Below the pieces are notes generated by a model. It was not told where the DNA came from and did no database searches. It worked only from the letters and a program-made list of their open reading frames with translations. From assembly GCA_022841625.1 (NCBI GenBank), contig JALHRD010000002.1, positions 62,001 through 126,000 on the forward strand: DNA of 64,000 bases. The letters run 5' to 3'. How positions within the stretch are numbered: the first letter of the stretch is position 1; each line of letters opens with the position of its first letter. The DNA is from Xanthobacteraceae bacterium. GTDB lineage: Bacteria; Pseudomonadota; Alphaproteobacteria; Rhizobiales; Xanthobacteraceae. Of this stretch, positions 1-64,000 are shown in pieces. The translations under genes and the position numbers were made by a program.

Positions 1-862
1 GCTGGCGCCGTACCTCTCAAAAACACTGGGCGCGAAGGTCATTGTCGAGAACCGGCCGGGCGCCGGCGGGCTGGTTGCGCTCAATGGCGTGTATATCGCG
101 CCGCCCGACGGCCTGACGATAATGATCGTCAACGGCACGGCTGCGGTGTTCTCGCAACTCACCGATCTGCAAGGCGCGCGCTACGATCTCGCCAAGATCG
201 GCTACATCGCGACACTGAGCGCGCCACCGTCACTGTGGACCGCCGGTCCGCAAGCGCAAGTCAAGACGATTGCCCAGGCGCTTACGGGCGGACGAAAATG
301 GCGATGGGCCGCGAGCGGTCCGGTCGACAGCTTGTCCGACGGCGCGGCCTTTACCTGCGCGGGGCTGAAGCTCGATTGTCAGATCGTGCTTGGATACAAG
401 GGCAGCAATGATGCCGCGCTTGCCGTTTCACGCGGCGAAATGGATGCGCTGTTCGTCACCGACACGTCGGCCAATACCTATGTTCAGTCAAACGGGCTGG
501 TCCCGCTTGCAACAATCGGTCGCAATCGGTCGCGCTTCTTTCCCGAACTCCCGACCATCTTCGAGGCGGCAAAGCTCGATGCCGAGCAGCAATGGATTTT
601 TGACTTCCGGCATGTGGCGCAAAGCCTTGGCCGGATCCTGGTGGTTCCGCCGGGGCTGACCGAGGACCGCTTGGCCTTCCTTGAGGCGACCGTCAAGAAA
701 GCCCTCAGCGATCCGAGCTTCCTCGCCGAAGGCGAGAAGCGACAACTCTACACCGATTATGTCGACGCCGCCGGAACCCGCAAGAACGCCACCAGCATTG
801 TAACGACCGTCACGCCCGAGCAGAGAAAGCTCGTGCAGGACATCCTCGCCAGAGCGCGGTGA
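1..862 (+). CDS. Bug/TctC-family periplasmic substrate-binding protein, 5' end outside the window
   Basis: The reading frame is open from base 2, so the start codon and signal peptide lie before the window. The first visible residues contain ENRPGAGGLVALN, the ligand-loop signature of the TctC/Bug family (solute receptors for tripartite tricarboxylate transporters). The remaining 286 codons run through the two-lobed binding protein to a TGA stop, with a C-terminal stretch (VVPPGLTEDRLAFLEATVKKALSDP, here abbreviated by position near 640-720) typical of the family. A GTG at 89 is in frame but internal to the conserved domain and is not the start. The ligand is unknown. No TctA or TctB membrane gene is visible, and the next gene points the other way. 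Confidence 0.85.
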   Translation, partial: LAPYLSKTLGAKVIVENRPGAGGLVALNGVYIAPPDGLTIMIVNGTAAVFSQLTDLQGARYDLAKIGYIATLSAPPSLWTAGPQAQVKTIAQALTGGRKWRWAASGPVDSLSDGAAFTCAGLKLDCQIVLGYKGSNDAALAVSRGEMDALFVTDTSANTYVQSNGLVPLATIGRNRSRFFPELPTIFEAAKLDAEQQWIFDFRHVAQSLGRILVVPPGLTEDRLAFLEATVKKALSDPSFLAEGEKRQLYTDYVDAAGTRKNATSIVTTVTPEQRKLVQDILARAR

Positions 863-887
863 GGGCTCGCGGCGCAAACGCTTCCAT

Positions 888-1769
888 TCAGGATTTCGCC
901 TTGCGCAGGTGACGTGGCTCCGCGTTCGCGTGATGCAGGAAACTCGCGATCAGCGGCCGGGTCCGGCGTTCCGCCAGGCAGGCGACATGGGCCTCGGTGA
1001 ACATGGCGAGGTCGCTGACCGGGATAACTTTGAGGTTCTGATGGGCCATCATGCCGGCGATGCCTGAATCCGAGATTGCGCCGACCCCGATACCCTGCAT
1101 GACCGCGGCGACCACGCCTTCGAGGCTGGTGGTTTCGAGGATCGGCTGGATTTTCACACCGGCTTCCTTCAGCGCGCGATCGAAGGCGCCGCCGGTGCGC
1201 TGTATGACGCGATGATCCTCGAGCTCCTTGATGCGGATGTTGCGCCGTTGCGCCAGCGGATGATCGATCTGGACGATGATATTGATGCGATAGCGTTTGT
1301 AGAACGCGGAGAAGAACCGCGGATCGTCGGTTGGGTCGCCGATGATGCCGGCGTCGAAATCGAAGTTGAGCAGGCCGTGCAGCACGTCGGCGGCCGAAAC
1401 CAGCCGCACGTTGAGTCGCAGATTAGGAAATTCCTTGAGCATTCGGGCGCAAATTTCCATCGCGTCGAGCGGCCGGATCGCGCCGATGCGGAGCGCGCCG
1501 GTCTCGCGCGCTTGCGCGGCACGCAACAACTCGATCGCTTCCTGTTCGCGGCCGAACAGGCCTTCGGTGATCGCCAGCAACTCCCGGCCGATCGCAGTCA
1601 GTTCGACACGCCGCCCGCGCCGATGAAACAACTCCACGCCGTACTGATCCTCCAGCGCCGAAACGTGCATGGAGACCGTGGGCTGACCGATGTTCAGAAC
1701 CTTGGATGCGGCTGTGAAGCCGCCCGAGCGGGCAACGGCGTGGAAGGCGGCGAGCCAGCGTTGATTCAT
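888..1769 (-). CDS. LysR-family transcriptional regulator
   Basis: A 293-residue protein beginning MNQRWLAAFHAVARSGGFTA, with the classic N-terminal winged helix-turn-helix (QPTVSMHVSALEDQYGVELF, about residues 28-47) and a C-terminal periplasmic-binding-like effector domain (about 90-290). The frame stays open far upstream, but the ATG at 1769 is chosen because homology begins exactly there. It is divergent from the TauD/TfdA dioxygenase at 1947, separated by 177 bases, the usual arrangement for a LysR regulator and its target. The likely target is therefore the dioxygenase and the exporter behind it. The inducer cannot be read from sequence. Confidence 0.93.
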   Translation of the reverse strand: MNQRWLAAFHAVARSGGFTAASKVLNIGQPTVSMHVSALEDQYGVELFHRRGRRVELTAIGRELLAITEGLFGREQEAIELLRAAQARETGALRIGAIRPLDAMEICARMLKEFPNLRLNVRLVSAADVLHGLLNFDFDAGIIGDPTDDPRFFSAFYKRYRINIIVQIDHPLAQRRNIRIKELEDHRVIQRTGGAFDRALKEAGVKIQPILETTSLEGVVAAVMQGIGVGAISDSGIAGMMAHQNLKVIPVSDLAMFTEAHVACLAERRTRPLIASFLHHANAEPRHLRKAKS

Positions 1770-1946
1770 CGATTTTCTCGATGGAAACCTCAAAAAACAC
1801 AATTTCCCAATAGTGCGTCGATGCGCTAGGGTTTGGCAAGCGAGGTGGCGCGGCGGCGGTCGCCATGCCCGCCCTGGGGCCGGAAGATCCCGCAAAATCA
1901 ATCGCTTCGAGAAAACGTTATCAACCGGAAATAAGGAGCTCGCACG

Positions 1947-2813
1947 ATGTCCACCACTGCCGTCAGGCTCGTCTCCGAATCCGCCATGCCGGCCGGGGTG
2001 CGTGTGTCCCAGCTCCAGCCTGCGCTTGGCTCGACAATTTCCGGCTTCCGTTTCGACGGCCGTCCCCTCGACGAAGCGTTTCGCGCCGGCCTGCGCGATC
2101 TGCTGCACAATCGCGGCTTGGTGATCTTCGAACCCGGCACTGTGACGGCTGAGAACTTCACGGCTTTCGCGGGCTTCCTGGGAGAGTTCTTCCACTACGC
2201 GGGCCCCCATACGCCGCGCGCACCTGAAAATCCTGACGCGACCATGATCGACTCGCTCAAGGACAAGAACCTGCGCAATCACATCTGGCACGCCGATGGC
2301 GGATTCCGTCCGGATGCGCCGGCCTTTACTGCGCTGTTTGCGCAGCAATTGCCGGAGTCTGGCGGCGATACCATCTTCAGCAATACGGCGTGGGTCTATG
2401 AGCATCTCGACCCGTTGTTTGCCGCCTATCTTGAATCGCTGACGGTTATTCAGTCAGCCGATGCGACCGGGCACATCACCGACCGTTACCTCGACCCGGA
2501 GGAAGCAACCAAAGCGCGGGTGCGTATGCCGCCCTTCGAAATGCCGCTGGTTCGCGTTCATCCTGAGACGGGTCGGAAGTGGATTGCGGTCAACGAGTCT
2601 TATGTCGCCTATATCAAGGGCGCCAGCCGGATCGTGAGCCAGAACATTCTTGGAATTTTGTTTGATATGATCAAGTCGCCGGAAGCGACTGCGCGCTACT
2701 CTTGGACTCGCGGGGCGCTCGCGATCTGGGACAACCGCGTCGTGCAGCACAAAGGCATCAAGGATTACGGCGGCGGCCGCCGGATCTTGTACCGCGCGAC
2801 CATGACGGCCTAA
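1947..2813 (+). CDS. TauD/TfdA-family 2-oxoglutarate-dependent dioxygenase
   Basis: A 288-residue cytoplasmic Fe(II)/2-oxoglutarate dioxygenase of the TauD/TfdA family. The iron-binding facial triad is visible as His115-x-Asp117 (WHADGGF) and His268 (VVQHKGI), and the 2-oxoglutarate-binding Arg283 follows the distal His by 15 residues, as in TauD. Such enzymes hydroxylate sulfonates, aryloxyacids, carnitine precursors or similar compounds, so the substrate here is not established. The start is supported by AAGGAG about nine bases upstream. It is divergent from a LysR regulator and followed by a TauE-type anion exporter. This pairing suggests sulfonate desulfonation with sulfite export, but that is inference. 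Confidence 0.9.
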   Translation: MSTTAVRLVSESAMPAGVRVSQLQPALGSTISGFRFDGRPLDEAFRAGLRDLLHNRGLVIFEPGTVTAENFTAFAGFLGEFFHYAGPHTPRAPENPDATMIDSLKDKNLRNHIWHADGGFRPDAPAFTALFAQQLPESGGDTIFSNTAWVYEHLDPLFAAYLESLTVIQSADATGHITDRYLDPEEATKARVRMPPFEMPLVRVHPETGRKWIAVNESYVAYIKGASRIVSQNILGILFDMIKSPEATARYSWTRGALAIWDNRVVQHKGIKDYGGGRRILYRATMTA

Positions 2814-2988
2814 GTCCGCGTTTCGGACGCGCCGCGAGAATGATGCGGACTTCCGAACCGCCACACTAGGCGAACATTGCGCCACCGACGCTATCGGCTC
2901 CGCCCTGCGCGCAAGGCATGCGCGCGCATTCACGGGGTGCGCACTGCCCGCTTGATCTGCTACGGGTGAGTGCCACGGGCCTCGCCAC

Positions 2989-3732
2989 ATGACTCTCGCC
3001 GCCTGGGCGCTGATCGGCGCCACCATCATTGTCAGCTCGTTTCTCTCCGGCGTGTTCGGGATGGCCGGCGGCATGGTGCTGATCGGCGTGCTGTTGATCT
3101 ATTTCGATGTCGCGACCGCGATGATCTTCTTTTCGATCATCCAGCTCACCGCCAATGGCTGGCGTGCGCTGCAATGGTGGCGCTACGTGCGATGGGACAT
3201 TTTCTGGCTGTATTGCCTGGGTGGAGCGGTTGCATTCGCCGTCTTGCGGCTGATTGAATTCATCCCCGAGAAGGCGCTGGTTTATCTCCTGCTTGGGGCG
3301 ACGCCGTTTGCGATCGAGCTTTTGCCGAAATCCTGGCGCCCCAATATCGAATGGCGCGGCGTGCCGTTCTTTACCGGGCTATGCACCACGGTCATCCAGT
3401 TCCTGTCTGGCGTGGGTGGGACATTCCTCGACATATTCTTCCAAAAGAGCGCGCTCGATCGCAAAACCACGCTCGCGACCAAGGCGGTGGCGCAGTCCGC
3501 GAGCCACATCCTGCGCCTGGTCTATTTCGTTTCGCTGAGCGGGTTCGGTACTGGACTGGAGCCAACCCCGGTCGTAGCGGCGGTTGTGCTCGCGATTGGC
3601 GGAACGATGCTGGCGCCCTATGTCATCGAGCGCATGACCGATGTCAGTTTCCGGCAGTGGACGCGTTTTGTCATTTTCAGCATCAGCATCGTCTATCTGG
3701 CGTGGGCGGCGCGGCTGTATTGGCTGGGTTGA
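2989..3732 (+). CDS. TauE/SafE-family membrane anion exporter
   Basis: A 247-residue polytopic inner-membrane protein with about eight hydrophobic segments. The glycine-rich GVFGMAGGMVLIG motif near the N terminus is the hallmark of the TauE/SafE (DUF81) family, and a related motif in the second half (FLSGVGGTFLDIFF) shows the internal duplication. Members export sulfite, sulfoacetate or other small organic anions. It lies 175 bases after the TauD-like dioxygenase on the same strand, so it may remove the sulfite or acid that enzyme releases. No strong Shine-Dalgarno sequence is seen; the start is chosen for the beginning of the first membrane segment. Confidence 0.88.
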   Translation: MTLAAWALIGATIIVSSFLSGVFGMAGGMVLIGVLLIYFDVATAMIFFSIIQLTANGWRALQWWRYVRWDIFWLYCLGGAVAFAVLRLIEFIPEKALVYLLLGATPFAIELLPKSWRPNIEWRGVPFFTGLCTTVIQFLSGVGGTFLDIFFQKSALDRKTTLATKAVAQSASHILRLVYFVSLSGFGTGLEPTPVVAAVVLAIGGTMLAPYVIERMTDVSFRQWTRFVIFSISIVYLAWAARLYWLG

Positions 3733-3886
3733 TGCCGGGTGCTTTCGCTGGTCACCTCGTCGGTGAGCTATTCGGTGATTGCGCCTCCGCGCGTACCGGA
3801 CCCGATTATCGATGCGCTGGGCCGCGCCAGGATTGCGTCCCATTGCGGGGAATGTTGGCCGCCGCGGTGGCCGACGCCCAGCTTCC

Positions 3887-4612
3887 TCAGAATGGTGGAT
3901 CGGCAACGACCCACTCGATCTTGGGGCGCCACGGCAATCGCTTTGCGATTGAATTCCGGTAACGGCTAAGCCGCCGCCAGCGAAAGGACTTGTAGAACGC
4001 CTGCCGCTCCATTCCATGCTTGATGTTTTTCGGATGCAACAGCGCGTAGCGCAGCGATTGTGGAAAACGATAGCAACGGCGCATACCGGTCAGATACTCG
4101 TTGAGTGGCATCGTCCAGTATAGGTCCGAGACGTTGCGGAGGATCCTGAATTGATCCTCCCAGAGTGGCTTATGCTTCAGATCATTAAGATCGAAGCTTC
4201 TTGGATGCCGCAACTGATCGTCTTCGTACAGGAAGTTGAAACGCGGAAAAGTGCAGGCGTCGATGTTTGCCCGTGCCATCATCTCGGTAATGCGCGGTAA
4301 TCCGAGGACAATCTCGTCGGAGGGTAGCTCGTCGGGGTCGAGGTAGAAGATGAATTCGCCCCGGCAGAGCGATTTCATGTGGTTGCGTTGTTGCGCGAAA
4401 TTCTTGCCCAATGAGCGCTGGAAAAATCTGAGAGGGGTCTTTCCTTCGTAGCTGCGAATGGCGGCGACGCAGGCCGCCTCGGAGAAATCGTCTAACACCA
4501 CGATTTCGTGGATCAACGGTAGCGCCGGGGTGAGCACCTGCATGAGCCACTGGAATTGCGGCATTTCATTGTGGGTCAGGAGCGCAACACTGACGCTTCC
4601 ACGCGCGGACAT
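3887..4612 (-). CDS. Glycosyltransferase family 2 protein
   Basis: A 241-residue protein of the GT-A/GT2 fold (compare WaaE/KdtX-like proteins). It opens with VSVALLTHNEM, the nucleotide-sugar-binding strand, continues with EIVVLDDFS, and has an acidic DPDE at about residues 92-95 (FYLDPDELP) in place of the metal-binding DxD. It probably transfers a sugar to a surface polysaccharide or lipid. The C terminus is basic (KSFRWRRLSRYRNSIAKR), which may hold it at the membrane. It stands alone and converges with the exporter at 3732. Its base composition looks a little lower in GC than its neighbours, which hints at horizontal origin but is not proof. Confidence 0.85.
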   Translation of the reverse strand: MSARGSVSVALLTHNEMPQFQWLMQVLTPALPLIHEIVVLDDFSEAACVAAIRSYEGKTPLRFFQRSLGKNFAQQRNHMKSLCRGEFIFYLDPDELPSDEIVLGLPRITEMMARANIDACTFPRFNFLYEDDQLRHPRSFDLNDLKHKPLWEDQFRILRNVSDLYWTMPLNEYLTGMRRCYRFPQSLRYALLHPKNIKHGMERQAFYKSFRWRRLSRYRNSIAKRLPWRPKIEWVVADPPF

Positions 4613-4747
4613 AACAGCCTCGTTTCCGGTCGATGGTGTGATATCTGATTTTTTAGGGGCGTGATGCAGTTTTCTTGAGCGTCGAGCCGCCCTCTACAAG
4701 TCGAGGTCTGAGAGGTTGATCCGGCTCCGGGATGCCCGGAGAAACCG

Positions 4748-5377
4748 TTACTGGCTCGCCCACATCACGCGCGCAATCCACGCGATGTCGCGCACCGGCA
4801 GGCTGCGTTCGTCATGGGGGGTGTCGATGGCGCGCAGTTCGATGGTCTTGGCCGTGCGGCGCCTGAGCTCCCTAATCATCATTTCGCCCGCGCGTGTTTT
4901 CACCACCACCCGGTCGCCGCGGCGAATTGAGGCGGCTGGCGAAACCACGACAATCGCGCCGTCGCGATAGATCGGCTCCATGGCACTGCCGGCAATTTCA
5001 AGCGCATAGGTCCGGTCGTCATTGGTGGCTGGGAACGGGATTTCGTCCCAACCTTTTCCAGTCGGGAAGCCGTTGTCGTCGAAATAGCCGTCGCCGCCAG
5101 CCTCGTCAAAGCCAAGCAAGGGCACCGCTCGTGATGGCGGCAGGGCGTCCTCGTCGATGAGTTGCACGAATGCCTCGACGCTGCAGCCGGTGGCGGCCAG
5201 CGACTTCGATACCGACTCGGTCGACGGCCAGCGCGGGCGGCCGTCGGGCGTAATGCGTTTCGACTTGTTGAAGGTGGTGGGATCGAGGCCGGCTTTCTTG
5301 GCAAGGCCGGAGACCGACAGGCCCGCGCGTTCGGCGAGGCGGTCGAGAGCGCTCCAAATCTGCGCGTGGGACAGCAT
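4748..5377 (-). CDS. HTH/S24-like (LexA/C1-type) repressor lacking the Ser-Lys dyad
   Basis: A 209-residue protein with an N-terminal helix-turn-helix (LSVSGLAKKAGLDPTTFNKS) and a C-terminal S24 peptidase-like fold. In the family a Ser in G-x-S-M-x-P and a Lys 37 residues later perform self-cleavage. Here the cleavage block reads AGSAMEPIYRDG, with Ala132 at the serine position, and the lysine position holds Arg169 (MMIRELRR). The 37-residue spacing is exactly that of LexA Ser119/Lys156. The fold seems intact but autoproteolysis is not expected. The ATG at 5377 is preferred to an in-frame GTG at 5404 because it has GAGGA upstream. It is divergent from the DUF952 gene. Targets are unknown. Confidence 0.85.
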   Translation of the reverse strand: MLSHAQIWSALDRLAERAGLSVSGLAKKAGLDPTTFNKSKRITPDGRPRWPSTESVSKSLAATGCSVEAFVQLIDEDALPPSRAVPLLGFDEAGGDGYFDDNGFPTGKGWDEIPFPATNDDRTYALEIAGSAMEPIYRDGAIVVVSPAASIRRGDRVVVKTRAGEMMIRELRRRTAKTIELRAIDTPHDERSLPVRDIAWIARVMWASQ

Positions 5378-5591
5378 CGCGGGATATCCTCGGACCGGTT
5401 GCACGCACGACCATGCGGAATTTTGTCCAATCTATAGGAATTGTAACCGGTAGTTCAATGATCTGAAGCCGCCGCCCGGTCCGTGGCCGCAAAACCCACA
5501 GCCGGCGTGGTCGCGACCCTTGAGCAATCGCTTCGGCTCGGGTCTTACTGGTGCCTCGCCAATCGGCGGAGACAATCAGGGTTGGGGGCGC

Positions 5592-5933
5592 GTGGTCATT
5601 TACAAGATTTGCCGGGCTGCCGAGTGGCGCGACGCCGAGCGGGCGGGGGCGTTTCGCGGCGCTGCTATCGACCTTAAGGATGGCTATATCCATTTCTCTG
5701 ACAGCGAGCAGGTCGCCGAGACAGCGGCGCGGCATTTCGCTGGCCTTGACGATCTTGTGTTGATTGCGGTGGCGAGCGCTGCGCTCGGGCCGGCATTGAA
5801 GTGGGAGCCGTCGCGTGGCGGGGCGCTGTTCCCGCACCTCTACGGCGTGCTGGCGTTTGATGCCGTTCTGTGGGTCAAGCCATTGCCGCTGGGCGGCGAC
5901 GGTCGTCACATATTCCCGGAGTTGGCAACGTGA
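5592..5933 (+). CDS. DUF952-family protein
   Basis: A 113-residue protein matching DUF952 along its whole length: VIYKICRAAEW at the start, GAAIDLKDGYIHFS in the middle, and WEPSRGGALFPHLYG near the end. The function of the family is unknown; the conserved His, Arg and Glu positions suggest a small enzyme related to ADP-ribosyl or nucleotide-handling folds, which is only a guess. The GTG at 5592 places the conserved YKIC motif at residues 4-7, as in homologues; an ATG at 5520 in the same frame would add 24 poorly conserved residues. Its TGA overlaps the GTG of pyrD by two bases, so the two genes are translationally coupled. Confidence 0.82.
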   Translation: MVIYKICRAAEWRDAERAGAFRGAAIDLKDGYIHFSDSEQVAETAARHFAGLDDLVLIAVASAALGPALKWEPSRGGALFPHLYGVLAFDAVLWVKPLPLGGDGRHIFPELAT

Positions 5934-7024
5934 TCTCACTGTTCGAAGCGCTGTCGCGGCCACTGTTGCGGCGGATTGACGCCGAGGACGCGCATGGTCT
6001 CGCGATCCTCGGCTTGCGGTTTGCGCCAATCTTGCCGGCTGCGCGCGATGACGCGCGCCTCACGGTGCGCGCCTTCGGGCTCGATTTCCCCAATCCAATC
6101 GGTATGGCGGCGGGGTTCGACAAGCACGGCGAGGTGCCGGATGCGCTGTTGCGGCTCGGCTTCGGATTCGTCGAGGTCGGCACCGTGACGCCGCTTCCGC
6201 AGCCGGGAAACCCACGGCCGCGCTTGTTCCGGCTGCCGCAAGATGAGGGCGTTATCAATCGTCTGGGCTTCAACAGCGAGGGCGCCGAAGCGGTGCTGCG
6301 CCGGCTTGCCGCGCGCGCCGGTCGCGGCGGCATCGTTGGCGTCAATGTCGGCGCCAACAAGGACTCGGCCGATCGGATCGACGATTATGTCCGTCAGATC
6401 GATATGTTCGCGCCGGTAGCGAGCTATTTTACCTGCAACATCTCTTCGCCCAACACGCCGGGTCTGCGCGATCTCCAGCAGGGCAGCGTGTTCGACGAAC
6501 TGACCGCACGGGTGGTCGAGGCGCGCGCGCGTGTGAGTGTGAAAGCGGGTGCGACACCGGTGCTGATCAAAATCGCGCCCGACCTCACCTTGAGTCAACT
6601 CGATGAGGTGGTCGCAATTGCGCGTCGCCGCAAGGTTGACGGCATTATCATCGGCAACACTACGATCTTGCGTCCGGACTGGCTGAAGGACCGTGAGATC
6701 GCACGCGAGGCGGGGGGGCTATCGGGACGGCCGCTGTTCGCGTTGGCGACCAGAATGCTGGCGGAAACCTATGTTCGCGTCGAGGGTGCGTTCCCGTTAA
6801 TTGGTGCCGGTGGCATCGATTCCGGCGCGACTGCGCTGGCCAAAATCAGGGCGGGGGCTTTGCTTGTGCAGGTCTACTCGTCGCTGGTGTTTCGTGGGCT
6901 GGCCTTGGTAGGTGAAATCAAGACCGCGCTGGTGGAGGCGCTGCGCACGGGCGGACACACCAGCATTGCTGAAATGGTGGGTATCGATGCCGCCAGGATG
7001 ACAGCCGAACCTTGGCCCGAATAG
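5930..7024 (+). CDS. pyrD: Dihydroorotate dehydrogenase (quinone), class 2
   Basis: A 364-residue membrane-associated flavoprotein that oxidises dihydroorotate to orotate in pyrimidine synthesis and passes electrons to quinone. It has the N-terminal amphipathic helix of class 2 enzymes (ISLFEALSRPLLRRIDAEDA), the FMN-binding GMAAGFDKHGE, the catalytic-serine loop SSPNTPGLRDLQ, the lysine strand LIKIAPDL and the phosphate-binding IIIGNTT. The start is the GTG at 5930 overlapping the DUF952 stop; an ATG at 5870 would add 20 residues that lie inside DUF952. The pairing of DUF952 and pyrD is common in related genomes. Confidence 0.96.
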   Translation: MISLFEALSRPLLRRIDAEDAHGLAILGLRFAPILPAARDDARLTVRAFGLDFPNPIGMAAGFDKHGEVPDALLRLGFGFVEVGTVTPLPQPGNPRPRLFRLPQDEGVINRLGFNSEGAEAVLRRLAARAGRGGIVGVNVGANKDSADRIDDYVRQIDMFAPVASYFTCNISSPNTPGLRDLQQGSVFDELTARVVEARARVSVKAGATPVLIKIAPDLTLSQLDEVVAIARRRKVDGIIIGNTTILRPDWLKDREIAREAGGLSGRPLFALATRMLAETYVRVEGAFPLIGAGGIDSGATALAKIRAGALLVQVYSSLVFRGLALVGEIKTALVEALRTGGHTSIAEMVGIDAARMTAEPWPE

Positions 7025-7051
7025 CTTAACCGGCGGCAGCCGCTGCGGTGT

Positions 7052-7351
7052 TCAACGCCCCCTGGGCGCCCGCACCAGTCGCACGATCAGCCAGATCGGG
7101 ACCACGATCACGGCGCCGAGCAGGAAGTAGCGCCACAGCCAGATCACGGCGTCGAACCCCATATCCCAGACGAAGCGGAAAAGGTCCTCGACGCTGCGCA
7201 GGATATTGAATGGGTCGAGGCCGAGCACGCGCAGGACAACGCCCACCAGGACGCACAGCAGCACCAGCCGGAACAGCACCATCAGCGGTGGCCCGCCGAA
7301 GAAACGGGTTACAGCGTTACCGGCCATCGGCCTCTCCGTTGGTAGCGTCAT
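7052..7351 (-). CDS. DUF6460-like small membrane protein
   Basis: A 99-residue protein with two clear membrane segments (about residues 23-42 and 68-92) separated by the conserved linker LGLDPFNILRSVEDLFRF. The family is found in Hyphomicrobiales and has no known function; the YggT-like layout suggests an inner-membrane structural role. The open frame extends to 8032, but that portion is antisense to the methyltransferase. The ATG at 7351 is chosen because AAGAGG lies about seven bases before it and homology begins there. It converges with pyrD and is divergent from the methyltransferase. Confidence 0.8.
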   Translation of the reverse strand: MTLPTERPMAGNAVTRFFGGPPLMVLFRLVLLCVLVGVVLRVLGLDPFNILRSVEDLFRFVWDMGFDAVIWLWRYFLLGAVIVVPIWLIVRLVRAPRGR

Positions 7352-7453
7352 GGGGCGCCTCTTGGTCCAGTCTAGCATGTTCTCCAGCATGCGCGCGTGC
7401 GCGCGACCCATGCAACGTTTATATGGTGGCGGTCCACCCGCGTAGGGGCCCCG

Positions 7454-8404
7454 ATGCAGTTCTTTTCCTCGTCCGGCGACTTGATTGCCGACCGGCGCTT
7501 CGAATTCGCCAAGGATCTTGAAAAGCGCGGCGACTTTGCCGGCGCGGCCGATCTCTATGCGCAAGCAGCCGAAGCTGCGCCTGATTTTGCCTCTGCCTGG
7601 TTTGCGCTTGGTGAAGTCAAAGTGAGACTGGGCGATACCATTGCGGCGATCGCGGCCTTTCGGCGGGCCTGTGCCGCCGATCCGGAGGACCGCCATGGTG
7701 CTAGCGTGCAACTGGCGCGGTTGACCGGCGCAACGGCGCCGATGCCGGCCGGCTATGTACGTGCCCTGTTCGATCAATATGCCAAGCACTATGACCTCTC
7801 GTTGCTGGAGGGACTCGACTATCGCGGGCCGCAGCTGTTGTTCGATGCCGTGTCGGCTGCTTGCGCGGCGCTCGGGCGGGAGTTTTGGTTTGACCGGGCG
7901 CTCGACCTTGGCTGCGGCACCGGGCTCGCCGGCGTGGTGTTTGCGCCGCGCGTTGATTCGCTCAATGGTGTCGATCTTTCCGTGGCCATGATCGACAGGG
8001 CGTGCAGTACCGGCCGCTACAGTCACTTGCATTTAGGCGACACGCTTGAGTTCCTCGCCAGTCAGTACGACGCCTGCGCTGACCTGATCATTGCCGCGGA
8101 CTCTCTGCCGTATTGCTCCGATCTGGGGCCTTTGGCCAGCGCTGTGGCGCGCCTGCTCGAAGGCGCCGGCTTGTTCGCCTTCACGGTCGAGACCCACGAC
8201 TCCGGCGGCGTGATCCTGCGCGAGACGCTGCGCTACGCACACGGCGAGGATCATGTGCGCACCGCGCTGGCCGACGCTGGACTTGATTGCGTTAGCCTGA
8301 CTTCGGCTTCGTCGCGTCGCGAGAAAAGCATCCCCGTGCCAGGACTGGTGGTTGTGGCGGCGAAACTGGCCTCGACCCTGCCGCCGCGGGAGGTTACCTC
8401 TTAG
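7454..8404 (+). CDS. TPR-containing SAM-dependent methyltransferase
   Basis: A 316-residue protein with an N-terminal pair of TPR-like helices (about residues 15-85; ADLYAQAAEAAPDFASAWFA and a second unit) and a C-terminal class I methyltransferase domain with motif I ALDLGCGTGLAG (about residue 153). The substrate is unknown; the TPR part suggests a protein target or partner. It begins at the ATG at 7454 with a weak TAGGGG upstream. It ends three bases before the helicase start and so is probably in one transcript with the helicase and pdeM, which makes a link with the DNA-damage genes possible. Confidence 0.87.
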   Translation: MQFFSSSGDLIADRRFEFAKDLEKRGDFAGAADLYAQAAEAAPDFASAWFALGEVKVRLGDTIAAIAAFRRACAADPEDRHGASVQLARLTGATAPMPAGYVRALFDQYAKHYDLSLLEGLDYRGPQLLFDAVSAACAALGREFWFDRALDLGCGTGLAGVVFAPRVDSLNGVDLSVAMIDRACSTGRYSHLHLGDTLEFLASQYDACADLIIAADSLPYCSDLGPLASAVARLLEGAGLFAFTVETHDSGGVILRETLRYAHGEDHVRTALADAGLDCVSLTSASSRREKSIPVPGLVVVAAKLASTLPPREVTS

Positions 8405-8407
8405 CGG

Positions 8408-10996
8408 GTGACCAACCTTGAACGTATGACAGCGGCGGCCTTGCCTGAGCCGTTTGCACGCTGGTTCGCGCAGCGCGGCTGGCAACCGCGCGCGCACCAG
8501 CTCGAGTTACTTGCGAAAGCGTGCGCCGGCCGCTCGGCCCTGCTGATTGCGCCAACAGGTGCGGGCAAAACACTGGCCGGTTTCCTGCCGACGCTGGTGG
8601 AGTTGAGCGAGAATCCTCGCAGCCTGCTCCGTCCACCCTCGCCCGCAAGGGGAGAGGGTACCGGAGCGCGCGGCTCGGGGCGCGAGCTTATCTCCACCGG
8701 CTATGCGGCGCGCCGCGCGGGCTGGCTGCACACGCTCTACATCTCGCCCTTGAAAGCGCTCGCGGTCGACATCGCGCGCAATCTCGAAACGCCGCTCGCC
8801 GAAATGAATTTGCCAATCCGGGTTGAGACCCGCACCGGCGATACGCCGGCTTCGAAACGCCAGCGACAGCGCCGCGACCCGCCGCATGTTCTGCTGACAA
8901 CGCCGGAGCAATTGGCGCTGATCCTGGCGTCCGCCGACGCACCTTTCCTGTTCGGCTCGCTGCGCCGGGTAGTGCTCGATGAATTGCACGCGCTGGTGAC
9001 ATCCAAGCGCGGCGACCTGTTGTCGCTCGGACTGGCGCGGCTGTTCGCGCTGGCGCCGGACCTGACCGCGGTTGGGCTCTCGGCCACGGTCGCGGAGCCT
9101 GACGATCTGCGCCGCTATCTGATGCCGCAACGACAGGGTGTGCCCGTGCTCGCCGACCTGGTGATCGCCGCGGACGGTGCGCCGCCGCAGGTCTCCATGC
9201 TTGACACCGCCGAGCGCCTGCCGTGGGCCGGGCACTCCGCGCGGCACGCCATCGCCGAGGTCTACGACCTTATCAAGTGCAACAAGACCACGCTGGTATT
9301 CGTCAATACCCGCAGCCAGGCCGAGACGATTTTCCAGGTGCTTTGGGGCATCAATGACGACAATCTCGCAATTGCACTGCATCACGGCTCGCTCGATGTC
9401 GCGCAGCGCCGCAAGGTCGAGGACGCAATGGCATCGGGCCGGCTGCGCGCGGTGGTATGCACATCGTCGCTCGATCTTGGAGTCGATTGGGGCGCCGTCG
9501 ATCTGGTGATCAATGTCGGCGCGCCCAAGGGCGCCTCGCGGCTCCTGCAGCGCATTGGTCGCGCCAACCACCGCATGGATGAGCCGTCGCGTGGCGTGTT
9601 GATCCCGGCAAATCGCTTCGAGGTGTTGGAATGCAGCGCCGCGCTCGATGCGATCGCCGCCAAGGCGCAGGATACCCCGCCGGCGCGGGTTGGTGCGCTT
9701 GACGTGCTGGCGCAGCACATTCTCGGCTGCGCTTGCGGCGGACCGTTCTTCGCCGATGAGCTTTACGCCGAGGTGCTGACCGCGGCGCCTTATGCCGAAC
9801 TGGCCCGCGCCGATTTTGACGCAGCGCTCGATTTCGTGGCGACTGGCGGCTATGTGCTCAAGGCCTATGAACGATTCGCCAAGATTCGGCAGGGCAAGGA
9901 CGGCGGCTGGCGGGTCGCGCATCCGAGCGTCGCGCAGCGTTATCGCATGAATGTCGGCACCATCGTTGAAGCCGACATGCTGAAGGTGCGGCTGGTGCGC
10001 TCGCGCGCTTCGAAGCTGATTCCGCGCGGCGGCCGGCTGCTGGGAGAGGTTGAGGAATATTTCATCGAAACGCTCAGCCCCGGCGACGCTTTCGTGTTCG
10101 CGGGCGAGGTGCTGCGCTATGAGGCGCTGGTCGAGAACGAGGTTTACGTCTCACGCGCCAGCGCCGAAGATCCGATTGTGCCGTCTTATGAGGGCGGCAA
10201 GTTTCCGCTCTCGACCTATCTGGCCGATCGGGTGCGACAGATCGTGGCCGACAAGAACCAGTGGCAGGCCTTACCTGCTCAAGTCCGTGAGTGGCTCGAG
10301 ATCCAGAGCTGGCGCTCGCTGTTGCCCGGCCGGCGCGATCTCCTGGTCGAAACCTTTCCGCGCGCCAACAAATACTACCTGGTCTGCTATCCGTTTGAAG
10401 GACGATTGGCGCATCAAACGCTCGGCATGCTGCTCACGCGGCGGTTCGAGCGCGCGCGGTTGCGTCCGATGGGTTTCGTCGCCAACGAATACGCGCTGGC
10501 GATATGGGGGCTCGGCGATGCCGCTGCGCAAATCGCCGGTGGTGCGTTATCGCTGGCAGCGCTATTCGACCAGGACATGTTAGGCGACGACCTGGAAGCT
10601 TGGCTCGCCGAATCCATGTTGATGAAACGAACGTTTCGGAATTGCGCGATTATCGCTGGCCTGATTGAACGGCGCTTTCCCGGTCAGGAGAAATCGCGCC
10701 GTGCGGTGACGATTTCGACCGACCTGGTTTACGACGTTCTGCGCAAGCACCAGGGCGACCATATTTTATTGCGCGCGGCGCGCGCCGACGCCGCCAGCGG
10801 ATTGCTCGACATCCGCCGTTTGGGCGAGATGCTCTCGCGCATCAAAGGCCGAATCGTGCATAAAGCGCTCGATCACATTTCGCCGTTGGCCGTGCCGGTG
10901 ATGCTGGAGATCGGCCGTGAGATGGTCTACGGCGAGGCGTCCGAGGAACTGCTGCGTGAGGCTGAGGCGGAACTCGTGAAGGAGGCAATGCAATGA
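8408..10996 (+). CDS. Ligase-associated DEXH-box DNA helicase (Lhr-like)
   Basis: An 862-residue superfamily 2 helicase of the ligase-associated DNA damage response group. Motif I is APTGAGKTLAG (about residue 48), motif Ia YISPLKALAVD, motif II DELH, motif III LSATV, motif V/VI region SSLDLGVDWG and QRIGRANHR. The C-terminal third has the Lhr-type winged-helix and DUF4968-like regions. The start is GTG at 8408, three bases after the methyltransferase stop. Between motifs I and Ia there is an unusual low-complexity insert, about residues 74-98, that coincides with a DNA palindrome (see the repeat at 8635). Its stop overlaps pdeM by four bases. Confidence 0.94.
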   Translation: MTNLERMTAAALPEPFARWFAQRGWQPRAHQLELLAKACAGRSALLIAPTGAGKTLAGFLPTLVELSENPRSLLRPPSPARGEGTGARGSGRELISTGYAARRAGWLHTLYISPLKALAVDIARNLETPLAEMNLPIRVETRTGDTPASKRQRQRRDPPHVLLTTPEQLALILASADAPFLFGSLRRVVLDELHALVTSKRGDLLSLGLARLFALAPDLTAVGLSATVAEPDDLRRYLMPQRQGVPVLADLVIAADGAPPQVSMLDTAERLPWAGHSARHAIAEVYDLIKCNKTTLVFVNTRSQAETIFQVLWGINDDNLAIALHHGSLDVAQRRKVEDAMASGRLRAVVCTSSLDLGVDWGAVDLVINVGAPKGASRLLQRIGRANHRMDEPSRGVLIPANRFEVLECSAALDAIAAKAQDTPPARVGALDVLAQHILGCACGGPFFADELYAEVLTAAPYAELARADFDAALDFVATGGYVLKAYERFAKIRQGKDGGWRVAHPSVAQRYRMNVGTIVEADMLKVRLVRSRASKLIPRGGRLLGEVEEYFIETLSPGDAFVFAGEVLRYEALVENEVYVSRASAEDPIVPSYEGGKFPLSTYLADRVRQIVADKNQWQALPAQVREWLEIQSWRSLLPGRRDLLVETFPRANKYYLVCYPFEGRLAHQTLGMLLTRRFERARLRPMGFVANEYALAIWGLGDAAAQIAGGALSLAALFDQDMLGDDLEAWLAESMLMKRTFRNCAIIAGLIERRFPGQEKSRRAVTISTDLVYDVLRKHQGDHILLRAARADAASGLLDIRRLGEMLSRIKGRIVHKALDHISPLAVPVMLEIGREMVYGEASEELLREAEAELVKEAMQ
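8635..8659. repeat. Palindromic repeat inserted in frame in the helicase gene
   Basis: A 25-base imperfect hairpin whose apex is CCGCAAG, with stem CCCTC and GAGGG and two internal mismatches. It resembles the perfect hairpin at 31183, sharing the C-rich arm, the GCAAG apex and the G-rich arm. Here it is read through as coding sequence and yields PPSPARGEG in a loop between helicase motifs I and Ia. The bases that follow (to about 8700) may be part of a longer element. Confidence 0.65.
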
Positions 10997-11709
10997 CCGG
11001 TCTGGCGGCACGTCTGCTTGCAGCGAGTGGCGGCGATGTCGCGGTCGCCGGCGTTGCGCTGGTCGCCGACTGCGCCGGCGCGCTCTACTGGCCCGACCGG
11101 GCGCTGCTGGCGGTGGCCGACCTGCACCTTGAAAAGGGTTCGAGTTACGCCACCCGTGGCGTGCTGCTGCCACCCTATGACACCGCGGCAACGCTGGCGC
11201 GACTTGGCAGCTTGATCGCGCGTTACGCACCGCGCATGGTGATCGCGCTTGGTGACAGTTTTCACGACGACGGCGGCACCGCACGCGTGTCGATCGACGA
11301 TCGGGCGATGCTCGGCGCGCTGCAGCGCGGCCGTGACTGGGTCTGGATTGCCGGCAATCACGATCCCACGCCGGTCCATGGGCTGGGAGGCTCCTCGGCG
11401 GCCATGGTCAAGGTCGGCCCGATCGTCTTCCGTCATGCGCCGGAGCGTGGGGCGGCTGCCGGCGAGATTGCCGGTCATCTGCATCCGCTGGCGCGGGTCA
11501 GCGGACGCGGACGTACGGTATCGCGCCGCTGCTTTGCCGCCGACGGCAAGCGCATGGTGATGCCGGCATTTGGTGCCTATGCCGGCGGGCTCAATATTCG
11601 CGACCGCGCCTTTATGGATGTATTCGGCGGCGTCAAATTCACCGCCCATATGCTGGGTGAGGGGCGAATCTATGCGATTGCGGCGCAACGCTGCCTGCGC
11701 GGTGTCTGA
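10993..11709 (+). CDS. pdeM: Ligase-associated DNA damage response endonuclease PdeM
   Basis: A 238-residue calcineurin-like metallophosphoesterase. The metal-binding motifs are all present in order: ADLHLEK (about residue 37), GDSFHDDGG (about 80), GNHDPTP (about 119), and GHLHP (about 160). PdeM proteins are encoded with the DEXH helicase, an ATP-dependent ligase and an MBL-fold exonuclease, and are thought to act together in repair. The start overlaps the helicase stop by four bases (ATGA), so the two are coupled. The ligase and exonuclease of the usual set are not in this window. Confidence 0.92.
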   Translation: MTGLAARLLAASGGDVAVAGVALVADCAGALYWPDRALLAVADLHLEKGSSYATRGVLLPPYDTAATLARLGSLIARYAPRMVIALGDSFHDDGGTARVSIDDRAMLGALQRGRDWVWIAGNHDPTPVHGLGGSSAAMVKVGPIVFRHAPERGAAAGEIAGHLHPLARVSGRGRTVSRRCFAADGKRMVMPAFGAYAGGLNIRDRAFMDVFGGVKFTAHMLGEGRIYAIAAQRCLRGV

Positions 11710-11721
11710 TCGCGCGGCGCC

Positions 11722-12495
11722 TTAATCCCGCCGGAAGATCACCGAGCCAAGCCAGCCGGTGGCAAGCGTCATCATCGCAGTGACCAACCCAAATAACAGG
11801 CCATGGTTGCGCGCGGCTGCGGTTACGAATTGTTCGATGCCGGCCTTGTAAACTTCGAACGCCGACGGCGTGCGCGCCACCAGGGCGCCGTCGGCGAATA
11901 GCCGAACGTCCACCTCGTAATTGCCGGTCGCGACGCCGGCCGGCAATGGAATATTGGCGCGGAACAAGAGCGGCGCCAGGAAGGTCACGCCGTTGGTAGC
12001 TTCGCGATAGAGCCCGCGCCGCGTATTGATGCGCAGAAAGGCCTGGCGGAACGGATCGGTTGCAGCGGCGTCGGCAATGGTTACGGCGGCGCGTTGCGTG
12101 AGCGGAATGTTGTCGATACCGATTTGCTGCCGCCGCCGGGTGTCGGCCGTCGCGATAGCATCGAAATCGCGGTTGGTAAGCACTGCGAGATACGATGGGA
12201 CGCTATCGAATTCGCGCGAGTCGGCATTGATCCAGATGCCCAGAATCCGATCCTTGCGATAAGTCACGGCATTCTGACGCGGTCCGGTAATTGTGGCGAC
12301 GATATCGTATCCGCCGCGGCGCGGGCTTGCAGCTTCGATCGCACCGAACAGCACGAGTTCCGCGCCCGTGAAGCTCGATGTCACCATGACGCGGTGGTTC
12401 GAGAGCGAGGCAATCAGCCGCTGCGCCGCCGCAGGCGCGCTGGCGGCGCACAGCGCCAGGGCTGCGAGCAGGATCGCCAGCGTGGTGCGTTTCAT
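11722..12495 (-). CDS. TIGR02186-family secreted/membrane-anchored protein
   Basis: A 257-residue protein with an N-terminal signal peptide (LAILLAALALCAASAPAAAQ), an extracytoplasmic beta-rich domain beginning with LIASLSNHRVMVTSSFTGAE, and a C-terminal membrane helix (residues about 232-253) ending in FRRD. This architecture is that of the alphaproteobacterial TIGR02186 family, which is nearly always encoded beside a TauE/SafE exporter. Here its start overlaps the stop of the exporter gene upstream by four bases. The likely role is a periplasmic partner of that exporter; no activity is known. Confidence 0.88.
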   Translation of the reverse strand: MKRTTLAILLAALALCAASAPAAAQRLIASLSNHRVMVTSSFTGAELVLFGAIEAASPRRGGYDIVATITGPRQNAVTYRKDRILGIWINADSREFDSVPSYLAVLTNRDFDAIATADTRRRQQIGIDNIPLTQRAAVTIADAAATDPFRQAFLRINTRRGLYREATNGVTFLAPLLFRANIPLPAGVATGNYEVDVRLFADGALVARTPSAFEVYKAGIEQFVTAAARNHGLLFGLVTAMMTLATGWLGSVIFRRD

Positions 12496-13418
12496 CGCCC
12501 GCCCTCCAAGGGTCGAACGGTGTAGAGGTCGTCCGGTTGCAGCACGAGACTGATTGCAAAGCGGATGCCGACCGCGACCACCGTCAAGCCGAGCAGCAGG
12601 CGCAAGTGCTCACCGCGCGTTCGCTGTCCGGTACGAGCGCCGAATTGAGCGCCGATGACGCCTCCGACAATGAGGATCAGGGCCAGCACTGCGTCGACTT
12701 GGTGATTGGTTGCCGCATGCAGCACGATGGCAAACACCATCGTTACCAGTGTGAGGATCAACGAGGTTCCGATTACAACCGAGGTCGGCACCCGCATGAT
12801 GTAAATCAGCGCCGGAACCACCAGAAAGCCGCCGCCGATGCCGATGAAGGTTGAAATGAATTCGACCACAAATCCGATCACCAGCACCGGAATGATCGAG
12901 CCGTAGATCTTCGAGCGTTTGAAGCGGAACTTCAGCGGCAGGCCGTGGAACCAGGCATGGCTGCCGGGACGGCGCAGTTCGGTCGGGTGGCCAAGGCGCG
13001 CGCGGCTGATCGCGCGCGCGCTTTCGATCACCATCATCGTCCCGACGACGCCGAGCAAGATCACATAAGACAGTCCGATGGCGATTTCGAGCTGCCCGAT
13101 GGCGCGCAGCCGGTTGAACATCCATACGCCGCAGGCCGCGCCGACAAGGCCGCCGCATATCAAAAGAATCGCCAATGCCGGGTCAAGTGCGCGCCGTCGC
13201 CAATAGGCAAACGCCGCCGAAAACGTGGTGCCGGCGATGTGGCAGGTGACGGTAGCAGCCGCTACCGCTGGCGGAACGCCGATAAAGATTAGTAGCGGCG
13301 TGGTGAGAAAGCCGCCACCGACGCCGAACATGCCGGAAATGAATCCGACCGCGAGCCCGATCGCCAAGATGACGATAATGTTGACCGGCAGGTCTGCGAT
13401 CGGAAGATAGATCTGCAC
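12492..13418 (-). CDS. TauE/SafE-family membrane anion exporter, partner of the TIGR02186 protein
   Basis: A 308-residue polytopic membrane protein with the duplicated TauE/SafE motif: GFISGMFGVGGGFLTTPLL near the N terminus and EFISTFIGIGGGFLVVPAL in the second half. The GTG at 13418 (VQIYLPIADLPVNI) is preferred because homologues begin with the same QIYLPIADLPVN stretch; an in-frame ATG at 13463 would add 15 residues of no conserved sequence. It is followed, with a four-base overlap, by the TIGR02186 gene, so the two form an operon. Its substrate may be sulfite, sulfate or an organic acid. It is more similar in layout to other alphaproteobacterial two-gene exporters than to the copy at 2989. 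Confidence 0.9.
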   Translation of the reverse strand: MQIYLPIADLPVNIIVILAIGLAVGFISGMFGVGGGFLTTPLLIFIGVPPAVAAATVTCHIAGTTFSAAFAYWRRRALDPALAILLICGGLVGAACGVWMFNRLRAIGQLEIAIGLSYVILLGVVGTMMVIESARAISRARLGHPTELRRPGSHAWFHGLPLKFRFKRSKIYGSIIPVLVIGFVVEFISTFIGIGGGFLVVPALIYIMRVPTSVVIGTSLILTLVTMVFAIVLHAATNHQVDAVLALILIVGGVIGAQFGARTGQRTRGEHLRLLLGLTVVAVGIRFAISLVLQPDDLYTVRPLEGGR

Positions 13419-13479
13419 GGGGCGGGGTCCGTCGGTTCGAGGCTGTTTGCACTGCGGTGGCACGCCACCAAATCAGGTC

Positions 13480-13561
13480 CGCTATCTTCGTTCCAGTGAA
13501 AGCGAGAATCCAGAAATCTTTGGCGGTGATTCACGTTTGTGCTGGGTGAAGACGCCCGGGG
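13480..13561. repeat. Degenerate copy of the dispersed GCGGGAATCCAGA palindromic element
   Basis: The stretch carries GCGAGAATCCAG at about 13502 followed by AAATCTTT and then GCTGGGTGAAGAC, matching the order of blocks in the better copies at 39724 and 43471 (stem, GGAATCCAGA, TCTTT, CTGGGTCC). The stem has decayed (CGTTCCAGTGAAAGCGAGAA). It fills the 205-base gap between the exporter and the Sel1 gene; no promoter or gene is seen there. Confidence 0.5.
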
Positions 13562-13623
13562 CAGACAACCGGCTCAATGCACCTTAGCGGCGTTCGCCGC
13601 GCGGCACACCTCCCGGCTGATTT

Positions 13624-16587
13624 TTATTGCGCGGGCCGGGGCGGTTGCGGCTCGGACGCTGAATTGCGCTTGGTGTTCGATGCGGACGGGGCGTCACCCC
13701 AGCCGCCGGCCGGCGGGCTGACCTCGACGACCGCGGCCGGCTGCGCCTGTGGCTGCCAAGCCTGTACGGCGGCCATCGCTGCGGCAAGCGACGGTTTGTC
13801 CAGCCGCATCGCCAGGTCATCGCGCCTCTTGGCGGAGTCACGGTCGCCTTCGCGGGCTGCGAGCGCGAACCATTTATAGGCTTCCGCCAGATTGGTCTCG
13901 ACGCCAATGCCGCGGGCGTAAAGGACTGCGAGATTGTATTGGCTGTCGGTGACCCCGTGTTCGGCCGCCCTGCGGAACCAGCGGGCCGCAATGGTGTAGT
14001 TCGGCTTGCCCTCAATGCCTTCGGCATAAAGGACCGCGAGATTGTGCATGGCCTTGGCATGGCCGGCTTCGGCGGCGGCGTGATAGTGCCGGCGCGCGGT
14101 GTCGAGGTTTTTTGGCACGCCCGCGCCTTTTTCATAAAGCCCGCCGAGGCGGAATTGCGCTGGCACGAGGCCACGCCCGGCGGCACGCTCGAACCACATT
14201 ACGGCTTCCGGAAGGTTTTGCGGAACGCCGCGGCCATCGGCGAACCGTGTTGCAACCTCGAATTCGGCAGCGGGATCGCCATTGTTTGCCGCAGTGCGCA
14301 GGCCGGTGCTGCCGATGCTGGGCGGCAGGCGGTCGGGGCTGGTATTCGAGGCCGGCACCGGCGCGCTCGGTAACGAGTGGGGCCGTGTGGGTGGGGGCAG
14401 CGCGGCGGTGCGGGTGCCTTGTTCCAGGACCGACCCAGTGGACTCATGTTCAGGACTTGTGGGCGTCGTCGACGGCGCCCCGCTATTGGTGGTATGCGGA
14501 TTGTCGGCCGGCGTCGTTGCAAACCAAAATTGGGATGCCGCGAAATGCAAACCAGCGAGCGCGAGCACAACAACGGCTGCGCCAAGCAGCAGTTTGCGAA
14601 GCCGTTCGCCGAATCGGCCTTTTGCCGAAGGGCCTGACTCGCGTTCGAGCGCGCGTGGCTGTCTTGGCGGCGCCTCCGCTGTGGCGGCCTGTGCGGCGCG
14701 GCGTGCTGCGGCGATGAAATTCGATGAGCCGCCGGGGTCCGAAGTTGCCCCCGGCCGGACGTTTTCGAGCGCCGCCTCTGAGGCGGCGATACGGTCGGCC
14801 GGCGAGGCCCCGCCGCGCGCCCGGCCGGCGCCGGGCTCAAGCGGATGATTGGGTGGCAGGCTGGGGTCGATTGGCCGCCGCTCAGGCGGCGCTGGATGGG
14901 GATTGGCCCGCGCCGCGGACGCGGCGCTTGGTGACGGCTGGTATCCGGATTGAGTCGATGATGCGCTGACAGGAATGCTCGGATGGTTTGGTGCGGGTTC
15001 GGCCGCGCGTGGCGAAGCATTGCTGCGAATGCCAGTCTCGATGGTCGCCAGCCGGTCGACCACCTGGCCCAGCGTATTGTGCATCTTTTCGAGCGTGTCT
15101 TGCGTGCGCTGGAAGTCGCGCTTGAGCGCTTCGGTTTCGGTGCGCCCGGCGTCGGCGCGTTCTGCCGATAGGCGCTGCTGCTTGATTTGGGACTGGAGGT
15201 CGGAAATGCTGCGCTCGATCGTTCCGAGCTGATTGAGGCGCTCCTCCGAGGAATCGAGCCGTTCCAGCGCCGTCATGATGCGTTGTTCCAGCCCGCCGAG
15301 CGCGGTCTGGTCGGTATGGGACGCGTGCAGTTGATCGACTTTGTCGGCGATGCCTTTGACCACCGTTTCGAGTCCGGCCGCATCGATCGGCGCAGCGCCC
15401 GTGGCACGCGACTGCTGCAATGCATCGGCAATGGTTGCGATCTGCCGCTCAATCGCGGAAAAACCATCGGGGGCGGTCGAGATCTGCTCGATCTTTTTGG
15501 AAAGTGCCAGCACCTCCTCAGACAGCCGTTGCACGGCGTCGTTCGACGCTACTTTGGAAACCGCGTCGCGCAACACGACGATGGCTTTCTCGATCTGCGT
15601 GAACGTCGCGGGATCTTGGCTCGCACCCGCGATTTGATCGATCTTCTGTGACAGGCTCTGCACGATCCGATTGAAACCGGCGAGATTTTCGGAGCGGGGT
15701 AGCGTGCGCAATGTATCGCGGACTTCTGCAAGGCCACGCTCAGTGCCGGCGATGGCCGTATTGTCGACGCCGGCGCGGCGTTCGCTGTCGATGCGCGCGG
15801 TAAGCGCGCGAACTTCGGATTCCAGCGCCTCGATAGATTCGCGCGGCAATGCATCTCTAATCATCGCGCCGATTTCGGCGAGTTCCGCCCGCAACGTCGC
15901 GATTGCGCTCTCGAAACTGTTGGAACGCGCGTTCTCAAGCCGGGCGTTAATCTGCCGAAGCTGTTGCTCCAGATCGGGCAGGCGCTGGGTTGGCGCGCGC
16001 GGCATGTCCTCGAGGGCGCGTCGGCGCGCCTCGATCTCGGCGATCGTCGAATCGGATGATTCAGCCGCCGGCGCACGCTCTGCCGCTCCTCGATCCAGTT
16101 GGGTGACGGCGCGATCGATTGCGCTAACGCGCCGCTCGATTTCGGAATTGGCCGATCGCCCATCTTCAATCAGGCGGTCGATCTTGCGATCAAGTCGCGA
16201 AATGACATCGGCAATCAGGCGTGGCGTATCATCGAAACCAGCCGTTCGCTGGCGCGCAGGCGGTTCGACGGTTTGGAGGAAGTCGTTGAGTCGATAGGAG
16301 AGCGCATCGATGCGCGCACCGACGTCGGACATGCGCGCGGTTGGGCGCGGTGCTTCGTCCGCCTCATTGCGGCGCCGTGTTTGCACATTGGCCGAATCAT
16401 CCCGGGTGGCGCGGCGATCCAAGTCCGAAGGTTGGGACGGTTCGATGCCTGCCTTCCGCGCTGATTCGACAATGGCGGCGTCCAGCCACTCCTCAACCGA
16501 CACGCCTGCGCGGCGCGCGGCCTCGCGCGCGGAATCGACCACGTCGCGCCGCACTTCCTTCGCCTGCCCTGAAAAGCCAGAGGTCAT
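13624..16587 (-). CDS. PodJ-like coiled-coil, membrane, Sel1-repeat protein
   Basis: A 987-residue protein. Residues about 1-30 form a short conserved N-terminal helix (EAARRAGVSVEEWLDAAI) found in polar localisation proteins of Hyphomicrobiales. Residues about 100-520 are long predicted coiled coil rich in Glu, Arg and Leu with repeated IEQISTA/IERSISDL-type units. A proline-rich linker follows, then one membrane helix (LLLGAAVVVLALAGLHFAAS, about residue 667), then at least four Sel1 repeats (about 765-945; GDPAAEFEVATRFADGRGVP is the first). The order coil, membrane helix, Sel1 is that of PodJ, the pole organiser of Caulobacter. The ATG at 16587 is chosen over an upstream TTG. The role is probably pole or division-site organisation; it is not certain that it is the orthologue of PodJ. 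Confidence 0.85.
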   Translation of the reverse strand: MTSGFSGQAKEVRRDVVDSAREAARRAGVSVEEWLDAAIVESARKAGIEPSQPSDLDRRATRDDSANVQTRRRNEADEAPRPTARMSDVGARIDALSYRLNDFLQTVEPPARQRTAGFDDTPRLIADVISRLDRKIDRLIEDGRSANSEIERRVSAIDRAVTQLDRGAAERAPAAESSDSTIAEIEARRRALEDMPRAPTQRLPDLEQQLRQINARLENARSNSFESAIATLRAELAEIGAMIRDALPRESIEALESEVRALTARIDSERRAGVDNTAIAGTERGLAEVRDTLRTLPRSENLAGFNRIVQSLSQKIDQIAGASQDPATFTQIEKAIVVLRDAVSKVASNDAVQRLSEEVLALSKKIEQISTAPDGFSAIERQIATIADALQQSRATGAAPIDAAGLETVVKGIADKVDQLHASHTDQTALGGLEQRIMTALERLDSSEERLNQLGTIERSISDLQSQIKQQRLSAERADAGRTETEALKRDFQRTQDTLEKMHNTLGQVVDRLATIETGIRSNASPRAAEPAPNHPSIPVSASSTQSGYQPSPSAASAARANPHPAPPERRPIDPSLPPNHPLEPGAGRARGGASPADRIAASEAALENVRPGATSDPGGSSNFIAAARRAAQAATAEAPPRQPRALERESGPSAKGRFGERLRKLLLGAAVVVLALAGLHFAASQFWFATTPADNPHTTNSGAPSTTPTSPEHESTGSVLEQGTRTAALPPPTRPHSLPSAPVPASNTSPDRLPPSIGSTGLRTAANNGDPAAEFEVATRFADGRGVPQNLPEAVMWFERAAGRGLVPAQFRLGGLYEKGAGVPKNLDTARRHYHAAAEAGHAKAMHNLAVLYAEGIEGKPNYTIAARWFRRAAEHGVTDSQYNLAVLYARGIGVETNLAEAYKWFALAAREGDRDSAKRRDDLAMRLDKPSLAAAMAAVQAWQPQAQPAAVVEVSPPAGGWGDAPSASNTKRNSASEPQPPRPAQ

Positions 16588-16973
16588 GCCGCATCCACGG
16601 TTCAACAAGGTGCGACTGTCAGGCGGCTCGTCAGCCGCAGCTGATTGTTGGTGATTGGACGCACGACGCAGCCCTGTAGACCTTAAACCGCAGTTTCTCC
16701 GCGTTACGGTAAACGAACGGTTAAGAATCGTTACTTTGGTTGGCTGTATGATGCGGTTTCGGTAGGGCTTTGAGGTCGTTCCGGGCGGTTGCCGCGCGGA
16801 ACCGCTCCTGGTGTTGGATCGGCCGCGGTTCCGGCCGCCGGCCTTGGATGCACGCTCGATTCACACGGTTGTGCGACCATCAGTCTCAATGCCGCCGAGG
16901 GACGGGTCCAGAGAACGGGCCCAAGGGGCGGATCCAAGGGACCCGATCCACAGGACGCCGAAGGAGGGAAGTT
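16588..16973. other. Intergenic region between the divergent Sel1 and acyl-CoA dehydrogenase genes
   Basis: This 386-base gap must hold both promoters. The stretch 16690-16740 is relatively AT-rich (CGTTACGGTAAACGAACGGTTAAG, split here as CGTTACGG and AACGGTTAAG), with no convincing -35/-10 pair. The part from about 16895 to 16965 is a low-complexity run of GGGNCC and GGATCC words (for example GGGCCCAAGG, GGATCCAAGG, CCGATCCACAGG). A longer open frame covers it but has no homology, so it is not called. Confidence 0.5.
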
Positions 16974-18758
<1,785 letters not shown>

Positions 18759-18762
18759 CACC

Positions 18763-19218
18763 ATGAGCTCACCCTGACAGGCGAGGCTCAGTGGCGGCTG
18801 CCAATGCGGTGCCGTGCGCTACACGCTGTCTCAGCCACCGGTGCGCGCTTGCATCTGCCATTGTCGGATGTGTCAAAAGGCGTCCGGCCAGCCCTTCGTG
18901 GCGTTCGCCATCGTCAAGGAGAACGCTCTGTAGTGGACGCGCGGCGCGCCCACCGTCTACCGGAGTTCGACGTTGGCGTCGCGCGGTTTTTGCAATGCTT
19001 GCGGGACGCCGCTGACCTACAAATTCGAGGGCGATGAAATCGCCGTTACCATCGGGAGCTTGGACAACCCATTGATTGCCGCGCCAACGGTGCAATACGG
19101 TGTCGAAAGCGCGGTCGCTTGGTGCGCTACGCTCGGCACTCTGCCGCGCATCAAAACCGACGACGATATGAGTCGCGAACTCATGGCGCGGTTTGCAAGC
19201 CACCAGCATCCAGATTGA
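18763..19218 (+). pseudogene. GFA-family (glutathione-dependent formaldehyde-activating-like) protein, broken
   Basis: Read in the frame of 18790, the sequence gives GGCQCGAVRYTLSQPPV, then CICHCRMCQKASGQPF, then FCNACGTPLTY and a normal end at 19218. These are the three cysteine clusters that bind two zincs in the GFA fold, and all are kept. Translation is broken twice: an in-frame TAG at 18931 between KENAL and WTRGAP, and a TGA at 18775 near the N terminus, where the expected LTLTG residues appear in another frame, pointing to a small indel between about 18768 and 18790. A 246-base ORF from 18973 would lack the first two zinc clusters and is unlikely to work. The decay looks recent because downstream codons are still well conserved. 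Confidence 0.78.
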
Positions 19219-19240
19219 GATACCTGATAGGCGGACGCGC

Positions 19241-20290
19241 TTACCGCGCGAGGATCAATCCCGCAGTCGTGATTGCCAGGATCACGGCGGTCGTGCCGGT
19301 CACGGTCGCGATATGGCGCCAGCCGAGCGCGGCAATGGCCGGCAGCGACGTGCTAAGCCCGAGCGCGCCAATGGCGATCAGCAGCCCCCAGGTCGAGGCC
19401 TCAACCAGCGGCGCTTTGAACAGGAGATAAACCGGCGCAATCGCGGGGATTGCGGAGGCGATGCTGTTGGCGGCGCACAACAGCACGAATACCAGCGCAA
19501 ACATCGGAAACGGAATCTGCGCGGCATCGGTCGCCACCGTGCGTCGCGCGAAGAACCAACCGATGGCGAGCACCACTGGGAGCAGCAGGAGCACGCGAAA
19601 CAGTTTCACGATTACGGCCGTATTGCCGACCGGCTCCGATACGGCATAGCCGGCACCGACGACTTGTGCGACATCGTGGATCGTGGCGCCGAGCATGATG
19701 CCGGTGGCTTGCTCGTCAAATCCGAGCACCGCGCAGATCAGCGGATAGAGCACCATCGCGGCGGTGGACAAAGCGTTGACCGCGATCACCACGAAAGCGA
19801 CATCGGCGGCCTTGCCTTTATAGTCGGGCACCACAATCGACGTGGCGAGCGTCGCGGATGCGCCGCACACCGCGGTTCCGGCGCCGGCCAGGGCGCCGTA
19901 ACCGGCCTCCTGCCGAAACCAGCGCGCGAACATAAAACCGGCGGCAACGGTTGCCACCATCGCGACGATCACCAGCGCGGCGGTGGCAAAGCCAAGTGCC
20001 GCGATCTCGCCCAATGCGACCCGCAGCCCCAACAGCGCGACCGCCCAACGCAGCAGGGTCTTCAGACAGAATACGATGCCGGTTTGGAGCAGGGGGCGGC
20101 AGGCGATCGGGTTGAGCGCGATGCCGATAACCAGCGCAATCACCATCGCGGGGATGGGCACGAGCCGCGCCAGCGGTGGCGCCATGGCGACTGCGGCAAC
20201 TGCGACCAAAGTTGCAAGCGCGAGGCCAGGCAATACGTCGCGAATTACCTGTCTGTCGTCCAAGCAGCGCCTCATTGGGCGTGCGCTCAT
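19241..20290 (-). CDS. YeiH-family putative sulfate/anion exporter
   Basis: A 349-residue membrane protein of the UPF0324/YeiH family (PF03601) with about ten membrane segments. Recognisable blocks are the N-terminal PAMVIALVIGIALN, the central GAGTAVCGASA, VNALSTAAMVLYP, and GATIHDVAQVVGAGYAV, which is strongly conserved in the family. Members are annotated as sulfate or sulfonate exporters on modest evidence. The ATG at 20290 is preferred; one at 20275 is nearly as good. It converges with the GFA pseudogene and is divergent from the thiolase. It is the third sulfur-anion exporter-like gene in the first 21 kb. Confidence 0.9.
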   Translation of the reverse strand: MSARPMRRCLDDRQVIRDVLPGLALATLVAVAAVAMAPPLARLVPIPAMVIALVIGIALNPIACRPLLQTGIVFCLKTLLRWAVALLGLRVALGEIAALGFATAALVIVAMVATVAAGFMFARWFRQEAGYGALAGAGTAVCGASATLATSIVVPDYKGKAADVAFVVIAVNALSTAAMVLYPLICAVLGFDEQATGIMLGATIHDVAQVVGAGYAVSEPVGNTAVIVKLFRVLLLLPVVLAIGWFFARRTVATDAAQIPFPMFALVFVLLCAANSIASAIPAIAPVYLLFKAPLVEASTWGLLIAIGALGLSTSLPAIAALGWRHIATVTGTTAVILAITTAGLILAR

Positions 20291-20542
20291 CGGATTGTCA
20301 GCGCTCGACAATCTGGGCGGGTGGCGCCTCTTGCCCCTAGCGACGCGGATTTGCGAGCAGCAGCCGGCGAATGTCAATACCTCGCTCGCATGGCTCGTAC
20401 CCGAAGGGTAAGGTGGCTGTGATTGATTCGCGGCAGAACGCGCATCTGGACTGTGTTGCTGCGGGCTGCCGCACGTGGTCGTGAGTTGACGCTGTGCTTT
20501 TGATGGCGGCTAATCCGCCATGGGGACAGGCAGGAGACTTCC

Positions 20543-21751
20543 ATGCCCGATGCCTTCATCTATGACCATGTGCGCACGCCGCGCGGCCGCGGCAAGGCCG
20601 ACGGCGCATTGCATGAAGTGACGGCGCTCAATCTGGCGGCGCAGGTGCTGGCCGCCATCAAGCAGCGCAATGGGCTCGACACCGGATTGGTGGATGACGT
20701 CGTGCTCGGTTGCGTCGATCCGGTCGGTGAGGCCGGCGGCGACATTGCGCGTGCCGCCGCGCTGGTCGCGGATTACGGCAATGAAGTGCCGGGCGTGCAG
20801 ATCAACCGGTTCTGCGCTTCGGGTCTTGATGCGGTCAATTTCGCCGCTGCTCAGATCATGGCTGGTCAGCATGACCTGACGGTCGGCGGCGGCGTCGAAT
20901 CGATGAGCCGCATTGGAATAGGTGCTTCGGGCGGGGCTTGGCCGGTCGATCCGTCGATCGCGCTGAAGTCATACTTCATGCCGCAAGGCGTCTCGGCCGA
21001 CCTGATCGCCACCAAATACGGCTTCGCGCGCGCGCAATGCGACGAATATGCGGTCGAGAGCCAGAAGCGCGCGGCCGCCGCCTGGCAGGCCGGCCGTTTC
21101 AAGGGCTCGGTTATTCCGGTGCGGGACCCGAGTGGATTGACGATCCTGGCCCGCGACGAGCACCTGCGGCCGGACACCAACATGCAATCTCTGGCCCAAC
21201 TCAAGCCGTCATTCGTGCAAATGGGCGAACTCGGTGGCTTCGATGCGGTGGCGGTGCAGGCCCATCCGGAAGTCGAGTTTGTCGAGCATGTGCATCACGC
21301 CGGCAATTCTTCCGGCATTGTCGATGGCGCGGCCGCCGTGCTGATCGGCAGTCGCGATGCCGGCCGTGCCGCAAAGCTCAAGCCGCGGGCCAAGATCAAG
21401 GCCTTCGCCAATATCGGCTCCGATCCCGCATTGATGCTGACCGGGCCGATCGCCGTCACCGAAAAGGTGCTCAAACGCGCCAAGATGAAGCTCAAGGATA
21501 TCGATCTGTTCGAGGTCAATGAGGCATTCGCCGCTGTCGTGCTGCGGTTTCTGCAGGCGTTCAAGCTCAGCCCCGAAAAGATCAACGTCAATGGCGGCGC
21601 CATCGCGATGGGTCACCCCTTGGGTGCGACCGGCGCAATGATCCTGGGCACGGTGATTGACGAACTCGAACGCCGCGATCTCGAAACCGCATTGGTGACG
21701 CTATGCATTGGCGCCGGTATGGGCACCGCGACCATCGTCGAGCGGGTGTGA
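20543..21751 (+). CDS. Acetyl-CoA C-acyltransferase (thiolase)
   Basis: A 402-residue thiolase catalysing the last step of beta-oxidation, cleaving 3-ketoacyl-CoA with CoA. The nucleophilic cysteine lies in [15 protein letters not shown] (Cys about residue 91), the base histidine in [15 protein letters not shown] and the second cysteine in [10 protein letters not shown] near the C terminus. The start has AGGAG with good spacing. A cupin gene begins three bases after the stop and the FadB-like gene three bases after that, so the three form an operon. Preference for chain length is not evident. Confidence 0.95.
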
Positions 21752-21754
21752 GCA

Positions 21755-22225
21755 ATGCCCAAGATCGATATTGCCCGGGCTGAAGTACGCACCAGGGGTG
21801 TGTATCCGCAGCCGCATCGGGCGGTAACCGATGGACGCGAGAAAGCCGCGCTCGGCAATGTCGCCGGGCTCACGCAGTTTGGCGTCAATCTGACGCGGCT
21901 GAAGCCCGGCGCGGCGTCGGCGCTCCGTCACTGGCACGAACAGGAAGATGAATTCATCTACGTGATCGAGGGCGAGCTTGTGCTGGTCGAGGACGGCGGC
22001 GAGACCCTGTTGTCGCCGGGCGATTGCGCCGGCTTCAAGGCGGGCGTGCCGAACGGCCATCAGCTCGTCAACAAATCGCGAAGCGACGCGCTCTATCTCG
22101 AGATCGGCACGCGCGCCGTGACCGAGCGCGCCCATTATCCCGACGTCGATCTGGTGTTGGAGCGGGACGGGCGCGGCATGCGTTTTTTACACAAGTCCGG
22201 CGAGCCTTATCCGCAGGAGTCCTGA
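21755..22225 (+). CDS. Cupin-domain protein
   Basis: A 156-residue single-domain cupin. Motif 1 is [20 protein letters not shown] (G(X)5HXH(X)3,4E(X)6G, with His, His, Glu ligands) and motif 2 is [18 protein letters not shown], ending with the fourth-ligand His. The family has varied roles, from mannose-6-phosphate isomerase-like activity to dioxygenases and sensors. It lies inside the thiolase-FadB operon with three-base gaps on each side. The tight placing is conserved in related genomes and suggests a role tied to acyl-CoA metabolism, but no activity can be assigned. Confidence 0.88.
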
Positions 22226-22228
22226 GCC

Positions 22229-24439
22229 ATGAGCAACATCCATTTTAAGCTCGATATCGATGCCGACGGCATTGCGCTGGTGACCTGGGATTCGCCCGGC
22301 CGCTCAATGAACGTCATTGATCCCAAGGTCATGGAAGAACTGGCCGGCATCGTCGAGACGGTGGCGGCGGACGCGGCGATAAAGGGGGCCGTCATCACCT
22401 CGGGCAAGGATACGTTCTGCGCCGGCGCCGATCTCACCATGCTCGAAACGCTGAGCCGAGAGTTCACCGAAGTCGTTCGCCGGCAGGGCGAGGAGAAGGG
22501 CACGCAACTGCTCTACGATGAGAGCAGCCGGCTGTCGAAGCTTTATCGCCGGCTCGAGACCAGCGGCAAGCCCTGGGTTGCGGCGATCAATGGCATGACG
22601 CTCGGCGGCGGCTTTGAACTATGTCTTGCCTGCCATCACCGGGTTGCGGCCGACAATCCGAAATCGCGCATTGGCCTGCCCGAGATTAAGATCGGCCTGT
22701 TTCCCGGTGCCGGCGGCACACAGCGCATCGCGCGCATGATGATGCCCGGCGATGCGCTGCAATTCCTGCTCAAGGGCGACCAGATCAGGCTCTCGCAAGC
22801 CAAGGGCATGAAGATCATCGACGCGCTCGTGCCGGCGGATGGTCTGATCGAAGCAGCCAAAAAATGGATCAGGGACGGCGGCAAGCCGAGCAATCCATGG
22901 GACGTCGAGGGCTTCCGGCTGCCGGGCGGGCCAGTCTACTCCAAAGGCGGCATGATGACGTTCCCACCGGCAAACGCGATCTATCGCCGGGAGACCTACG
23001 ACAACTATCCTGCGGCCCGCGCCATCATGCAGGTGGTCTATGAGGGGCTGCAACTGCCGATGGACCTTGCGCTGCGGGTTGAGTCGCGTTGGTTCACGAA
23101 AATCCTCCGCACGCCGGAAGCGGCGGCGATGATCCGCTCGCTGTTCGTCTCGATGCAGGAACTCAACAAGGGCGCGCGCCGGCCGCAGGGCGTGCCGCCG
23201 GCCAGTTTCAAGAAGGTCGGCATCATTGGCGCCGGCTTCATGGGCGCGAGCATCGGTTATGTTACCGCGCTGGCCGGCATCGACGTGGTGCTGATCGATC
23301 GCGACCAGGAAGCTGCCGATAAGGGCAAGGCGCATTCGCGCAAGCTGATAACCGAGCAGGTCAACCGCGGGCGCGCGACATCAGCCGAGCGCGAAGCGCT
23401 GATGGCACGCATTGCCGCGAGCTCCGATTACACGGCACTCGGGGACTGTGACCTAGTGATCGAGGCGGTGTTCGAGGATCGTAAAGTCAAATCCGAGACC
23501 ATCAAGAAGGCGCAAGCTGTCCTCGGAAAGAATGCGATCTTCGCGTCCAATACCTCGACATTGCCGATCACGTCGCTGGCTGGCGAATTCAACGATCCCG
23601 CCCGCTTTGTCGGCATCCACTTTTTCTCGCCGGTCGAGCGGATGATGTTGGTCGAGATCATTCGCGGCAAACAAACCGGCGATAAGGCGCTCGCGACCGC
23701 GCTCGATTTCGTGCGTGCCATTCGTAAGACGCCGATCGTCGTTAACGATTCGCGTGGATTCTTCGCCAATCGCTGCGTGCTCAATTACATTCAGGAAGGG
23801 CACCTGATGTTCATGGAGGGGGTGCCGGCGGCGATGATCGAGAATGTAGCGCGCATGGCCGGGATGCCGGTCGGGCCGCTCTCGCTTAACGACGAGGTGG
23901 CGCTCGATCTCGGCTGGCGCATTCTCAAGGCGACCGAGGCCGATCTCGGCCCGAAGGCGGTCAATGCTCAGCAGAAGTGGCTGCTGCAAGAAATGGTCGA
24001 GAAGCGAGGTCGGAACGGCCGCAAGAACGGCAAAGGCTTCTACGACTATCCGCAGAGCGGACCGAAACGGCTATGGCCTGGTTTGGCGGAGTTGCAGAAG
24101 AAGCGACTCGATCCCGACAAGATCGACATCGCGGAACTCAAGCATCGCCTGTTGTCGGTGCAATCGCTGGAAGCCGCGCGCTGCGTCGCGGAAGGCGTCA
24201 TTACCGATGTGCGTGAGGCCGATGTCGGCTCGATCCTCGGTTTCGGCTTTGCGCCATTCTCCGGCGGTACTTTGTCCTATATCGACATGATGGGGAGCAA
24301 GCGCTTCGTTAAGCTTTGCAAGCAGCTGGAGAAGGCGCATGGGCCGCGCTTCCGGGCCCCAAAGCTGCTGACCGAGATGGCCGAAAAGGGCGACACATTT
24401 TATGGCCGCTTTGCGCCTGGGCCGGCGCGCGCGGCGTAA
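22229..24439 (+). CDS. Multifunctional enoyl-CoA hydratase / 3-hydroxyacyl-CoA dehydrogenase (FadB/FadJ-like)
   Basis: A 736-residue fusion of two enzymes. The N-terminal crotonase domain (about 1-200) has the oxyanion loop CAGADLTML and both catalytic glutamates (GGGFE and GLPEIKIG). The dehydrogenase half begins near residue 330 with the NAD-binding VGIIGAGFMGASIGY, has the catalytic His in GIHFFSPVERMMLVEII and two C-terminal 3HCDH domains. It hydrates trans-enoyl-CoA and oxidises the hydroxyacyl-CoA. It is the last gene of the thiolase-cupin operon. The length is that of FadB and FadJ; which it is cannot be decided here. Confidence 0.96.
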   Translation: MSNIHFKLDIDADGIALVTWDSPGRSMNVIDPKVMEELAGIVETVAADAAIKGAVITSGKDTFCAGADLTMLETLSREFTEVVRRQGEEKGTQLLYDESSRLSKLYRRLETSGKPWVAAINGMTLGGGFELCLACHHRVAADNPKSRIGLPEIKIGLFPGAGGTQRIARMMMPGDALQFLLKGDQIRLSQAKGMKIIDALVPADGLIEAAKKWIRDGGKPSNPWDVEGFRLPGGPVYSKGGMMTFPPANAIYRRETYDNYPAARAIMQVVYEGLQLPMDLALRVESRWFTKILRTPEAAAMIRSLFVSMQELNKGARRPQGVPPASFKKVGIIGAGFMGASIGYVTALAGIDVVLIDRDQEAADKGKAHSRKLITEQVNRGRATSAEREALMARIAASSDYTALGDCDLVIEAVFEDRKVKSETIKKAQAVLGKNAIFASNTSTLPITSLAGEFNDPARFVGIHFFSPVERMMLVEIIRGKQTGDKALATALDFVRAIRKTPIVVNDSRGFFANRCVLNYIQEGHLMFMEGVPAAMIENVARMAGMPVGPLSLNDEVALDLGWRILKATEADLGPKAVNAQQKWLLQEMVEKRGRNGRKNGKGFYDYPQSGPKRLWPGLAELQKKRLDPDKIDIAELKHRLLSVQSLEAARCVAEGVITDVREADVGSILGFGFAPFSGGTLSYIDMMGSKRFVKLCKQLEKAHGPRFRAPKLLTEMAEKGDTFYGRFAPGPARAA

Positions 24440-24544
24440 AACCTGGGTTCGGCGCGATCGCCGCCGTCATTGCCCTGCCTTGTGGCGCCCGTGTAAGGTC
24501 GCCCGCCCTTGACCCCGCGGTGACTGCAGTCGGCTCAATTATTA

Positions 24545-25915
24545 ATGGCTCGCGATCAAATCGATATGACGCCGATCGAATCGCGCGACGCTTTGGTCGC
24601 GTGGTTCGCCGAGGGTGTAAAGCCGAAGTCCGATTTCCGCATCGGCACCGAGCACGAAAAATTTCCGTTTACCGTCGAAGGGCATCGGCCGATCCCCTAT
24701 GAGGGCCCGCGCAGCATCCGCGCGCTGCTTGAAGGCATGCAGCATCTGCTCGGGTGGGAGCCGATCCTCGAGAACGGCAACATCATCGGCATGTTCGATG
24801 TGACCGGGGGCGGGGCGATCTCGCTTGAACCGGGCGGACAGTTCGAGCTCTCCGGGGCGCCGGTTGAGACCGTGCATCACACCTGCTCGGAGCTGATGTC
24901 GCATCTGGCACAGTTGCGGGAGGTGGCGCGGCCGCTCGGCATCGGCTTTCTGGGGCTCGGCATGACGCCGAATTGGACCCGCGCCGACATTCCGACCATG
25001 CCCAAGGGCCGCTACCGGATCATGACGGCCTATATGCCGAAGGTCGGCTCGCTCGGTCTCGACATGATGTACCGGACCTGCACGGTGCAGACCAATCTCG
25101 ATTTCTCGTCGGAGGCCGACATGGTGCGGAAGCTCCGGGTCTCGCTCGCGTTGCAGCCGGTTATCACCGCGATATTCGCCAATTCGCCCTTCACCGAAGG
25201 CAAGCCGAACGGCTTTCTGTCGTTTCGCTCGGAGATTTGGCGTGACACTGACAATGCGCGCGCCGGCATGCTGCCTTGGACATTCGAGCCGGGCATGGGG
25301 TTCGAGCGCTGGGTCGACTATGCGCTCGATGTGCCGATGTATTTCGTCAAGCGTGGCGACCGCTACATCGATGTCGCCGGCAAGTCGTTCCGCGATCTGT
25401 TAGCCGGCAAACTCGATGCGCTGCCCGGCGAGCGCGCCACCATCTCCGACTGGGCGAACCATATTTCGACGATTTTTCCTGAGGTCCGGCTCAAGCGTTA
25501 TCTTGAAATGCGCGGCGCCGATTCCGGTCCCTGGCGGCGGCTGCCGGCATTCGCAGCTTATTGGGTGGGCCTGCTCTACGACGATGACTCGCTGGCCGCG
25601 GCCTGGGACCTGGTCAAGGACTGGACCGCGGAGGAACGACAAGCGCTGCGCGACGACGTGCCAAAGCTTGGCTTCAAGGCGGAGTTGCGTGGTCGCACCG
25701 TGCTCAGCCTGGCCAAGGAAACGCTGGCGATCGCCGAGCGCGGTCTTGCCCGGCGGCGCCGGGTCAATGACTGGGGCCATGACGAGGGCTGGTACTTGCG
25801 TTCGATTCAGGAATTCGTGGCGCGTGGCGTTACACCGGCGGAAGACCTGTTGGAAAAATACCACGGATCGTGGGGTGGCAGCGTCGATCCGGTGTTTAAG
25901 GACTATGCGTATTGA
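24545..25915 (+). CDS. gshA: Glutamate--cysteine ligase (plant/alphaproteobacterial type)
   Basis: A 456-residue cytoplasmic ligase making gamma-glutamylcysteine, the first step of glutathione synthesis. It belongs to the GCS2 type found in plants and alphaproteobacteria: EHEKFPF (about residues 36-42), GGGAISLEPGGQFELSG, MYRTCTVQTNLDFSS and the C-terminal WGGSVDPVFKDYAY match the family. The ATG at 24545 follows a weak Shine-Dalgarno site. It stands 106 bases after the beta-oxidation operon and may have its own promoter. The next gene, a PAN protein, begins 52 bases after its stop. Confidence 0.95.
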   Translation: MARDQIDMTPIESRDALVAWFAEGVKPKSDFRIGTEHEKFPFTVEGHRPIPYEGPRSIRALLEGMQHLLGWEPILENGNIIGMFDVTGGGAISLEPGGQFELSGAPVETVHHTCSELMSHLAQLREVARPLGIGFLGLGMTPNWTRADIPTMPKGRYRIMTAYMPKVGSLGLDMMYRTCTVQTNLDFSSEADMVRKLRVSLALQPVITAIFANSPFTEGKPNGFLSFRSEIWRDTDNARAGMLPWTFEPGMGFERWVDYALDVPMYFVKRGDRYIDVAGKSFRDLLAGKLDALPGERATISDWANHISTIFPEVRLKRYLEMRGADSGPWRRLPAFAAYWVGLLYDDDSLAAAWDLVKDWTAEERQALRDDVPKLGFKAELRGRTVLSLAKETLAIAERGLARRRRVNDWGHDEGWYLRSIQEFVARGVTPAEDLLEKYHGSWGGSVDPVFKDYAY

Positions 25916-25967
25916 TGGCCGCTGGTTTTGGTGGCGGTGTTACCACGAAGCTGGCTTAACTTTCGCG

Positions 25968-26516
25968 ATGGTCGCAATGGGCCGCATTATTGTTGGATGG
26001 CTGTGCCTGATTGCCGCGATGCTGGCGGTGACGCCAGCCATGGCGCAAGTCGGGTTTGACCGTTGGGGTGGCGATTACCAGAGCTTTCCCCTGCGCTCGG
26101 GCGATCCGGCGCAATGTGCCGCTCGATGCGAGCGCGACGCGCGCTGTCGTGCTTGGGCTTTTTCGTATCCGGCGACCGAAAGTGCGCAAGCGATCTGCTG
26201 GCTCAAGTCACGGGTGACCGCGCGCACGCCGGCGCCGTGTTGCGTGTCGGGCGTGCGTGGCGCTGGTGTAATCGAGCCGCAGAGTGGTCCGATTGAATTC
26301 GCCATCGAGCGTGTCGGTGGCGACTACCGGCATTTCGAATTGCCGCCCGACCACACCGGCAAATCCTGCCAAATGGCTTGTGAGGCGGAGGAGGGATGCC
26401 GGGCCTGGACTTACCATCGGCCGGGCTATGCCAGTGCGGCGGCCTCGTGCCATCTCAAGGATCGCATCACGCGGCCGGTGCGCCGCCCATGCTGCATCTC
26501 GGGCGTCGTGCGGTAG
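25968..26516 (+). CDS. Secreted protein with two tandem PAN/Apple domains
   Basis: A 182-residue protein. Residues 1-27 form a signal peptide (IIVGWLCLIAAMLAVTPAMA). It then repeats one PAN/Apple-like unit of about 70 residues: GGDYQSFPLRSGDPAQCAAR to PCCVSGV, and GGDYRHFELPPDHTGKSCQM to PCCISGVV. Each unit has cysteines in C-x3-C-x5-C, a CRAW motif, a CxLK segment and a CC pair. PAN domains bind proteins or sugars; no catalytic site is present. The frame is open back to 25416 but that part overlaps gshA, so the ATG at 25968 (or 25977) is chosen at the signal peptide. Confidence 0.82.
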   Translation: MVAMGRIIVGWLCLIAAMLAVTPAMAQVGFDRWGGDYQSFPLRSGDPAQCAARCERDARCRAWAFSYPATESAQAICWLKSRVTARTPAPCCVSGVRGAGVIEPQSGPIEFAIERVGGDYRHFELPPDHTGKSCQMACEAEEGCRAWTYHRPGYASAAASCHLKDRITRPVRRPCCISGVVR

Positions 26517-26518
26517 GC

Positions 26519-26833
26519 TCAGAAACCGATAAAGACAAAATCGAGCGACGCGATGATGGCGTCGCGATCGTCGCTCAGCGAACTGACGGCGCCCCGAAGA
26601 AAGCGCTGGTCGACTGCGAACAGTTCATGCGTTGCAAGCCAGTATTCCTGGCCCTCGACCGTCACGATCGGGTTGAGGCGGTGCGCGCCCTTCATCTGCC
26701 CGCGGGGAACCAGCGGCGCAACCACCGTTGAGGTCAAACCGGCGACGAGGTCAGATTGCAACACGACCAAGAAGGGGCGATGCTCGGCATCGATGGCGTC
26801 GGGATTCGCGACAACGTCGAACTGCCGGTTCAT
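26519..26833 (-). CDS. ccdB: CcdB-family toxin
   Basis: A 104-residue protein homologous to CcdB, the gyrase poison of F plasmid. It has the N-terminal QFDVVANPD, the central PFLVVLQSDLV, and the C-terminal region with LDFVFIGF, the family's final strand containing the gyrase-contacting helix upstream. Length equals that of CcdB (101). The start overlaps the antitoxin stop by four bases, so translation is coupled. It is the distal gene of a two-gene toxin-antitoxin operon on what appears to be chromosomal DNA. Whether it is active is unknown. Confidence 0.9.
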   Translation of the reverse strand: MNRQFDVVANPDAIDAEHRPFLVVLQSDLVAGLTSTVVAPLVPRGQMKGAHRLNPIVTVEGQEYWLATHELFAVDQRFLRGAVSSLSDDRDAIIASLDFVFIGF

Positions 26834-27081
26834 GACTGATCCGGCCGATAGCGGAGCTTGCCCGCAAGCAGGCCGTGGCGATCGATGAATGAGTTGATCG
26901 ACGCGATCGCCTCACGGTTGTCCTCAAGCCAGCGCTTTCCCTGCTCCGCGCGCACGATCGTGCGCAGGCGGCGCTCGAGAGTCTCTGACACGTTGATTTG
27001 CATACGCCGGGCTTCGTCGAGCAGTTCGGCGTCGACGAACAGGTTTACAGCGCGCTTTTTGACTGGGCGCTCGCTCATCAT
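26830..27081 (-). CDS. ccdA: CcdA-family antitoxin
   Basis: An 83-residue protein with an N-terminal ribbon-helix-helix (KKRAVNLFVDAELLDEARRM, residues about 7-26) and a C-terminal region that in CcdA wraps the toxin (WLEDNREAIASINSFIDRHG). The frame continues to 27117, but GGAGG sits five bases before the ATG at 27081 (an alternative ATG is 27078), and homology begins there. It precedes ccdB with a four-base overlap. A perfect inverted repeat lies just upstream (27095-27119), the expected place for autoregulation by a CcdA/CcdB complex. Confidence 0.88.
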   Translation of the reverse strand: MMSERPVKKRAVNLFVDAELLDEARRMQINVSETLERRLRTIVRAEQGKRWLEDNREAIASINSFIDRHGLLAGKLRYRPDQS

Positions 27082-27094
27082 TTGCGCCTCCAAT

Positions 27095-27119
27095 TTATGC
27101 GCAGTAATAATGCGCATAA
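27095..27119. promoter_or_regulatory. Perfect palindrome upstream of ccdA, putative CcdAB operator
   Basis: TTATGCGCA at 27095-27103 is repeated as its exact complement TGCGCATAA at 27111-27119, with a seven-base AT-rich spacer. It lies 14 bases from the ccdA start. Toxin-antitoxin operons are repressed by the complex binding such palindromes; that role is inferred from position. Confidence 0.65.
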
Positions 27120-27169
27120 GAGCTTATAGCATGGCTAAGCGCGTGGCTGGAAGCAGTATTTCGGCTTGG

Positions 27170-27227
27170 TCATCCCGTCTCGCCAACCGTGATCCTATCC
27201 GTGGGTGGTGTCGGCTGGCCGACGGCG
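27170..27227 (-). repeat. Diverged duplicate of the tldD 3' end (distal copy)
   Basis: Compared by eye with 27811-27868, this segment matches at about 45 of 58 bases without gaps. In the tldD frame it still encodes VGQPTPPTDRITVGETG and a stop, against VGQPTLRMDRITVGGTG in TldD. It is in the same orientation as tldD and lies just past the nucleotidyltransferase gene, so the two copies flank that gene as direct repeats. See the finding for interpretation. Confidence 0.8.
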
Positions 27228-27253
27228 CTTGCCGGCACGACCGTGATCTCGGG

Positions 27254-27790
27254 CTATCGCGACTTCCAGCTTGCGGCCTTTGCCTCGTAAATATCCGCTC
27301 GAAAATTGCTACAGAGGCTCGGTCGGACGACCATCTCGCTGATTTCGTTCAGCCCGTTGGGAGCACAGAGCTCGTAGTCGTAATTCACAGACCTGATACC
27401 GATCTGCGCAACGCGCGCAAGGAAGCGATCAATTCGGTCGGTGGCGCGCTCAAACTGAGGATAAGCCATTCCAAATTTTTCCGGATACCAGAGATGAACG
27501 CGTGCTTGGTTGCGCAGTTCGATATCGGCTGCGATGTCGGAGAAGATTGCCGCGGCGCGGCGGATCGTTGCGTCTTCAGCTTTCCAGCTTGACTCGGCAT
27601 CGAAGTAGCAGACGTCGTAATCCTTGACGCCCCATTGCGGCGCGCGCCCCATCAGTCGGTTCCACACGGTTTGAAATACCGATCCGGAGGCGAGCCAGAT
27701 ATCGGACAGTCCGAGTTCGGGCAGCCGTGACAGAATGCTCCGGTTGACCGGATTGCTGAGCACGGCGTCGATGAAGGGGCCCTTATCCAT
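27254..27790 (-). CDS. Nucleotidyltransferase-family protein (COG3575/DUF925), C terminus cut by TAG
   Basis: A 178-residue protein of the COG3575 family (nucleotidyltransferase fold): IWLASGSVFQTVWNRLMG near residue 31, then KDYDVCYFD with the paired acidic residues, then VNYDYELCAPNGL. Members lack a known substrate. The frame ends at TAG (27254-27256) after WKSR, and the next in-frame codons read PEITVVPA, which is the family's usual tail after a conserved tryptophan (W-P-x-x-T-V-x-P). So TGG has probably become TAG; only a few residues are lost. The gene begins 20 bases after the tldD stop and is flanked by two tldD-end copies. Confidence 0.82.
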   Translation of the reverse strand: MDKGPFIDAVLSNPVNRSILSRLPELGLSDIWLASGSVFQTVWNRLMGRAPQWGVKDYDVCYFDAESSWKAEDATIRRAAAIFSDIAADIELRNQARVHLWYPEKFGMAYPQFERATDRIDRFLARVAQIGIRSVNYDYELCAPNGLNEISEMVVRPSLCSNFRADIYEAKAASWKSR

Positions 27791-27810
27791 GAATGGACCC
27801 CCCGGAGGGG

Positions 27811-27868
27811 TTATCCCGTTCCGCCGACCGTAATCCTGTCCATGCGCAGCGTCGGCTGGCCGACCCCG
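27811..27868 (-). repeat. Proximal copy of the duplicated tldD 3' end
   Basis: These are the genuine last codons of tldD, including its TAA. They match 27170-27227 (about 45 of 58 bases) in the same orientation and bracket the nucleotidyltransferase gene. Confidence 0.8.
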
Positions 27869-29229
27869 ACCGGCACGCCCTGGCCGTCCTTACCGCAGGT
27901 GCCGACGCCGGTGTCGAGCTTGAGGTCGTTGCCGATCATGCTGACCCGGTTGAGGTCGGTGGGGCCATTGCCGATCAGCATCGCGCCCTTGAGCGGCGCG
28001 CCGACCTTGCCGTTCTCGATCCGGTAGGCCTCGGTGACGTTGAACACGTATTTGCCCGAGGTGATATCGACCTGGCCGCCGCCGAAATTAACCGCATAGA
28101 TGCCGTTCTTGACCGATGCGAGGATTTCGGCGGGGTCGTGCGCGCCGGCAATCATATAGGTGTTGGTCATGCGCGGCATCACCACATGGGCGTAGCTCTC
28201 GCGCCGCCCATTGCCGGTTGGCGCCATGCCCATCAGCCGCGCGTTCTGGCGATCCTGCATATAGCCGGTGAGGATGCCGTCCTCGATCAGCACGGTGCGG
28301 CCGGTCGGCGTGCCTTCGTCGTCGATCGAGAGCGAGCCGCGGCGTTTCGATAGCGTGCCATCGTCGACCACGGTGACGCCTTTTGACGCCACGCGTTGGC
28401 CCATCAGGCCGGCGAAGGCGGAGGTCTTTTTGCGGTTGAAGTCGCCCTCGAGGCCATGGCCGACTGCTTCATGCAGCATCACGCCCGGCCAGCCGGGGCC
28501 TAGGACGACATCCATTTCACCGGCTGGTGCCGGCACCGCTTCGAGATTGGTGAGCGCCTGGCGCACGGCTTCGTCGACCGCGAGCTTCCATCGGGTCTCG
28601 TCCAGGAACGGCTCGAAGCCCTCGCGCCCGCCATAGCCGTAGCTACCGACCTCTTGCCGGTTACCGTCGCCGACGACCACCGAGACATTGACGCGCACCA
28701 GCGGCCGCACATCGCGATATTCGTCGCCATCGGCCCGCAGAATTTCGACCACCTGCCACGACGCGGCCAATGAGGCCGTCACCTGCCGCACCCGCGGGTC
28801 CTTGGCGCGCGCATAGGCGTCGATGGTCTCCAGCAGTTTCACCTTGGTTTCGAAGATCGGTGCACCGAGCGGGTTTTCATCGCCGTAAAGGTGCGCATTG
28901 GTGCGCGCCGGCGCGGCGGCATATTGCCCGCTATAGCCGCCTTTGACCGCGCGGACTGCGTCCGCTGCCCGCGCCACTGCGGCGTCCGAGAGATCGGAGG
29001 CGTGGGCATAGCCGACCGCCTCATCCTTGACCGCCCGGAGGCCGAAACCTTGGGCGGTGTCGTAGGTCGCCTGTTTCAGGCGCCCATTGTCGAAGGCCAT
29101 CACCTCGGATTGACGGTATTCCAGGAAGAGTTCACCGTCGTCGGCACCCTCCAAGCCGTGGGACAAGTGCCGGCGGGCGGCGCTCCGGTCGAGGCCGGCG
29201 CGATCAAGCAGCGAAAGGGTGGCGGTCAT
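27811..29229 (-). CDS. tldD: Metalloprotease TldD
   Basis: A 472-residue protein of the TldD/PmbA family, a zinc protease that, with TldE, processes small peptides such as microcin B17. The metal-binding motif HEAVGHGLEGD is present at about residue 257, and the C-terminal substrate-groove GVGTCGKDGQGVPVGVGQP is intact. The ATG at 29229 has GGGAG five bases away; ATGs at 29253 and 29301 are poorer. No tldE lies in the window. The order tldD, ialB, coxB is common in related genomes. Its last 58 bases match the segment at 27170-27227. Confidence 0.95.
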   Translation of the reverse strand: MTATLSLLDRAGLDRSAARRHLSHGLEGADDGELFLEYRQSEVMAFDNGRLKQATYDTAQGFGLRAVKDEAVGYAHASDLSDAAVARAADAVRAVKGGYSGQYAAAPARTNAHLYGDENPLGAPIFETKVKLLETIDAYARAKDPRVRQVTASLAASWQVVEILRADGDEYRDVRPLVRVNVSVVVGDGNRQEVGSYGYGGREGFEPFLDETRWKLAVDEAVRQALTNLEAVPAPAGEMDVVLGPGWPGVMLHEAVGHGLEGDFNRKKTSAFAGLMGQRVASKGVTVVDDGTLSKRRGSLSIDDEGTPTGRTVLIEDGILTGYMQDRQNARLMGMAPTGNGRRESYAHVVMPRMTNTYMIAGAHDPAEILASVKNGIYAVNFGGGQVDITSGKYVFNVTEAYRIENGKVGAPLKGAMLIGNGPTDLNRVSMIGNDLKLDTGVGTCGKDGQGVPVGVGQPTLRMDRITVGGTG

Positions 29230-29331
29230 GGCAGCTCCCGTTGCGGCAGTCATGCACAAATAACGCGTTGGCGGTTGGGTTACGAGGGGTACCCGCCACA
29301 ATCGGCGTGAATATGAATAGCGGTGGCACGC

Positions 29332-29859
29332 TTACGGTAACTTGTCGAAACCTTCACCGAAGCCCCTGAGGCTCATCGGAAATCCGATGCCTTCTTCAGG
29401 GGTCTGGAAAATGATGAAGGTCGCGGTCTTGCGGCTGCGCATCTGCTTGATCAGGTTCTGATCCATGACCACTTCGGCCACACAGCCATTCGGCAGGCAG
29501 CGCACAAAGCCGGAGCGCCCGACATCCTCGTTGTCGATCTTGAGGCCCAGGCCGGACGGCAGCAGCACGCCCAATGGCGCGATGACCCGCATCAGCCGCG
29601 ATTTATTGTCCGCGGTCTTCAGCACAATGACCGTGAGCCCAATATTGGCGCGGTCTTCCGCGGTTACGCTCTGAATCAAGGCGCATTGCTCGCCTTGAGC
29701 CCCCGGCGGCGTATCACACCGGATTTGCCAGTCGGCATGGACTGAACGGACCACACCCTGCGCTGAAGGCTGGCCGGTCACGGCGATGAGGCTGCAAGCC
29801 GTGCCGATTACGAGCTGTGCGACTCTGCTTGCAAACCGTTCGGGCTGAAACAAAACCAT
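29332..29859 (-). CDS. Invasion-associated locus B (IalB) family protein
   Basis: A 175-residue secreted protein with a signal peptide (about residues 1-34, LVIGTACSLIAVTGQPSAQG) and the IalB core: WQIRCDTPPGAQGEQCALIQ, then PLGVLLPSGLGLKIDNEDVG, CLPNGCVAEVVMD and the C-terminal FRGF-like SLRGFGEGFDKL. Four cysteines form two disulfide-like pairs. The family is named after a Bartonella gene but is widespread in free-living relatives, where its role is unclear. It stands between tldD and coxB, the usual place in the group, 440 bases from coxB. Confidence 0.88.
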   Translation of the reverse strand: MVLFQPERFASRVAQLVIGTACSLIAVTGQPSAQGVVRSVHADWQIRCDTPPGAQGEQCALIQSVTAEDRANIGLTVIVLKTADNKSRLMRVIAPLGVLLPSGLGLKIDNEDVGRSGFVRCLPNGCVAEVVMDQNLIKQMRSRKTATFIIFQTPEEGIGFPMSLRGFGEGFDKLP

Positions 29860-30299
29860 AATGCCTCAATCTTTCACGCGTCTTGCCCCTCGAATTGTCT
29901 TGGGGAACTGCTGGGGACCGCCCCAGGGCAGCGGGTCGGACCGAATCACCGCGGGTCGACCTGCGCGGCGACCGCAAGAAGGGGTCACCGGTTCTTAGGG
30001 CGGTAAAATAGCCCATTGTGGCGGACAATGGGAACCCCAGACGCACGGCTGCAAGGCATCGCCCGCCGCGCCATGCCCGGACGCCAAATATCGCATGGGA
30101 ACTCGGCGCAAGATGCATTGCGACCGGGCCGGAATTGTGGTTTTGAGTGCCTGGGAATCCCCAAAGGTTCCTGTCTGCACCTGACGAGGAGCCGCCTATC
30201 GTGGGCGTCACACCCGGCGGCGTGTCGTATCCGGGGGTATTGGCCTCAGCGACTTGCACGCCCAGGCTTTGCAGGCATGACGGCTTCATCGAAGGAGCG
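29860..30299. other. Intergenic region before coxB
   Basis: A 440-base gap between divergent ialB and coxB. An 8-base perfect inverted repeat CCCATTGT/ACAATGGG with a GGCGG loop lies at 30012-30032. An open frame from 30147 joins the coxB frame but its leader shows no homology or signal peptide. No promoter could be assigned with confidence. Confidence 0.5.
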
Positions 30300-31178
30300 A
30301 TGACGACGATGCTGGTGTTCAAGCGGCTTGCCGCCCTGGCGGTTACGATCGGTGCCATTCTGGTGGGTGCAGGGGTGGCTATGGCAGGTGACGGGCAGCC
30401 GTCACCATGGCAGTTGGGCTTCCAACAGTCGGCCAGCCCGGTAATGGACCGGATCAACGAGTTCCACACACTCGTGCTCTACATCATCATCGCGATCTCG
30501 CTGTTCGTGCTCGCGCTGCTGCTGATCATCATGGTGCGGTTCAACGCGCGGGCCAATCCGACGCCGTCGCGCACGACCCACCACACCGGCTTGGAGGTCG
30601 CCTGGACCCTGATCCCGGTGGTCATTCTGGTGCTGATTGCGATCCCGTCGTTCCGGCTGTTGTTTTATCAGCTCAACATTCCCGCGATGAGCGCGGAGCA
30701 GGGCGACGTCACCATCAAGGCGGTGGGCAAGCAGTGGTTCTGGACCTACAGCTACCCTGACCATGGCAATTTTGAATTCGATTCGCTGATGGTTCGCGAT
30801 CCCAAGCAATTGCGGCCCGACCAGCCGCGGCTGCTGGGCGTCGACAACGAGCTGGTGGTGCCGGTCAACAAGAATGTCCGCGTCATCACCACTGGTGCCG
30901 ATGTGATCCACGCGTTCGCGGTGCCGGCGTTCGGCATCAAAATCGATTCGATCCCGGGTCGCATCAACGAGACTTGGTTCCGCGCCACCCGCGAAGGCAT
31001 CTATTACGGGCAGTGCTCGGAACTCTGCGGCAAGGATCACGCGTATATGCCGATCGCGGTCCGCGTCGTCAGCGAGGACCGCTTCAAGGCCTGGCTTGAG
31101 GGCGCGCGCAAGAAATTCGCGCGCGAGGACGCAATCCCAGCCACGGTGGCAACGGCGGAACAATCGATCGCGCGCTGA
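30300..31178 (+). CDS. coxB: Cytochrome c oxidase subunit II
   Basis: A 292-residue subunit of the aa3-type oxidase carrying the CuA electron-entry site. It has a signal peptide (residues about 5-29), two membrane helices (about 58-80 and 101-120) and a periplasmic cupredoxin domain with the aromatic VGKQWFWTYSYPD and the CuA ligands in GQCSELCGKDHAYM. The start is the ATG at 30300 directly after GAAGGAG (spacing is short; an ATG at 30309 is possible). It opens the cox operon: coxB-coxA-ctaB-coxF-ctaG-coxC. A strong palindrome lies between it and coxA. Confidence 0.96.
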   Translation: MTTMLVFKRLAALAVTIGAILVGAGVAMAGDGQPSPWQLGFQQSASPVMDRINEFHTLVLYIIIAISLFVLALLLIIMVRFNARANPTPSRTTHHTGLEVAWTLIPVVILVLIAIPSFRLLFYQLNIPAMSAEQGDVTIKAVGKQWFWTYSYPDHGNFEFDSLMVRDPKQLRPDQPRLLGVDNELVVPVNKNVRVITTGADVIHAFAVPAFGIKIDSIPGRINETWFRATREGIYYGQCSELCGKDHAYMPIAVRVVSEDRFKAWLEGARKKFAREDAIPATVATAEQSIAR

Positions 31179-31182
31179 ACGA

Positions 31183-31230
31183 CCCCCTCCCTTACCCTCC
31201 CCCGCAAGCGGGGGAGGGTAAGGGAGGGGG
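31183..31230. repeat. Perfect 23-base inverted repeat between coxB and coxA
   Basis: Two 23-base arms, perfectly complementary, separated by only AA: the left arm starts CCCCCTCCC and ends CCCGC, and the right arm mirrors it. No T-run follows, so it is not a typical rho-independent terminator. It lies five bases after the coxB stop. The core, with apex CCGCAAGCGG, is related to the element in the helicase gene at 8635. Confidence 0.9.
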
Positions 31231-31240
31231 CAGGCGGTAA

Positions 31241-32875
<1,635 letters not shown>

Positions 32876-32886
32876 GCCACTGATCG

Positions 32887-33840
32887 ATGAGCATGATCGG
32901 CGATATCGCGAGGCTGCCGGCTGGCGTGCCAGAGACGGCGGCGCGTCCGCAGGTCAGCGTGGCGACCGCCGAGGACTATGTCGCGCTGCTCAAGCCGCGC
33001 GTCATGTCGCTGGTGGTGTTCACGGCGCTGGTCGGGCTGATGGCGGCGCCCGGACCGATCCATCCGGTGCTGGCCTTCACGGCGTTGTTGTGCATTGCAG
33101 TCGGTGCCGGCGCGTCTGGCGCCCTGAACATGTGGTATGATGCCGACATCGATGCGCTGATGACGCGCACCGCTGGCCGGCCAATCCCGCGCCGCCGCAT
33201 CGCTCCCGGCGAGGCGCTTGGCTTCGGCATCACGCTCGCCGGTTTCGCGGTGGTGGTGCTGGGTCTGCTGGTGAGCTGGCTCGCCGCCGCGCTGCTCGCC
33301 TTCACCATTCTCTTCTACGTGGTCGTCTATACCATGTGGCTCAAGCGCTCGACGCCGCAGAACATTGTCATCGGCGGTGCTGCCGGGGCGCTTCCGCCTG
33401 TGATCGGCTGGGCGGCGGTGACCGGTTCGATCACGCTTGAGCCGCTCTTGCTGTTTCTCATCATTTTTGTCTGGACGCCGCCGCATTTCTGGGCGCTGGC
33501 GCTGATCCGTACTGAGGATTATGCGCGCGCTGGCGTGCCGATGCTGCCGGTGGTCGCCGGCGCCGCGGCGACGCGCCGCCAGATCATGATCTATTCGCTG
33601 CTGCTCATCCCAGTCGGTGCGTCGCCCTGGCTGTTTGGCTATGCCGGGCTGGTCTATGGCCTGACGGCGCTCGTCGCCGGTGCGCTGATGCTGGCGTTTG
33701 CCTGGCGCGTATGGACCAGGACCGAGGGTAAGGCGGCGACGACCGCCGCGCGGCAGATGTTTATCTATTCTATCCTGTACCTGTTCGGCCTGTTTGCGGT
33801 CCTCTTGGTTGAGAGCATCGCGGGTCGGGTGGTCGGATGA
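32887..33840 (+). CDS. ctaB: Protohaem IX farnesyltransferase (haem O synthase)
   Basis: A 317-residue UbiA-family membrane prenyltransferase that adds a farnesyl group to haem B to make haem O for the oxidase. The prenyl-diphosphate binding motif is [19 protein letters not shown] (DxxxD) at about residue 81, and the second aspartate-type loop is near [12 protein letters not shown]. About nine membrane helices follow. It begins 11 bases after coxA and is part of the operon. Confidence 0.95.
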
Positions 33841-33847
33841 GGTCGCT

Positions 33848-34006
33848 ATGGACAATAAGCCCGATCCGACCGAACTCACCGAGGAGCAGAAGCGCAGCCG
33901 GCGCTCGCGCTCGATCGCGATTGCGATGGTGCTCGGTGTCCTTGTGGTCCTGTTCTATTTCGTCACGCTGGTCAAGGGACCGGCAGTTCTGAACCGTCCG
34001 TTGTGA
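33848..34006 (+). CDS. coxF: CoxF-like small cytochrome oxidase accessory protein
   Basis: A 52-residue protein with a charged N terminus (DPTELTEEQKRSRRSRS) and a single membrane helix (about residues 24-43, IAMVLGVLVVLFYFVTLV). It lies between ctaB and ctaG, exactly where coxF is found in alphaproteobacterial cox operons, and the ELTEEQKRRR pattern matches those proteins. It begins seven bases after the ctaB stop and ends seven before ctaG. Its role is presumed to be assembly or stability of the oxidase. Confidence 0.85.
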   Translation: MDNKPDPTELTEEQKRSRRSRSIAIAMVLGVLVVLFYFVTLVKGPAVLNRPL

Positions 34007-34013
34007 AACCGCG

Positions 34014-34619
34014 ATGAGCACATCTCAGACCAGCGCACACACCAGCCGCCAACGCGATCTCCTGGTCGCCGGCGCCTGCGGTCTGTTCGCGGCCGCAATG
34101 GTGGGCATGGCCTATGCCGCGGTGCCGCTCTACGACTGGTTCTGCCGCACCACCGGCTTTGCCGGAACACCGATGCTGGCCAGCGCCGCGCCCGATCGCG
34201 TGCTCGATCGCACCGTCATCGTCCGGCTGGATGCCAATGTCGCCGGCGGATTGCCCTGGCGGTTCACGCCGGAGCGGAGCTTCGTCGAGGTCAGGGTTGG
34301 CGATGTCGTCACCGTGAACTACACGGTGCAAAACCAGTCCGCGCGCGAGACCGTCGGCAACGCGACCTACAATGTGTCGCCGCCTACGGTCGGTGCCTAT
34401 TTCTCCAAGATCAACTGCTTCTGCTTCACCGAGCAACGTCTCAAGGCAGGCGAGAAGCGCGAGATGCCGGTGGTGTTCTTTGTCGATCCGAAGATCGTGC
34501 AGGATGCCGAGCATGCCGGGCTCAACACGATCACGCTGTCCTACACCATGTATCGGGTGCGCCAGAGCGAGCCGCAGACCGTCGGCAGCGCGCGCGTGCC
34601 CCCGAACACGACGAACTGA
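34014..34619 (+). CDS. ctaG: Cytochrome c oxidase assembly protein CtaG (Cox11)
   Basis: A 201-residue copper chaperone for the CuB site. It has one N-terminal membrane anchor (about residues 17-39, with [19 protein letters not shown]) and a periplasmic domain with the copper-binding CFCF motif ([15 protein letters not shown], about residue 137) and the family's PVVFFVDPK strand. The start is the ATG at 34014. It lies between coxF and coxC in the operon. Confidence 0.95.
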
Positions 34620-34633
34620 CGGAGAGACTGCCG

Positions 34634-35479
34634 ATGGCCAATGCCCACGCCAAGCACCACGATTACCATCTGGTCGATCCGAGCCCATGGCCGATCGTCG
34701 GCTCGGTCTCCGTCTTCGTGATGGCGATCGGCGCCATCTTCTGGATGCACCACACATTCGCAGCGGCGCCCTACATCTTTTTCGCGGGGCTTATCGGCGT
34801 TGCCTACACCATGATCGGGTGGTGGCGCGATGTGGCGCGCGAGGCGACGCACCAGGGCCATCACACCCGCGTCGTACAGATCTCCCACCGTTACGGGATG
34901 ATCCTGTTTATTGCATCGGAAGTGATGTTCTTCGTCGCTTGGTTCTGGGCCTATTTCAACGTCGCGCTGTTTCCGGCGGATGTGCATATGGTGGCGCGCA
35001 CCGAATTCGTTGGTGGCGTATGGCCGCCGAAGGGCATCGAAACCTTCGACCCCTGGCATTTGCCGCTGCTCAACACGCTGATCCTGCTGACCTCCGGATC
35101 GACCGTCACTTGGGCGCATCATGCGCTTTTGGAGGACGACCGGGAGGGGCTGAAGTGGGGCCTGATCCTGACCATTGTGCTGGGGGCGGCGTTCACCGCG
35201 GTGCAGGCCTATGAATATAGCCATGCCGCGTTCAAGTTCAGCGGCAATGTCTACGGTGCGACCTTCTTCATGGCGACCGGCTTCCACGGCGCCCATGTGC
35301 TGATCGGGACGACCTTCCTGATTGTATGCCTGCTGCGCGCCTATCTCGGTCACTTTACGTCCAAGCAGCACCTCGGCTTCGAATTTGCCGCTTGGTATTG
35401 GCATTTCGTCGACGTGGTGTGGATCTTCCTGTTCGCCTGCATCTATGTGTGGGGCGCGGGCGTGCCCGCCGCGAATTAA
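34634..35479 (+). CDS. coxC: Cytochrome c oxidase subunit III
   Basis: A 281-residue membrane subunit with seven helices. Recognisable blocks are [14 protein letters not shown] at the start, [20 protein letters not shown], the WFWAYF helix, and the C-terminal [19 protein letters not shown] of all subunit III proteins. It has a GGAGAG Shine-Dalgarno sequence. It ends the oxidase operon proper: a terminator-like hairpin follows at 35509. Confidence 0.96.
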
Positions 35480-35508
35480 TTGCGCATAGCGATACGACAC
35501 ATTCGTGA

Positions 35509-35532
35509 GGGGCGGTCGCGCAAGACCGCCCC
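35509..35532 (+). terminator. Terminator-like hairpin after coxC
   Basis: GGGGCGGTC at 35509-35517 and its exact complement GACCGCCCC at 35524-35532 flank a six-base loop, followed by TTTCGCTT. The stem is strong but the T-run is short. It may attenuate transcription between coxC and the DUF983-surf1 pair. Confidence 0.6.
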
Positions 35533-35567
35533 TTTCGCTTGCCGCATGGATGCTTAGATTGAATTCA

Positions 35568-35954
35568 ATGGAGCAACCCGATCATTCATTCCGCGCGGCC
35601 CTTCGTCGGGGTGTTGGCGGCCGCTGTCCGCGCTGCGGGAAGGGTGCGCTGTTTGCGGGATTTCTTGCGGTCGCGCCGCGTTGCACGCATTGTGACTTGG
35701 ATTTCTCATTCGCCGATTCCGCGGACGGGCCGGCGTTCTTCGTGATGGCGTTTTCCGGTTTTGTGGTGGTGGCTGCGGCGCTGGCGGTGGAGGCGCTCTA
35801 TCAGCCGCCGTATTGGCTGCATGCGCTGTTGTGGGTTCCGCTGATGCTTGCGACCACGTTGTTGCCGCTGCGGCCCGCTAAAGGACTCCTCATTGCGGTG
35901 CAGTTTCATTATAAGGCCGCCGAAGGCCAGCCGGCCCGCGGCGACGGTCCGTGA
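35568..35954 (+). CDS. DUF983-family protein
   Basis: A 128-residue protein with an N-terminal zinc-ribbon (CPRCGKGALFAGFL and CTHCDLDFS, four cysteines) and two membrane helices (about residues 55-75 and 79-98). DUF983 genes are placed between coxC and surf1 in many alphaproteobacteria, which suggests an oxidase assembly role; nothing is proven. The ATG at 35568 is chosen because homology begins there. Its stop overlaps the surf1 GTG by four bases. Confidence 0.88.
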   Translation: MEQPDHSFRAALRRGVGGRCPRCGKGALFAGFLAVAPRCTHCDLDFSFADSADGPAFFVMAFSGFVVVAAALAVEALYQPPYWLHALLWVPLMLATTLLPLRPAKGLLIAVQFHYKAAEGQPARGDGP

Positions 35955-36673
35955 CCGGAAAGCGAAATTTCCTGCTGCCCGGCGCGCTGGTGGTCGGCGC
36001 ATTTGCAGTGCTGATCGCGCTCGGCGTCTGGCAACTTGAGCGCAAAGCCTGGAAGGACGCCCTGATCGCGACGCTGGCGCAGCGGATATCGGCGTCGCCG
36101 CTGCCGTTGCGTGAGCAATGGCAAAAGATGGTGTCCGGCGATGAATTCCGCCGCGTCACGGTGCGGGGGGAATTCGCCTCCGTCCGTGAGGCGCGTGTGT
36201 TCAGCGGCAGTGCCGGCCTGCGCGAGGATGTCAAAGGTCCGGGCTATTTTGCGTTTGCGCCGCTGCGGCTTCCCGATGGCGCGATTGTTGTCGTCAACCG
36301 CGGCTATGTCGACAATCGCAATCCCGATGCTGCGCTAAAGCCGATCGCTTTGCCCGCGCAGGTCCTTGAAATTGTCGGCGCCCTGCGCTGGCCCGAGCGG
36401 CCCGGCTGGTTCGTCACGCCCTATTCGGAGCGGCAGGATCTGTGGTTTGCGCGCGACCATCGCGCGATGGCTGCGCAATATGGCTGGGGCGAGGTCGCGC
36501 CGTTCTATGTCGAGATGGAAAGCCCGGCGCCGGCGGGCGGGGTGCCGCGGCCGGGCGTGTTGACGGTCAAGCTCCAGAGCAACCATCTGGGCTATGCGCT
36601 GACCTGGTTCGGGCTCGCCGGCGTTCTTGTTGTCGTGTTCGGCTTCTGGGTCCGAAGCCGCCATCGCGCATAG
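35951..36673 (+). CDS. SURF1-family cytochrome oxidase assembly protein
   Basis: A 240-residue protein with a membrane helix at each end (about residues 7-27, LLPGALVVGAFAVLIALGVW, and 213-234, YALTWFGLAGVLVVVFGFW) and a periplasmic domain between, the standard SURF1 plan. The family motifs LGVWQLERKAWK and VVVNRGYVDNRNP are intact. SURF1 helps insert haem A into subunit I. It starts with GTG overlapping the DUF983 stop. In related genomes thrC usually follows soon; here a different set of genes begins. Confidence 0.92.
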   Translation: MTGKRNFLLPGALVVGAFAVLIALGVWQLERKAWKDALIATLAQRISASPLPLREQWQKMVSGDEFRRVTVRGEFASVREARVFSGSAGLREDVKGPGYFAFAPLRLPDGAIVVVNRGYVDNRNPDAALKPIALPAQVLEIVGALRWPERPGWFVTPYSERQDLWFARDHRAMAAQYGWGEVAPFYVEMESPAPAGGVPRPGVLTVKLQSNHLGYALTWFGLAGVLVVVFGFWVRSRHRA

Positions 36674-36675
36674 CG

Positions 36676-37146
36676 TCAAGCGATCGGCAGCACGTTGGTA
36701 TACTTGACCTGCTCCAGCGCAAAACTCGACTCGATCGAGGCGATGCCTTCGAGGCGGGTGAGCTTCTGCTTCACGAACCGCTCGTAGGCTTCGAGATCGG
36801 GCACGACCACGCGCAGCCAATAGTCGCGCGAGCCCGTCATCAGATAGCACTCCAGCACCTCGGGCCAGCGCTCGACCGCCTTGGCGAAGCGATCGAGCGA
36901 TTCCTGCCTTTGCTTCTCGAGCTTGATTGAAACGAACACGCTGACCGGGAGGCCGACCATCCGCTGGTCGAGAACCGCAACGTAGCGCGCGATCACGCCG
37001 GACCGCTCCAGGTTGCGCACCCGGCGCAGGCAGGGCGAAGGCGAGAGGCCGATCTTGGCCGAAAGCTCGGCCAGGCTCATCCGACCGTTGGCTTGCAGGC
37101 CGGCCAGAATTTTCCGATCCAGCGCGTCCAAGGCAGTTTTGGGCAT
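36676..37146 (-). CDS. Lrp/AsnC-family regulator (MdeR-like)
   Basis: A 156-residue protein with an N-terminal helix-turn-helix (MSLAELSAKIGLSPSPCLRR, about residues 23-42) and the C-terminal RAM/AsnC ligand-binding domain (about 65-150; VLECYLMTGSRDYWLRVVVPD). It is divergent from an AceE-like dehydrogenase with TTGGCA half-sites between them. In Pseudomonas putida mdeR has the same relation to mdeB, and its product senses methionine or related amino acids. The same role is inferred here. It converges with surf1 with a three-base gap. Confidence 0.92.
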   Translation of the reverse strand: MPKTALDALDRKILAGLQANGRMSLAELSAKIGLSPSPCLRRVRNLERSGVIARYVAVLDQRMVGLPVSVFVSIKLEKQRQESLDRFAKAVERWPEVLECYLMTGSRDYWLRVVVPDLEAYERFVKQKLTRLEGIASIESSFALEQVKYTNVLPIA

Positions 37147-37170
37147 AAGTCATCCATTTCGGGTGCCGTT

Positions 37171-37218
37171 TTGGCAGATCATGCCAATTCATACGGGTCG
37201 TGTGAAGACAATTGGCAG
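37171..37218. promoter_or_regulatory. TTGGCA half-sites between the Lrp-like regulator and the AceE-like gene
   Basis: TTGGCA (37171-37176) and TGCCAA (37182-37187) form an inverted repeat with a five-base spacer, and a further TTGGCAG is at 37212-37218. All lie in the 128-base divergent gap. They are plausible operators for the Lrp-like protein; no binding evidence exists. Confidence 0.5.
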
Positions 37219-37274
37219 GTTTCGCCCCTCCCGCGGTAGAATAATGGTGCCATCGGCTGACGGGGCGATGCGCC

Positions 37275-39674
37275 ATGAGTGGAATTTCTTCGGAAGACCT
37301 TCGCATCCTCGGCGAGCTCGAGCGCAAAGTGCTGTGGCTGGCGAGCTGGACGATCCACAACGCCAATCACCTGCGCGCGAACACCGACGGGCTGAAAGTC
37401 GGCGGCCATCAGGCGTCGTCGGCGTCGCTCGCCACCATCCTGTCGGCGCTCTATTTCCGCGTGGTGCGGCCGCAAGACCGCGTTGCGGTCAAGCCGCACG
37501 CGTCGCCGGTCTATCATGCGATCCAGTACCTGCTCGGTAAGCAGTCGCGCGAGCGACTCGAAAATTTCCGCGGCTACCACGGCGCGCAAAGCTATCCGTC
37601 ACGGACCAAGGATGTCGATGACGTGGATTTTTCCACCGGGTCGGTCGGGCTTGGCGTGGCGCAGACGCTGTTTTCCTCGCTGACCCAAGATTACGTTCGC
37701 GCGCACGGCTGGGGTGGCGAGCGTCCCGAAGGCCGCATGATCGCGCTGGTTGGCGACGCCGAGCTTGACGAAGGCAATATCTTCGAGGCGTTGCTGGAGG
37801 GCTGGAAGCAGGGCCTGCGCAATTGCTGGTGGGTCATCGACTACAATCGGCAGAGCCTCGACGCCATCGTGCGCGAGGGCCTGTGGGAGCGTTACGAGCG
37901 CCTGTTCCAGAATTTCGGCTGGGACGTCGTGATCGTGAAGTACGGGTCGCTCCAACAAGCGGCGTTCCGCGAACCGGGCGGCGAGACGCTGCGGCAATGG
38001 ATCGACGCTTGCCCGAACCAGCTCTACTCCGCGCTGGTGTTCCAGGGCGGCGCCGCCTGGCGCAAGCGACTGCTCGACGACATTGGCGGTCAGGATGAGG
38101 CGGCCAAGCTGATCCAATCGCGCTCGGACGACGAACTCGCGCGGCTGATGAACAATCTCGGCGGCCACGACTTGCCGCTTCTGATCGACGTCTTTGAAAA
38201 GGTCGACCACGATCACCCGACCTGCTTCATCTGCTACACCGTCAAGGGTTTCGGACTGCCGTTTGCCGGGCATAAGGATAACCACGCCGGTCTGATGACG
38301 CTCTCGCAGATGGAGGGTTTCCGCGCGGCGATGAACATACGGGCGGGCCGTGAGTGGGAGCCGCTCGAAGGGCTATCCACGCCTCCCCATAGGCTGCGCG
38401 CGTTTCTAAAATCGGTGCCGTTCGCGGCCGAGGGCCGACGTCGCCTAGAGGCGCCCCGGATCAAGGTTCCGGACGAACTTGCGGTGACCATCCAGCCCGA
38501 GATGTCGACACAGTCAGGCTTCGGCGCGCTCTTGAACGAACTCGGTCGTGGCGCGTCGCCGCTCGCCGATCGCATCGTCACCACCTCGCCCGACGTTACG
38601 GTCTCGACCAACCTCGGCGCCTGGGTCAACCGCCGGGGTCTGTTCGCGCGCGAGCGTATGACGGACACATTCAGGACCGAACGCATCCCCTCGACGTTTA
38701 CCTGGGAGTACTCGCCCAAGGGCCAGCACATCGAGCTCGGTATCGCCGAGAACAATCTCTTCATTCTGCTGTCGGCGCTCGGGCTCTCGCATTCGATCAA
38801 CGGCGAACGGCTGATTCCGATCGGCACCTTGTACGACCCGTTTATTGCGCGCGGGCTCGATGCCCTGAACTACGCCTGCTACCAGGACGCCCGTTTCATC
38901 GTGGTGGCAACGCCATCCGGCATCACGCTCGCGCCCGAAGGCGGCGCGCACCAGTCCATCGCCGAGCCGCTGATCGGAATGGCGCAGGACGGCCTTGCCG
39001 CCTTCGAACCGGCGTTCGTCGACGAGCTCGTCGAAATCTTGCGCTTCTCGTTCGACTACGTTCAGCGCGACGGCGAGGGCGAGCCATCCGAACGCAACTG
39101 GCTGCGCGACGAGACCGGCGGCTCGGTCTATCTGCGGCTCTCGACCCGGCCGGTCGAGCAGATCAAACGCGCGATGACGCCGGAACTGCGCCGATGCATT
39201 GTCGACGGCGCCTACTGGCTGCGCGCGCCGGGGCCGAACTGCCAGATGGTCGTGGCCTACACCGGCGCGGTCGCACCCGAGGCGATCCAGTCGATCGGGC
39301 TGATTGCGGAGGACCGCCGCGACGTCGGCCTGCTCGCGGTTACCTCGGCGGACCGGCTCAACGCGGGGTGGACGGCGGCGCAGCGGGCGCGCGAACGCGG
39401 GCGTACCGACGCACGCTCGCACATCGAGCGGCTGCTCGAAGGCGTGCCGACGAATTGCGGCTTCGTCACGGTGCTCGACGGCCATCCGGCGACGCTCGCT
39501 TGGCTCGGCGCGGTCCGTGGCCACCGCGTGCGCGCGCTCGGCGTCGAACACTTTGGCCAGACCGGGTCGATTGACGACCTCTACCGGCACTACGGCATCG
39601 ATGCCAACGCGATCGTCGCGGCGGCGCAGGCGGTCGCCAACGGTCGCCCAATCCGGCATCTCAGGGCGGTGTAG
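37275..39674 (+). CDS. AceE-type (homodimeric) 2-oxoacid dehydrogenase E1, MdeB-like
   Basis: A 799-residue thiamine-diphosphate enzyme of the homodimeric E1 family. The TPP-binding block is GDAELDEGN (about residue 157) continuing to WWVIDYNRQSLD; the alpha-half motif HLRANTDGLKVGGHQASS and the beta-half GIAENNLFILLSALGLSH are recognisable. It is shorter than AceE (about 887). The nearest described relative in context is MdeB of Pseudomonas putida, an E1 thought to act on 2-oxobutyrate from methionine breakdown, whose gene is divergent from an Lrp-type mdeR just as here. No methionine gamma-lyase (mdeA) or E2/E3 lies in the window, so the substrate may be another 2-oxoacid. Confidence 0.85.
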   Translation: MSGISSEDLRILGELERKVLWLASWTIHNANHLRANTDGLKVGGHQASSASLATILSALYFRVVRPQDRVAVKPHASPVYHAIQYLLGKQSRERLENFRGYHGAQSYPSRTKDVDDVDFSTGSVGLGVAQTLFSSLTQDYVRAHGWGGERPEGRMIALVGDAELDEGNIFEALLEGWKQGLRNCWWVIDYNRQSLDAIVREGLWERYERLFQNFGWDVVIVKYGSLQQAAFREPGGETLRQWIDACPNQLYSALVFQGGAAWRKRLLDDIGGQDEAAKLIQSRSDDELARLMNNLGGHDLPLLIDVFEKVDHDHPTCFICYTVKGFGLPFAGHKDNHAGLMTLSQMEGFRAAMNIRAGREWEPLEGLSTPPHRLRAFLKSVPFAAEGRRRLEAPRIKVPDELAVTIQPEMSTQSGFGALLNELGRGASPLADRIVTTSPDVTVSTNLGAWVNRRGLFARERMTDTFRTERIPSTFTWEYSPKGQHIELGIAENNLFILLSALGLSHSINGERLIPIGTLYDPFIARGLDALNYACYQDARFIVVATPSGITLAPEGGAHQSIAEPLIGMAQDGLAAFEPAFVDELVEILRFSFDYVQRDGEGEPSERNWLRDETGGSVYLRLSTRPVEQIKRAMTPELRRCIVDGAYWLRAPGPNCQMVVAYTGAVAPEAIQSIGLIAEDRRDVGLLAVTSADRLNAGWTAAQRARERGRTDARSHIERLLEGVPTNCGFVTVLDGHPATLAWLGAVRGHRVRALGVEHFGQTGSIDDLYRHYGIDANAIVAAAQAVANGRPIRHLRAV

Positions 39675-39723
39675 GTGATGCTCGTTCGTTTGGAGTAGTT
39701 CCCAAGCGACGTGCGTCTATCCG

Positions 39724-39815
39724 CCGCTCACTCCCGCGCAAGCGGGAATCCAGATTCTTTCGTTTGAAACTGGGTCCGTGCTTGCGTTGCTTGCGCGAGG
39801 ACCAGCGGACAGGGG
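39724..39815. repeat. Dispersed palindromic element with GCGGGAATCCAGA block
   Basis: The stem TCCCGC/GCGGGA (39732-39737 and 39742-39747, GCAA loop) is followed by ATCCAGATTCTTTCG and then CTGGGTCCGTGCTTGCG with a second stem-like GCTTGCGCGAGGACC. The block order matches 43471 and, in decayed form, 13480. Elements of this sort are widespread in Bradyrhizobiaceae. It lies in the gap between two convergent genes. Confidence 0.8.
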
Positions 39816-39842
39816 ACCTACTCAATCCAACCGGGATTCTCG

Positions 39843-40892
39843 CTAATTCTTCGCGCTGACGATCGCTTTGAAATGCGCGATCACGTCCGGCGGTGTCGCG
39901 GCCATCTGCGCGATCACCTTGCGCACGGCGTCGCCGTCGATCGGGCTGAGCTCAAGACCCATCTTCTGCGCCTCCGTGCTGAAGGCGGCGTCTTTGGTCA
40001 TTGCCATGAACCCGGTTTGCAGGGCCAAAGCGCGGTCGGCCGGCAGTCCGGGTGGGGCAATGAGCGGCAGCGCCATGAAGAAAGGCGCTTCGGCGAAATC
40101 GAGCAGCCGCAGCGCGTTCGGATCCTTGGTCAATTCGCGGCCGGTCGGCGCGTCGGGCAATTCGCCGAAGCGCGTGGTGCGGCCAAACGCGATCAGCGGA
40201 CGGAACGCGCCGGCCGCGAACAGCGCCGGCTGCCCGACCTTGATCGAGGAGTAGCCAACGACCTGGCCATCGAGCTCGTCGCGCTGCTGGGCGAGGAATA
40301 CATCGGCGGCGCCGCGATAGCCGCGCACATGCTGGATGTTCAGGCCAAGGACATCGCGCGCAATGATGGTGAAGATGCCATTGGTGGCGCCGGCGCCGGT
40401 CGAACCGATCTTGGCGGAGGGCCGGTCTTTATTTCGCAGGTCCGCAACCGATTTGGCGTAAAAGCTGGCATTGACGGTCAGTGTGTAAGCGTCATTGGCA
40501 TAAGACGACACGCTGCCGAGCCAGGTGAACTTCAGGGGCTCAAAGCGGGCATTGGCATCACCCATGATCGCAAGCTGTGGCGTGCCACGCTCGATGATCC
40601 CGATGGTGAGGCCGTCCGGGTCCGGGCTATTGTACAGGCGGTTGGCCAGCACCAGGCCTGACGACTGGAGATTTTGTACGACAATATGGGGATGGCCCGG
40701 GACGTGCTTTCCGAGGTGTCGTGCAATGAGCCGGGCGGTGAGGTCATTGACGCCCCCGGGCACACTGGCGACCAGAAGATTGATAGTCTTGCCCTTGTAG
40801 AACGGTTCGGCGGTTTGCGCCGTGGCTTGGCCGGCGAGGCTCGCCGATAGGCAGATCGCCAGCATTGCAAGGAACGGTCGGCTGTGCGGCAT
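39843..40892 (-). CDS. Bug/TctC-family periplasmic substrate-binding protein
   Basis: A 349-residue secreted protein. The signal peptide (residues about 1-25, LAMLAICLSASLAGQATAQ) is followed by FYKGKTINLLVASVPGGVND, the N-terminal motif of a Bug subgroup, then a two-lobed binding fold with GSTGAGATNGIF and a C-terminal PPGLPADRALALQTGF block. The ATG at 40892 has GGGAGAC upstream; in-frame ATGs at 40907 and 40943 are poorer. It is divergent from the ornithine-cyclodeaminase-like gene. The ligand is probably an organic acid or amide-type compound; there is no TctAB nearby. Confidence 0.9.
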   Translation of the reverse strand: MPHSRPFLAMLAICLSASLAGQATAQTAEPFYKGKTINLLVASVPGGVNDLTARLIARHLGKHVPGHPHIVVQNLQSSGLVLANRLYNSPDPDGLTIGIIERGTPQLAIMGDANARFEPLKFTWLGSVSSYANDAYTLTVNASFYAKSVADLRNKDRPSAKIGSTGAGATNGIFTIIARDVLGLNIQHVRGYRGAADVFLAQQRDELDGQVVGYSSIKVGQPALFAAGAFRPLIAFGRTTRFGELPDAPTGRELTKDPNALRLLDFAEAPFFMALPLIAPPGLPADRALALQTGFMAMTKDAAFSTEAQKMGLELSPIDGDAVRKVIAQMAATPPDVIAHFKAIVSAKN

Positions 40893-41015
40893 CGCGCGGT
40901 CTCCCATCCAAGGTCTGCTATCGGGGGGCGGGTGTATGGTCAAGGGCGGCGCGGTCGTTGCGCCGCTGCCGGTCGGAAGCTATGACGCACGGGTATCCCG
41001 TTCGAGAAGGTGCCC

Positions 41016-42152
41016 ATGCTGATCATCAACAATGACCTGGTTACGCAGATACTGACAATGGAAGACTGCATCCGCGTGCAGGAGGAGGCGTTCAAGAAAA
41101 TTCCGACCGGCGGTGCGATTCACCGTCCGCGCATCGACATGTACTTCCCGTGCGAACGGCCGGACGGCTATTTCCGCTGGGGCACCATGGAGGGCGCCAA
41201 TGACGGCTACTTTGCCATCCGTATGAAGTCCGACATCATGACTTGGCCGCGCGACGAGAACGGCAATTGGACCGAGGAGAAATATTGCCGCGAGCCCGGT
41301 ACCTATTGCGGCATCATCCTCCTGGTCTCGACGCGGAATGCCGAGCCGCTCGCCTTCATCAATGATGGCGTGTTGCAGCATTTCCGCGTCGGCGGCGGCG
41401 CCGGTATCGGGGTGAAGTATCTCGCCCGCGAGGACACCCATGTCGTCGGCATGCTTGGCTCGGGTGGTATGGCGCGCACCTTTCTCCGGGCGTTTAAGTC
41501 GGTCCGCGATATCAGGCTGTGTAAGGTCTACAGCCCGACTGCCGCGAACCGCGAGGCCTTCGCCGAGGAAATGAGCAAGCAACTCAATATCGAGGTGCGC
41601 GCGGTTGACGATCCGCGCGAGGCGGTGCGCGGCGCGGACTTGCTTTCGTCCTGCACCGACAGCATGGCGCCGGTCTACGACGCCGAGTGGATCGAGCCCG
41701 GCATGCATGTCACCAACCTGGGCCGGCGCGAAATGCCCGACGAGAGCGCCAATAAATTCGACGTCGTCATCCGCCAGGGCACCGCCGGCTTGCAGATGAA
41801 GCAGACCGAGCGGTTCCAGGCTGAGCGCGGATTGTCGCCGGCGGCCTATATCGGCGGCACCGTGGAAGAGATGAAGCGCATCCCGGAGAAAAATCCGCAG
41901 CCTGGTTTCGGCGGCGATTCGCCGGAATTCATGGATCGCGGCAAGGGCGGCGATAAGCCTGACTTCGCTGATCTGGTCAGTGGCAAAGCCAAGGGCCGCA
42001 CCAGCCGCGACCAGGTGACGTTCTATCGTAATGTCGGCAATCAGGGCCTTCAGTTCTCGTCAGTCGGCGGCTTTGTGTACGAACAGGCGATGAAGCGGAA
42101 GGTCGGGCGGGTGATTCCGACCGAATGGTTCCTGCAGGATATTCGGGATTAG
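41016..42152 (+). CDS. Ornithine cyclodeaminase/mu-crystallin family protein
   Basis: A 378-residue Rossmann protein longer than the usual 320-330 residues of the family. It has the N-terminal domain with GGAIHRPRIDMYFPC, the NAD(P)-binding VVGMLGSGGMARTFLRAF (about residue 150) and the family aspartate in LLSSCTDSMAPVYDAEW. The extra length is mostly in residues 260-330, which are rich in charged and glycine residues. Similar proteins are sometimes called tyramine oxidase subunit B in databases; I would not rely on that. It is divergent from one Bug gene and followed by another, so it may act on the imported ligand, perhaps an imino or amino acid. The ATG at 41016 follows AGAAGG. Confidence 0.85.
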   Translation: MLIINNDLVTQILTMEDCIRVQEEAFKKIPTGGAIHRPRIDMYFPCERPDGYFRWGTMEGANDGYFAIRMKSDIMTWPRDENGNWTEEKYCREPGTYCGIILLVSTRNAEPLAFINDGVLQHFRVGGGAGIGVKYLAREDTHVVGMLGSGGMARTFLRAFKSVRDIRLCKVYSPTAANREAFAEEMSKQLNIEVRAVDDPREAVRGADLLSSCTDSMAPVYDAEWIEPGMHVTNLGRREMPDESANKFDVVIRQGTAGLQMKQTERFQAERGLSPAAYIGGTVEEMKRIPEKNPQPGFGGDSPEFMDRGKGGDKPDFADLVSGKAKGRTSRDQVTFYRNVGNQGLQFSSVGGFVYEQAMKRKVGRVIPTEWFLQDIRD

Positions 42153-42214
42153 ATGTCACGCATCTGCATATCCACTGCGTTATGTCCGGCCATGAGGAAA
42201 AATTGGAGCGTGTC

Positions 42215-43228
42215 ATGACGGTGAAGGTCGCTCTCGTTGTCCTGTTTGCATGGGGGCTTGCGTCGACGGCGCACGCCCAAGCGCCGGCCGAATTCTATAA
42301 GGGCAAGACCATCCAATTGCTGGTCGGCTTCGGCCCCGGCGGCGAGGATGACGTCTGGGCGCGCACCATTGCCAAACACATCGGCAATCACATCCCGGGC
42401 AATCCCGGCATGGTGCCGGTGCATGCGCCGGGCTCCGGCGGGTTGTTGGTTGTCAACCGGCTCTACAATGCCGCGCCCAAGGACGGCAGCGTGGTGGGGA
42501 TGATCAATCGCGGCATTCCGTTCGAGCCGCTGCTGGGCGGGCAGGGCACCCAGTTCGATGCGCAGAAGATCAATTATCTCGGCAGCCCCGGCCGCGACAC
42601 CACCGTTTGCGCAGCGCGCAAGGATGCGCCGGTGCAGACCGTGCAGGATCTATTCTCCAAGGAGTTGACGCTCGGCGGCACCGGATCTGGCGCCGACACC
42701 GCGATCTATCCGGAATTTCTTGCCGCGCTGCTCGGCATGAAGATGAAAGTGGTGAAGGGCTACAAGGGCTCCCACGAGATACATCTGGCGATGGAGCGCA
42801 ACGAGGTGCAGGGCATTTGCCTGGCCTATGACTCGCTGTTGCGCGGCAATCTCGCGCGTCAGGGCCAGATCAATATCCTGTTGCAGGCGGCGATCGAGCC
42901 CGATCCGCGCATCAAGGACGTGCCGCTTGGTTTGCAGCAGGCGCGCGCGGGTGAGGAGCGCGCGGCGCTGGAGCTGTTCTTTGCACGCGCGTCCATGGGG
43001 CGGCCGTTCGTTGCCCCGGCCGAGGTTCCGCCCGAGCGGGTGGCCGTGCTGCGTACCGCGTTCCAGGCCATGCTGCGCGATCCAGCCTTCCTCGACGATG
43101 CCAACAAGCAGCGTCTCAATGTCGTGGCGATCACCGGCGAGCAGCAGGCGGCACTCATTGCCGACGCCTATCGAACGCCGCCCGCAATCGTGCAGCGCAC
43201 CATCAAGGCGCTGGGGCGGGGTGGGTAG
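42215..43228 (+). CDS. Bug/TctC-family periplasmic substrate-binding protein
   Basis: A 337-residue secreted protein: a signal peptide to ASTAHA (residues about 1-18), then FYKGKTIQLLVGFGPGGEDD, HAPGSGGLLVVNRLYNAAP and the C-terminal PPERVAVLRTAFQAMLRDP. It belongs to the same subgroup as the proteins at 39843 and 46761. GGAG with good spacing precedes the ATG at 42215. It lies 62 bases after the ornithine-cyclodeaminase-like gene on the same strand, so the two may be one transcript. No TctA/TctB is nearby. Confidence 0.92.
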   Translation: MTVKVALVVLFAWGLASTAHAQAPAEFYKGKTIQLLVGFGPGGEDDVWARTIAKHIGNHIPGNPGMVPVHAPGSGGLLVVNRLYNAAPKDGSVVGMINRGIPFEPLLGGQGTQFDAQKINYLGSPGRDTTVCAARKDAPVQTVQDLFSKELTLGGTGSGADTAIYPEFLAALLGMKMKVVKGYKGSHEIHLAMERNEVQGICLAYDSLLRGNLARQGQINILLQAAIEPDPRIKDVPLGLQQARAGEERAALELFFARASMGRPFVAPAEVPPERVAVLRTAFQAMLRDPAFLDDANKQRLNVVAITGEQQAALIADAYRTPPAIVQRTIKALGRGG

Positions 43229-43672
43229 GGGCGTGTTCCGGTCAGACATGATCGGACACCAAGTACCGACTCCACCTGATCGGGACCTGCTCTTGTCTCG
43301 CTGTGTCAGAAAACTGGGCGCACGCCGGGAATGGCCGTGCAACCTGAACAGCGGTCGTTATTGTGCGCTCTCCGGCAGAGGCCGCAACAACAGCCGCCGA
43401 ACTTTCTGACGCAGCAAGACTGGAGCGTAGACCGTTCCAGTGCATGTTCCGATCGAATCGAAGCTTTCCGCCGCTCATTCCCGCGCATAGCCCGTTCATC
43501 AGGTCGTTCACGCCCGTCTTCGACGGGCTATGGACGGGCGTGAACGCCCTTATGGCGGGAATCCAGAATCTTTTTTGTTTCTGGGTCCCTGCTTTCGCGG
43601 GGACGAGCGGGAGAGCGAGACGCGATTCCAAGTCAACGGAACGTGCTCTAGGCGCGTTCCGAACGGGAAGAA
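43229..43672. other. 444-base gap containing the nested repeat
   Basis: No gene is called. The part 43471-43612 is the repeat listed separately. A long open frame from 43363 on the plus strand runs antisense into the gene at 43673 and has no recognisable domain; its translation of the palindromes explains its length. Confidence 0.55.
43471..43612. repeat. Dispersed GCGGGAATCCAGA element with a second palindrome inserted in its loop
   Basis: The outer element is TCATTCCCGCGCA at 43475 and GCGGGAATCCAGAATC at about 43555, followed by CTGGGTCCCTGCTTTCGCGG. In the copy at 39724 the two halves meet at a four-base loop; here about 68 bases are inserted. The insert has CATAGCCCGT (43486-43495) paired with ACGGGCTATG (43523-43532), and CGTTCACGCCCGTC (43505-43518) paired with GACGGGCGTGAACG (43533-43546). 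The pairs interlock, in the order A, B, A', B'. Confidence 0.8.
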
Positions 43673-44047
43673 CTATCGTCCCTCGTCGAAGTCGCCGAGA
43701 TTGTCGAAGCAGTGCTGCAGATCCTGGGCGCGCTCCCGAAACTCCTCGACCAATGCCGGACGCCCAACCCATCGGCACCAACGGAAATGCGGCACAGGAT
43801 TGGTTTGCCATCGATGGCCCTCGTAGCGGCATTGAAACTGCCGATTGGCTTCGGCCTGCACAACGGCGATGCGCGCGTAGACTTCGCAACTCGCTCGCTT
43901 GCCGGCGACATTCCCGCGCGGATCCTTTTTTTCAAATCGGAACTGCCCCTTGCCGAACTGAAACTGAAACGTTTGCGCAGTGGCAGGAACGGTGGCGACG
44001 ATTATTGTTGCTGCGGCAACAGCGGCTTTCCAAATGCACGGCAACAT
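43673..44047 (-). CDS. Small secreted cysteine-containing protein of unknown function
   Basis: A 124-residue protein with a signal peptide (residues 1-25, AAVAAATIIVATVPATAQ) and a mature domain with four cysteines in the pattern C-x2-YA...QC-x2-EGHRW...WCRW...HC. The pattern of paired Cys and Trp residues is shared with small secreted proteins of rhizobia that have no name. The ATG at 44047 follows GGAGGG with good spacing; an ATG at 44116 lacks one. The gene stands alone next to the nested repeat. No function can be assigned. Confidence 0.7.
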   Translation of the reverse strand: MLPCIWKAAVAAATIIVATVPATAQTFQFQFGKGQFRFEKKDPRGNVAGKRASCEVYARIAVVQAEANRQFQCRYEGHRWQTNPVPHFRWCRWVGRPALVEEFRERAQDLQHCFDNLGDFDEGR

Positions 44048-44531
44048 CGATACCCTCCTGGTTTGACGAAGTCCTGTGACCAGCAAAACGTTAGGTGTGT
44101 CCATCGCGATAGTCAACGATGCGGCGAGACTACTGTAGTACCCACGAGCTCAGGTGTCTGACGCATTGCGATGAGGCTTACGCGTGAAAGCGGCCAAGTA
44201 ATAGATGTCTCGGTAGTTGAAAAAGCGGACTGCCGCGACGCGACGGTCATGCGACGGTCATGGATCAGCATGAAGGCGTTTCAAGCAGTGTCACTTGAAG
44301 CGTTGGTTGCCGCCACAACCTCATCCGAACCGCCGCGAGATTTTCAGTCCACATCTGTCCACAGTGGTCTTGTCACGCGCCGCGATCGGCTCATATTCGG
44401 TGTCTGCGGTCGATTGCCGCGCACTGCGGAGTACGCTCCGAATAAACACGTGTAAGATCGGTAAGAGTGTAAGATAAAACAAATATGATATTGATTTATA
44501 AAGATAATTACCATCTCTCGCCAATCTTACA
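44048..44531. other. 484-base gap before the MFS gene, AT-rich at its end
   Basis: No supported gene. A plus-strand ORF at 44171-44455 has no homology and normal shadow character. An 11-base tandem repeat GCGACGGTCAT occurs at 44240-44250 and 44251-44261. From about 44440 to 44530 the composition turns strongly AT-rich (for example AAACAAATATGATATTG), unlike the rest of the window, and includes the TGTAAGAT copies listed separately. Confidence 0.6.
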
Positions 44532-44554
44532 GTGCGTGTTTGCAAGTGTAAGAT
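44451..44554. promoter_or_regulatory. Array of TGTAAGAT motifs upstream of the MFS gene
   Basis: The octamer TGTAAGAT occurs at 44451-44458, 44468-44475 and 44547-44554, and in inverted form (ATCTTACA) at 44524-44531. A related GGTAAGAG sits between the first two. The first copy overlaps the palindrome ACACGTGT (44446-44453). The copies flank an AT-rich segment, which suggests an operator region of a promoter, but the regulator is unknown. Confidence 0.55.
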
Positions 44555-45845
44555 CGTGGCCGGTTCCAGGCGCGATTGGGGCGGTGCATTGAGCGAGGCC
44601 GCGCAACCCAGCCACCGTGCCTTCGCCGCGCTCCGGCAACCCGGCTATGGCGCCTATCTCGGCGGTACCATGCTGGCGATGATGGCGGACTCGGTCGAGC
44701 ACGTCATCAGCTATTGGATCATCTACCAGAAGTTCCACTCGCCGGCGCTGGCTGGCTATGCGGTGATCTCACACTGGCTGCCGTTTCTGTTGTTCTCGAT
44801 CTGGTCCGGCGCGCTGGCCGATCGCTACGACGCGCGGCGTCTCATCCAGTTTGCGATGCTGCTTTTTATCATCTGCTCGCTCGGCTGGGGCGTGTTGTTC
44901 GCCACCGATACGCTGGAAGTCTGGCATGCGGTGGTGCTGTTCACCATTCATGGCATGGCCGGGGTGTTCTGGGCGCCGGCGTCGCAGATGCTGGTCCACG
45001 ATATTGCCGGCCGCGATAATCTGCATAGCGGCGTGCGGCTGATGGCAATGGCGCGTACGCTCGGGCTGTTGGGTGGACCGGCGGTCGGCGGCGCGATGCT
45101 GTTGGTATTCGGTTCGTCGCTCGGCATGCTGATCAATGTGCTGATCTATCTGCCGCTGACCTGGTGGCTTTGGAAAGCGCCCTACGGCCGCGCCTTCGCC
45201 AAGGAGACGCCGCGCGCCATCGCCGGCCCGGACGGCTTTGCTGGCGTCGTGACGACCGCGCGCGCTATCGCCGGCAATCGCATTGTCGTCTCTATGACAC
45301 TCTTGGCCGCCGCATCGTCGTTTGTGATCGGCAATGCCTATCAGGCGCAGATGCCGGAATTCGCCGCTCATCTTGGCCACGATCACGCCGATTACCACTA
45401 CAGCATGCTGCTTGCCGCCAACGCTGCCGGCGCGCTGGCCGCGGGCTTGATCCTTGAGACCTATGGCCTGTTGCAGGCGCGGCCCAAAATCGCGGTGGTG
45501 CTGGTCATGCTCTGGGCTATCTGTATTGGCGGTTTCGCCGTATCCGAACATTACGCATTGTCGCTCTCGCTGTTGTTTGCTGCCGGCTTCCTGAACTTGG
45601 CGTTCAGCGCCATGGCGCAGACGCTGGTGCAGTTGCATGCGCCGGGGCATATGCGCGGCCGCGTGATCGGCCTTTACAACATGTGTTTCCACGGCATGCG
45701 GGCGTTTTCCGGCGTCACCGTCGGGATGGCCGGCAGCCTGATCGGCGTTCACTGGTCGTTGGGGCTGAGCGCCGGGGTCATGCTGCTGGTCGGTTTCGGT
45801 CTGCTGGCCTTCGAGTTTCGCCCACGCGCGCCGAATCCAGTCTAA
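44532..45845 (+). CDS. Major facilitator superfamily transporter
   Basis: A 437-residue 12-helix MFS protein of the DHA3/EntS-like type, with ISHWLPFLLFSIWSGALADR and RYDARRLIQ as motif A after the second helix and a second, weaker copy after helix eight. The substrate is unknown; homologues export siderophores, macrolides or small acids. The frame opens with GTG at 44532, but one of the TGTAAGAT motifs lies at 44547-44554, inside it, so translation may start later, for example at TTG 44589 (LSEAAQPSHRAF), which follows GGGGCGG. The alternative would be 418 residues. Confidence 0.88.
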   Translation: MRVCKCKIVAGSRRDWGGALSEAAQPSHRAFAALRQPGYGAYLGGTMLAMMADSVEHVISYWIIYQKFHSPALAGYAVISHWLPFLLFSIWSGALADRYDARRLIQFAMLLFIICSLGWGVLFATDTLEVWHAVVLFTIHGMAGVFWAPASQMLVHDIAGRDNLHSGVRLMAMARTLGLLGGPAVGGAMLLVFGSSLGMLINVLIYLPLTWWLWKAPYGRAFAKETPRAIAGPDGFAGVVTTARAIAGNRIVVSMTLLAAASSFVIGNAYQAQMPEFAAHLGHDHADYHYSMLLAANAAGALAAGLILETYGLLQARPKIAVVLVMLWAICIGGFAVSEHYALSLSLLFAAGFLNLAFSAMAQTLVQLHAPGHMRGRVIGLYNMCFHGMRAFSGVTVGMAGSLIGVHWSLGLSAGVMLLVGFGLLAFEFRPRAPNPV

Positions 45846-45920
45846 GAGACGGTTTCACGCGCAGCCGAAATCGGGCACAATATCAATTAAATCGGCCGGC
45901 GGCCGGGCATGGAGAAAACG

Positions 45921-46736
45921 ATGTTTGCGAAGATCAATCACGTCGCCATTGTCAGCGCAGACTATGCCCAGCTCGCGCAATTTTATATCGCGGCCTTCGG
46001 CATGAAGACCTCGGCCAAGACCCGCGCCGGCCGAGCGGTGACGGTCGGCGATGGCTATGTCGGATTGAACATCAATCCGCGCCGGGCCGGGCGCTCCGCC
46101 GGTCTCGACCATTTCGGCATCCAGGTCGACAATGCCGAGACCTGCTTTGAGCGTATGCGGACGAAATATCCGACTGTGAAATGGCTCAAGCGGCCGTCGA
46201 CACGGCCGTTTGCCGGCATCAGCACGCACGATCCGGACGGCAATATGTTCGACATTTCGCAGAAGGACATGGCCAACCGAACCTCGGTTTATGTTGAGAA
46301 CGACGGCAACGCCAATCCGCGCCACATCAACCATGTGGCGCTGCGCACGATGAACCCCGACGACATGGCGGAGTTCTATCGCCATGTGTTTGAGCTGGCG
46401 CCCTCGAACGTCAACAAGCGCGCCGACGATCCCAACCACTACCTGACCGACGGGCACATGACACTGGTGATCATGCCCTGGGACATCACCGACTATGACG
46501 GCACCGGCATCATCACCGCCGGCATGGATCACATCGGCTTCAAGGTTGAGAGCATCGACGCATTCAAGGCCGATATCGAGCGCATCGCCGGCGACAATCC
46601 GCGCTTGACGCCAGCGCCGGTCCACACTGGCTCGGAAGGCGCCGCGCTCGACCGGCTGTTCGCGCGTAGCTGCGCCATGGGGCAGCACAGGCTCGCCGAC
46701 CCCGACGGCATCCTCATTGACGTGATGCAGGATTAA
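45921..46736 (+). CDS. VOC-family (glyoxalase/extradiol dioxygenase-like) protein
   Basis: A 271-residue protein with two vicinal-oxygen-chelate domains. The first opens with KINHVAIVSADYAQLAQFY (about residues 3-20) and ends with HDPDGNMFDIS; the second opens with RHINHVALRTMNPDDMAEFY (about 137-156) and ends with LADPDGILIDVM. Metal ligands (His, His, Glu/Asp positions) appear in both halves. Substrate class cannot be told: it may be a dioxygenase, a lyase or a resistance protein. The ATG at 45921 has GGAG five bases away; the ATG at 45909 is an alternative. It is on the same strand as the Bug gene that begins 24 bases after it. Confidence 0.87.
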   Translation: MFAKINHVAIVSADYAQLAQFYIAAFGMKTSAKTRAGRAVTVGDGYVGLNINPRRAGRSAGLDHFGIQVDNAETCFERMRTKYPTVKWLKRPSTRPFAGISTHDPDGNMFDISQKDMANRTSVYVENDGNANPRHINHVALRTMNPDDMAEFYRHVFELAPSNVNKRADDPNHYLTDGHMTLVIMPWDITDYDGTGIITAGMDHIGFKVESIDAFKADIERIAGDNPRLTPAPVHTGSEGAALDRLFARSCAMGQHRLADPDGILIDVMQD

Positions 46737-46760
46737 GCGGGCGTGCGGAGGGACCTGACC

Positions 46761-47795
46761 ATGCGATACGGGATTGCAGCGCCGCTGGCGGCGCTGGCGC
46801 TAGTGTCGGGCACGGCGTCCGCCGATCCGATTGCCGATTTTTACAAGGGTCGCAATATCAACTGGATTTTGAGTGCTGGGGCGGGCGGCGGCTACGCCAC
46901 CTATGCCCATGCCTTCGCGCCGTTCCTCAGTGCGCATATTCCCGGCAAGCCGCACATCGTTGTGCAAAGCATGCCGGGCGCCGGCGGCATTCGTGCGATG
47001 CTTTTTCTCAATGCGGTGGCGCCAAAGGACGGCACCACCATCGGGCTCGTGCATTCGAGCGTGCCGTTCGCGCCGCTTTACGGGACGCGCGGCGCAAATT
47101 TCGATCCACGGCAGATGAACTGGATTGGCAGCATCACCTCGGCGTCCGGCATCTGCGTGTCGTGGGTCAAATCGGGGATTACCCGCTGGGAGCACATGCT
47201 GGAGCGCGAGTTCATTGTCGGCGGCACAGGCGCGGGCTCGCAGATGGAAACCATGCCGGCGATGCTCAAACATTTGTTCGGCGCTAAGGTCAAAATCGTG
47301 TCCGGCTACAAGGGCGGCAATGACGTCTATCTCGCCATGGAGCGTGGCGAGGTGCATGGCCGTTGCGGCGGACTGGTATCCTCGATCAAGGCGACGCGGC
47401 CGGATTGGTTCCCTGAGAAAAAGATCGCCGTGCCGGTCCAGATTGCCTTGCAGCGTGACCCGGAGTTTCCCGACAGTCCGTCGCTGACCGAATTCGTCAA
47501 AGACCAGCGCACGCGCCATATCCTCGAATTGATGCTGTCGCCGTTTGAAATGGATCGGCCAATCCTGACTCCGCCCGGCGTTCCGCCAGAGCGAGTTGCG
47601 GCCTTGCGCAAGGCGTTCAGTGCGGCGATGCGTGACCCCGGGTTCATCGCGGAAGCGAAAAAGCAGAACATCGAAATCAAGGAAATTTCGGGTGAGCATG
47701 TCGCCGAGATTCTGCGCCGCGCTTACGCGATGCCGCCCGAAGTGATCAAGGCCGCTAATGAGGCGATGAGCCTCACCGGAATGTCGCAGCAATAG
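46761..47795 (+). CDS. Bug/TctC-family periplasmic substrate-binding protein
   Basis: A 344-residue secreted protein with a signal peptide to TASA (residues about 1-21), then FYKGRNINWILSAGAGGGYA, MPGAGGIRAMLFLN, and the C-terminal PPERVAALRKAFSAAMRDP. It is the third complete member of the FYKGK subgroup in the accessory region. GGAGGG with about nine bases spacing precedes the ATG at 46761. It is close behind the VOC gene and may share its transcript; a VOC enzyme acting on the imported compound is possible. Confidence 0.92.
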   Translation: MRYGIAAPLAALALVSGTASADPIADFYKGRNINWILSAGAGGGYATYAHAFAPFLSAHIPGKPHIVVQSMPGAGGIRAMLFLNAVAPKDGTTIGLVHSSVPFAPLYGTRGANFDPRQMNWIGSITSASGICVSWVKSGITRWEHMLEREFIVGGTGAGSQMETMPAMLKHLFGAKVKIVSGYKGGNDVYLAMERGEVHGRCGGLVSSIKATRPDWFPEKKIAVPVQIALQRDPEFPDSPSLTEFVKDQRTRHILELMLSPFEMDRPILTPPGVPPERVAALRKAFSAAMRDPGFIAEAKKQNIEIKEISGEHVAEILRRAYAMPPEVIKAANEAMSLTGMSQQ

Positions 47796-48112
47796 CGTTC
47801 GGGGCAGCGTTCCTGAGGCCGAATGCGGCTGCCGCAATCGTTAACGGCGCAAACGCCGATTTTGCCCGCGATCGGCGATCCCGGCGGGGGGCCGCTGCAT
47901 CCATTAACCGGCCGGCCGGCTAGACCTTTAGCGTCCTTGTGCAGGGGGGCCGCACCCTCTAAGATTTTTAAGTCACCGGCGCCTGTCGCCGGAGACCTCC
48001 GGAAATATATGTTAATTAAATCAATGACTTGTGCCGATCCATCGCCGTCCGGCAGGGTGCCGGTATAGTGGCGAATCTTGGCTATCGGGTTGGTTGGTTT
48101 GGTAGGTCAGCA
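47796..48112. other. 317-base gap before thrC
   Basis: No gene is seen. It contains a hairpin CCGGCG/CGCCGG with a CCTGT loop (47976-47992), and an AT-rich patch following it near 48003-48026 (ATATATGTTAATTAAATC). That patch is a plausible promoter region for thrC but no clear -35/-10 pair could be fixed. Confidence 0.5.
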
Positions 48113-49528
48113 GTGCGTTATGTATCCACCCGTGGCGAGGCTCCGCCGCTCGGATTTGTCGATGTGATGCTCGCGGGGCTGGCCCGCGACGGCGGTCTTT
48201 ACGTGCCCGAATCCTGGCCGCAACTCGCGTCGAGCGACATCGCGAATTTTTCCGGACGGCCGTACGCTGAAGTTGCGGTTGAGGTGCTGCGGCCATTCGT
48301 CGGCGATGCAATCGCCGAGCACGAACTCGCCCGCATGGTGCGCGAGGCCTATGGCAACTTCCGTCATCCCGTCGTGGCGCCGCTGAGCCAATATGGCGTC
48401 AATGAATTCATGCTGGAGCTGTTCCACGGTCCGACACTCGCCTTCAAAGACATGGCGATGCAGCTTCTCGGCCGGCTGATGGATCATGTTCTCACCGCCC
48501 GGGGCGAGCGCACGACGATCGTGGTGGCGACATCGGGCGATACCGGCGGCGCGGCGGTTGAAGCGTTCCGCGGGCGCAGCCGCGCCGATCTCATTGTGTT
48601 GTTTCCACATGGGCGCATCTCCGAGGTGCAGCGGCGGATGATGACCACGGCTGAGGACGGCAACGTTCACGCGCTCGCCATCGAAGGCACCTTCGACGAC
48701 TGTCAAGCGATCGTGAAGGGGTTGTTCAACCACCATGCCTTTCGCGACAAGGTTTCGCTGTCTGGCGTGAATTCGATCAACTGGGCGCGCATCATTGCGC
48801 AGGCGGTCTATTACTTCACCGCCGCGGTCGCGCTCGGCGCGCCGCATCGCAAGGTCGCTTTCACCGTACCGACCGGAAATTTCGGCGACGTCTATGCTGG
48901 CTACGTCGCCATGCGCATGGGCCTGCCGATCGATCGGCTGGTGATCGCGACCAATGTCAACGACATCCTGGCGCGCACGCTTGCAACCGGCGTTTACGAA
49001 ATGCGCGATGTGATGGCGACCACTTCGCCGTCGATGGATATCCAGGTCGCTTCGAACTTCGAGCGCATTCTGTTTGAGGCCGGCGGCCGCGACGCCAAGT
49101 CGGTTCGCGCCATGATGGGCTCGCTGGCGCAGTCGCGCCGCTTCGCGCTACCCGGTCGGTCTGTGTCGATGCTCCGCGGCGTGTTTGCGGCCAATCGCGC
49201 CGACGAAGAGGAGACCGCCGCCGCGATCCGCACCCAGTTGCGCGAAACCGGTCGCTTTATCGATCCCCATACCGCGGTCGGCGTCGCTGTCGCGGAAAAA
49301 GAAGCGCGCGATCCGGCCATGCCGATGGTCGTGCTTTCGACCGCGCATGCGGCGAAATTCCCGGACGCGGTCGCGGCTGCCTGCGGCCAGCGCCCGCCGC
49401 TGCCGGATTGGCTTGGCGACCTCTACGACCGACCTGAGAAATTTACTACGCTGCCCGTCGATCAGGCGGCAGTTGAACGCCACATTTTGTCTTCAAGTCG
49501 CGCCGGACGCGAAGGAGCTGCCGCATGA
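48113..49528 (+). CDS. thrC: Threonine synthase
   Basis: A 471-residue PLP enzyme that converts O-phosphohomoserine to threonine. It is of the longer bacterial/fungal type: YVSTRGEAPPLGFVDVMLAG at the start, the PLP lysine in FHGPTLAFKDMAMQLL (about residue 114), and SGDTGGAAVEAF. The GTG at 48113 with AGGT upstream fits homologues; a frame-open stretch before it has no homology. It overlaps the peptidase gene by four bases. Its usual neighbour upstream, surf1, lies 11.4 kb away. Confidence 0.96.
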   Translation: MRYVSTRGEAPPLGFVDVMLAGLARDGGLYVPESWPQLASSDIANFSGRPYAEVAVEVLRPFVGDAIAEHELARMVREAYGNFRHPVVAPLSQYGVNEFMLELFHGPTLAFKDMAMQLLGRLMDHVLTARGERTTIVVATSGDTGGAAVEAFRGRSRADLIVLFPHGRISEVQRRMMTTAEDGNVHALAIEGTFDDCQAIVKGLFNHHAFRDKVSLSGVNSINWARIIAQAVYYFTAAVALGAPHRKVAFTVPTGNFGDVYAGYVAMRMGLPIDRLVIATNVNDILARTLATGVYEMRDVMATTSPSMDIQVASNFERILFEAGGRDAKSVRAMMGSLAQSRRFALPGRSVSMLRGVFAANRADEEETAAAIRTQLRETGRFIDPHTAVGVAVAEKEARDPAMPMVVLSTAHAAKFPDAVAAACGQRPPLPDWLGDLYDRPEKFTTLPVDQAAVERHILSSSRAGREGAAA

Positions 49529-50796
49529 GTGTCGAAATTACTCGCCTTCCGTCAGGGCTGACAGTCGTGACCGATGCGATGTCGCACCTGGAATCGGTTT
49601 CGCTCGGCGTCTGGGTTGGCGCCGGCAGTCGGGATGAACGCCCCGACGAGCACGGTATTTCACACCTGCTGGAACATATGGCGTTCAAAGGCACCAAGCG
49701 ACGAACCGCCCGGCAGATCGCCGAGGAGGTAGAGGCGGTGGGTGGCGATCTCAATGCCGCCACCAGCGTCGAGTCGACCTCATATTACGCCCGCATACTG
49801 CGCGCCGACGTGCCGCTCGCAGTCGACGTGCTCTCCGACATCCTGTCGAATCCGACCTTCGACCCGGAGGAGCTGCAACGGGAGCAGAATGTCATCGTGC
49901 AGGAGATCGGCGCCTCTGAGGATGCGCCCGATGATGTGGTGTTTGACAAGCTGCAGGAGACCGCGTTTCCCGGCCAGTCGGTCGGCCGGTCCATCCTGGG
50001 CACGCGCGAAACCGTGCGTTCATTCGACCGCAAGCGCCTGGCCGCTTACCTTGCGCGCAACTATCGATCGCCGGACATGGTGGTGGCGGCCGCAGGCGCT
50101 ATCGATCACCGTGCCCTGGTAGAGCAGGTCGCGCAGCAGTTTGCGAGCTTCGACGGGCAGGCGCCGCCGACCCCCGCGCCCGCGCATTTTGCGGGTGGCA
50201 ATTATATTGAGAAGCGCGACCTAGAGCAGGTGCATGTCGCGCTGGCGATGCAGGGCTTGCCGCAGCGCGATCCGAACCTGTTCAGCATGCAGATTTTCAC
50301 CAGCGTGTTGGGCGGCGGCATGTCGTCCCGGCTGTTTCAAGAGGTCCGCGAAATTCGCGGCCTGTGCTACTCGATCTATGCGTTTCACGCGCCCTATTCG
50401 GACACCGGCATGTTCGGCCTTTATGCCGGCACCGATGCGACCGATCTGCCCGAGTTGATGCGCGTTGTGGTGGCCGAGGTCGCCAATGCGTCGGAGACGA
50501 TCACCGAGGTTGAGGTGGCGCGAGCCAAGGCGCAGATGAAGGCAGGCTTGCTGATGGCCCTGGAAAGCTCCAGCGCACGGGCCGAGCAATTGGCGCGTCA
50601 GATATTTGCTTGGGGACGTCCGATGCCATTGGCGGAACTGGTCGCAAAAATCGAAGCGGTAACGGTGGAAAGCGCCCGTGCCGCCGGTCGGGCGCTGATT
50701 GCGCGCGGCCGCCCGGCGATCGCGGCGCTTGGCCCCGGTTCCGGACTTGAAAGTGCAGCGTCGATCGCCGAAGGTCTTGTGCCGCGGGCGGCGTAG
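49525..50796 (+). CDS. M16-family zinc peptidase (mitochondrial processing peptidase-like)
   Basis: A 423-residue M16 peptidase. The inverted zinc motif HxxEH is present in ISHLLEHMAFKGT (about residue 51), the third ligand Glu lies in the ENVIVQEI region about 76 residues later, and the C-terminal half has the glycine-rich VLGGGMSSRLFQEVREIRGL. Alphaproteobacterial members resemble the ancestor of mitochondrial processing peptidase beta. Its start overlaps thrC by four bases, so the pair is translationally coupled, as in related genomes. Confidence 0.94.
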   Translation: MSVEITRLPSGLTVVTDAMSHLESVSLGVWVGAGSRDERPDEHGISHLLEHMAFKGTKRRTARQIAEEVEAVGGDLNAATSVESTSYYARILRADVPLAVDVLSDILSNPTFDPEELQREQNVIVQEIGASEDAPDDVVFDKLQETAFPGQSVGRSILGTRETVRSFDRKRLAAYLARNYRSPDMVVAAAGAIDHRALVEQVAQQFASFDGQAPPTPAPAHFAGGNYIEKRDLEQVHVALAMQGLPQRDPNLFSMQIFTSVLGGGMSSRLFQEVREIRGLCYSIYAFHAPYSDTGMFGLYAGTDATDLPELMRVVVAEVANASETITEVEVARAKAQMKAGLLMALESSSARAEQLARQIFAWGRPMPLAELVAKIEAVTVESARAAGRALIARGRPAIAALGPGSGLESAASIAEGLVPRAA

Positions 50797-50889
50797 CGGT
50801 GGATCGCCGGTAACGGGTGGCGTGCGCCGGAAGACGAGCGGCGAGGCGTCTCCTGTGCGCTAACGCGATTTCATTTCTCGGATGAATCC

Positions 50890-51489
50890 ATGGCGTTCTT
50901 TCGCAGCGTCAATCTTTCCGACCAATTGCCTGCGATCGTCGGCGACACGGTCCTGCTGCGTGCGCCGCAGATGGCGGACCATCCGGAGTGGTCGGCCTTG
51001 CGGGCTGCGAGCCGCGAATTCCTGGCGCCCTGGGAGCCGATTTGGCCAGCCGACGACCTCACGCGGGCTGCGTACCGGCGGCGGATGCGGCGTTACGCCG
51101 AAGATCAACGCAGCGATCTTGCCTATCCGTTTTTTATTTTTCGCAAAAGCGACGACATGCTGGTCGGCGGCCTCACGCTCGCGAACATCCGGCGCGGCTG
51201 CGCGCAGGCGGCGAGTCTGGGCTATTGGATGGGCGCTCGCTATGCTGGGCAGGGCTATATGACGGCCGCGGTGCGCACGATTCTTCCATTCGCATTCGGT
51301 ACGCTGCGGCTGCACCGGGTCGAGGCAGCCTGCCTGCCGATCAATGAAGTCTCGATCCGTTTGTTAAAAAGAACCGGATTCCAGCACGAAGGCTTTGCGC
51401 GGCAATACCTCTGCATCAATGGAGTGTGGGAGGATCACCTCTTGTTCGCGCGCCTGCGGGACGATCCGTCGCTCCAGCCGGTCGGTTGA
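50890..51489 (+). CDS. GNAT N-acetyltransferase (RimJ-like)
   Basis: A 199-residue acetyltransferase of the RimJ/RimL type. The acetyl-CoA-binding region is GYWMGARYAGQGYMTAAVRT (about residues 116-135) and the family block LHRVEAACLPINEVSIRLLKR follows. The N-terminal VRLRAPQM-like strand is present (LLRAPQMADHPEW). It lies 93 bases behind the peptidase gene. It probably modifies an N terminus of a protein, perhaps a ribosomal one. Confidence 0.9.
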   Translation: MAFFRSVNLSDQLPAIVGDTVLLRAPQMADHPEWSALRAASREFLAPWEPIWPADDLTRAAYRRRMRRYAEDQRSDLAYPFFIFRKSDDMLVGGLTLANIRRGCAQAASLGYWMGARYAGQGYMTAAVRTILPFAFGTLRLHRVEAACLPINEVSIRLLKRTGFQHEGFARQYLCINGVWEDHLLFARLRDDPSLQPVG

Positions 51490-51529
51490 TGGGCGGGTCG
51501 ATTCGCCGGTTGATGGGTCGGTTGATGGG
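51483..51529. repeat. Three copies of CGGTTGATGGG at the end of the GNAT gene
   Basis: The 11-mer occurs at 51483-51493, 51507-51517 and 51519-51529. The first overlaps the GNAT stop codon. The rest lies in the intergenic region. It is likely a slippage product. Confidence 0.75.
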
Positions 51530-51645
51530 CCTTGGGCTTGCCTTGGTTATCCTGCTATAAACGCGGCAGGTGGAGTCACACCGCCGCGCTGCGAAGTTCG
51601 GAAGCAGGACAATTGCGGGGCCGTTTTTTTAGAGTTGATATCGTG

Positions 51646-52332
51646 ATGCGGAACCAAAACGATCGATTGCGTGGTGCCATGCGCGTCGCGGGGACGGTTG
51701 CCGTAGCGGCAATCGTGGCGGGCTGCGCCGGCAGCAGCCTGCCGTCGCTCGGCGGCAACCTGCCTGGCTGGTTCTCGAAGTCCGGCACTTCCGCTACGCA
51801 GGCTCAGGCATCCGCGCCGGGGGTGTCGTTGGAAGACGACTGTCCCTCGGTTGATATTCGCACCGGCGCAGGCACGCTCGCGGTGGCTACCAAGCCCCAG
51901 GAGCCAACGGCCAACGATCTGCGCTATCAGCTGACTTTCGTTGAGCTGGCGCGGCAATGTTTTGTCGATAGCGGCAATGTGCGGATGCGGGTTGGCGTGC
52001 AGGGGCGAGCGGTCGCCGGCCCCGCCGGGGCGCCGCCGCAGATATCGGCGCCGATCCGCTATGCGGTGGTGCATGAGGGCGTCCAACCAAAGACGATCGT
52101 GACCAAGTTCAGGCGCGTTCCGGTGACGCTCAACGCCAGCAATGCGCTGTTCACGGATATCGAGGACGATTTGAGCTTTCCGTTGCCGCCGCTCGCCGTG
52201 CTGCAATCCTATGTTGTCTATGTTGGCTTCGACGAGGCCGGCGAGCGGCAGCAGCCGCAGACAAAGCAGAAGGCACAGAAAGCGCCGCCCAAAAAGTTGG
52301 AGCGCTCGGTTGCGCCCGAGCTAAGGCGATAG
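51646..52332 (+). CDS. Putative lipoprotein of unknown function
   Basis: A 228-residue protein with a lipobox near residue 25 (VAAIVAGCAGS), so it is probably acylated and membrane-anchored. The mature part has a conserved-looking CPSVDIRTGAGTLAVATK segment, a DLRYQLTFVELARQCF block and a beta-rich central region (VRMRVGVQGRAVAGPAG). The C terminus is charged, rich in Lys and Gln. It resembles uncharacterised rhizobial lipoproteins. The ATG at 51646 is chosen because a signal sequence begins there. Confidence 0.75.
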   Translation: MRNQNDRLRGAMRVAGTVAVAAIVAGCAGSSLPSLGGNLPGWFSKSGTSATQAQASAPGVSLEDDCPSVDIRTGAGTLAVATKPQEPTANDLRYQLTFVELARQCFVDSGNVRMRVGVQGRAVAGPAGAPPQISAPIRYAVVHEGVQPKTIVTKFRRVPVTLNASNALFTDIEDDLSFPLPPLAVLQSYVVYVGFDEAGERQQPQTKQKAQKAPPKKLERSVAPELRR

Positions 52333-52345
52333 CGGCGGGCGGCGG

Positions 52346-52828
52346 TTAATTCAGCTTGCTCTTTACTTCTGCAATGCCCTTGCCGATCAGGTCGTCGGCA
52401 AGCTTGCCCTTCACGGTATCGGTCAAGATGCGCTCGGCGGCGGCGACGGCGGCTTCGGCGGCGGCATTGCGCACGTCGGCGAGCGCCTGCGTTTCGGCCT
52501 GGGTGATCTTGAATTCGGCAAGCTTGGTGCGGCGGGCAAGGAATTCCTCGGATTTTGCTTTAGCCTCGGCAGCGAGCCGCTCGGCTTCCGCTTTGGCGCC
52601 GGCGAGGATGCCGGCCGCTTCAAGCTCGGCGTCGTCTTTCTTGCGCTGATATTCGGCGAGCAGCGCCTGCGCTTCTTCCTTGAGGCGCCGTGCTTCGTCG
52701 AGTTCCGCCTTGATGCGGGCGCTGCGCTCATCGAGCGCATCGAGGATCATTTTGTGGACGCCAAAATAGACCAGCACCCCGATGAACATGACGAAGGCGA
52801 CGGCAACCCAGAATTCGGCGGTGAGCAT
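52346..52828 (-). CDS. atpF: F0F1 ATP synthase subunit b
   Basis: A 160-residue stator subunit: an N-terminal membrane helix (about residues 7-28, [20 protein letters not shown]) and a long charged helix that reaches up to F1. The [14 protein letters not shown] pattern is typical. It is the last gene of the operon, downstream of atpG (b'). The two b-type genes together form the heterodimeric stator of alphaproteobacteria. Confidence 0.95.
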
Positions 52829-52839
52829 CGATCCGTCCC

Positions 52840-53373
52840 TTAACGCTTCAATGTGCTGGCCATGGCTTTGGCAACGTCCGCGCTGGTTGGGGTGTTGCCG
52901 GTGAGGCGCTCGACAATGATTGTCGCGGTCTCGACGGCGATGTCGTGGACATTGGCCATTGCGGCGGTCCGCCGTGCGGCGATCGTCCGTTCGGCCTCGG
53001 CAATGCGGCGATTCAGCGTTGCATCAAGCTCCTTGCGGGCTGCTTCCGCCTCAGCGGCGTATTTTTCGCGGGCCTCGTTGGCGAGCGCTTGGGCGCGGCC
53101 GCGGGCGTCCGCGAGTGCCTTCTCATAGGCCGCGATGGCGGCGTCCGAGGAATCTTTCAGACGCCTCGCTTCGGCGAGATCGCCCTCCACGCTTTGGCGG
53201 CGCGCATCGATAATTCCGCCGACGCGCGGGATCGCAAAGCGCGAGATGACCACATAGAGCACGACGAAAGCGATCGCGAACCAGAACAGTTGCGACGCAA
53301 AAGTGTCCGCCTGAAACGGCGGGAAATTGCCCTTTTGGGGGACTTCAGTGTGCGTTTTTTGGCCCGCGGCCAT
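52840..53373 (-). CDS. atpG: F0F1 ATP synthase subunit b'
   Basis: A 177-residue b' stator subunit with one membrane helix (about residues 31-47, [15 protein letters not shown]) followed by charged coiled coil ([21 protein letters not shown]). The N-terminal extension before the helix ([20 protein letters not shown]) is the mark of b' in alphaproteobacteria. It is often named atpF' or atpX. It lies between atpE and atpF. Confidence 0.93.
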
Positions 53374-53397
53374 CGTGGTCTCCGCCCGCGGTCGGAC

Positions 53398-53625
53398 TTA
53401 CAGCACGAACAACAGCAACAGCGCGATCAGCAGCGAGAAGATGCCGAACGCTTCGGCGAGCGCGAAACCGAGGAACAGATTTGGCCTCTGCGCGCCGGCG
53501 GCCGACGGATTGCGCATCGCGCCGATCAAGAATTGACCGAAGACATTCGCGACACCGATGGCAGCGGCGCCCATTCCGATACAAGCCAAGCCGGCGCCGA
53601 GATATTTTGCTGCGATAGGATCCAT
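53398..53625 (-). CDS. atpE: F0F1 ATP synthase subunit c
   Basis: A 75-residue, two-helix proteolipid. The first helix has [20 protein letters not shown], and the second has the proton-carrying glutamate in [20 protein letters not shown]. The polar loop between holds the conserved RNPSA. The ATG at 53625 ([10 protein letters not shown]) is the usual start; a longer frame runs to 53700 through non-conserved residues. Confidence 0.96.
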
Positions 53626-53677
53626 TTCGAGATTTCCTTTCAGAGGATGTTTGAGGACGATACGAAGATTCTTGGAT

Positions 53678-54433
53678 TCAGTGCCCTGGATGGAGCGCAT
53701 CGCTGAGATAGATGCAGGTGAGGATGGTGAAGACGTAAGCCTGCAGGAACGCCACCAGCAATTCGAGCGCGGTCAACGCGATCGTCAGCGCGAGTGGGGC
53801 AAGAGCGCCGAGCCATCCGAGGAACCCGAGGCTGCCCAGCATGACGACGAAACTGGCGACCAATTTGAGCGTGATGTGGCCGGCGAGCATATTGGCGAAT
53901 AAGCGGACGCTGTGCGAAATCGGCCGGGACAGAAACGACAGCACCTCGATGATGACAATGACCGGAACCATCAGGGCTGGAATGCCGCTCGGCACGAACA
54001 ATTTGAAGAAGCGCAGTCCGTTGTGCCAGATGCCGTAGATAATCACTGTGAAGAACACGAGTAACGCGAGTGCTGCGGTGATGATGATGTGGCTCGTCAC
54101 AGTGAACGTATAGGGCACGATCCCGATCACGTTCGAAAACAGAATGAACATGAACAGGGTGAAAACGAACGGGAAAAACCGCATCCCGTCTTCTCCGGCC
54201 GTGCTCCGGATCGTATCCGCGACCAGTTCGTAGCTGAGTTCCGCCATCGACTGCATGCGCGTCGGCACCAGCCGGCGGCCGGCGGTGGCACCGAGCAGCA
54301 GCAGCGCCGACAGACCGACTGCCAGGAACATGAAGGCGGCGGAGTTGGTGAAATGGATCTCGGTCCCGCCGATCTTCAGCAGGCTAAACAAATTGTGAAT
54401 TTCGAATTGATGGATTGGATCGGCAGCGGCCAT
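53678..54433 (-). CDS. atpB: F0F1 ATP synthase subunit a
   Basis: A 251-residue, five-to-six-helix subunit that forms the proton path with subunit c. The essential arginine is in [20 protein letters not shown] (about residues 176-195), with the family's conserved LFANMLAGH. The start [19 protein letters not shown] is standard. It lies between atpI and atpE. Confidence 0.96.
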
Positions 54434-54478
54434 TTTTTGACTGGTTCGTCGTTCGCGGTTGCGGGAATAGGAATGCCG

Positions 54479-54838
54479 TCAGTGCTTCGAGTCGTTTTCA
54501 GCCATGAACCCCGCAGAACGCATCAGATTAAGCAATCCGGCCACAAAGCCGAGCAGCACGAACACAATAAATCCCCAGGGCGAGATGCCAAGCGTGCGGT
54601 CCAGAAACCAGCCGATCAGCCCGCCGACCACCACGCCCGCAACCAATTCCGTTGAAAGCCGGAGGCCCTGCGCCAGAGCTGACGCATTGGTGTTGGGGCG
54701 AGACGCCGGAGTTTCGGGCGGAGTGCTCAACCTGTTGTGCTCAAGCCGCTCGCCGAGATGCCGGAGCCTCGCAGAGAGCGCGGCCTCGTCGGTTGACGGT
54801 TGTGTGCGATCGTCTTTTTTGCGTGTGTCGTCGACCAT
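54479..54838 (-). CDS. atpI: AtpZ/AtpI-family ATP synthase assembly protein
   Basis: A 119-residue protein with a charged N terminus and two membrane helices (about residues 67-84, VAGVVVGGLIGWFLDRTL, and 90-108). The family helps assemble the c-ring or supply magnesium. It is the first gene of the F0 operon and its promoter lies upstream near 54906-54934. Strongly charged N terminus (DDTRKKDDRTQPSTDEAAL) is typical for alphaproteobacteria. Confidence 0.92.
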   Translation of the reverse strand: MVDDTRKKDDRTQPSTDEAALSARLRHLGERLEHNRLSTPPETPASRPNTNASALAQGLRLSTELVAGVVVGGLIGWFLDRTLGISPWGFIVFVLLGFVAGLLNLMRSAGFMAENDSKH

Positions 54839-54905
54839 TGCCTCGACACCCGCAAATAGTTAATGAGCGATCGCGGCAGTCCCGCCGCCCCCTGAGGCCG
54901 CGCGG

Positions 54906-54934
54906 AACATACTGGCGGCATCCGGTCAAGTCAA
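54906..54934 (-). promoter_or_regulatory. Sigma-70-type promoter of the F0 ATP synthase operon
   Basis: On the minus strand TTGACT (54929-54934) is followed after exactly 17 bases by TATGTT (54906-54911). The -10 lies 67 bases upstream of the atpI start. The match is good but no start site is shown. Confidence 0.55.
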
Positions 54935-55137
54935 GGAAAGTGGGTCGAGGACTAACGTACTGAAAATACGTTGTGATCGGCGATTCTTACAGTTCAGGAT
55001 GGGCGCCAAATACGGCTGTACCCGGTCGTTTCGAGCGCACTGTCAGATGCTTCGTTGCAGTTCAATGGCGGCGTAGTGAGTGGTAAAGTAACCTAATGGC
55101 TTGCGGTGGTTCGGCGGGCGTCGCCCGGGGGTTCGAT

Positions 55138-55623
55138 ATGATGGTTTTGCGCGTGGCTGCGTTGGTTTTGTCCGGTTTCGCGTTGTTGGCACCGGTTGCG
55201 ACCGCGCAGCCCTTGCCGACCGAACGCGGCGATGCGCGCTTCAGTTTCCATCGCGCCGATGACGGCTACCTGCGGCTCGATGGCAGGAGTGGGCAGGTTT
55301 CGTTGTGCCATCGCGGCGCGAGCGAGTGGCAATGCCAACTTGTGCCGGACGAACGGTTGGCGCTAGAGGCCGAGATCGCGCGCCTGCAAGGTGAGAACGC
55401 CGCATTCCGGAAAGAGCTTGTGAGCCGGGGCCACCAGCCTGCCGACGGCGCGGGTTTGGATTCGCCCAACCCCAGCCCAACATCGCCCAAGGCCAACGGC
55501 CAACGCCTGCAAATTCCGGACGAGGCCGAGCTCGACCGGGTGATGAACTTCATGGAGAAGGTTTGGCGCCGCATGGTCGAGATGATCGTCGGCGTGCAGC
55601 GCGATCTCCAAAGGCGCCTTTGA
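55138..55623 (+). CDS. Hypothetical exported protein with C-terminal helix
   Basis: A 161-residue protein with an N-terminal signal peptide (about residues 1-25, VAALVLSGFALLAPVATA) and a short conserved beta-rich part (RFSFHRADDGYLRLDGRSGQ, CHRGASEWQCQLVPDERL), followed by a coiled coil (ALEAEIARLQGENAAFRKEL) and a C-terminal helix RVMNFMEKVWRRMVEMIVGV. The layout recurs in rhizobial proteins of unknown function. The ATG at 55138 is preferred; an open frame extends to 55096. Its stop overlaps the yjbQ-like start by one base. Confidence 0.75.
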   Translation: MMVLRVAALVLSGFALLAPVATAQPLPTERGDARFSFHRADDGYLRLDGRSGQVSLCHRGASEWQCQLVPDERLALEAEIARLQGENAAFRKELVSRGHQPADGAGLDSPNPSPTSPKANGQRLQIPDEAELDRVMNFMEKVWRRMVEMIVGVQRDLQRRL

Positions 55624-56099
55624 TGGCTGCTGGTTTCAGACCGAACCGGTTATCCGCGGTTCGCGGGGTGACGCCGCAACTCATCGCCACCGCCACGCTT
55701 GCGGTCGAGACCGATGGTTTGGGGTTTTTTGAATTCACCCGCGATGCCGCGCGCTTTCTGGCGGAGGCCGGCGCCGGCGAGGGAGCATTTTGGGCCTATC
55801 TTCGTCACACCTCGGCGTCGCTGGTCATCCAGGAGAATGCCGATCCCGACGTGCAGACCGACCTCGTAACCGCGCTTGAGCGGCTTGCGCCGGCCGACGC
55901 CAGTTGGGTGCATGATACTGAGGGACCCGACGACATGCCGGCGCATGTCAAAGCCATGCTCAACGGCGTGTCGCTGCATGTCCCGGTGACTGGCGGCAAG
56001 CTCGCGGTTGGAACTTGGCAGGGCCTCTATCTTGCGGAGCACCGCGCCGCGCCGCATCGACGTGAAATCGTGCTGCAATTCATCGGCAGCCGGGCATGA
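55623..56099 (+). CDS. YjbQ/UPF0047-family protein
   Basis: A 158-residue protein matching the secondary thiamine-phosphate synthase YjbQ family. The conserved blocks HTSASLVIQENADPDVQTDL, HDTEGPDDMPAHVKAML and GTWQGLYLAEHR are all present, with the metal-binding histidines. The family can complement thiamine mutants and binds zinc or sulfate; its physiological role is not settled. It overlaps the upstream gene by one base, so the pair is co-transcribed. Length matches the family (about 140-160). Confidence 0.92.
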   Translation: MAAGFRPNRLSAVRGVTPQLIATATLAVETDGLGFFEFTRDAARFLAEAGAGEGAFWAYLRHTSASLVIQENADPDVQTDLVTALERLAPADASWVHDTEGPDDMPAHVKAMLNGVSLHVPVTGGKLAVGTWQGLYLAEHRAAPHRREIVLQFIGSRA

Positions 56100-56194
56100 A
56101 CCATAGTCATGAGAATCCATGCCGCTATCTTGCGGTATCTTGAATTTGGCGTAAGCTGAATTTTCGCTACGTGCCCGTGTACGGAGTTGGGGCC

Positions 56195-56941
56195 ATGGCT
56201 TTCATCGACCGATTTCGCCGCCGCGACACTCGCAGCGCCAGCGGTACCCGTAATTTCGGCGATACCGGCAACCTCGGCGACGCCCGCGACCTCAGCAACA
56301 CCGGCGTTGTTTCAGACATTCGCGATATCAGCGATTGTGCCGCGGCCGCTGGCTTTATCGATGAGCAATCGTGTCGGTTGGCCGAAGTCAGCGTACATGG
56401 TTATTGCCGCCTGCTGGCTGGCGCCAACGCCGATACGTTGTTTGCGACGGCGCCGTTCGTCGCAACGCTCAACAAAACTTGTTGGGAGGCCTATCCGCGC
56501 ATCTTGGCAATGGTAGCCACGGTCTCTGAGGCCGTGCTGCGTCCGTGCGTCAGCTTCAATCCCGATCTGGTGCGGGCTGGGCTGGTGACGATGGTTTTGG
56601 AAAATTTCGATCGGCGGCCCGTGCCGCAATCGGTTGGCGGCGATGAATGGCGCGCGGCGCGAGCCGATCTCGAGCGCTCATTGCTTAGTCTCGCTATCCA
56701 ACGACTGCGGACCGTCGAGACCGTCGTGCAAGAAGAGGCAGGCTTTTATCTCACCATCATGCCGCTTCATCCCAAGCTCGGCCCGGACGATTTCCCGGCA
56801 TTGTGCAATCAGCTCAGGCAGTCGCTGCAACAAATTCGGGATGAGGTTTCGCGGCGATTCGACCTGCCGGCACTGGTAAGCAAGCTGGCGGCGCGCACGC
56901 CGACCATCCAGACGATCGACGCTCCGTCCATCACGGCATAA
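56195..56941 (+). CDS. Hypothetical protein with N-terminal hexapeptide repeats
   Basis: A 248-residue protein with GGAG at the right distance before the ATG at 56195. Residues about 15-45 repeat a six-residue unit (FGDTGN, LGDARD, LSNTGV, VSDIRD, ISDCAA) encoded by an 18-base period. The rest (about 50-245) is mostly helical and contains PRILAMVATVSEAVLRPC and LRQSLQQIRDEVSRRFDLP. No domain is recognised. A link with any neighbour is not obvious. Confidence 0.72.
   Translation: MAFIDRFRRRDTRSASGTRNFGDTGNLGDARDLSNTGVVSDIRDISDCAAAAGFIDEQSCRLAEVSVHGYCRLLAGANADTLFATAPFVATLNKTCWEAYPRILAMVATVSEAVLRPCVSFNPDLVRAGLVTMVLENFDRRPVPQSVGGDEWRAARADLERSLLSLAIQRLRTVETVVQEEAGFYLTIMPLHPKLGPDDFPALCNQLRQSLQQIRDEVSRRFDLPALVSKLAARTPTIQTIDAPSITA
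56237..56335. repeat. 18-base tandem repeat region inside the hypothetical gene
   Basis: Units of 18 bases begin at about 56237, 56255, 56273, 56291, 56309 and 56327, each coding a hydrophobic residue followed by G or S and then usually D. The DNA units have diverged, so the period is clearer in the protein. See the finding. Confidence 0.65.
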
Positions 56942-57034
56942 TCCTGATTATCTCTGCTGCGGGGCCGTTGGCATGGGCGGCCTGCATGGAGGTCATTTGA
57001 CCTGCCGCCAGCCGCGCGGCATTGATCGTGGGAC

Positions 57035-58150
57035 ATGCCGTTTGTCGTCCCTGCGCGCAAGTTTCTGCTGCCGACCGTCGAGACCCTGCTGATCGCTGCG
57101 GCGGGCGGGATTGCACTGGCGCTGCTCGCAATCCCGGCCGGGCTTGTGTCAGGCTCGGTGTTGGCGGTTTCGATTGCCGCGCTGGCCGGCCGCCAGATGC
57201 GGGTGCCGACGCCGATCGCGCAGGTGTCGTTCGTTCTGGTCGGCATCCTTCTGGGAACCATCGTCACGCCCGAAACGCTCAAAGGCATGGCGACCTGGCC
57301 GCTGAGCATTGCGGTGCTGGCGGTCGCGACCGTGGCCATGATTGCGGCAACGACGTCCTACCTTCGGTTTGTTCATCGCTGGGATTGGGCCTCGGCCTTC
57401 CTGGGCGCGAGTCCGGGTGCAATGGCGCAGGTGGTCTCGCTGTCGGCGGAGTTCAAGGCCGATCTCCGGGGCGTTGCGATCGTCCAGGTGATGCGGGTGC
57501 TGCTCATCATGATCGGCCTGCCGGGTTGCTTGGCGTTGTTTGGGTTGGCAGCCAGCGGCGTGATCGGCGCGCCGGAGCCCGCCGGTGGTTCCTCGCCGCT
57601 CGAACTTGCGATCCTGGTCGCGATATCGACCGGATCGGCGTTGCTGCTGCGCTGGATCAAGTTTCCGGGCGGCTTGCTGTTCGGTTCGATGGCGGCGTCG
57701 GCGATTTTACACGGCACCGGGTTGGTGCATGCGGTGCTGCCATGGTGGCTGGGCGGCGCGGCGGTGATCGTGATCGGCGCGGTTGCGGGCTCGCGGTTCT
57801 CCAACACGAATTGGCGTACTGTGGTCGACTATCTCGGCGCCGCGCTCGGGTCGTTCGCGGTCGCAATCATGGTGGCGTCGTGCTTTGCCGCCATCGTCAT
57901 GGTGCTCCTGCCGTTCCGCCCGGCCGACGTGATGATCGCCTTCGTTCCGGGCGCGCAGGACCAGATGATGCTGCTTGCGCTCGCGCTGGCGCTCGATCCG
58001 GTCTATGTCGGCGCCCACCACTTGTCACGGTGGCTGATCTGCACCTTCTCGCTTGCGATATTTGGGAAGTCGATGGCGCTCGGCAAAGGCGCCCCACCGC
58101 CTGAACAAAAACGCTGGACGCGGCCAGGGCAGGGGATGTCGGACGACTGA
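57035..58150 (+). CDS. AbrB-family (PF05145) membrane protein
   Basis: A 371-residue membrane protein with about ten helices, matching the AbrB/AmoA family of duplicated proteins. Each half has a glycine-rich block (GLVSGSVLAVSIAAL at about residue 37, and PGGLLFGSMAASAILHGTG in the second half) and the conserved FVPGAQDQMMLLALALALDP and DPVYVGAHHLSRWL near the C terminus. Members are called ammonia monooxygenase-like or AbrB regulators, but neither is supported. Its role is unknown. The next gene, hemA, is convergent with a six-base gap. Confidence 0.87.
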   Translation: MPFVVPARKFLLPTVETLLIAAAGGIALALLAIPAGLVSGSVLAVSIAALAGRQMRVPTPIAQVSFVLVGILLGTIVTPETLKGMATWPLSIAVLAVATVAMIAATTSYLRFVHRWDWASAFLGASPGAMAQVVSLSAEFKADLRGVAIVQVMRVLLIMIGLPGCLALFGLAASGVIGAPEPAGGSSPLELAILVAISTGSALLLRWIKFPGGLLFGSMAASAILHGTGLVHAVLPWWLGGAAVIVIGAVAGSRFSNTNWRTVVDYLGAALGSFAVAIMVASCFAAIVMVLLPFRPADVMIAFVPGAQDQMMLLALALALDPVYVGAHHLSRWLICTFSLAIFGKSMALGKGAPPPEQKRWTRPGQGMSDD

Positions 58151-58156
58151 GGAAGT

Positions 58157-59386
58157 CTATTCCGCCGCCAGCGCGCGCGCCTTGAGCGGCAGCTTAAGCC
58201 GCTCCCATACATCCACCAGCGCCTCCGCCAGCGCGTCGATCAGCGCATCGTCGTGATAGGGCGATGGCGTAATGCGCAGCCGCTCGGTGCCCTTGGGCAC
58301 GGTCGGATAGTTGATCGGCTGGATATAGATGCTGTGCTCGGCCAACAGGATGTCGGTCGCTTCTTTGCATTTCTCGGGATCGCCAACAAACACCGGCACG
58401 ATATGCGTGTCGTTCATCATCACGGGAAGGCCCGCGGCGCTGAGGACGGCTTTCACGCGCGCCGCCCGCTCCTGGTGGCGTTCGCGTTCATAGCTTGACG
58501 TCTTGAGATGCCGGATGGCGGCAGTCGCGGCCGCGCAGATGGCCGGCGGCAGTGCGGTCGTGAAGATGAATCCGGGCGCGTAACTGCGCACCGCGTCGAT
58601 CAGCGACGCTTTCGCGGCGATATAGCCGCCGAGGCAGCCGAACGCCTTGGCGAGCGTGCCTTCGAGCACGTCGACGCGTTCCATCGCGCCCTGCTGCGCG
58701 GCCTGGCCGCCGCCGCGTGGGCCGTACATGCCGACCGCGTGTACTTCGTCGGCATAGGTCATGGCGCCGTGGCGTTCGGCAAGATCGCAGATGGCATTTA
58801 TCGGAGCGCAGTCGCCGTCCATCGAATAGAGCGTCTCGAAAACGATCAATTTCGGCCGGTTGGGATCGGCGGCGCGCAGCAGTTCTTCAAGATGGGCCAT
58901 GTCGTTGTGACGGAATATTTTCTTTTCGCAATGCGACTGCCGGATTCCTTCGATCATCGAATTATGGTTGAAGGCGTCGGACAGAATGAGGCAATTCGGC
59001 ATCAGCCGCGCCAAGGTGGAGATGCCGGTCTCATTGGAGACATATCCCGACGTGAAAACCAGCGCGGCCTCTTTGCGGTGGAGGTCCGCGAGCTCGCGCT
59101 CCAGATCGACCAGCGGATGGTTGGTGCCGGCGATGTTGCGGGTGCCGCCGGCGCCGGTGCCCATCCGGGTAGCGGTCTCGACCATGGCGCCGATCACCTT
59201 GGGGTGCTGGCCCATGCCGAGATAATCATTGGAGCACCACACGATGACATCGCGCGGACCATCGGGGGAATGCCACAGCGCGCGGGGGAACCGCCCGGCA
59301 AGCCGCTCTAGATCGGCAAAAACCCGGTACCGGCGCTCCTCCCGCAGGCGGGCCAGAGCATCGCTGAAGAAATCGTCGTAGTTCAT
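58157..59386 (-). CDS. hemA: 5-aminolevulinate synthase (ALAS)
   Basis: A 409-residue PLP enzyme that condenses glycine with succinyl-CoA, the first step of haem synthesis by the Shemin pathway, which is typical of alphaproteobacteria. It has the catalytic lysine in [16 protein letters not shown] (about residue 248), the loop [13 protein letters not shown], and [15 protein letters not shown]. The ATG at 59386 ([17 protein letters not shown]) agrees with homologues; an open frame extends to 59440. Confidence 0.96.
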
Positions 59387-59448
59387 AAAATAGCCTTCCC
59401 ACCCCGCCCGCGCGCGGTCTTCCGCGTCTCCGATTGACACTTTAGAAG

Positions 59449-59458
59449 GGTTCGAACC
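59449..59458. promoter_or_regulatory. Ten-base palindrome in the hemA promoter region
   Basis: GGTTCGAACC is a perfect palindrome 63 bases before the hemA start, located between a possible -35 (TCGACA) and -10 (TCTAAA) on the minus strand. It might be an operator. The same sequence looks like a tRNA T-loop, but no tRNA is present. Confidence 0.3.
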
Positions 59459-59639
59459 GGTTTGTCGAGGCGCCGGTTGGGCCGTTAAATGGGGTGGGTA
59501 AACGGGTCTCCCGCCAATGCTCTGTTGGCTTTATTGCGGAGGGCGGGCAAGCCGGGCGACCGATTCCGGCGGCTTGTAGATTGCCGTACAAGATGCATGC
59601 TGCGGGATCGCGGCTGGGAACGGGCAAGAGGCCAAATCG

Positions 59640-61340
59640 ATGACGAATCGGATCGCCGGCTTGAGGCGCGGTCTTACCAATTACGGTGACCGTGACTTTT
59701 CGCTGTATTTGCGCCGCTCCTTCGCGCGCTCGATGGGCTATTCGCGTGAAATCCTGGAGCGTCCGGTGGTTGGCATCGCCAATACCGGGTCCGGTTTCAA
59801 CAATTGCCACCGGCATTTCCCCGAAATGTTGGAGGCGGTGAAGCGCGGCGTGTTGGTGGCGGGTGGCCTTCCAATCGAATTTCCGACCATTTCGCTTGGG
59901 GAAGTATTCCTCAGCCCGACCAGCTTGAAATACCGCAACCTGATGTCGATCGATACCGAGGAGATGATCCGCGCCCAGCCGATGGACGCGGTGGTGCTCA
60001 TGGGCGGCTGCGATAAGACCGTGCCGGCCCAGCTCATGGGCGCGGTGTCGGCGGGCCTGCCCGCGGTGATGCTGGTGGCCGGGCCAATGATGACCGGGAG
60101 GCACAAGGGCGAGCGGCTCGGCGCCTGCACCGACTGCCGCCGGTTTTGGGCGCGCTATCGCGCCGGTGAAGTGAATGCCGAGGAGATTGCCGAGGTCGAG
60201 GGAAATTTGGCGGTGACGGCCGGTACCTGCGCGGTGATGGGCACCGCGTCGACCATGGCCTGCATCGCCGAGGCGATCGGGATGATCCTGCCCGGTACCG
60301 CCGCGATCCCCGCGGTTCACGCCGACCGCCTGCGTGCCGCTGAAGCGACCGGCGTGGCGGCGGTCAATCTTATCGGCTCGGCGGTCACGCCGAACCGGAT
60401 CGTCAATCAGAAATCGGTTGAGAATGCGCTGCGGGTGCTGCTTGCGCTTGGCGGATCGACCAACGCAATTATTCACCTCACCGCGATTGCCGGGCGCGCT
60501 GGGGTCCCCGTGACGCTCGACCAGTTCAATCGTCTATCCGACACGACGCCGGTGTTGGTCAACCTCAAGCCGGTGGGCAATGGCTATATGGAGGACTTCT
60601 TTGCCGCCGGCGGGATGGGGGCGCTGCTGCGCGAGTTGAAGCCGCTGTTGCATCTGGATTGTGTGACCGTCACCGGCGACACGCTGCGTGAGCGCCTGGA
60701 GGACGACGACGCCGACTATGTCGATCGCACCATCATCGCCGCGCGCGAGCAGCCGTTCGAGCCGCAGGGTGGATTGGTGGCGCTATTCGGCAATCTCGCG
60801 CCCAAAGGCGCCATCCTGAAGCGCTCGGCGGCCGATGCGAAGCTATTCGAACACGAGGGGACAGCGGTGGTGTTTTCTTCGCTGGAAGATCTTGCGGCGC
60901 GCATTGACGATCCCGCCTTGGAGGTGAAGCCCGAGGATATTCTGGTGCTGCAGAACGCCGGCCCGCATTCGCCCGAGGCGATGCCCGAAGCTGGCTACCT
61001 GCCGATCCCGAAAAAGCTCGCGCAGCGCGGGGTCAAGGACATGGTCCGCATTTCCGACGCCCGGATGAGCGGAACCGCCTTTGGCACTATCGTGCTGCAT
61101 GTGACGCCGGATGCGGCCTCCGGTGGTCCGCTTGGCTTGGTTCGCAATGGCGATCGCATCCGGCTGTCGGTCAAAGAGCGTCGGATCGAATTGTTGGTGG
61201 ACGACGCGGCGTTGAAACAGCGGGTCGCTCCGGCGCATCCCGACGCGCAGAAACCAACGCGCGGCTATGCGAAGCTCTATGCCGAGCAGATTTTGGGCGC
61301 CGACGAGGGCTGCGACTTCGCATTCCTGCGGCCGCAATAA
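59640..61340 (+). CDS. IlvD/Edd-family dehydratase
   Basis: A 566-residue iron-sulfur dehydratase. It has the cluster-binding cysteines (NNCHRHF near residue 59, GGCDKTVPAQLMG near 122, GTCAVMGTAST near 197) and the C-terminal DARMSGTAFG. The family covers IlvD (dihydroxy-acid dehydratase), Edd and sugar-acid dehydratases. The length and the PVVGIANTGSGFNNCHR start favour the sugar-acid (arabinonate/xylonate) branch, while branched-chain IlvD usually has different flanks; both remain possible. It leads an operon with a dienelactone hydrolase and a lactonase-like protein, which supports sugar-acid or lactone catabolism. Confidence 0.87.
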   Translation: MTNRIAGLRRGLTNYGDRDFSLYLRRSFARSMGYSREILERPVVGIANTGSGFNNCHRHFPEMLEAVKRGVLVAGGLPIEFPTISLGEVFLSPTSLKYRNLMSIDTEEMIRAQPMDAVVLMGGCDKTVPAQLMGAVSAGLPAVMLVAGPMMTGRHKGERLGACTDCRRFWARYRAGEVNAEEIAEVEGNLAVTAGTCAVMGTASTMACIAEAIGMILPGTAAIPAVHADRLRAAEATGVAAVNLIGSAVTPNRIVNQKSVENALRVLLALGGSTNAIIHLTAIAGRAGVPVTLDQFNRLSDTTPVLVNLKPVGNGYMEDFFAAGGMGALLRELKPLLHLDCVTVTGDTLRERLEDDDADYVDRTIIAAREQPFEPQGGLVALFGNLAPKGAILKRSAADAKLFEHEGTAVVFSSLEDLAARIDDPALEVKPEDILVLQNAGPHSPEAMPEAGYLPIPKKLAQRGVKDMVRISDARMSGTAFGTIVLHVTPDAASGGPLGLVRNGDRIRLSVKERRIELLVDDAALKQRVAPAHPDAQKPTRGYAKLYAEQILGADEGCDFAFLRPQ

Positions 61341-61359
61341 TGCGAAAGGGGAGAGACGC

Positions 61360-62088
61360 GTGAAAAGTGAAGCGGTGAAATACGCCATCGGCGGTGCAAG
61401 CTACCAGGGGCAATTGATCTATGACGAGAGCAAGAAAAGCCAGCCGCTGCTGCTGATGGCGCCGAACTGGCTCGGCGTTACGCCCGCGAATGTCGCGATC
61501 GGCGAGATGCTGGCCGGTCAGGGCTATGTGGTGTTCGTGGTCGATATGTTCAGCGACGGCAAGGGGCCGAAGGGGACCGAGAACCCGATGGAGTTCCTGG
61601 CGCCGTTCATCGCGGATGTGGCAGGCACGCGCCGGGCGATCAAGGCCGGGTTCGATACCATGATCGGCGAGGCTGCAAAGCGCGGCATCGGCGACAGCAA
61701 GCGTCGTGCCGCTATCGGTTACTGCTACGGCGGCAGCAATGTGCTCGATCTGGCGCGGGAAGGCGCCGACATGGCGGCGGTGGTGTCGATCCACGGCGTG
61801 CTTGCGACCGCGAAGCCGGCCGGCAAGGGCGACATCAAAGCCAAGGTCTTGGTGCTGCATGGCGCCGCGGACCCGGTGTCGCCCAAGGCGCATCGCGACA
61901 TGTTCGAGGCCGAGATGGACGCCGCCGGCGTGCGCTGGATGCTGCTCAATTTCGGCGGCGTGGTGCATGCCTATACCGATCCGCATGCGAACTTCCCGCC
62001 GGTTGCAAAATACGATGAACCGGCAACCCGTCATGGCTATGCGCTGGCGCATGCATTTATCGCCGACGCCTTTGCCGGGCGGCTTTAG
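61360..62088 (+). CDS. Dienelactone hydrolase-family protein
   Basis: A 242-residue alpha/beta-hydrolase of the dienelactone hydrolase family. The nucleophile cysteine lies in IGYCYGGSNVLDLA (about residue 123), the acid Asp in HGAADPVSPK (about 171) and the His in GGVVHAYTDP (about 204), so the Cys-Asp-His triad is complete. It starts with GTG at 61360 after GGGGAGAG, 19 bases from the dehydratase stop. A lactone or ester is the likely substrate. The next gene begins 13 bases after its stop. Confidence 0.88.
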   Translation: MKSEAVKYAIGGASYQGQLIYDESKKSQPLLLMAPNWLGVTPANVAIGEMLAGQGYVVFVVDMFSDGKGPKGTENPMEFLAPFIADVAGTRRAIKAGFDTMIGEAAKRGIGDSKRRAAIGYCYGGSNVLDLAREGADMAAVVSIHGVLATAKPAGKGDIKAKVLVLHGAADPVSPKAHRDMFEAEMDAAGVRWMLLNFGGVVHAYTDPHANFPPVAKYDEPATRHGYALAHAFIADAFAGRL

Positions 62089-62101
62089 CAGGGACGCGCC
62101 T

Positions 62102-63013
62102 ATGATCCGCACCGTTACCGGCGACGTCGAGGCAATCGTCGGGCGCGTGTTGGCGCATGAGCACCTGCAGATCGACCTGTCGGCGCAAAAGGGGCTCGCC
62201 AACAAGATCGGCGCCGATGAGGAAGATGCGGTCGTTGAGGATTTGTGCACGGCGGTGGAATACGGGCTCGCCGCCGTCACCGATCTGAGCGCCCCGGGCT
62301 GGGGCCGCGATCCCTTGGCGTTGCGGCGGATCAGCGAGCGCTCCGGTGTAAAGGTTGTATGTGCCGCCGGCTTTTACTGGGATCCGTTCCCGGAGATTGC
62401 GCTCGCCAGCCCGGTCGAGGCGATTCGCGATGCCATGATCGCGGAAATCGAGCAGGGCGCCGACGGCTCCGATGTGCGCTGCGGGGTGATCAAGGTCGGC
62501 ACCGCACGCGAGCCGAACGAGCCCGCCGAGCGGCTGTTCAAAGCGGCGGCTTTGGCGTCGCGCGCGACCGGCGCGCCGGTGATCACGCACACGTCGAATT
62601 GCGGACAGGCGGCCTGGCACATTCGCGTCTTGGAAGGCGCCGGCATGGATATGACCCGCGCCGTGATCAGCCATATGGGCGCGGCGAACGACGTTTCGGA
62701 ACTGGTCGAGGTCGGCCGCTGCGGTGCGTTCATGGGTATCGACAAAGTCAGCTTTCCCAAGGGGCCGACCAATGTGGAGCTCGCCAATCTGGTGCGCGAT
62801 GCCTGCGATAAGGGGCTTGCCTGTCAGCTCATTCTTTCTTCGGACGTCGCCCGCCGAACCATGCTGTCGCGCCACGGCGGCCGCGGCTATCCGACGGTGC
62901 TGCGGGACTTCGTGCCGATGTTGCTGGAGCGCGGTATTCCCGCCGCAACGATCGAAACCATGCTGTCCGACAATCCGGTGCGGATGCTGACCTTCGCTAA
63001 AGGACGGGATTGA
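62102..63013 (+). CDS. Phosphotriesterase-family hydrolase (PLL lactonase-like)
   Basis: A 303-residue TIM-barrel metal enzyme. The HxH motif is VLAHEHLQIDLS (about residues 18-20), the bridging lysine is in GVIKVGTA, further His ligands in VITHTS and ISHMG, and the final Asp in ILSSDVAR. All canonical metal ligands of the family are present. Such proteins are usually lactonases rather than organophosphate hydrolases. In this operon a sugar lactone is an attractive substrate, upstream of the dehydratase step. Another open frame begins at 61706 but is antisense-like to the hydrolase. Confidence 0.88.
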   Translation: MIRTVTGDVEAIVGRVLAHEHLQIDLSAQKGLANKIGADEEDAVVEDLCTAVEYGLAAVTDLSAPGWGRDPLALRRISERSGVKVVCAAGFYWDPFPEIALASPVEAIRDAMIAEIEQGADGSDVRCGVIKVGTAREPNEPAERLFKAAALASRATGAPVITHTSNCGQAAWHIRVLEGAGMDMTRAVISHMGAANDVSELVEVGRCGAFMGIDKVSFPKGPTNVELANLVRDACDKGLACQLILSSDVARRTMLSRHGGRGYPTVLRDFVPMLLERGIPAATIETMLSDNPVRMLTFAKGRD

Positions 63014-63074
63014 CCCGGCGGCTGGTTCGCCCGATCATTGTGCTGTGGCGAGGGCTCACTTTGAAGGCTTGGAC

Positions 63075-63221
63075 ATGTCCGACCCTGACCAAGACCGCAA
63101 CATTAACCGCCTGAGCTGGATCGCCTTCATCCTGGCTGGGATTGTTGGCCTGTTGTCGATTATTTTTGTCCGGCCGGTTCCCGCGCAGGATGCGCCATTC
63201 GAGGTCACCAGGAGCGACTGA
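63075..63221 (+). CDS. 48-residue single-pass membrane peptide
   Basis: A short gene: charged N terminus (DPDQDRNINR), a membrane helix (about residues 13-32, LSWIAFILAGIVGLLSIIF) and a short periplasmic tail. The ATG at 63075 has a possible GGCTTGGAC site upstream. Its stop overlaps the next gene's ATG by one base, so it is translationally coupled to the isochorismatase-like gene. No homology is claimed. It may be a small subunit or a chance ORF, though the coupling argues for a real gene. Confidence 0.55.
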   Translation: MSDPDQDRNINRLSWIAFILAGIVGLLSIIFVRPVPAQDAPFEVTRSD

Positions 63222-63931
63222 TGCACAAGATCGCCATTCCGCAGTCAGTTATCGATCGCGTCATCGCGCGGCGCGGCCGCGCGCATATCCATGACGATCT
63301 GGTTCCCGCGCGCACGGCGTTGGTCGTGGTCGATATGCAGAACGCCTTCATGATGCCGGGCGTCGCGCATGCCTTGTGCCTGACGGCGCAGGAGATCGTG
63401 CCGAACATCAACCGGCTGGCGCAGGCGGTGCGTGAAACCGGCGGCGCGGTGGTGTGGATCCAGACCGCCTATACCGACGAAACCCGAAAGAGCTGGTCGG
63501 CCTATTACGACATCAGCAAGCCCGAACAGAACGCCAAGCGCGCCGAGGCGCTCGCGCCCGGCAGCATCGGCTATCAGTTGTGGGAGACGCTCGATGCGCG
63601 CAAGAACGATACTTTCGTGGTAAAGGACCGGTTCTCCGCGTTCATCCAGGGCTCGTCGAATCTCGCCCCGGTGCTGCACGGCAAGGGCATCGACACCATT
63701 CTGGTCACTGGCACGGTCACCAATGTGTGCTGCGAGTCGACTGCGCGCGACGCCATGATGTGCAATTTCAAGACTGTCATGGTGTCGGACGGCAATGCCG
63801 CCGCCACCGACGAGGACCACAACGCCTCGCTGGCGGCGTTCTACCTGACGTTCGGCGATGTGATGGCGACCGATATGCTGATCGGCTGCCTGCGCAACAA
63901 TGCCAAGAAGGGCTTGGCCGCGGCGGAGTAG
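63221..63931 (+). CDS. Isochorismatase-family cysteine hydrolase
   Basis: A 236-residue cysteine hydrolase. The catalytic triad is visible: Asp in VVVDMQNAFMMPG (about residue 39), Lys in FVVKDRFSAF (about 135) and Cys in VTNVCCESTARDA (about 170), followed by the family's conserved segment. Substrates include nicotinamide, N-carbamoylsarcosine and amides, so the one here is unknown. Its start shares one base with the upstream stop. It is the last gene of the operon in the window; a 70-base tail with a hairpin GCGAGCG/CGCTCGC (63957-63972) follows. Confidence 0.9.
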   Translation: MHKIAIPQSVIDRVIARRGRAHIHDDLVPARTALVVVDMQNAFMMPGVAHALCLTAQEIVPNINRLAQAVRETGGAVVWIQTAYTDETRKSWSAYYDISKPEQNAKRAEALAPGSIGYQLWETLDARKNDTFVVKDRFSAFIQGSSNLAPVLHGKGIDTILVTGTVTNVCCESTARDAMMCNFKTVMVSDGNAAATDEDHNASLAAFYLTFGDVMATDMLIGCLRNNAKKGLAAAE

Positions 63932-64000
63932 CGCGCGGACACTTCGTCATTGCAGGGCGAGCGGTCGCTCGCGGTCAAGCTTTGCGCGCCGCCTCGATTG

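Follow-up and report, generated by a model that had tools for sequence, protein, structure and literature searches.

The insert and its host gene

A short palindrome lies in frame within a helicase gene of the 64,000-nucleotide stretch of Xanthobacteraceae DNA analysed here (hereafter the window; Table 1), raising the question of how such a sequence came to occupy a conserved coding region. The initial annotation had described an unbroken reading frame carrying a C-rich/G-rich hairpin, translated as PPSPARGEG and placed between motifs I and Ia where homologues vary in length, and this description holds: the frame runs uninterrupted from a GTG start, and the loop that contains the hairpin ranges from 13 to 145 residues among orthologues. 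The hairpin has 10-bp arms with a single G/A mismatch around a GCAAG apex, and is lengthened by outer arms, GCTCCG at 8626-8631 and CGGAGC at 8662-8667, which pair as well. Its region is translated as ...RPPSPARGEGTGARG..., flanked by GAGKT (motif I) and HTLYISPLK (motif Ia).

Table 1. Features of the helicase locus and of the related intergenic palindrome (window coordinates)
Feature	Position	Strand	Basis
Ligase-associated (Lhr-type) DEXH helicase host gene, 862 aa	8408..10996	+	TIGR04121, 1111 bits; AlphaFold model vs 5V9X, Z 39
Motif I-Ia loop, recurrent insertion site, 141 nt, ~residues 62-108	8591..8731	+	Extraction from 151 orthologues; pLDDT <50 at 75-102
Whole insert (inferred), ~48 nt = 16 codons, edges approximate	8631..8678	+	Loop-length difference; tail like repeat copy L207
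Hairpin with outer pairing GCTCCG/CGGAGC	8626..8667	+	Predicted fold; GACGGAG-like outer tail common to other copies
Palindrome ACCCTCGCCC-GCAAG-GGGAGAGGGT, in frame as PSPARGEG	8635..8659	+	Sequence, inverted repeat, genome copies elsewhere
Related intergenic palindrome, coxB-coxA, with mirror third arm	31183..31234		Pattern match, arm comparison, fold

From its sequence, the host gene encodes an intact ligase-associated helicase of the Lhr type, its TIGR04121 score lying well above the cut-off of 850 bits. An AlphaFold model built with an alignment of 36 orthologue sequences as input (mean pLDDT 78) matches the Lhr protein of M. smegmatis over 696 residues; an alignment-free model, with a mean pLDDT of 37, was set aside in favour of this one. 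In the model, the motif I helix spans residues 54-68 and the motif Ia strand residues 109-112, and the low-scoring residues between them, in an otherwise good model, are predicted to form a disordered loop. In Mycobacterium Lhr, the corresponding stretch is short, with only some 8 residues separating the aligned blocks. Outside the loop, helicase genes have dN/dS values of 0.03-0.09, so the host gene is under purifying selection. A search of plasmids returned distant helicases only. The helicase stop is overlapped by 4 bases by a second ORF (10993-11709) which, judged by eye, resembles the metallophosphoesterase usual beside such helicases.

The window's loop has 47 residues, as against 31 in orthologues without a palindrome. 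When repeat copies are aligned, similarity extends beyond the stem into a 3' tail, and the insert is thus put at about 48 nt, or 16 codons, equal to the difference in loop length. Its edges are approximate because the short loop diverges fast and a clean empty site was found in none of the orthologues compared.

A dispersed repeat family

As a bare stem, the hairpin is unexceptional: owing to the one G/A mismatch its score of 7 falls inside the null range (95th percentile 8), the RNA fold has a z of -1.97, and a search of the window against Rfam gave no match. What takes it beyond chance is its membership of a repeat family. Pattern searches and sequence stretches from the window genome yielded the copies considered here; CYCTCNCC-N4-12-GGNGAGRG occurs at 42 sites in that genome (reversed-pattern control, 0), many of them inverted pairs some 100-140 bp apart, whereas the helicase copy is single. 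The helicase 24-mer, with up to 3 mismatches allowed, has an expected count of 0 in the window, and a 33-nt pattern for the subfamily recovers the helicase copy plus four others in the genome (control, 0). The helicase hairpin thus belongs to a dispersed family, which we detected in 294 of 297 Xanthobacteraceae genomes. Among the window genome's own hairpins, 34 of 37 are free of stop codons in all six frames, compared with 43% of random 23-mers; owing to its C/G-rich composition, the stem is nearly stop-free however it is read.

The hairpin between coxB and coxA, to which the helicase copy had been likened, belongs to this broad family too, yet to a different subfamily: its third arm is a mirror arm and its perfect stem is longer. 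It is intergenic (31195-31218, between ORFs 30147-31178 and 31265-32875), its stem is long and near-perfect with mirror-symmetric G-rich arms (fold z -7.6), and it is a candidate triplex motif.

We found no transposase linked to the family in the window genome. Y1_Tnp genes occur there at two loci, and the 3.3-kb stretches around them contain no copies of the repeat, leaving a RAYT unsupported as the mobiliser.

Copies in other genes

The helicase is not the only conserved gene of this genome to carry a copy. In leuS, two hairpins lie in frame at approximately residues 445-485, immediately after the editing domain; here an inverted palindrome pair (L190:2464-2587, contig C13) adds about 48 in-frame residues to leucyl-tRNA synthetase. 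Further in-frame copies are found in the linkers of dihydrolipoamide acetyltransferase and an indolepyruvate oxidoreductase, in the C-terminal tail of UvrB, in an acetate-CoA ligase-like protein and possibly in a Y-family polymerase-like protein, in its C-terminal part. We did not count as genes several ORFs over copies (L188, L192, L196, L198, L203, L204 and L205), which have no family match, nor did we treat as in-gene the copies close to pheT, to an SDR gene, to a TctC-like gene and to a substrate-binding protein, since their positions are at the likely start or upstream of it. These further copies in coding regions, together with the 42 sites and the orthologues described below whose short loops contain no insert, support the claim that a repeat family has invaded coding sequence here while keeping it open. 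The leuS site is not a hotspot, since among 60 genomes its insert occurs only in the window genome and in one relative, G001.

A third, triplex-type arm is present in 6 of the 37 own-genome copies. Five of these six (L191:2467, L199:5260, L200:2463, L013:1501 and L190:2464) are inside conserved genes, as against about 3 of the 31 copies without the arm, a comparison made post hoc and on small numbers.

Recurrent palindromes in the helicase loop

The helicase is present in 247 of the 297 sampled genomes of the family, which were assigned to Xanthobacteraceae through named relatives, and its motif I-Ia loop is long in around 30% of these orthologues. The match is broken at or near the loop in 78 of the 247; in 75 of these the gene was refound together with its downstream piece, and no internal stops occur among the places listed for these long-loop genes. 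We examined 151 distinct loops, a sample deliberately enriched for long ones. Two rows (L104 and L121), whose sequence was very short or badly placed, were left out of the analysis. Loop lengths fall into two groups, 13-47 residues, mostly without a palindrome, and 54-145 residues, mostly with. Most of the long loops carry from one to four palindromes, single or as inverted pairs, from several unrelated subfamilies (among them ACCTCTCCCCGC-NN-GCGGGGAGAGGT, CCCTCCCCCGCTTGCGGGGGAGGG, CCCTCCCCCCTTGNGGGGGAGGG and ACCTCCCCCTGAAAGGGGGAGGT), and the frame is always open. Stems of at least 9 pairs are found in 49 of the 151 loops, and the 95 hairpins in loops correspond to 4.3 per kb, a 26-fold excess over the 0.17 per kb in the rest of the gene. 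The frame in which the palindromes are read differs between genomes, giving PSPARGEG, LSPLAGRGR or LPRLRGRVGEG. Alignment of orthologues confirms that the insert is absent where the loop is short, and in the outgroups Mesorhizobium, Kaistia, Labrys and Rhizobium loops of 17-24 residues contain no palindrome. Two loops from genus g65, of 145 and 128 residues (L142 and L144), are low-complexity, A/P/S-rich and devoid of strong palindromes; these are perhaps decayed inserts.

On a helicase tree built without the loop, the presence or absence of the insert (138 labelled genes, 62 inserted, from the long-loop-enriched sample) requires a minimum of 31 changes, a figure that includes losses, does not polarise the direction of change and depends on labels that are uncertain for short or decayed inserts. 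An earlier count of 38 was dropped in favour of stricter labels, as it accepted any C-rich arm and was too noisy. Many genera contain both states, and near-identical sister genes differ in the insert (L086/L149, L116/L152, L036/L161 and L119/L158). Among members of the window's genus, G000 (the window genome) has a single palindrome of one type, G001 and G003 have a pair of another type, and G004 has none. The subfamily in the G001 and G003 loops has 40 matches in G001 and 30 in G003 but a single one in the window genome; conversely, the 33-nt pattern of the window copy has 5 matches at home, 0 in G001 and 2 in G003. With the first subfamily abundant at home but nearly absent from the window genome, and the window's subfamily nearly absent from G001 and G003, the loop copies reflect the repeats of their own genome.

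Relationship to described repeats

On sequence grounds, the closest described family is BoxC/PIT/TM_ECO, the intrastrand-triplex palindromes known from E. coli and from other proteobacteria (Holder et al. 2015, PMC4666352), of whose arms the first two match. The published elements consist of a C-rich arm CCCTCNCCC, a loop of 3-6 nt and a G-rich arm GGGNGAGGG, and the window copy reads CCCTCGCCC-GCAAG-GGGAGAGGG at 8636-8658; E. coli 'mm' copies share its G/A mismatch, and the elements are likewise dispersed and multicopy, several of them forming inverted pairs with roughly 100 bp between the members (PMC4666352). The window copy differs in lacking a second G-rich GGGNGAGGG arm after a 3-nt linker, the arm that would form the triplex: there are 2-3 mismatches in 9 on either side, and a strict triplex pattern has 1 match in G000 as against 46 in G001. 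It also lies in a coding gene, whereas the copies in the published account are placed relative to neighbouring ORFs and in intergenic DNA (PMC4666352).

Other families appear further removed. GTAG/CGTC REPs occur in frame within genes of many bacteria, often DNA repair genes (Di Nocera et al. 2013, PMC3733652), and resemble the present case in being short palindromes in repair and tRNA synthetase genes, tolerated in loops and linkers; they have even been found at about the same site of recB in two Xanthomonas species (PMC3733652). The window copy, however, has no GTAG tag at either end. Set against the CGTC consensus (terminal CGTC, a stem of 8-9 bp starting with AT pairs, a 4-5 nt loop and a CCA tail), it has CGTC at 8630-8633, one base off the stem, and the loop of 5 and the first A-T pair fit, but the second pair and the tail do not. 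The RPEs of Rickettsia, to which the initial annotation had pointed, are also in-frame palindromes within conserved genes whose proteins are presumably functional, but by their published descriptions they are longer, at 105-146 bp (PMC2229807, a review) as against about 48 nt; a link to RPEs as a family is not supported, the sequence matching the BoxC type instead. Br-REP1 and Br-REP2 of Bradyrhizobium are dispersed palindromes from the same bacterial family, but have an unrelated consensus and are described from intergenic regions (PMC5082802). In-frame intragenic REPs are thus catalogued in many bacteria, so that the remark that such elements are not commonly described in this group calls for qualification. 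What appears undescribed is recurrence in one loop across a family: it is unreported for GTAG/CGTC REPs in the consulted part of Di Nocera et al. (PMC3733652), and our search of the open-licence literature turned up no account of BoxC-type copies within coding genes and none of a single loop struck family-wide.

How palindromes may come to occupy the loop

We consider it probable that a REP-like element of the BoxC/TM type enters genes widely and that the helicase loop repeatedly tolerates in-frame copies. The repeats would copy themselves, or be copied, into many sites of Xanthobacteraceae genomes, and a single copy would have entered the window's helicase in frame and lengthened a disordered surface loop by about 16 residues. 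Copies within genes would survive only if the frame is kept and the protein tolerates additional residues at that place, and a near stop-free stem would help them to do so. The loop may be so tolerant that differing subfamilies from each genome's own repeats landed and were lost repeatedly, with conversion of resident copies, favoured by the reported instability of triplex motifs, probably adding to the turnover. We infer that copies arrive by insertion, that tolerance, not targeting, explains the hotspot and that the insert leaves the protein's function unaffected; the loop looks like a place where selfish DNA can land safely.

A different history, possible but doubtful, is that one ancestral palindrome entered the loop early and that later variety arose by gene conversion, deletion and structure-driven instability, with no fresh insertions. 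Triplex-forming palindromes have been reported as marks of unstable loci (PMC4666352), and in genera such as g28 nearly every member has similar paired palindromes, as expected of inheritance within a genus. However, unrelated subfamilies in close relatives (the window against G001 and G003, and several types in g26) track each genome's own repeats, outgroups and many deep lineages have short, palindrome-free loops, and conversion still requires a resident copy of related sequence. We regard it as unlikely that BoxC/triplex-type repeats in Xanthobacteraceae truly prefer this loop as a target, or that the loop is for them an unstable site that renews itself; if either were so, selfish palindromes would be continually remodelling a single loop in a DNA-repair protein throughout the family. 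Targeting in the narrower sense, with the loop DNA preferred by a transposase or a replication-linked process, is improbable. The proportion of genomes struck here far exceeds that at the leuS site, and in many genomes the flanking LVEL and STG codons form an inverted repeat (GGTGGAG/CTCCACC); yet loops without STG are also struck, the position of insertion within the loop varies, and linkers of other genes are hit too, as tolerance predicts.

Selection on the protein offers another account, in which the palindrome is a by-product of the codon composition of a functional, flexible, P/G/E/R-rich loop. All orthologues have some loop and the STG segment is widely conserved, but the palindromes are near-identical in DNA to intergenic copies and are read in differing frames, loop length varies greatly, and the paired insert evolves much faster at the protein level than the gene does (dN 0.16, dS 0.32); we consider this account very improbable. 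A chance hairpin in a GC-rich gene, which the stem score and fold z alone would allow, is hardly credible when the sequence matches dispersed copies and the loops of relatives are full of them.

With repeated, tolerated entry as the preferred reading, the locus amounts to an experiment, replicated by nature, in how repeats find their way into proteins: one loop in a conserved host gene, dozens of gains or losses and several repeat families. In-frame insertion of palindromes, described for GTAG/CGTC REPs and RPEs, would thereby extend to the BoxC/triplex type, and close sister genomes make testable both the spread of palindromes without a known transposase and the distinction between targeted and tolerated sites.

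G001 and G003 each carry a further inverted pair from the subfamily seen in their helicase loops, some 2.7 kb upstream of the insert in the helicase (G001:C146:153147-153216 and G003:C14:20401-20470).
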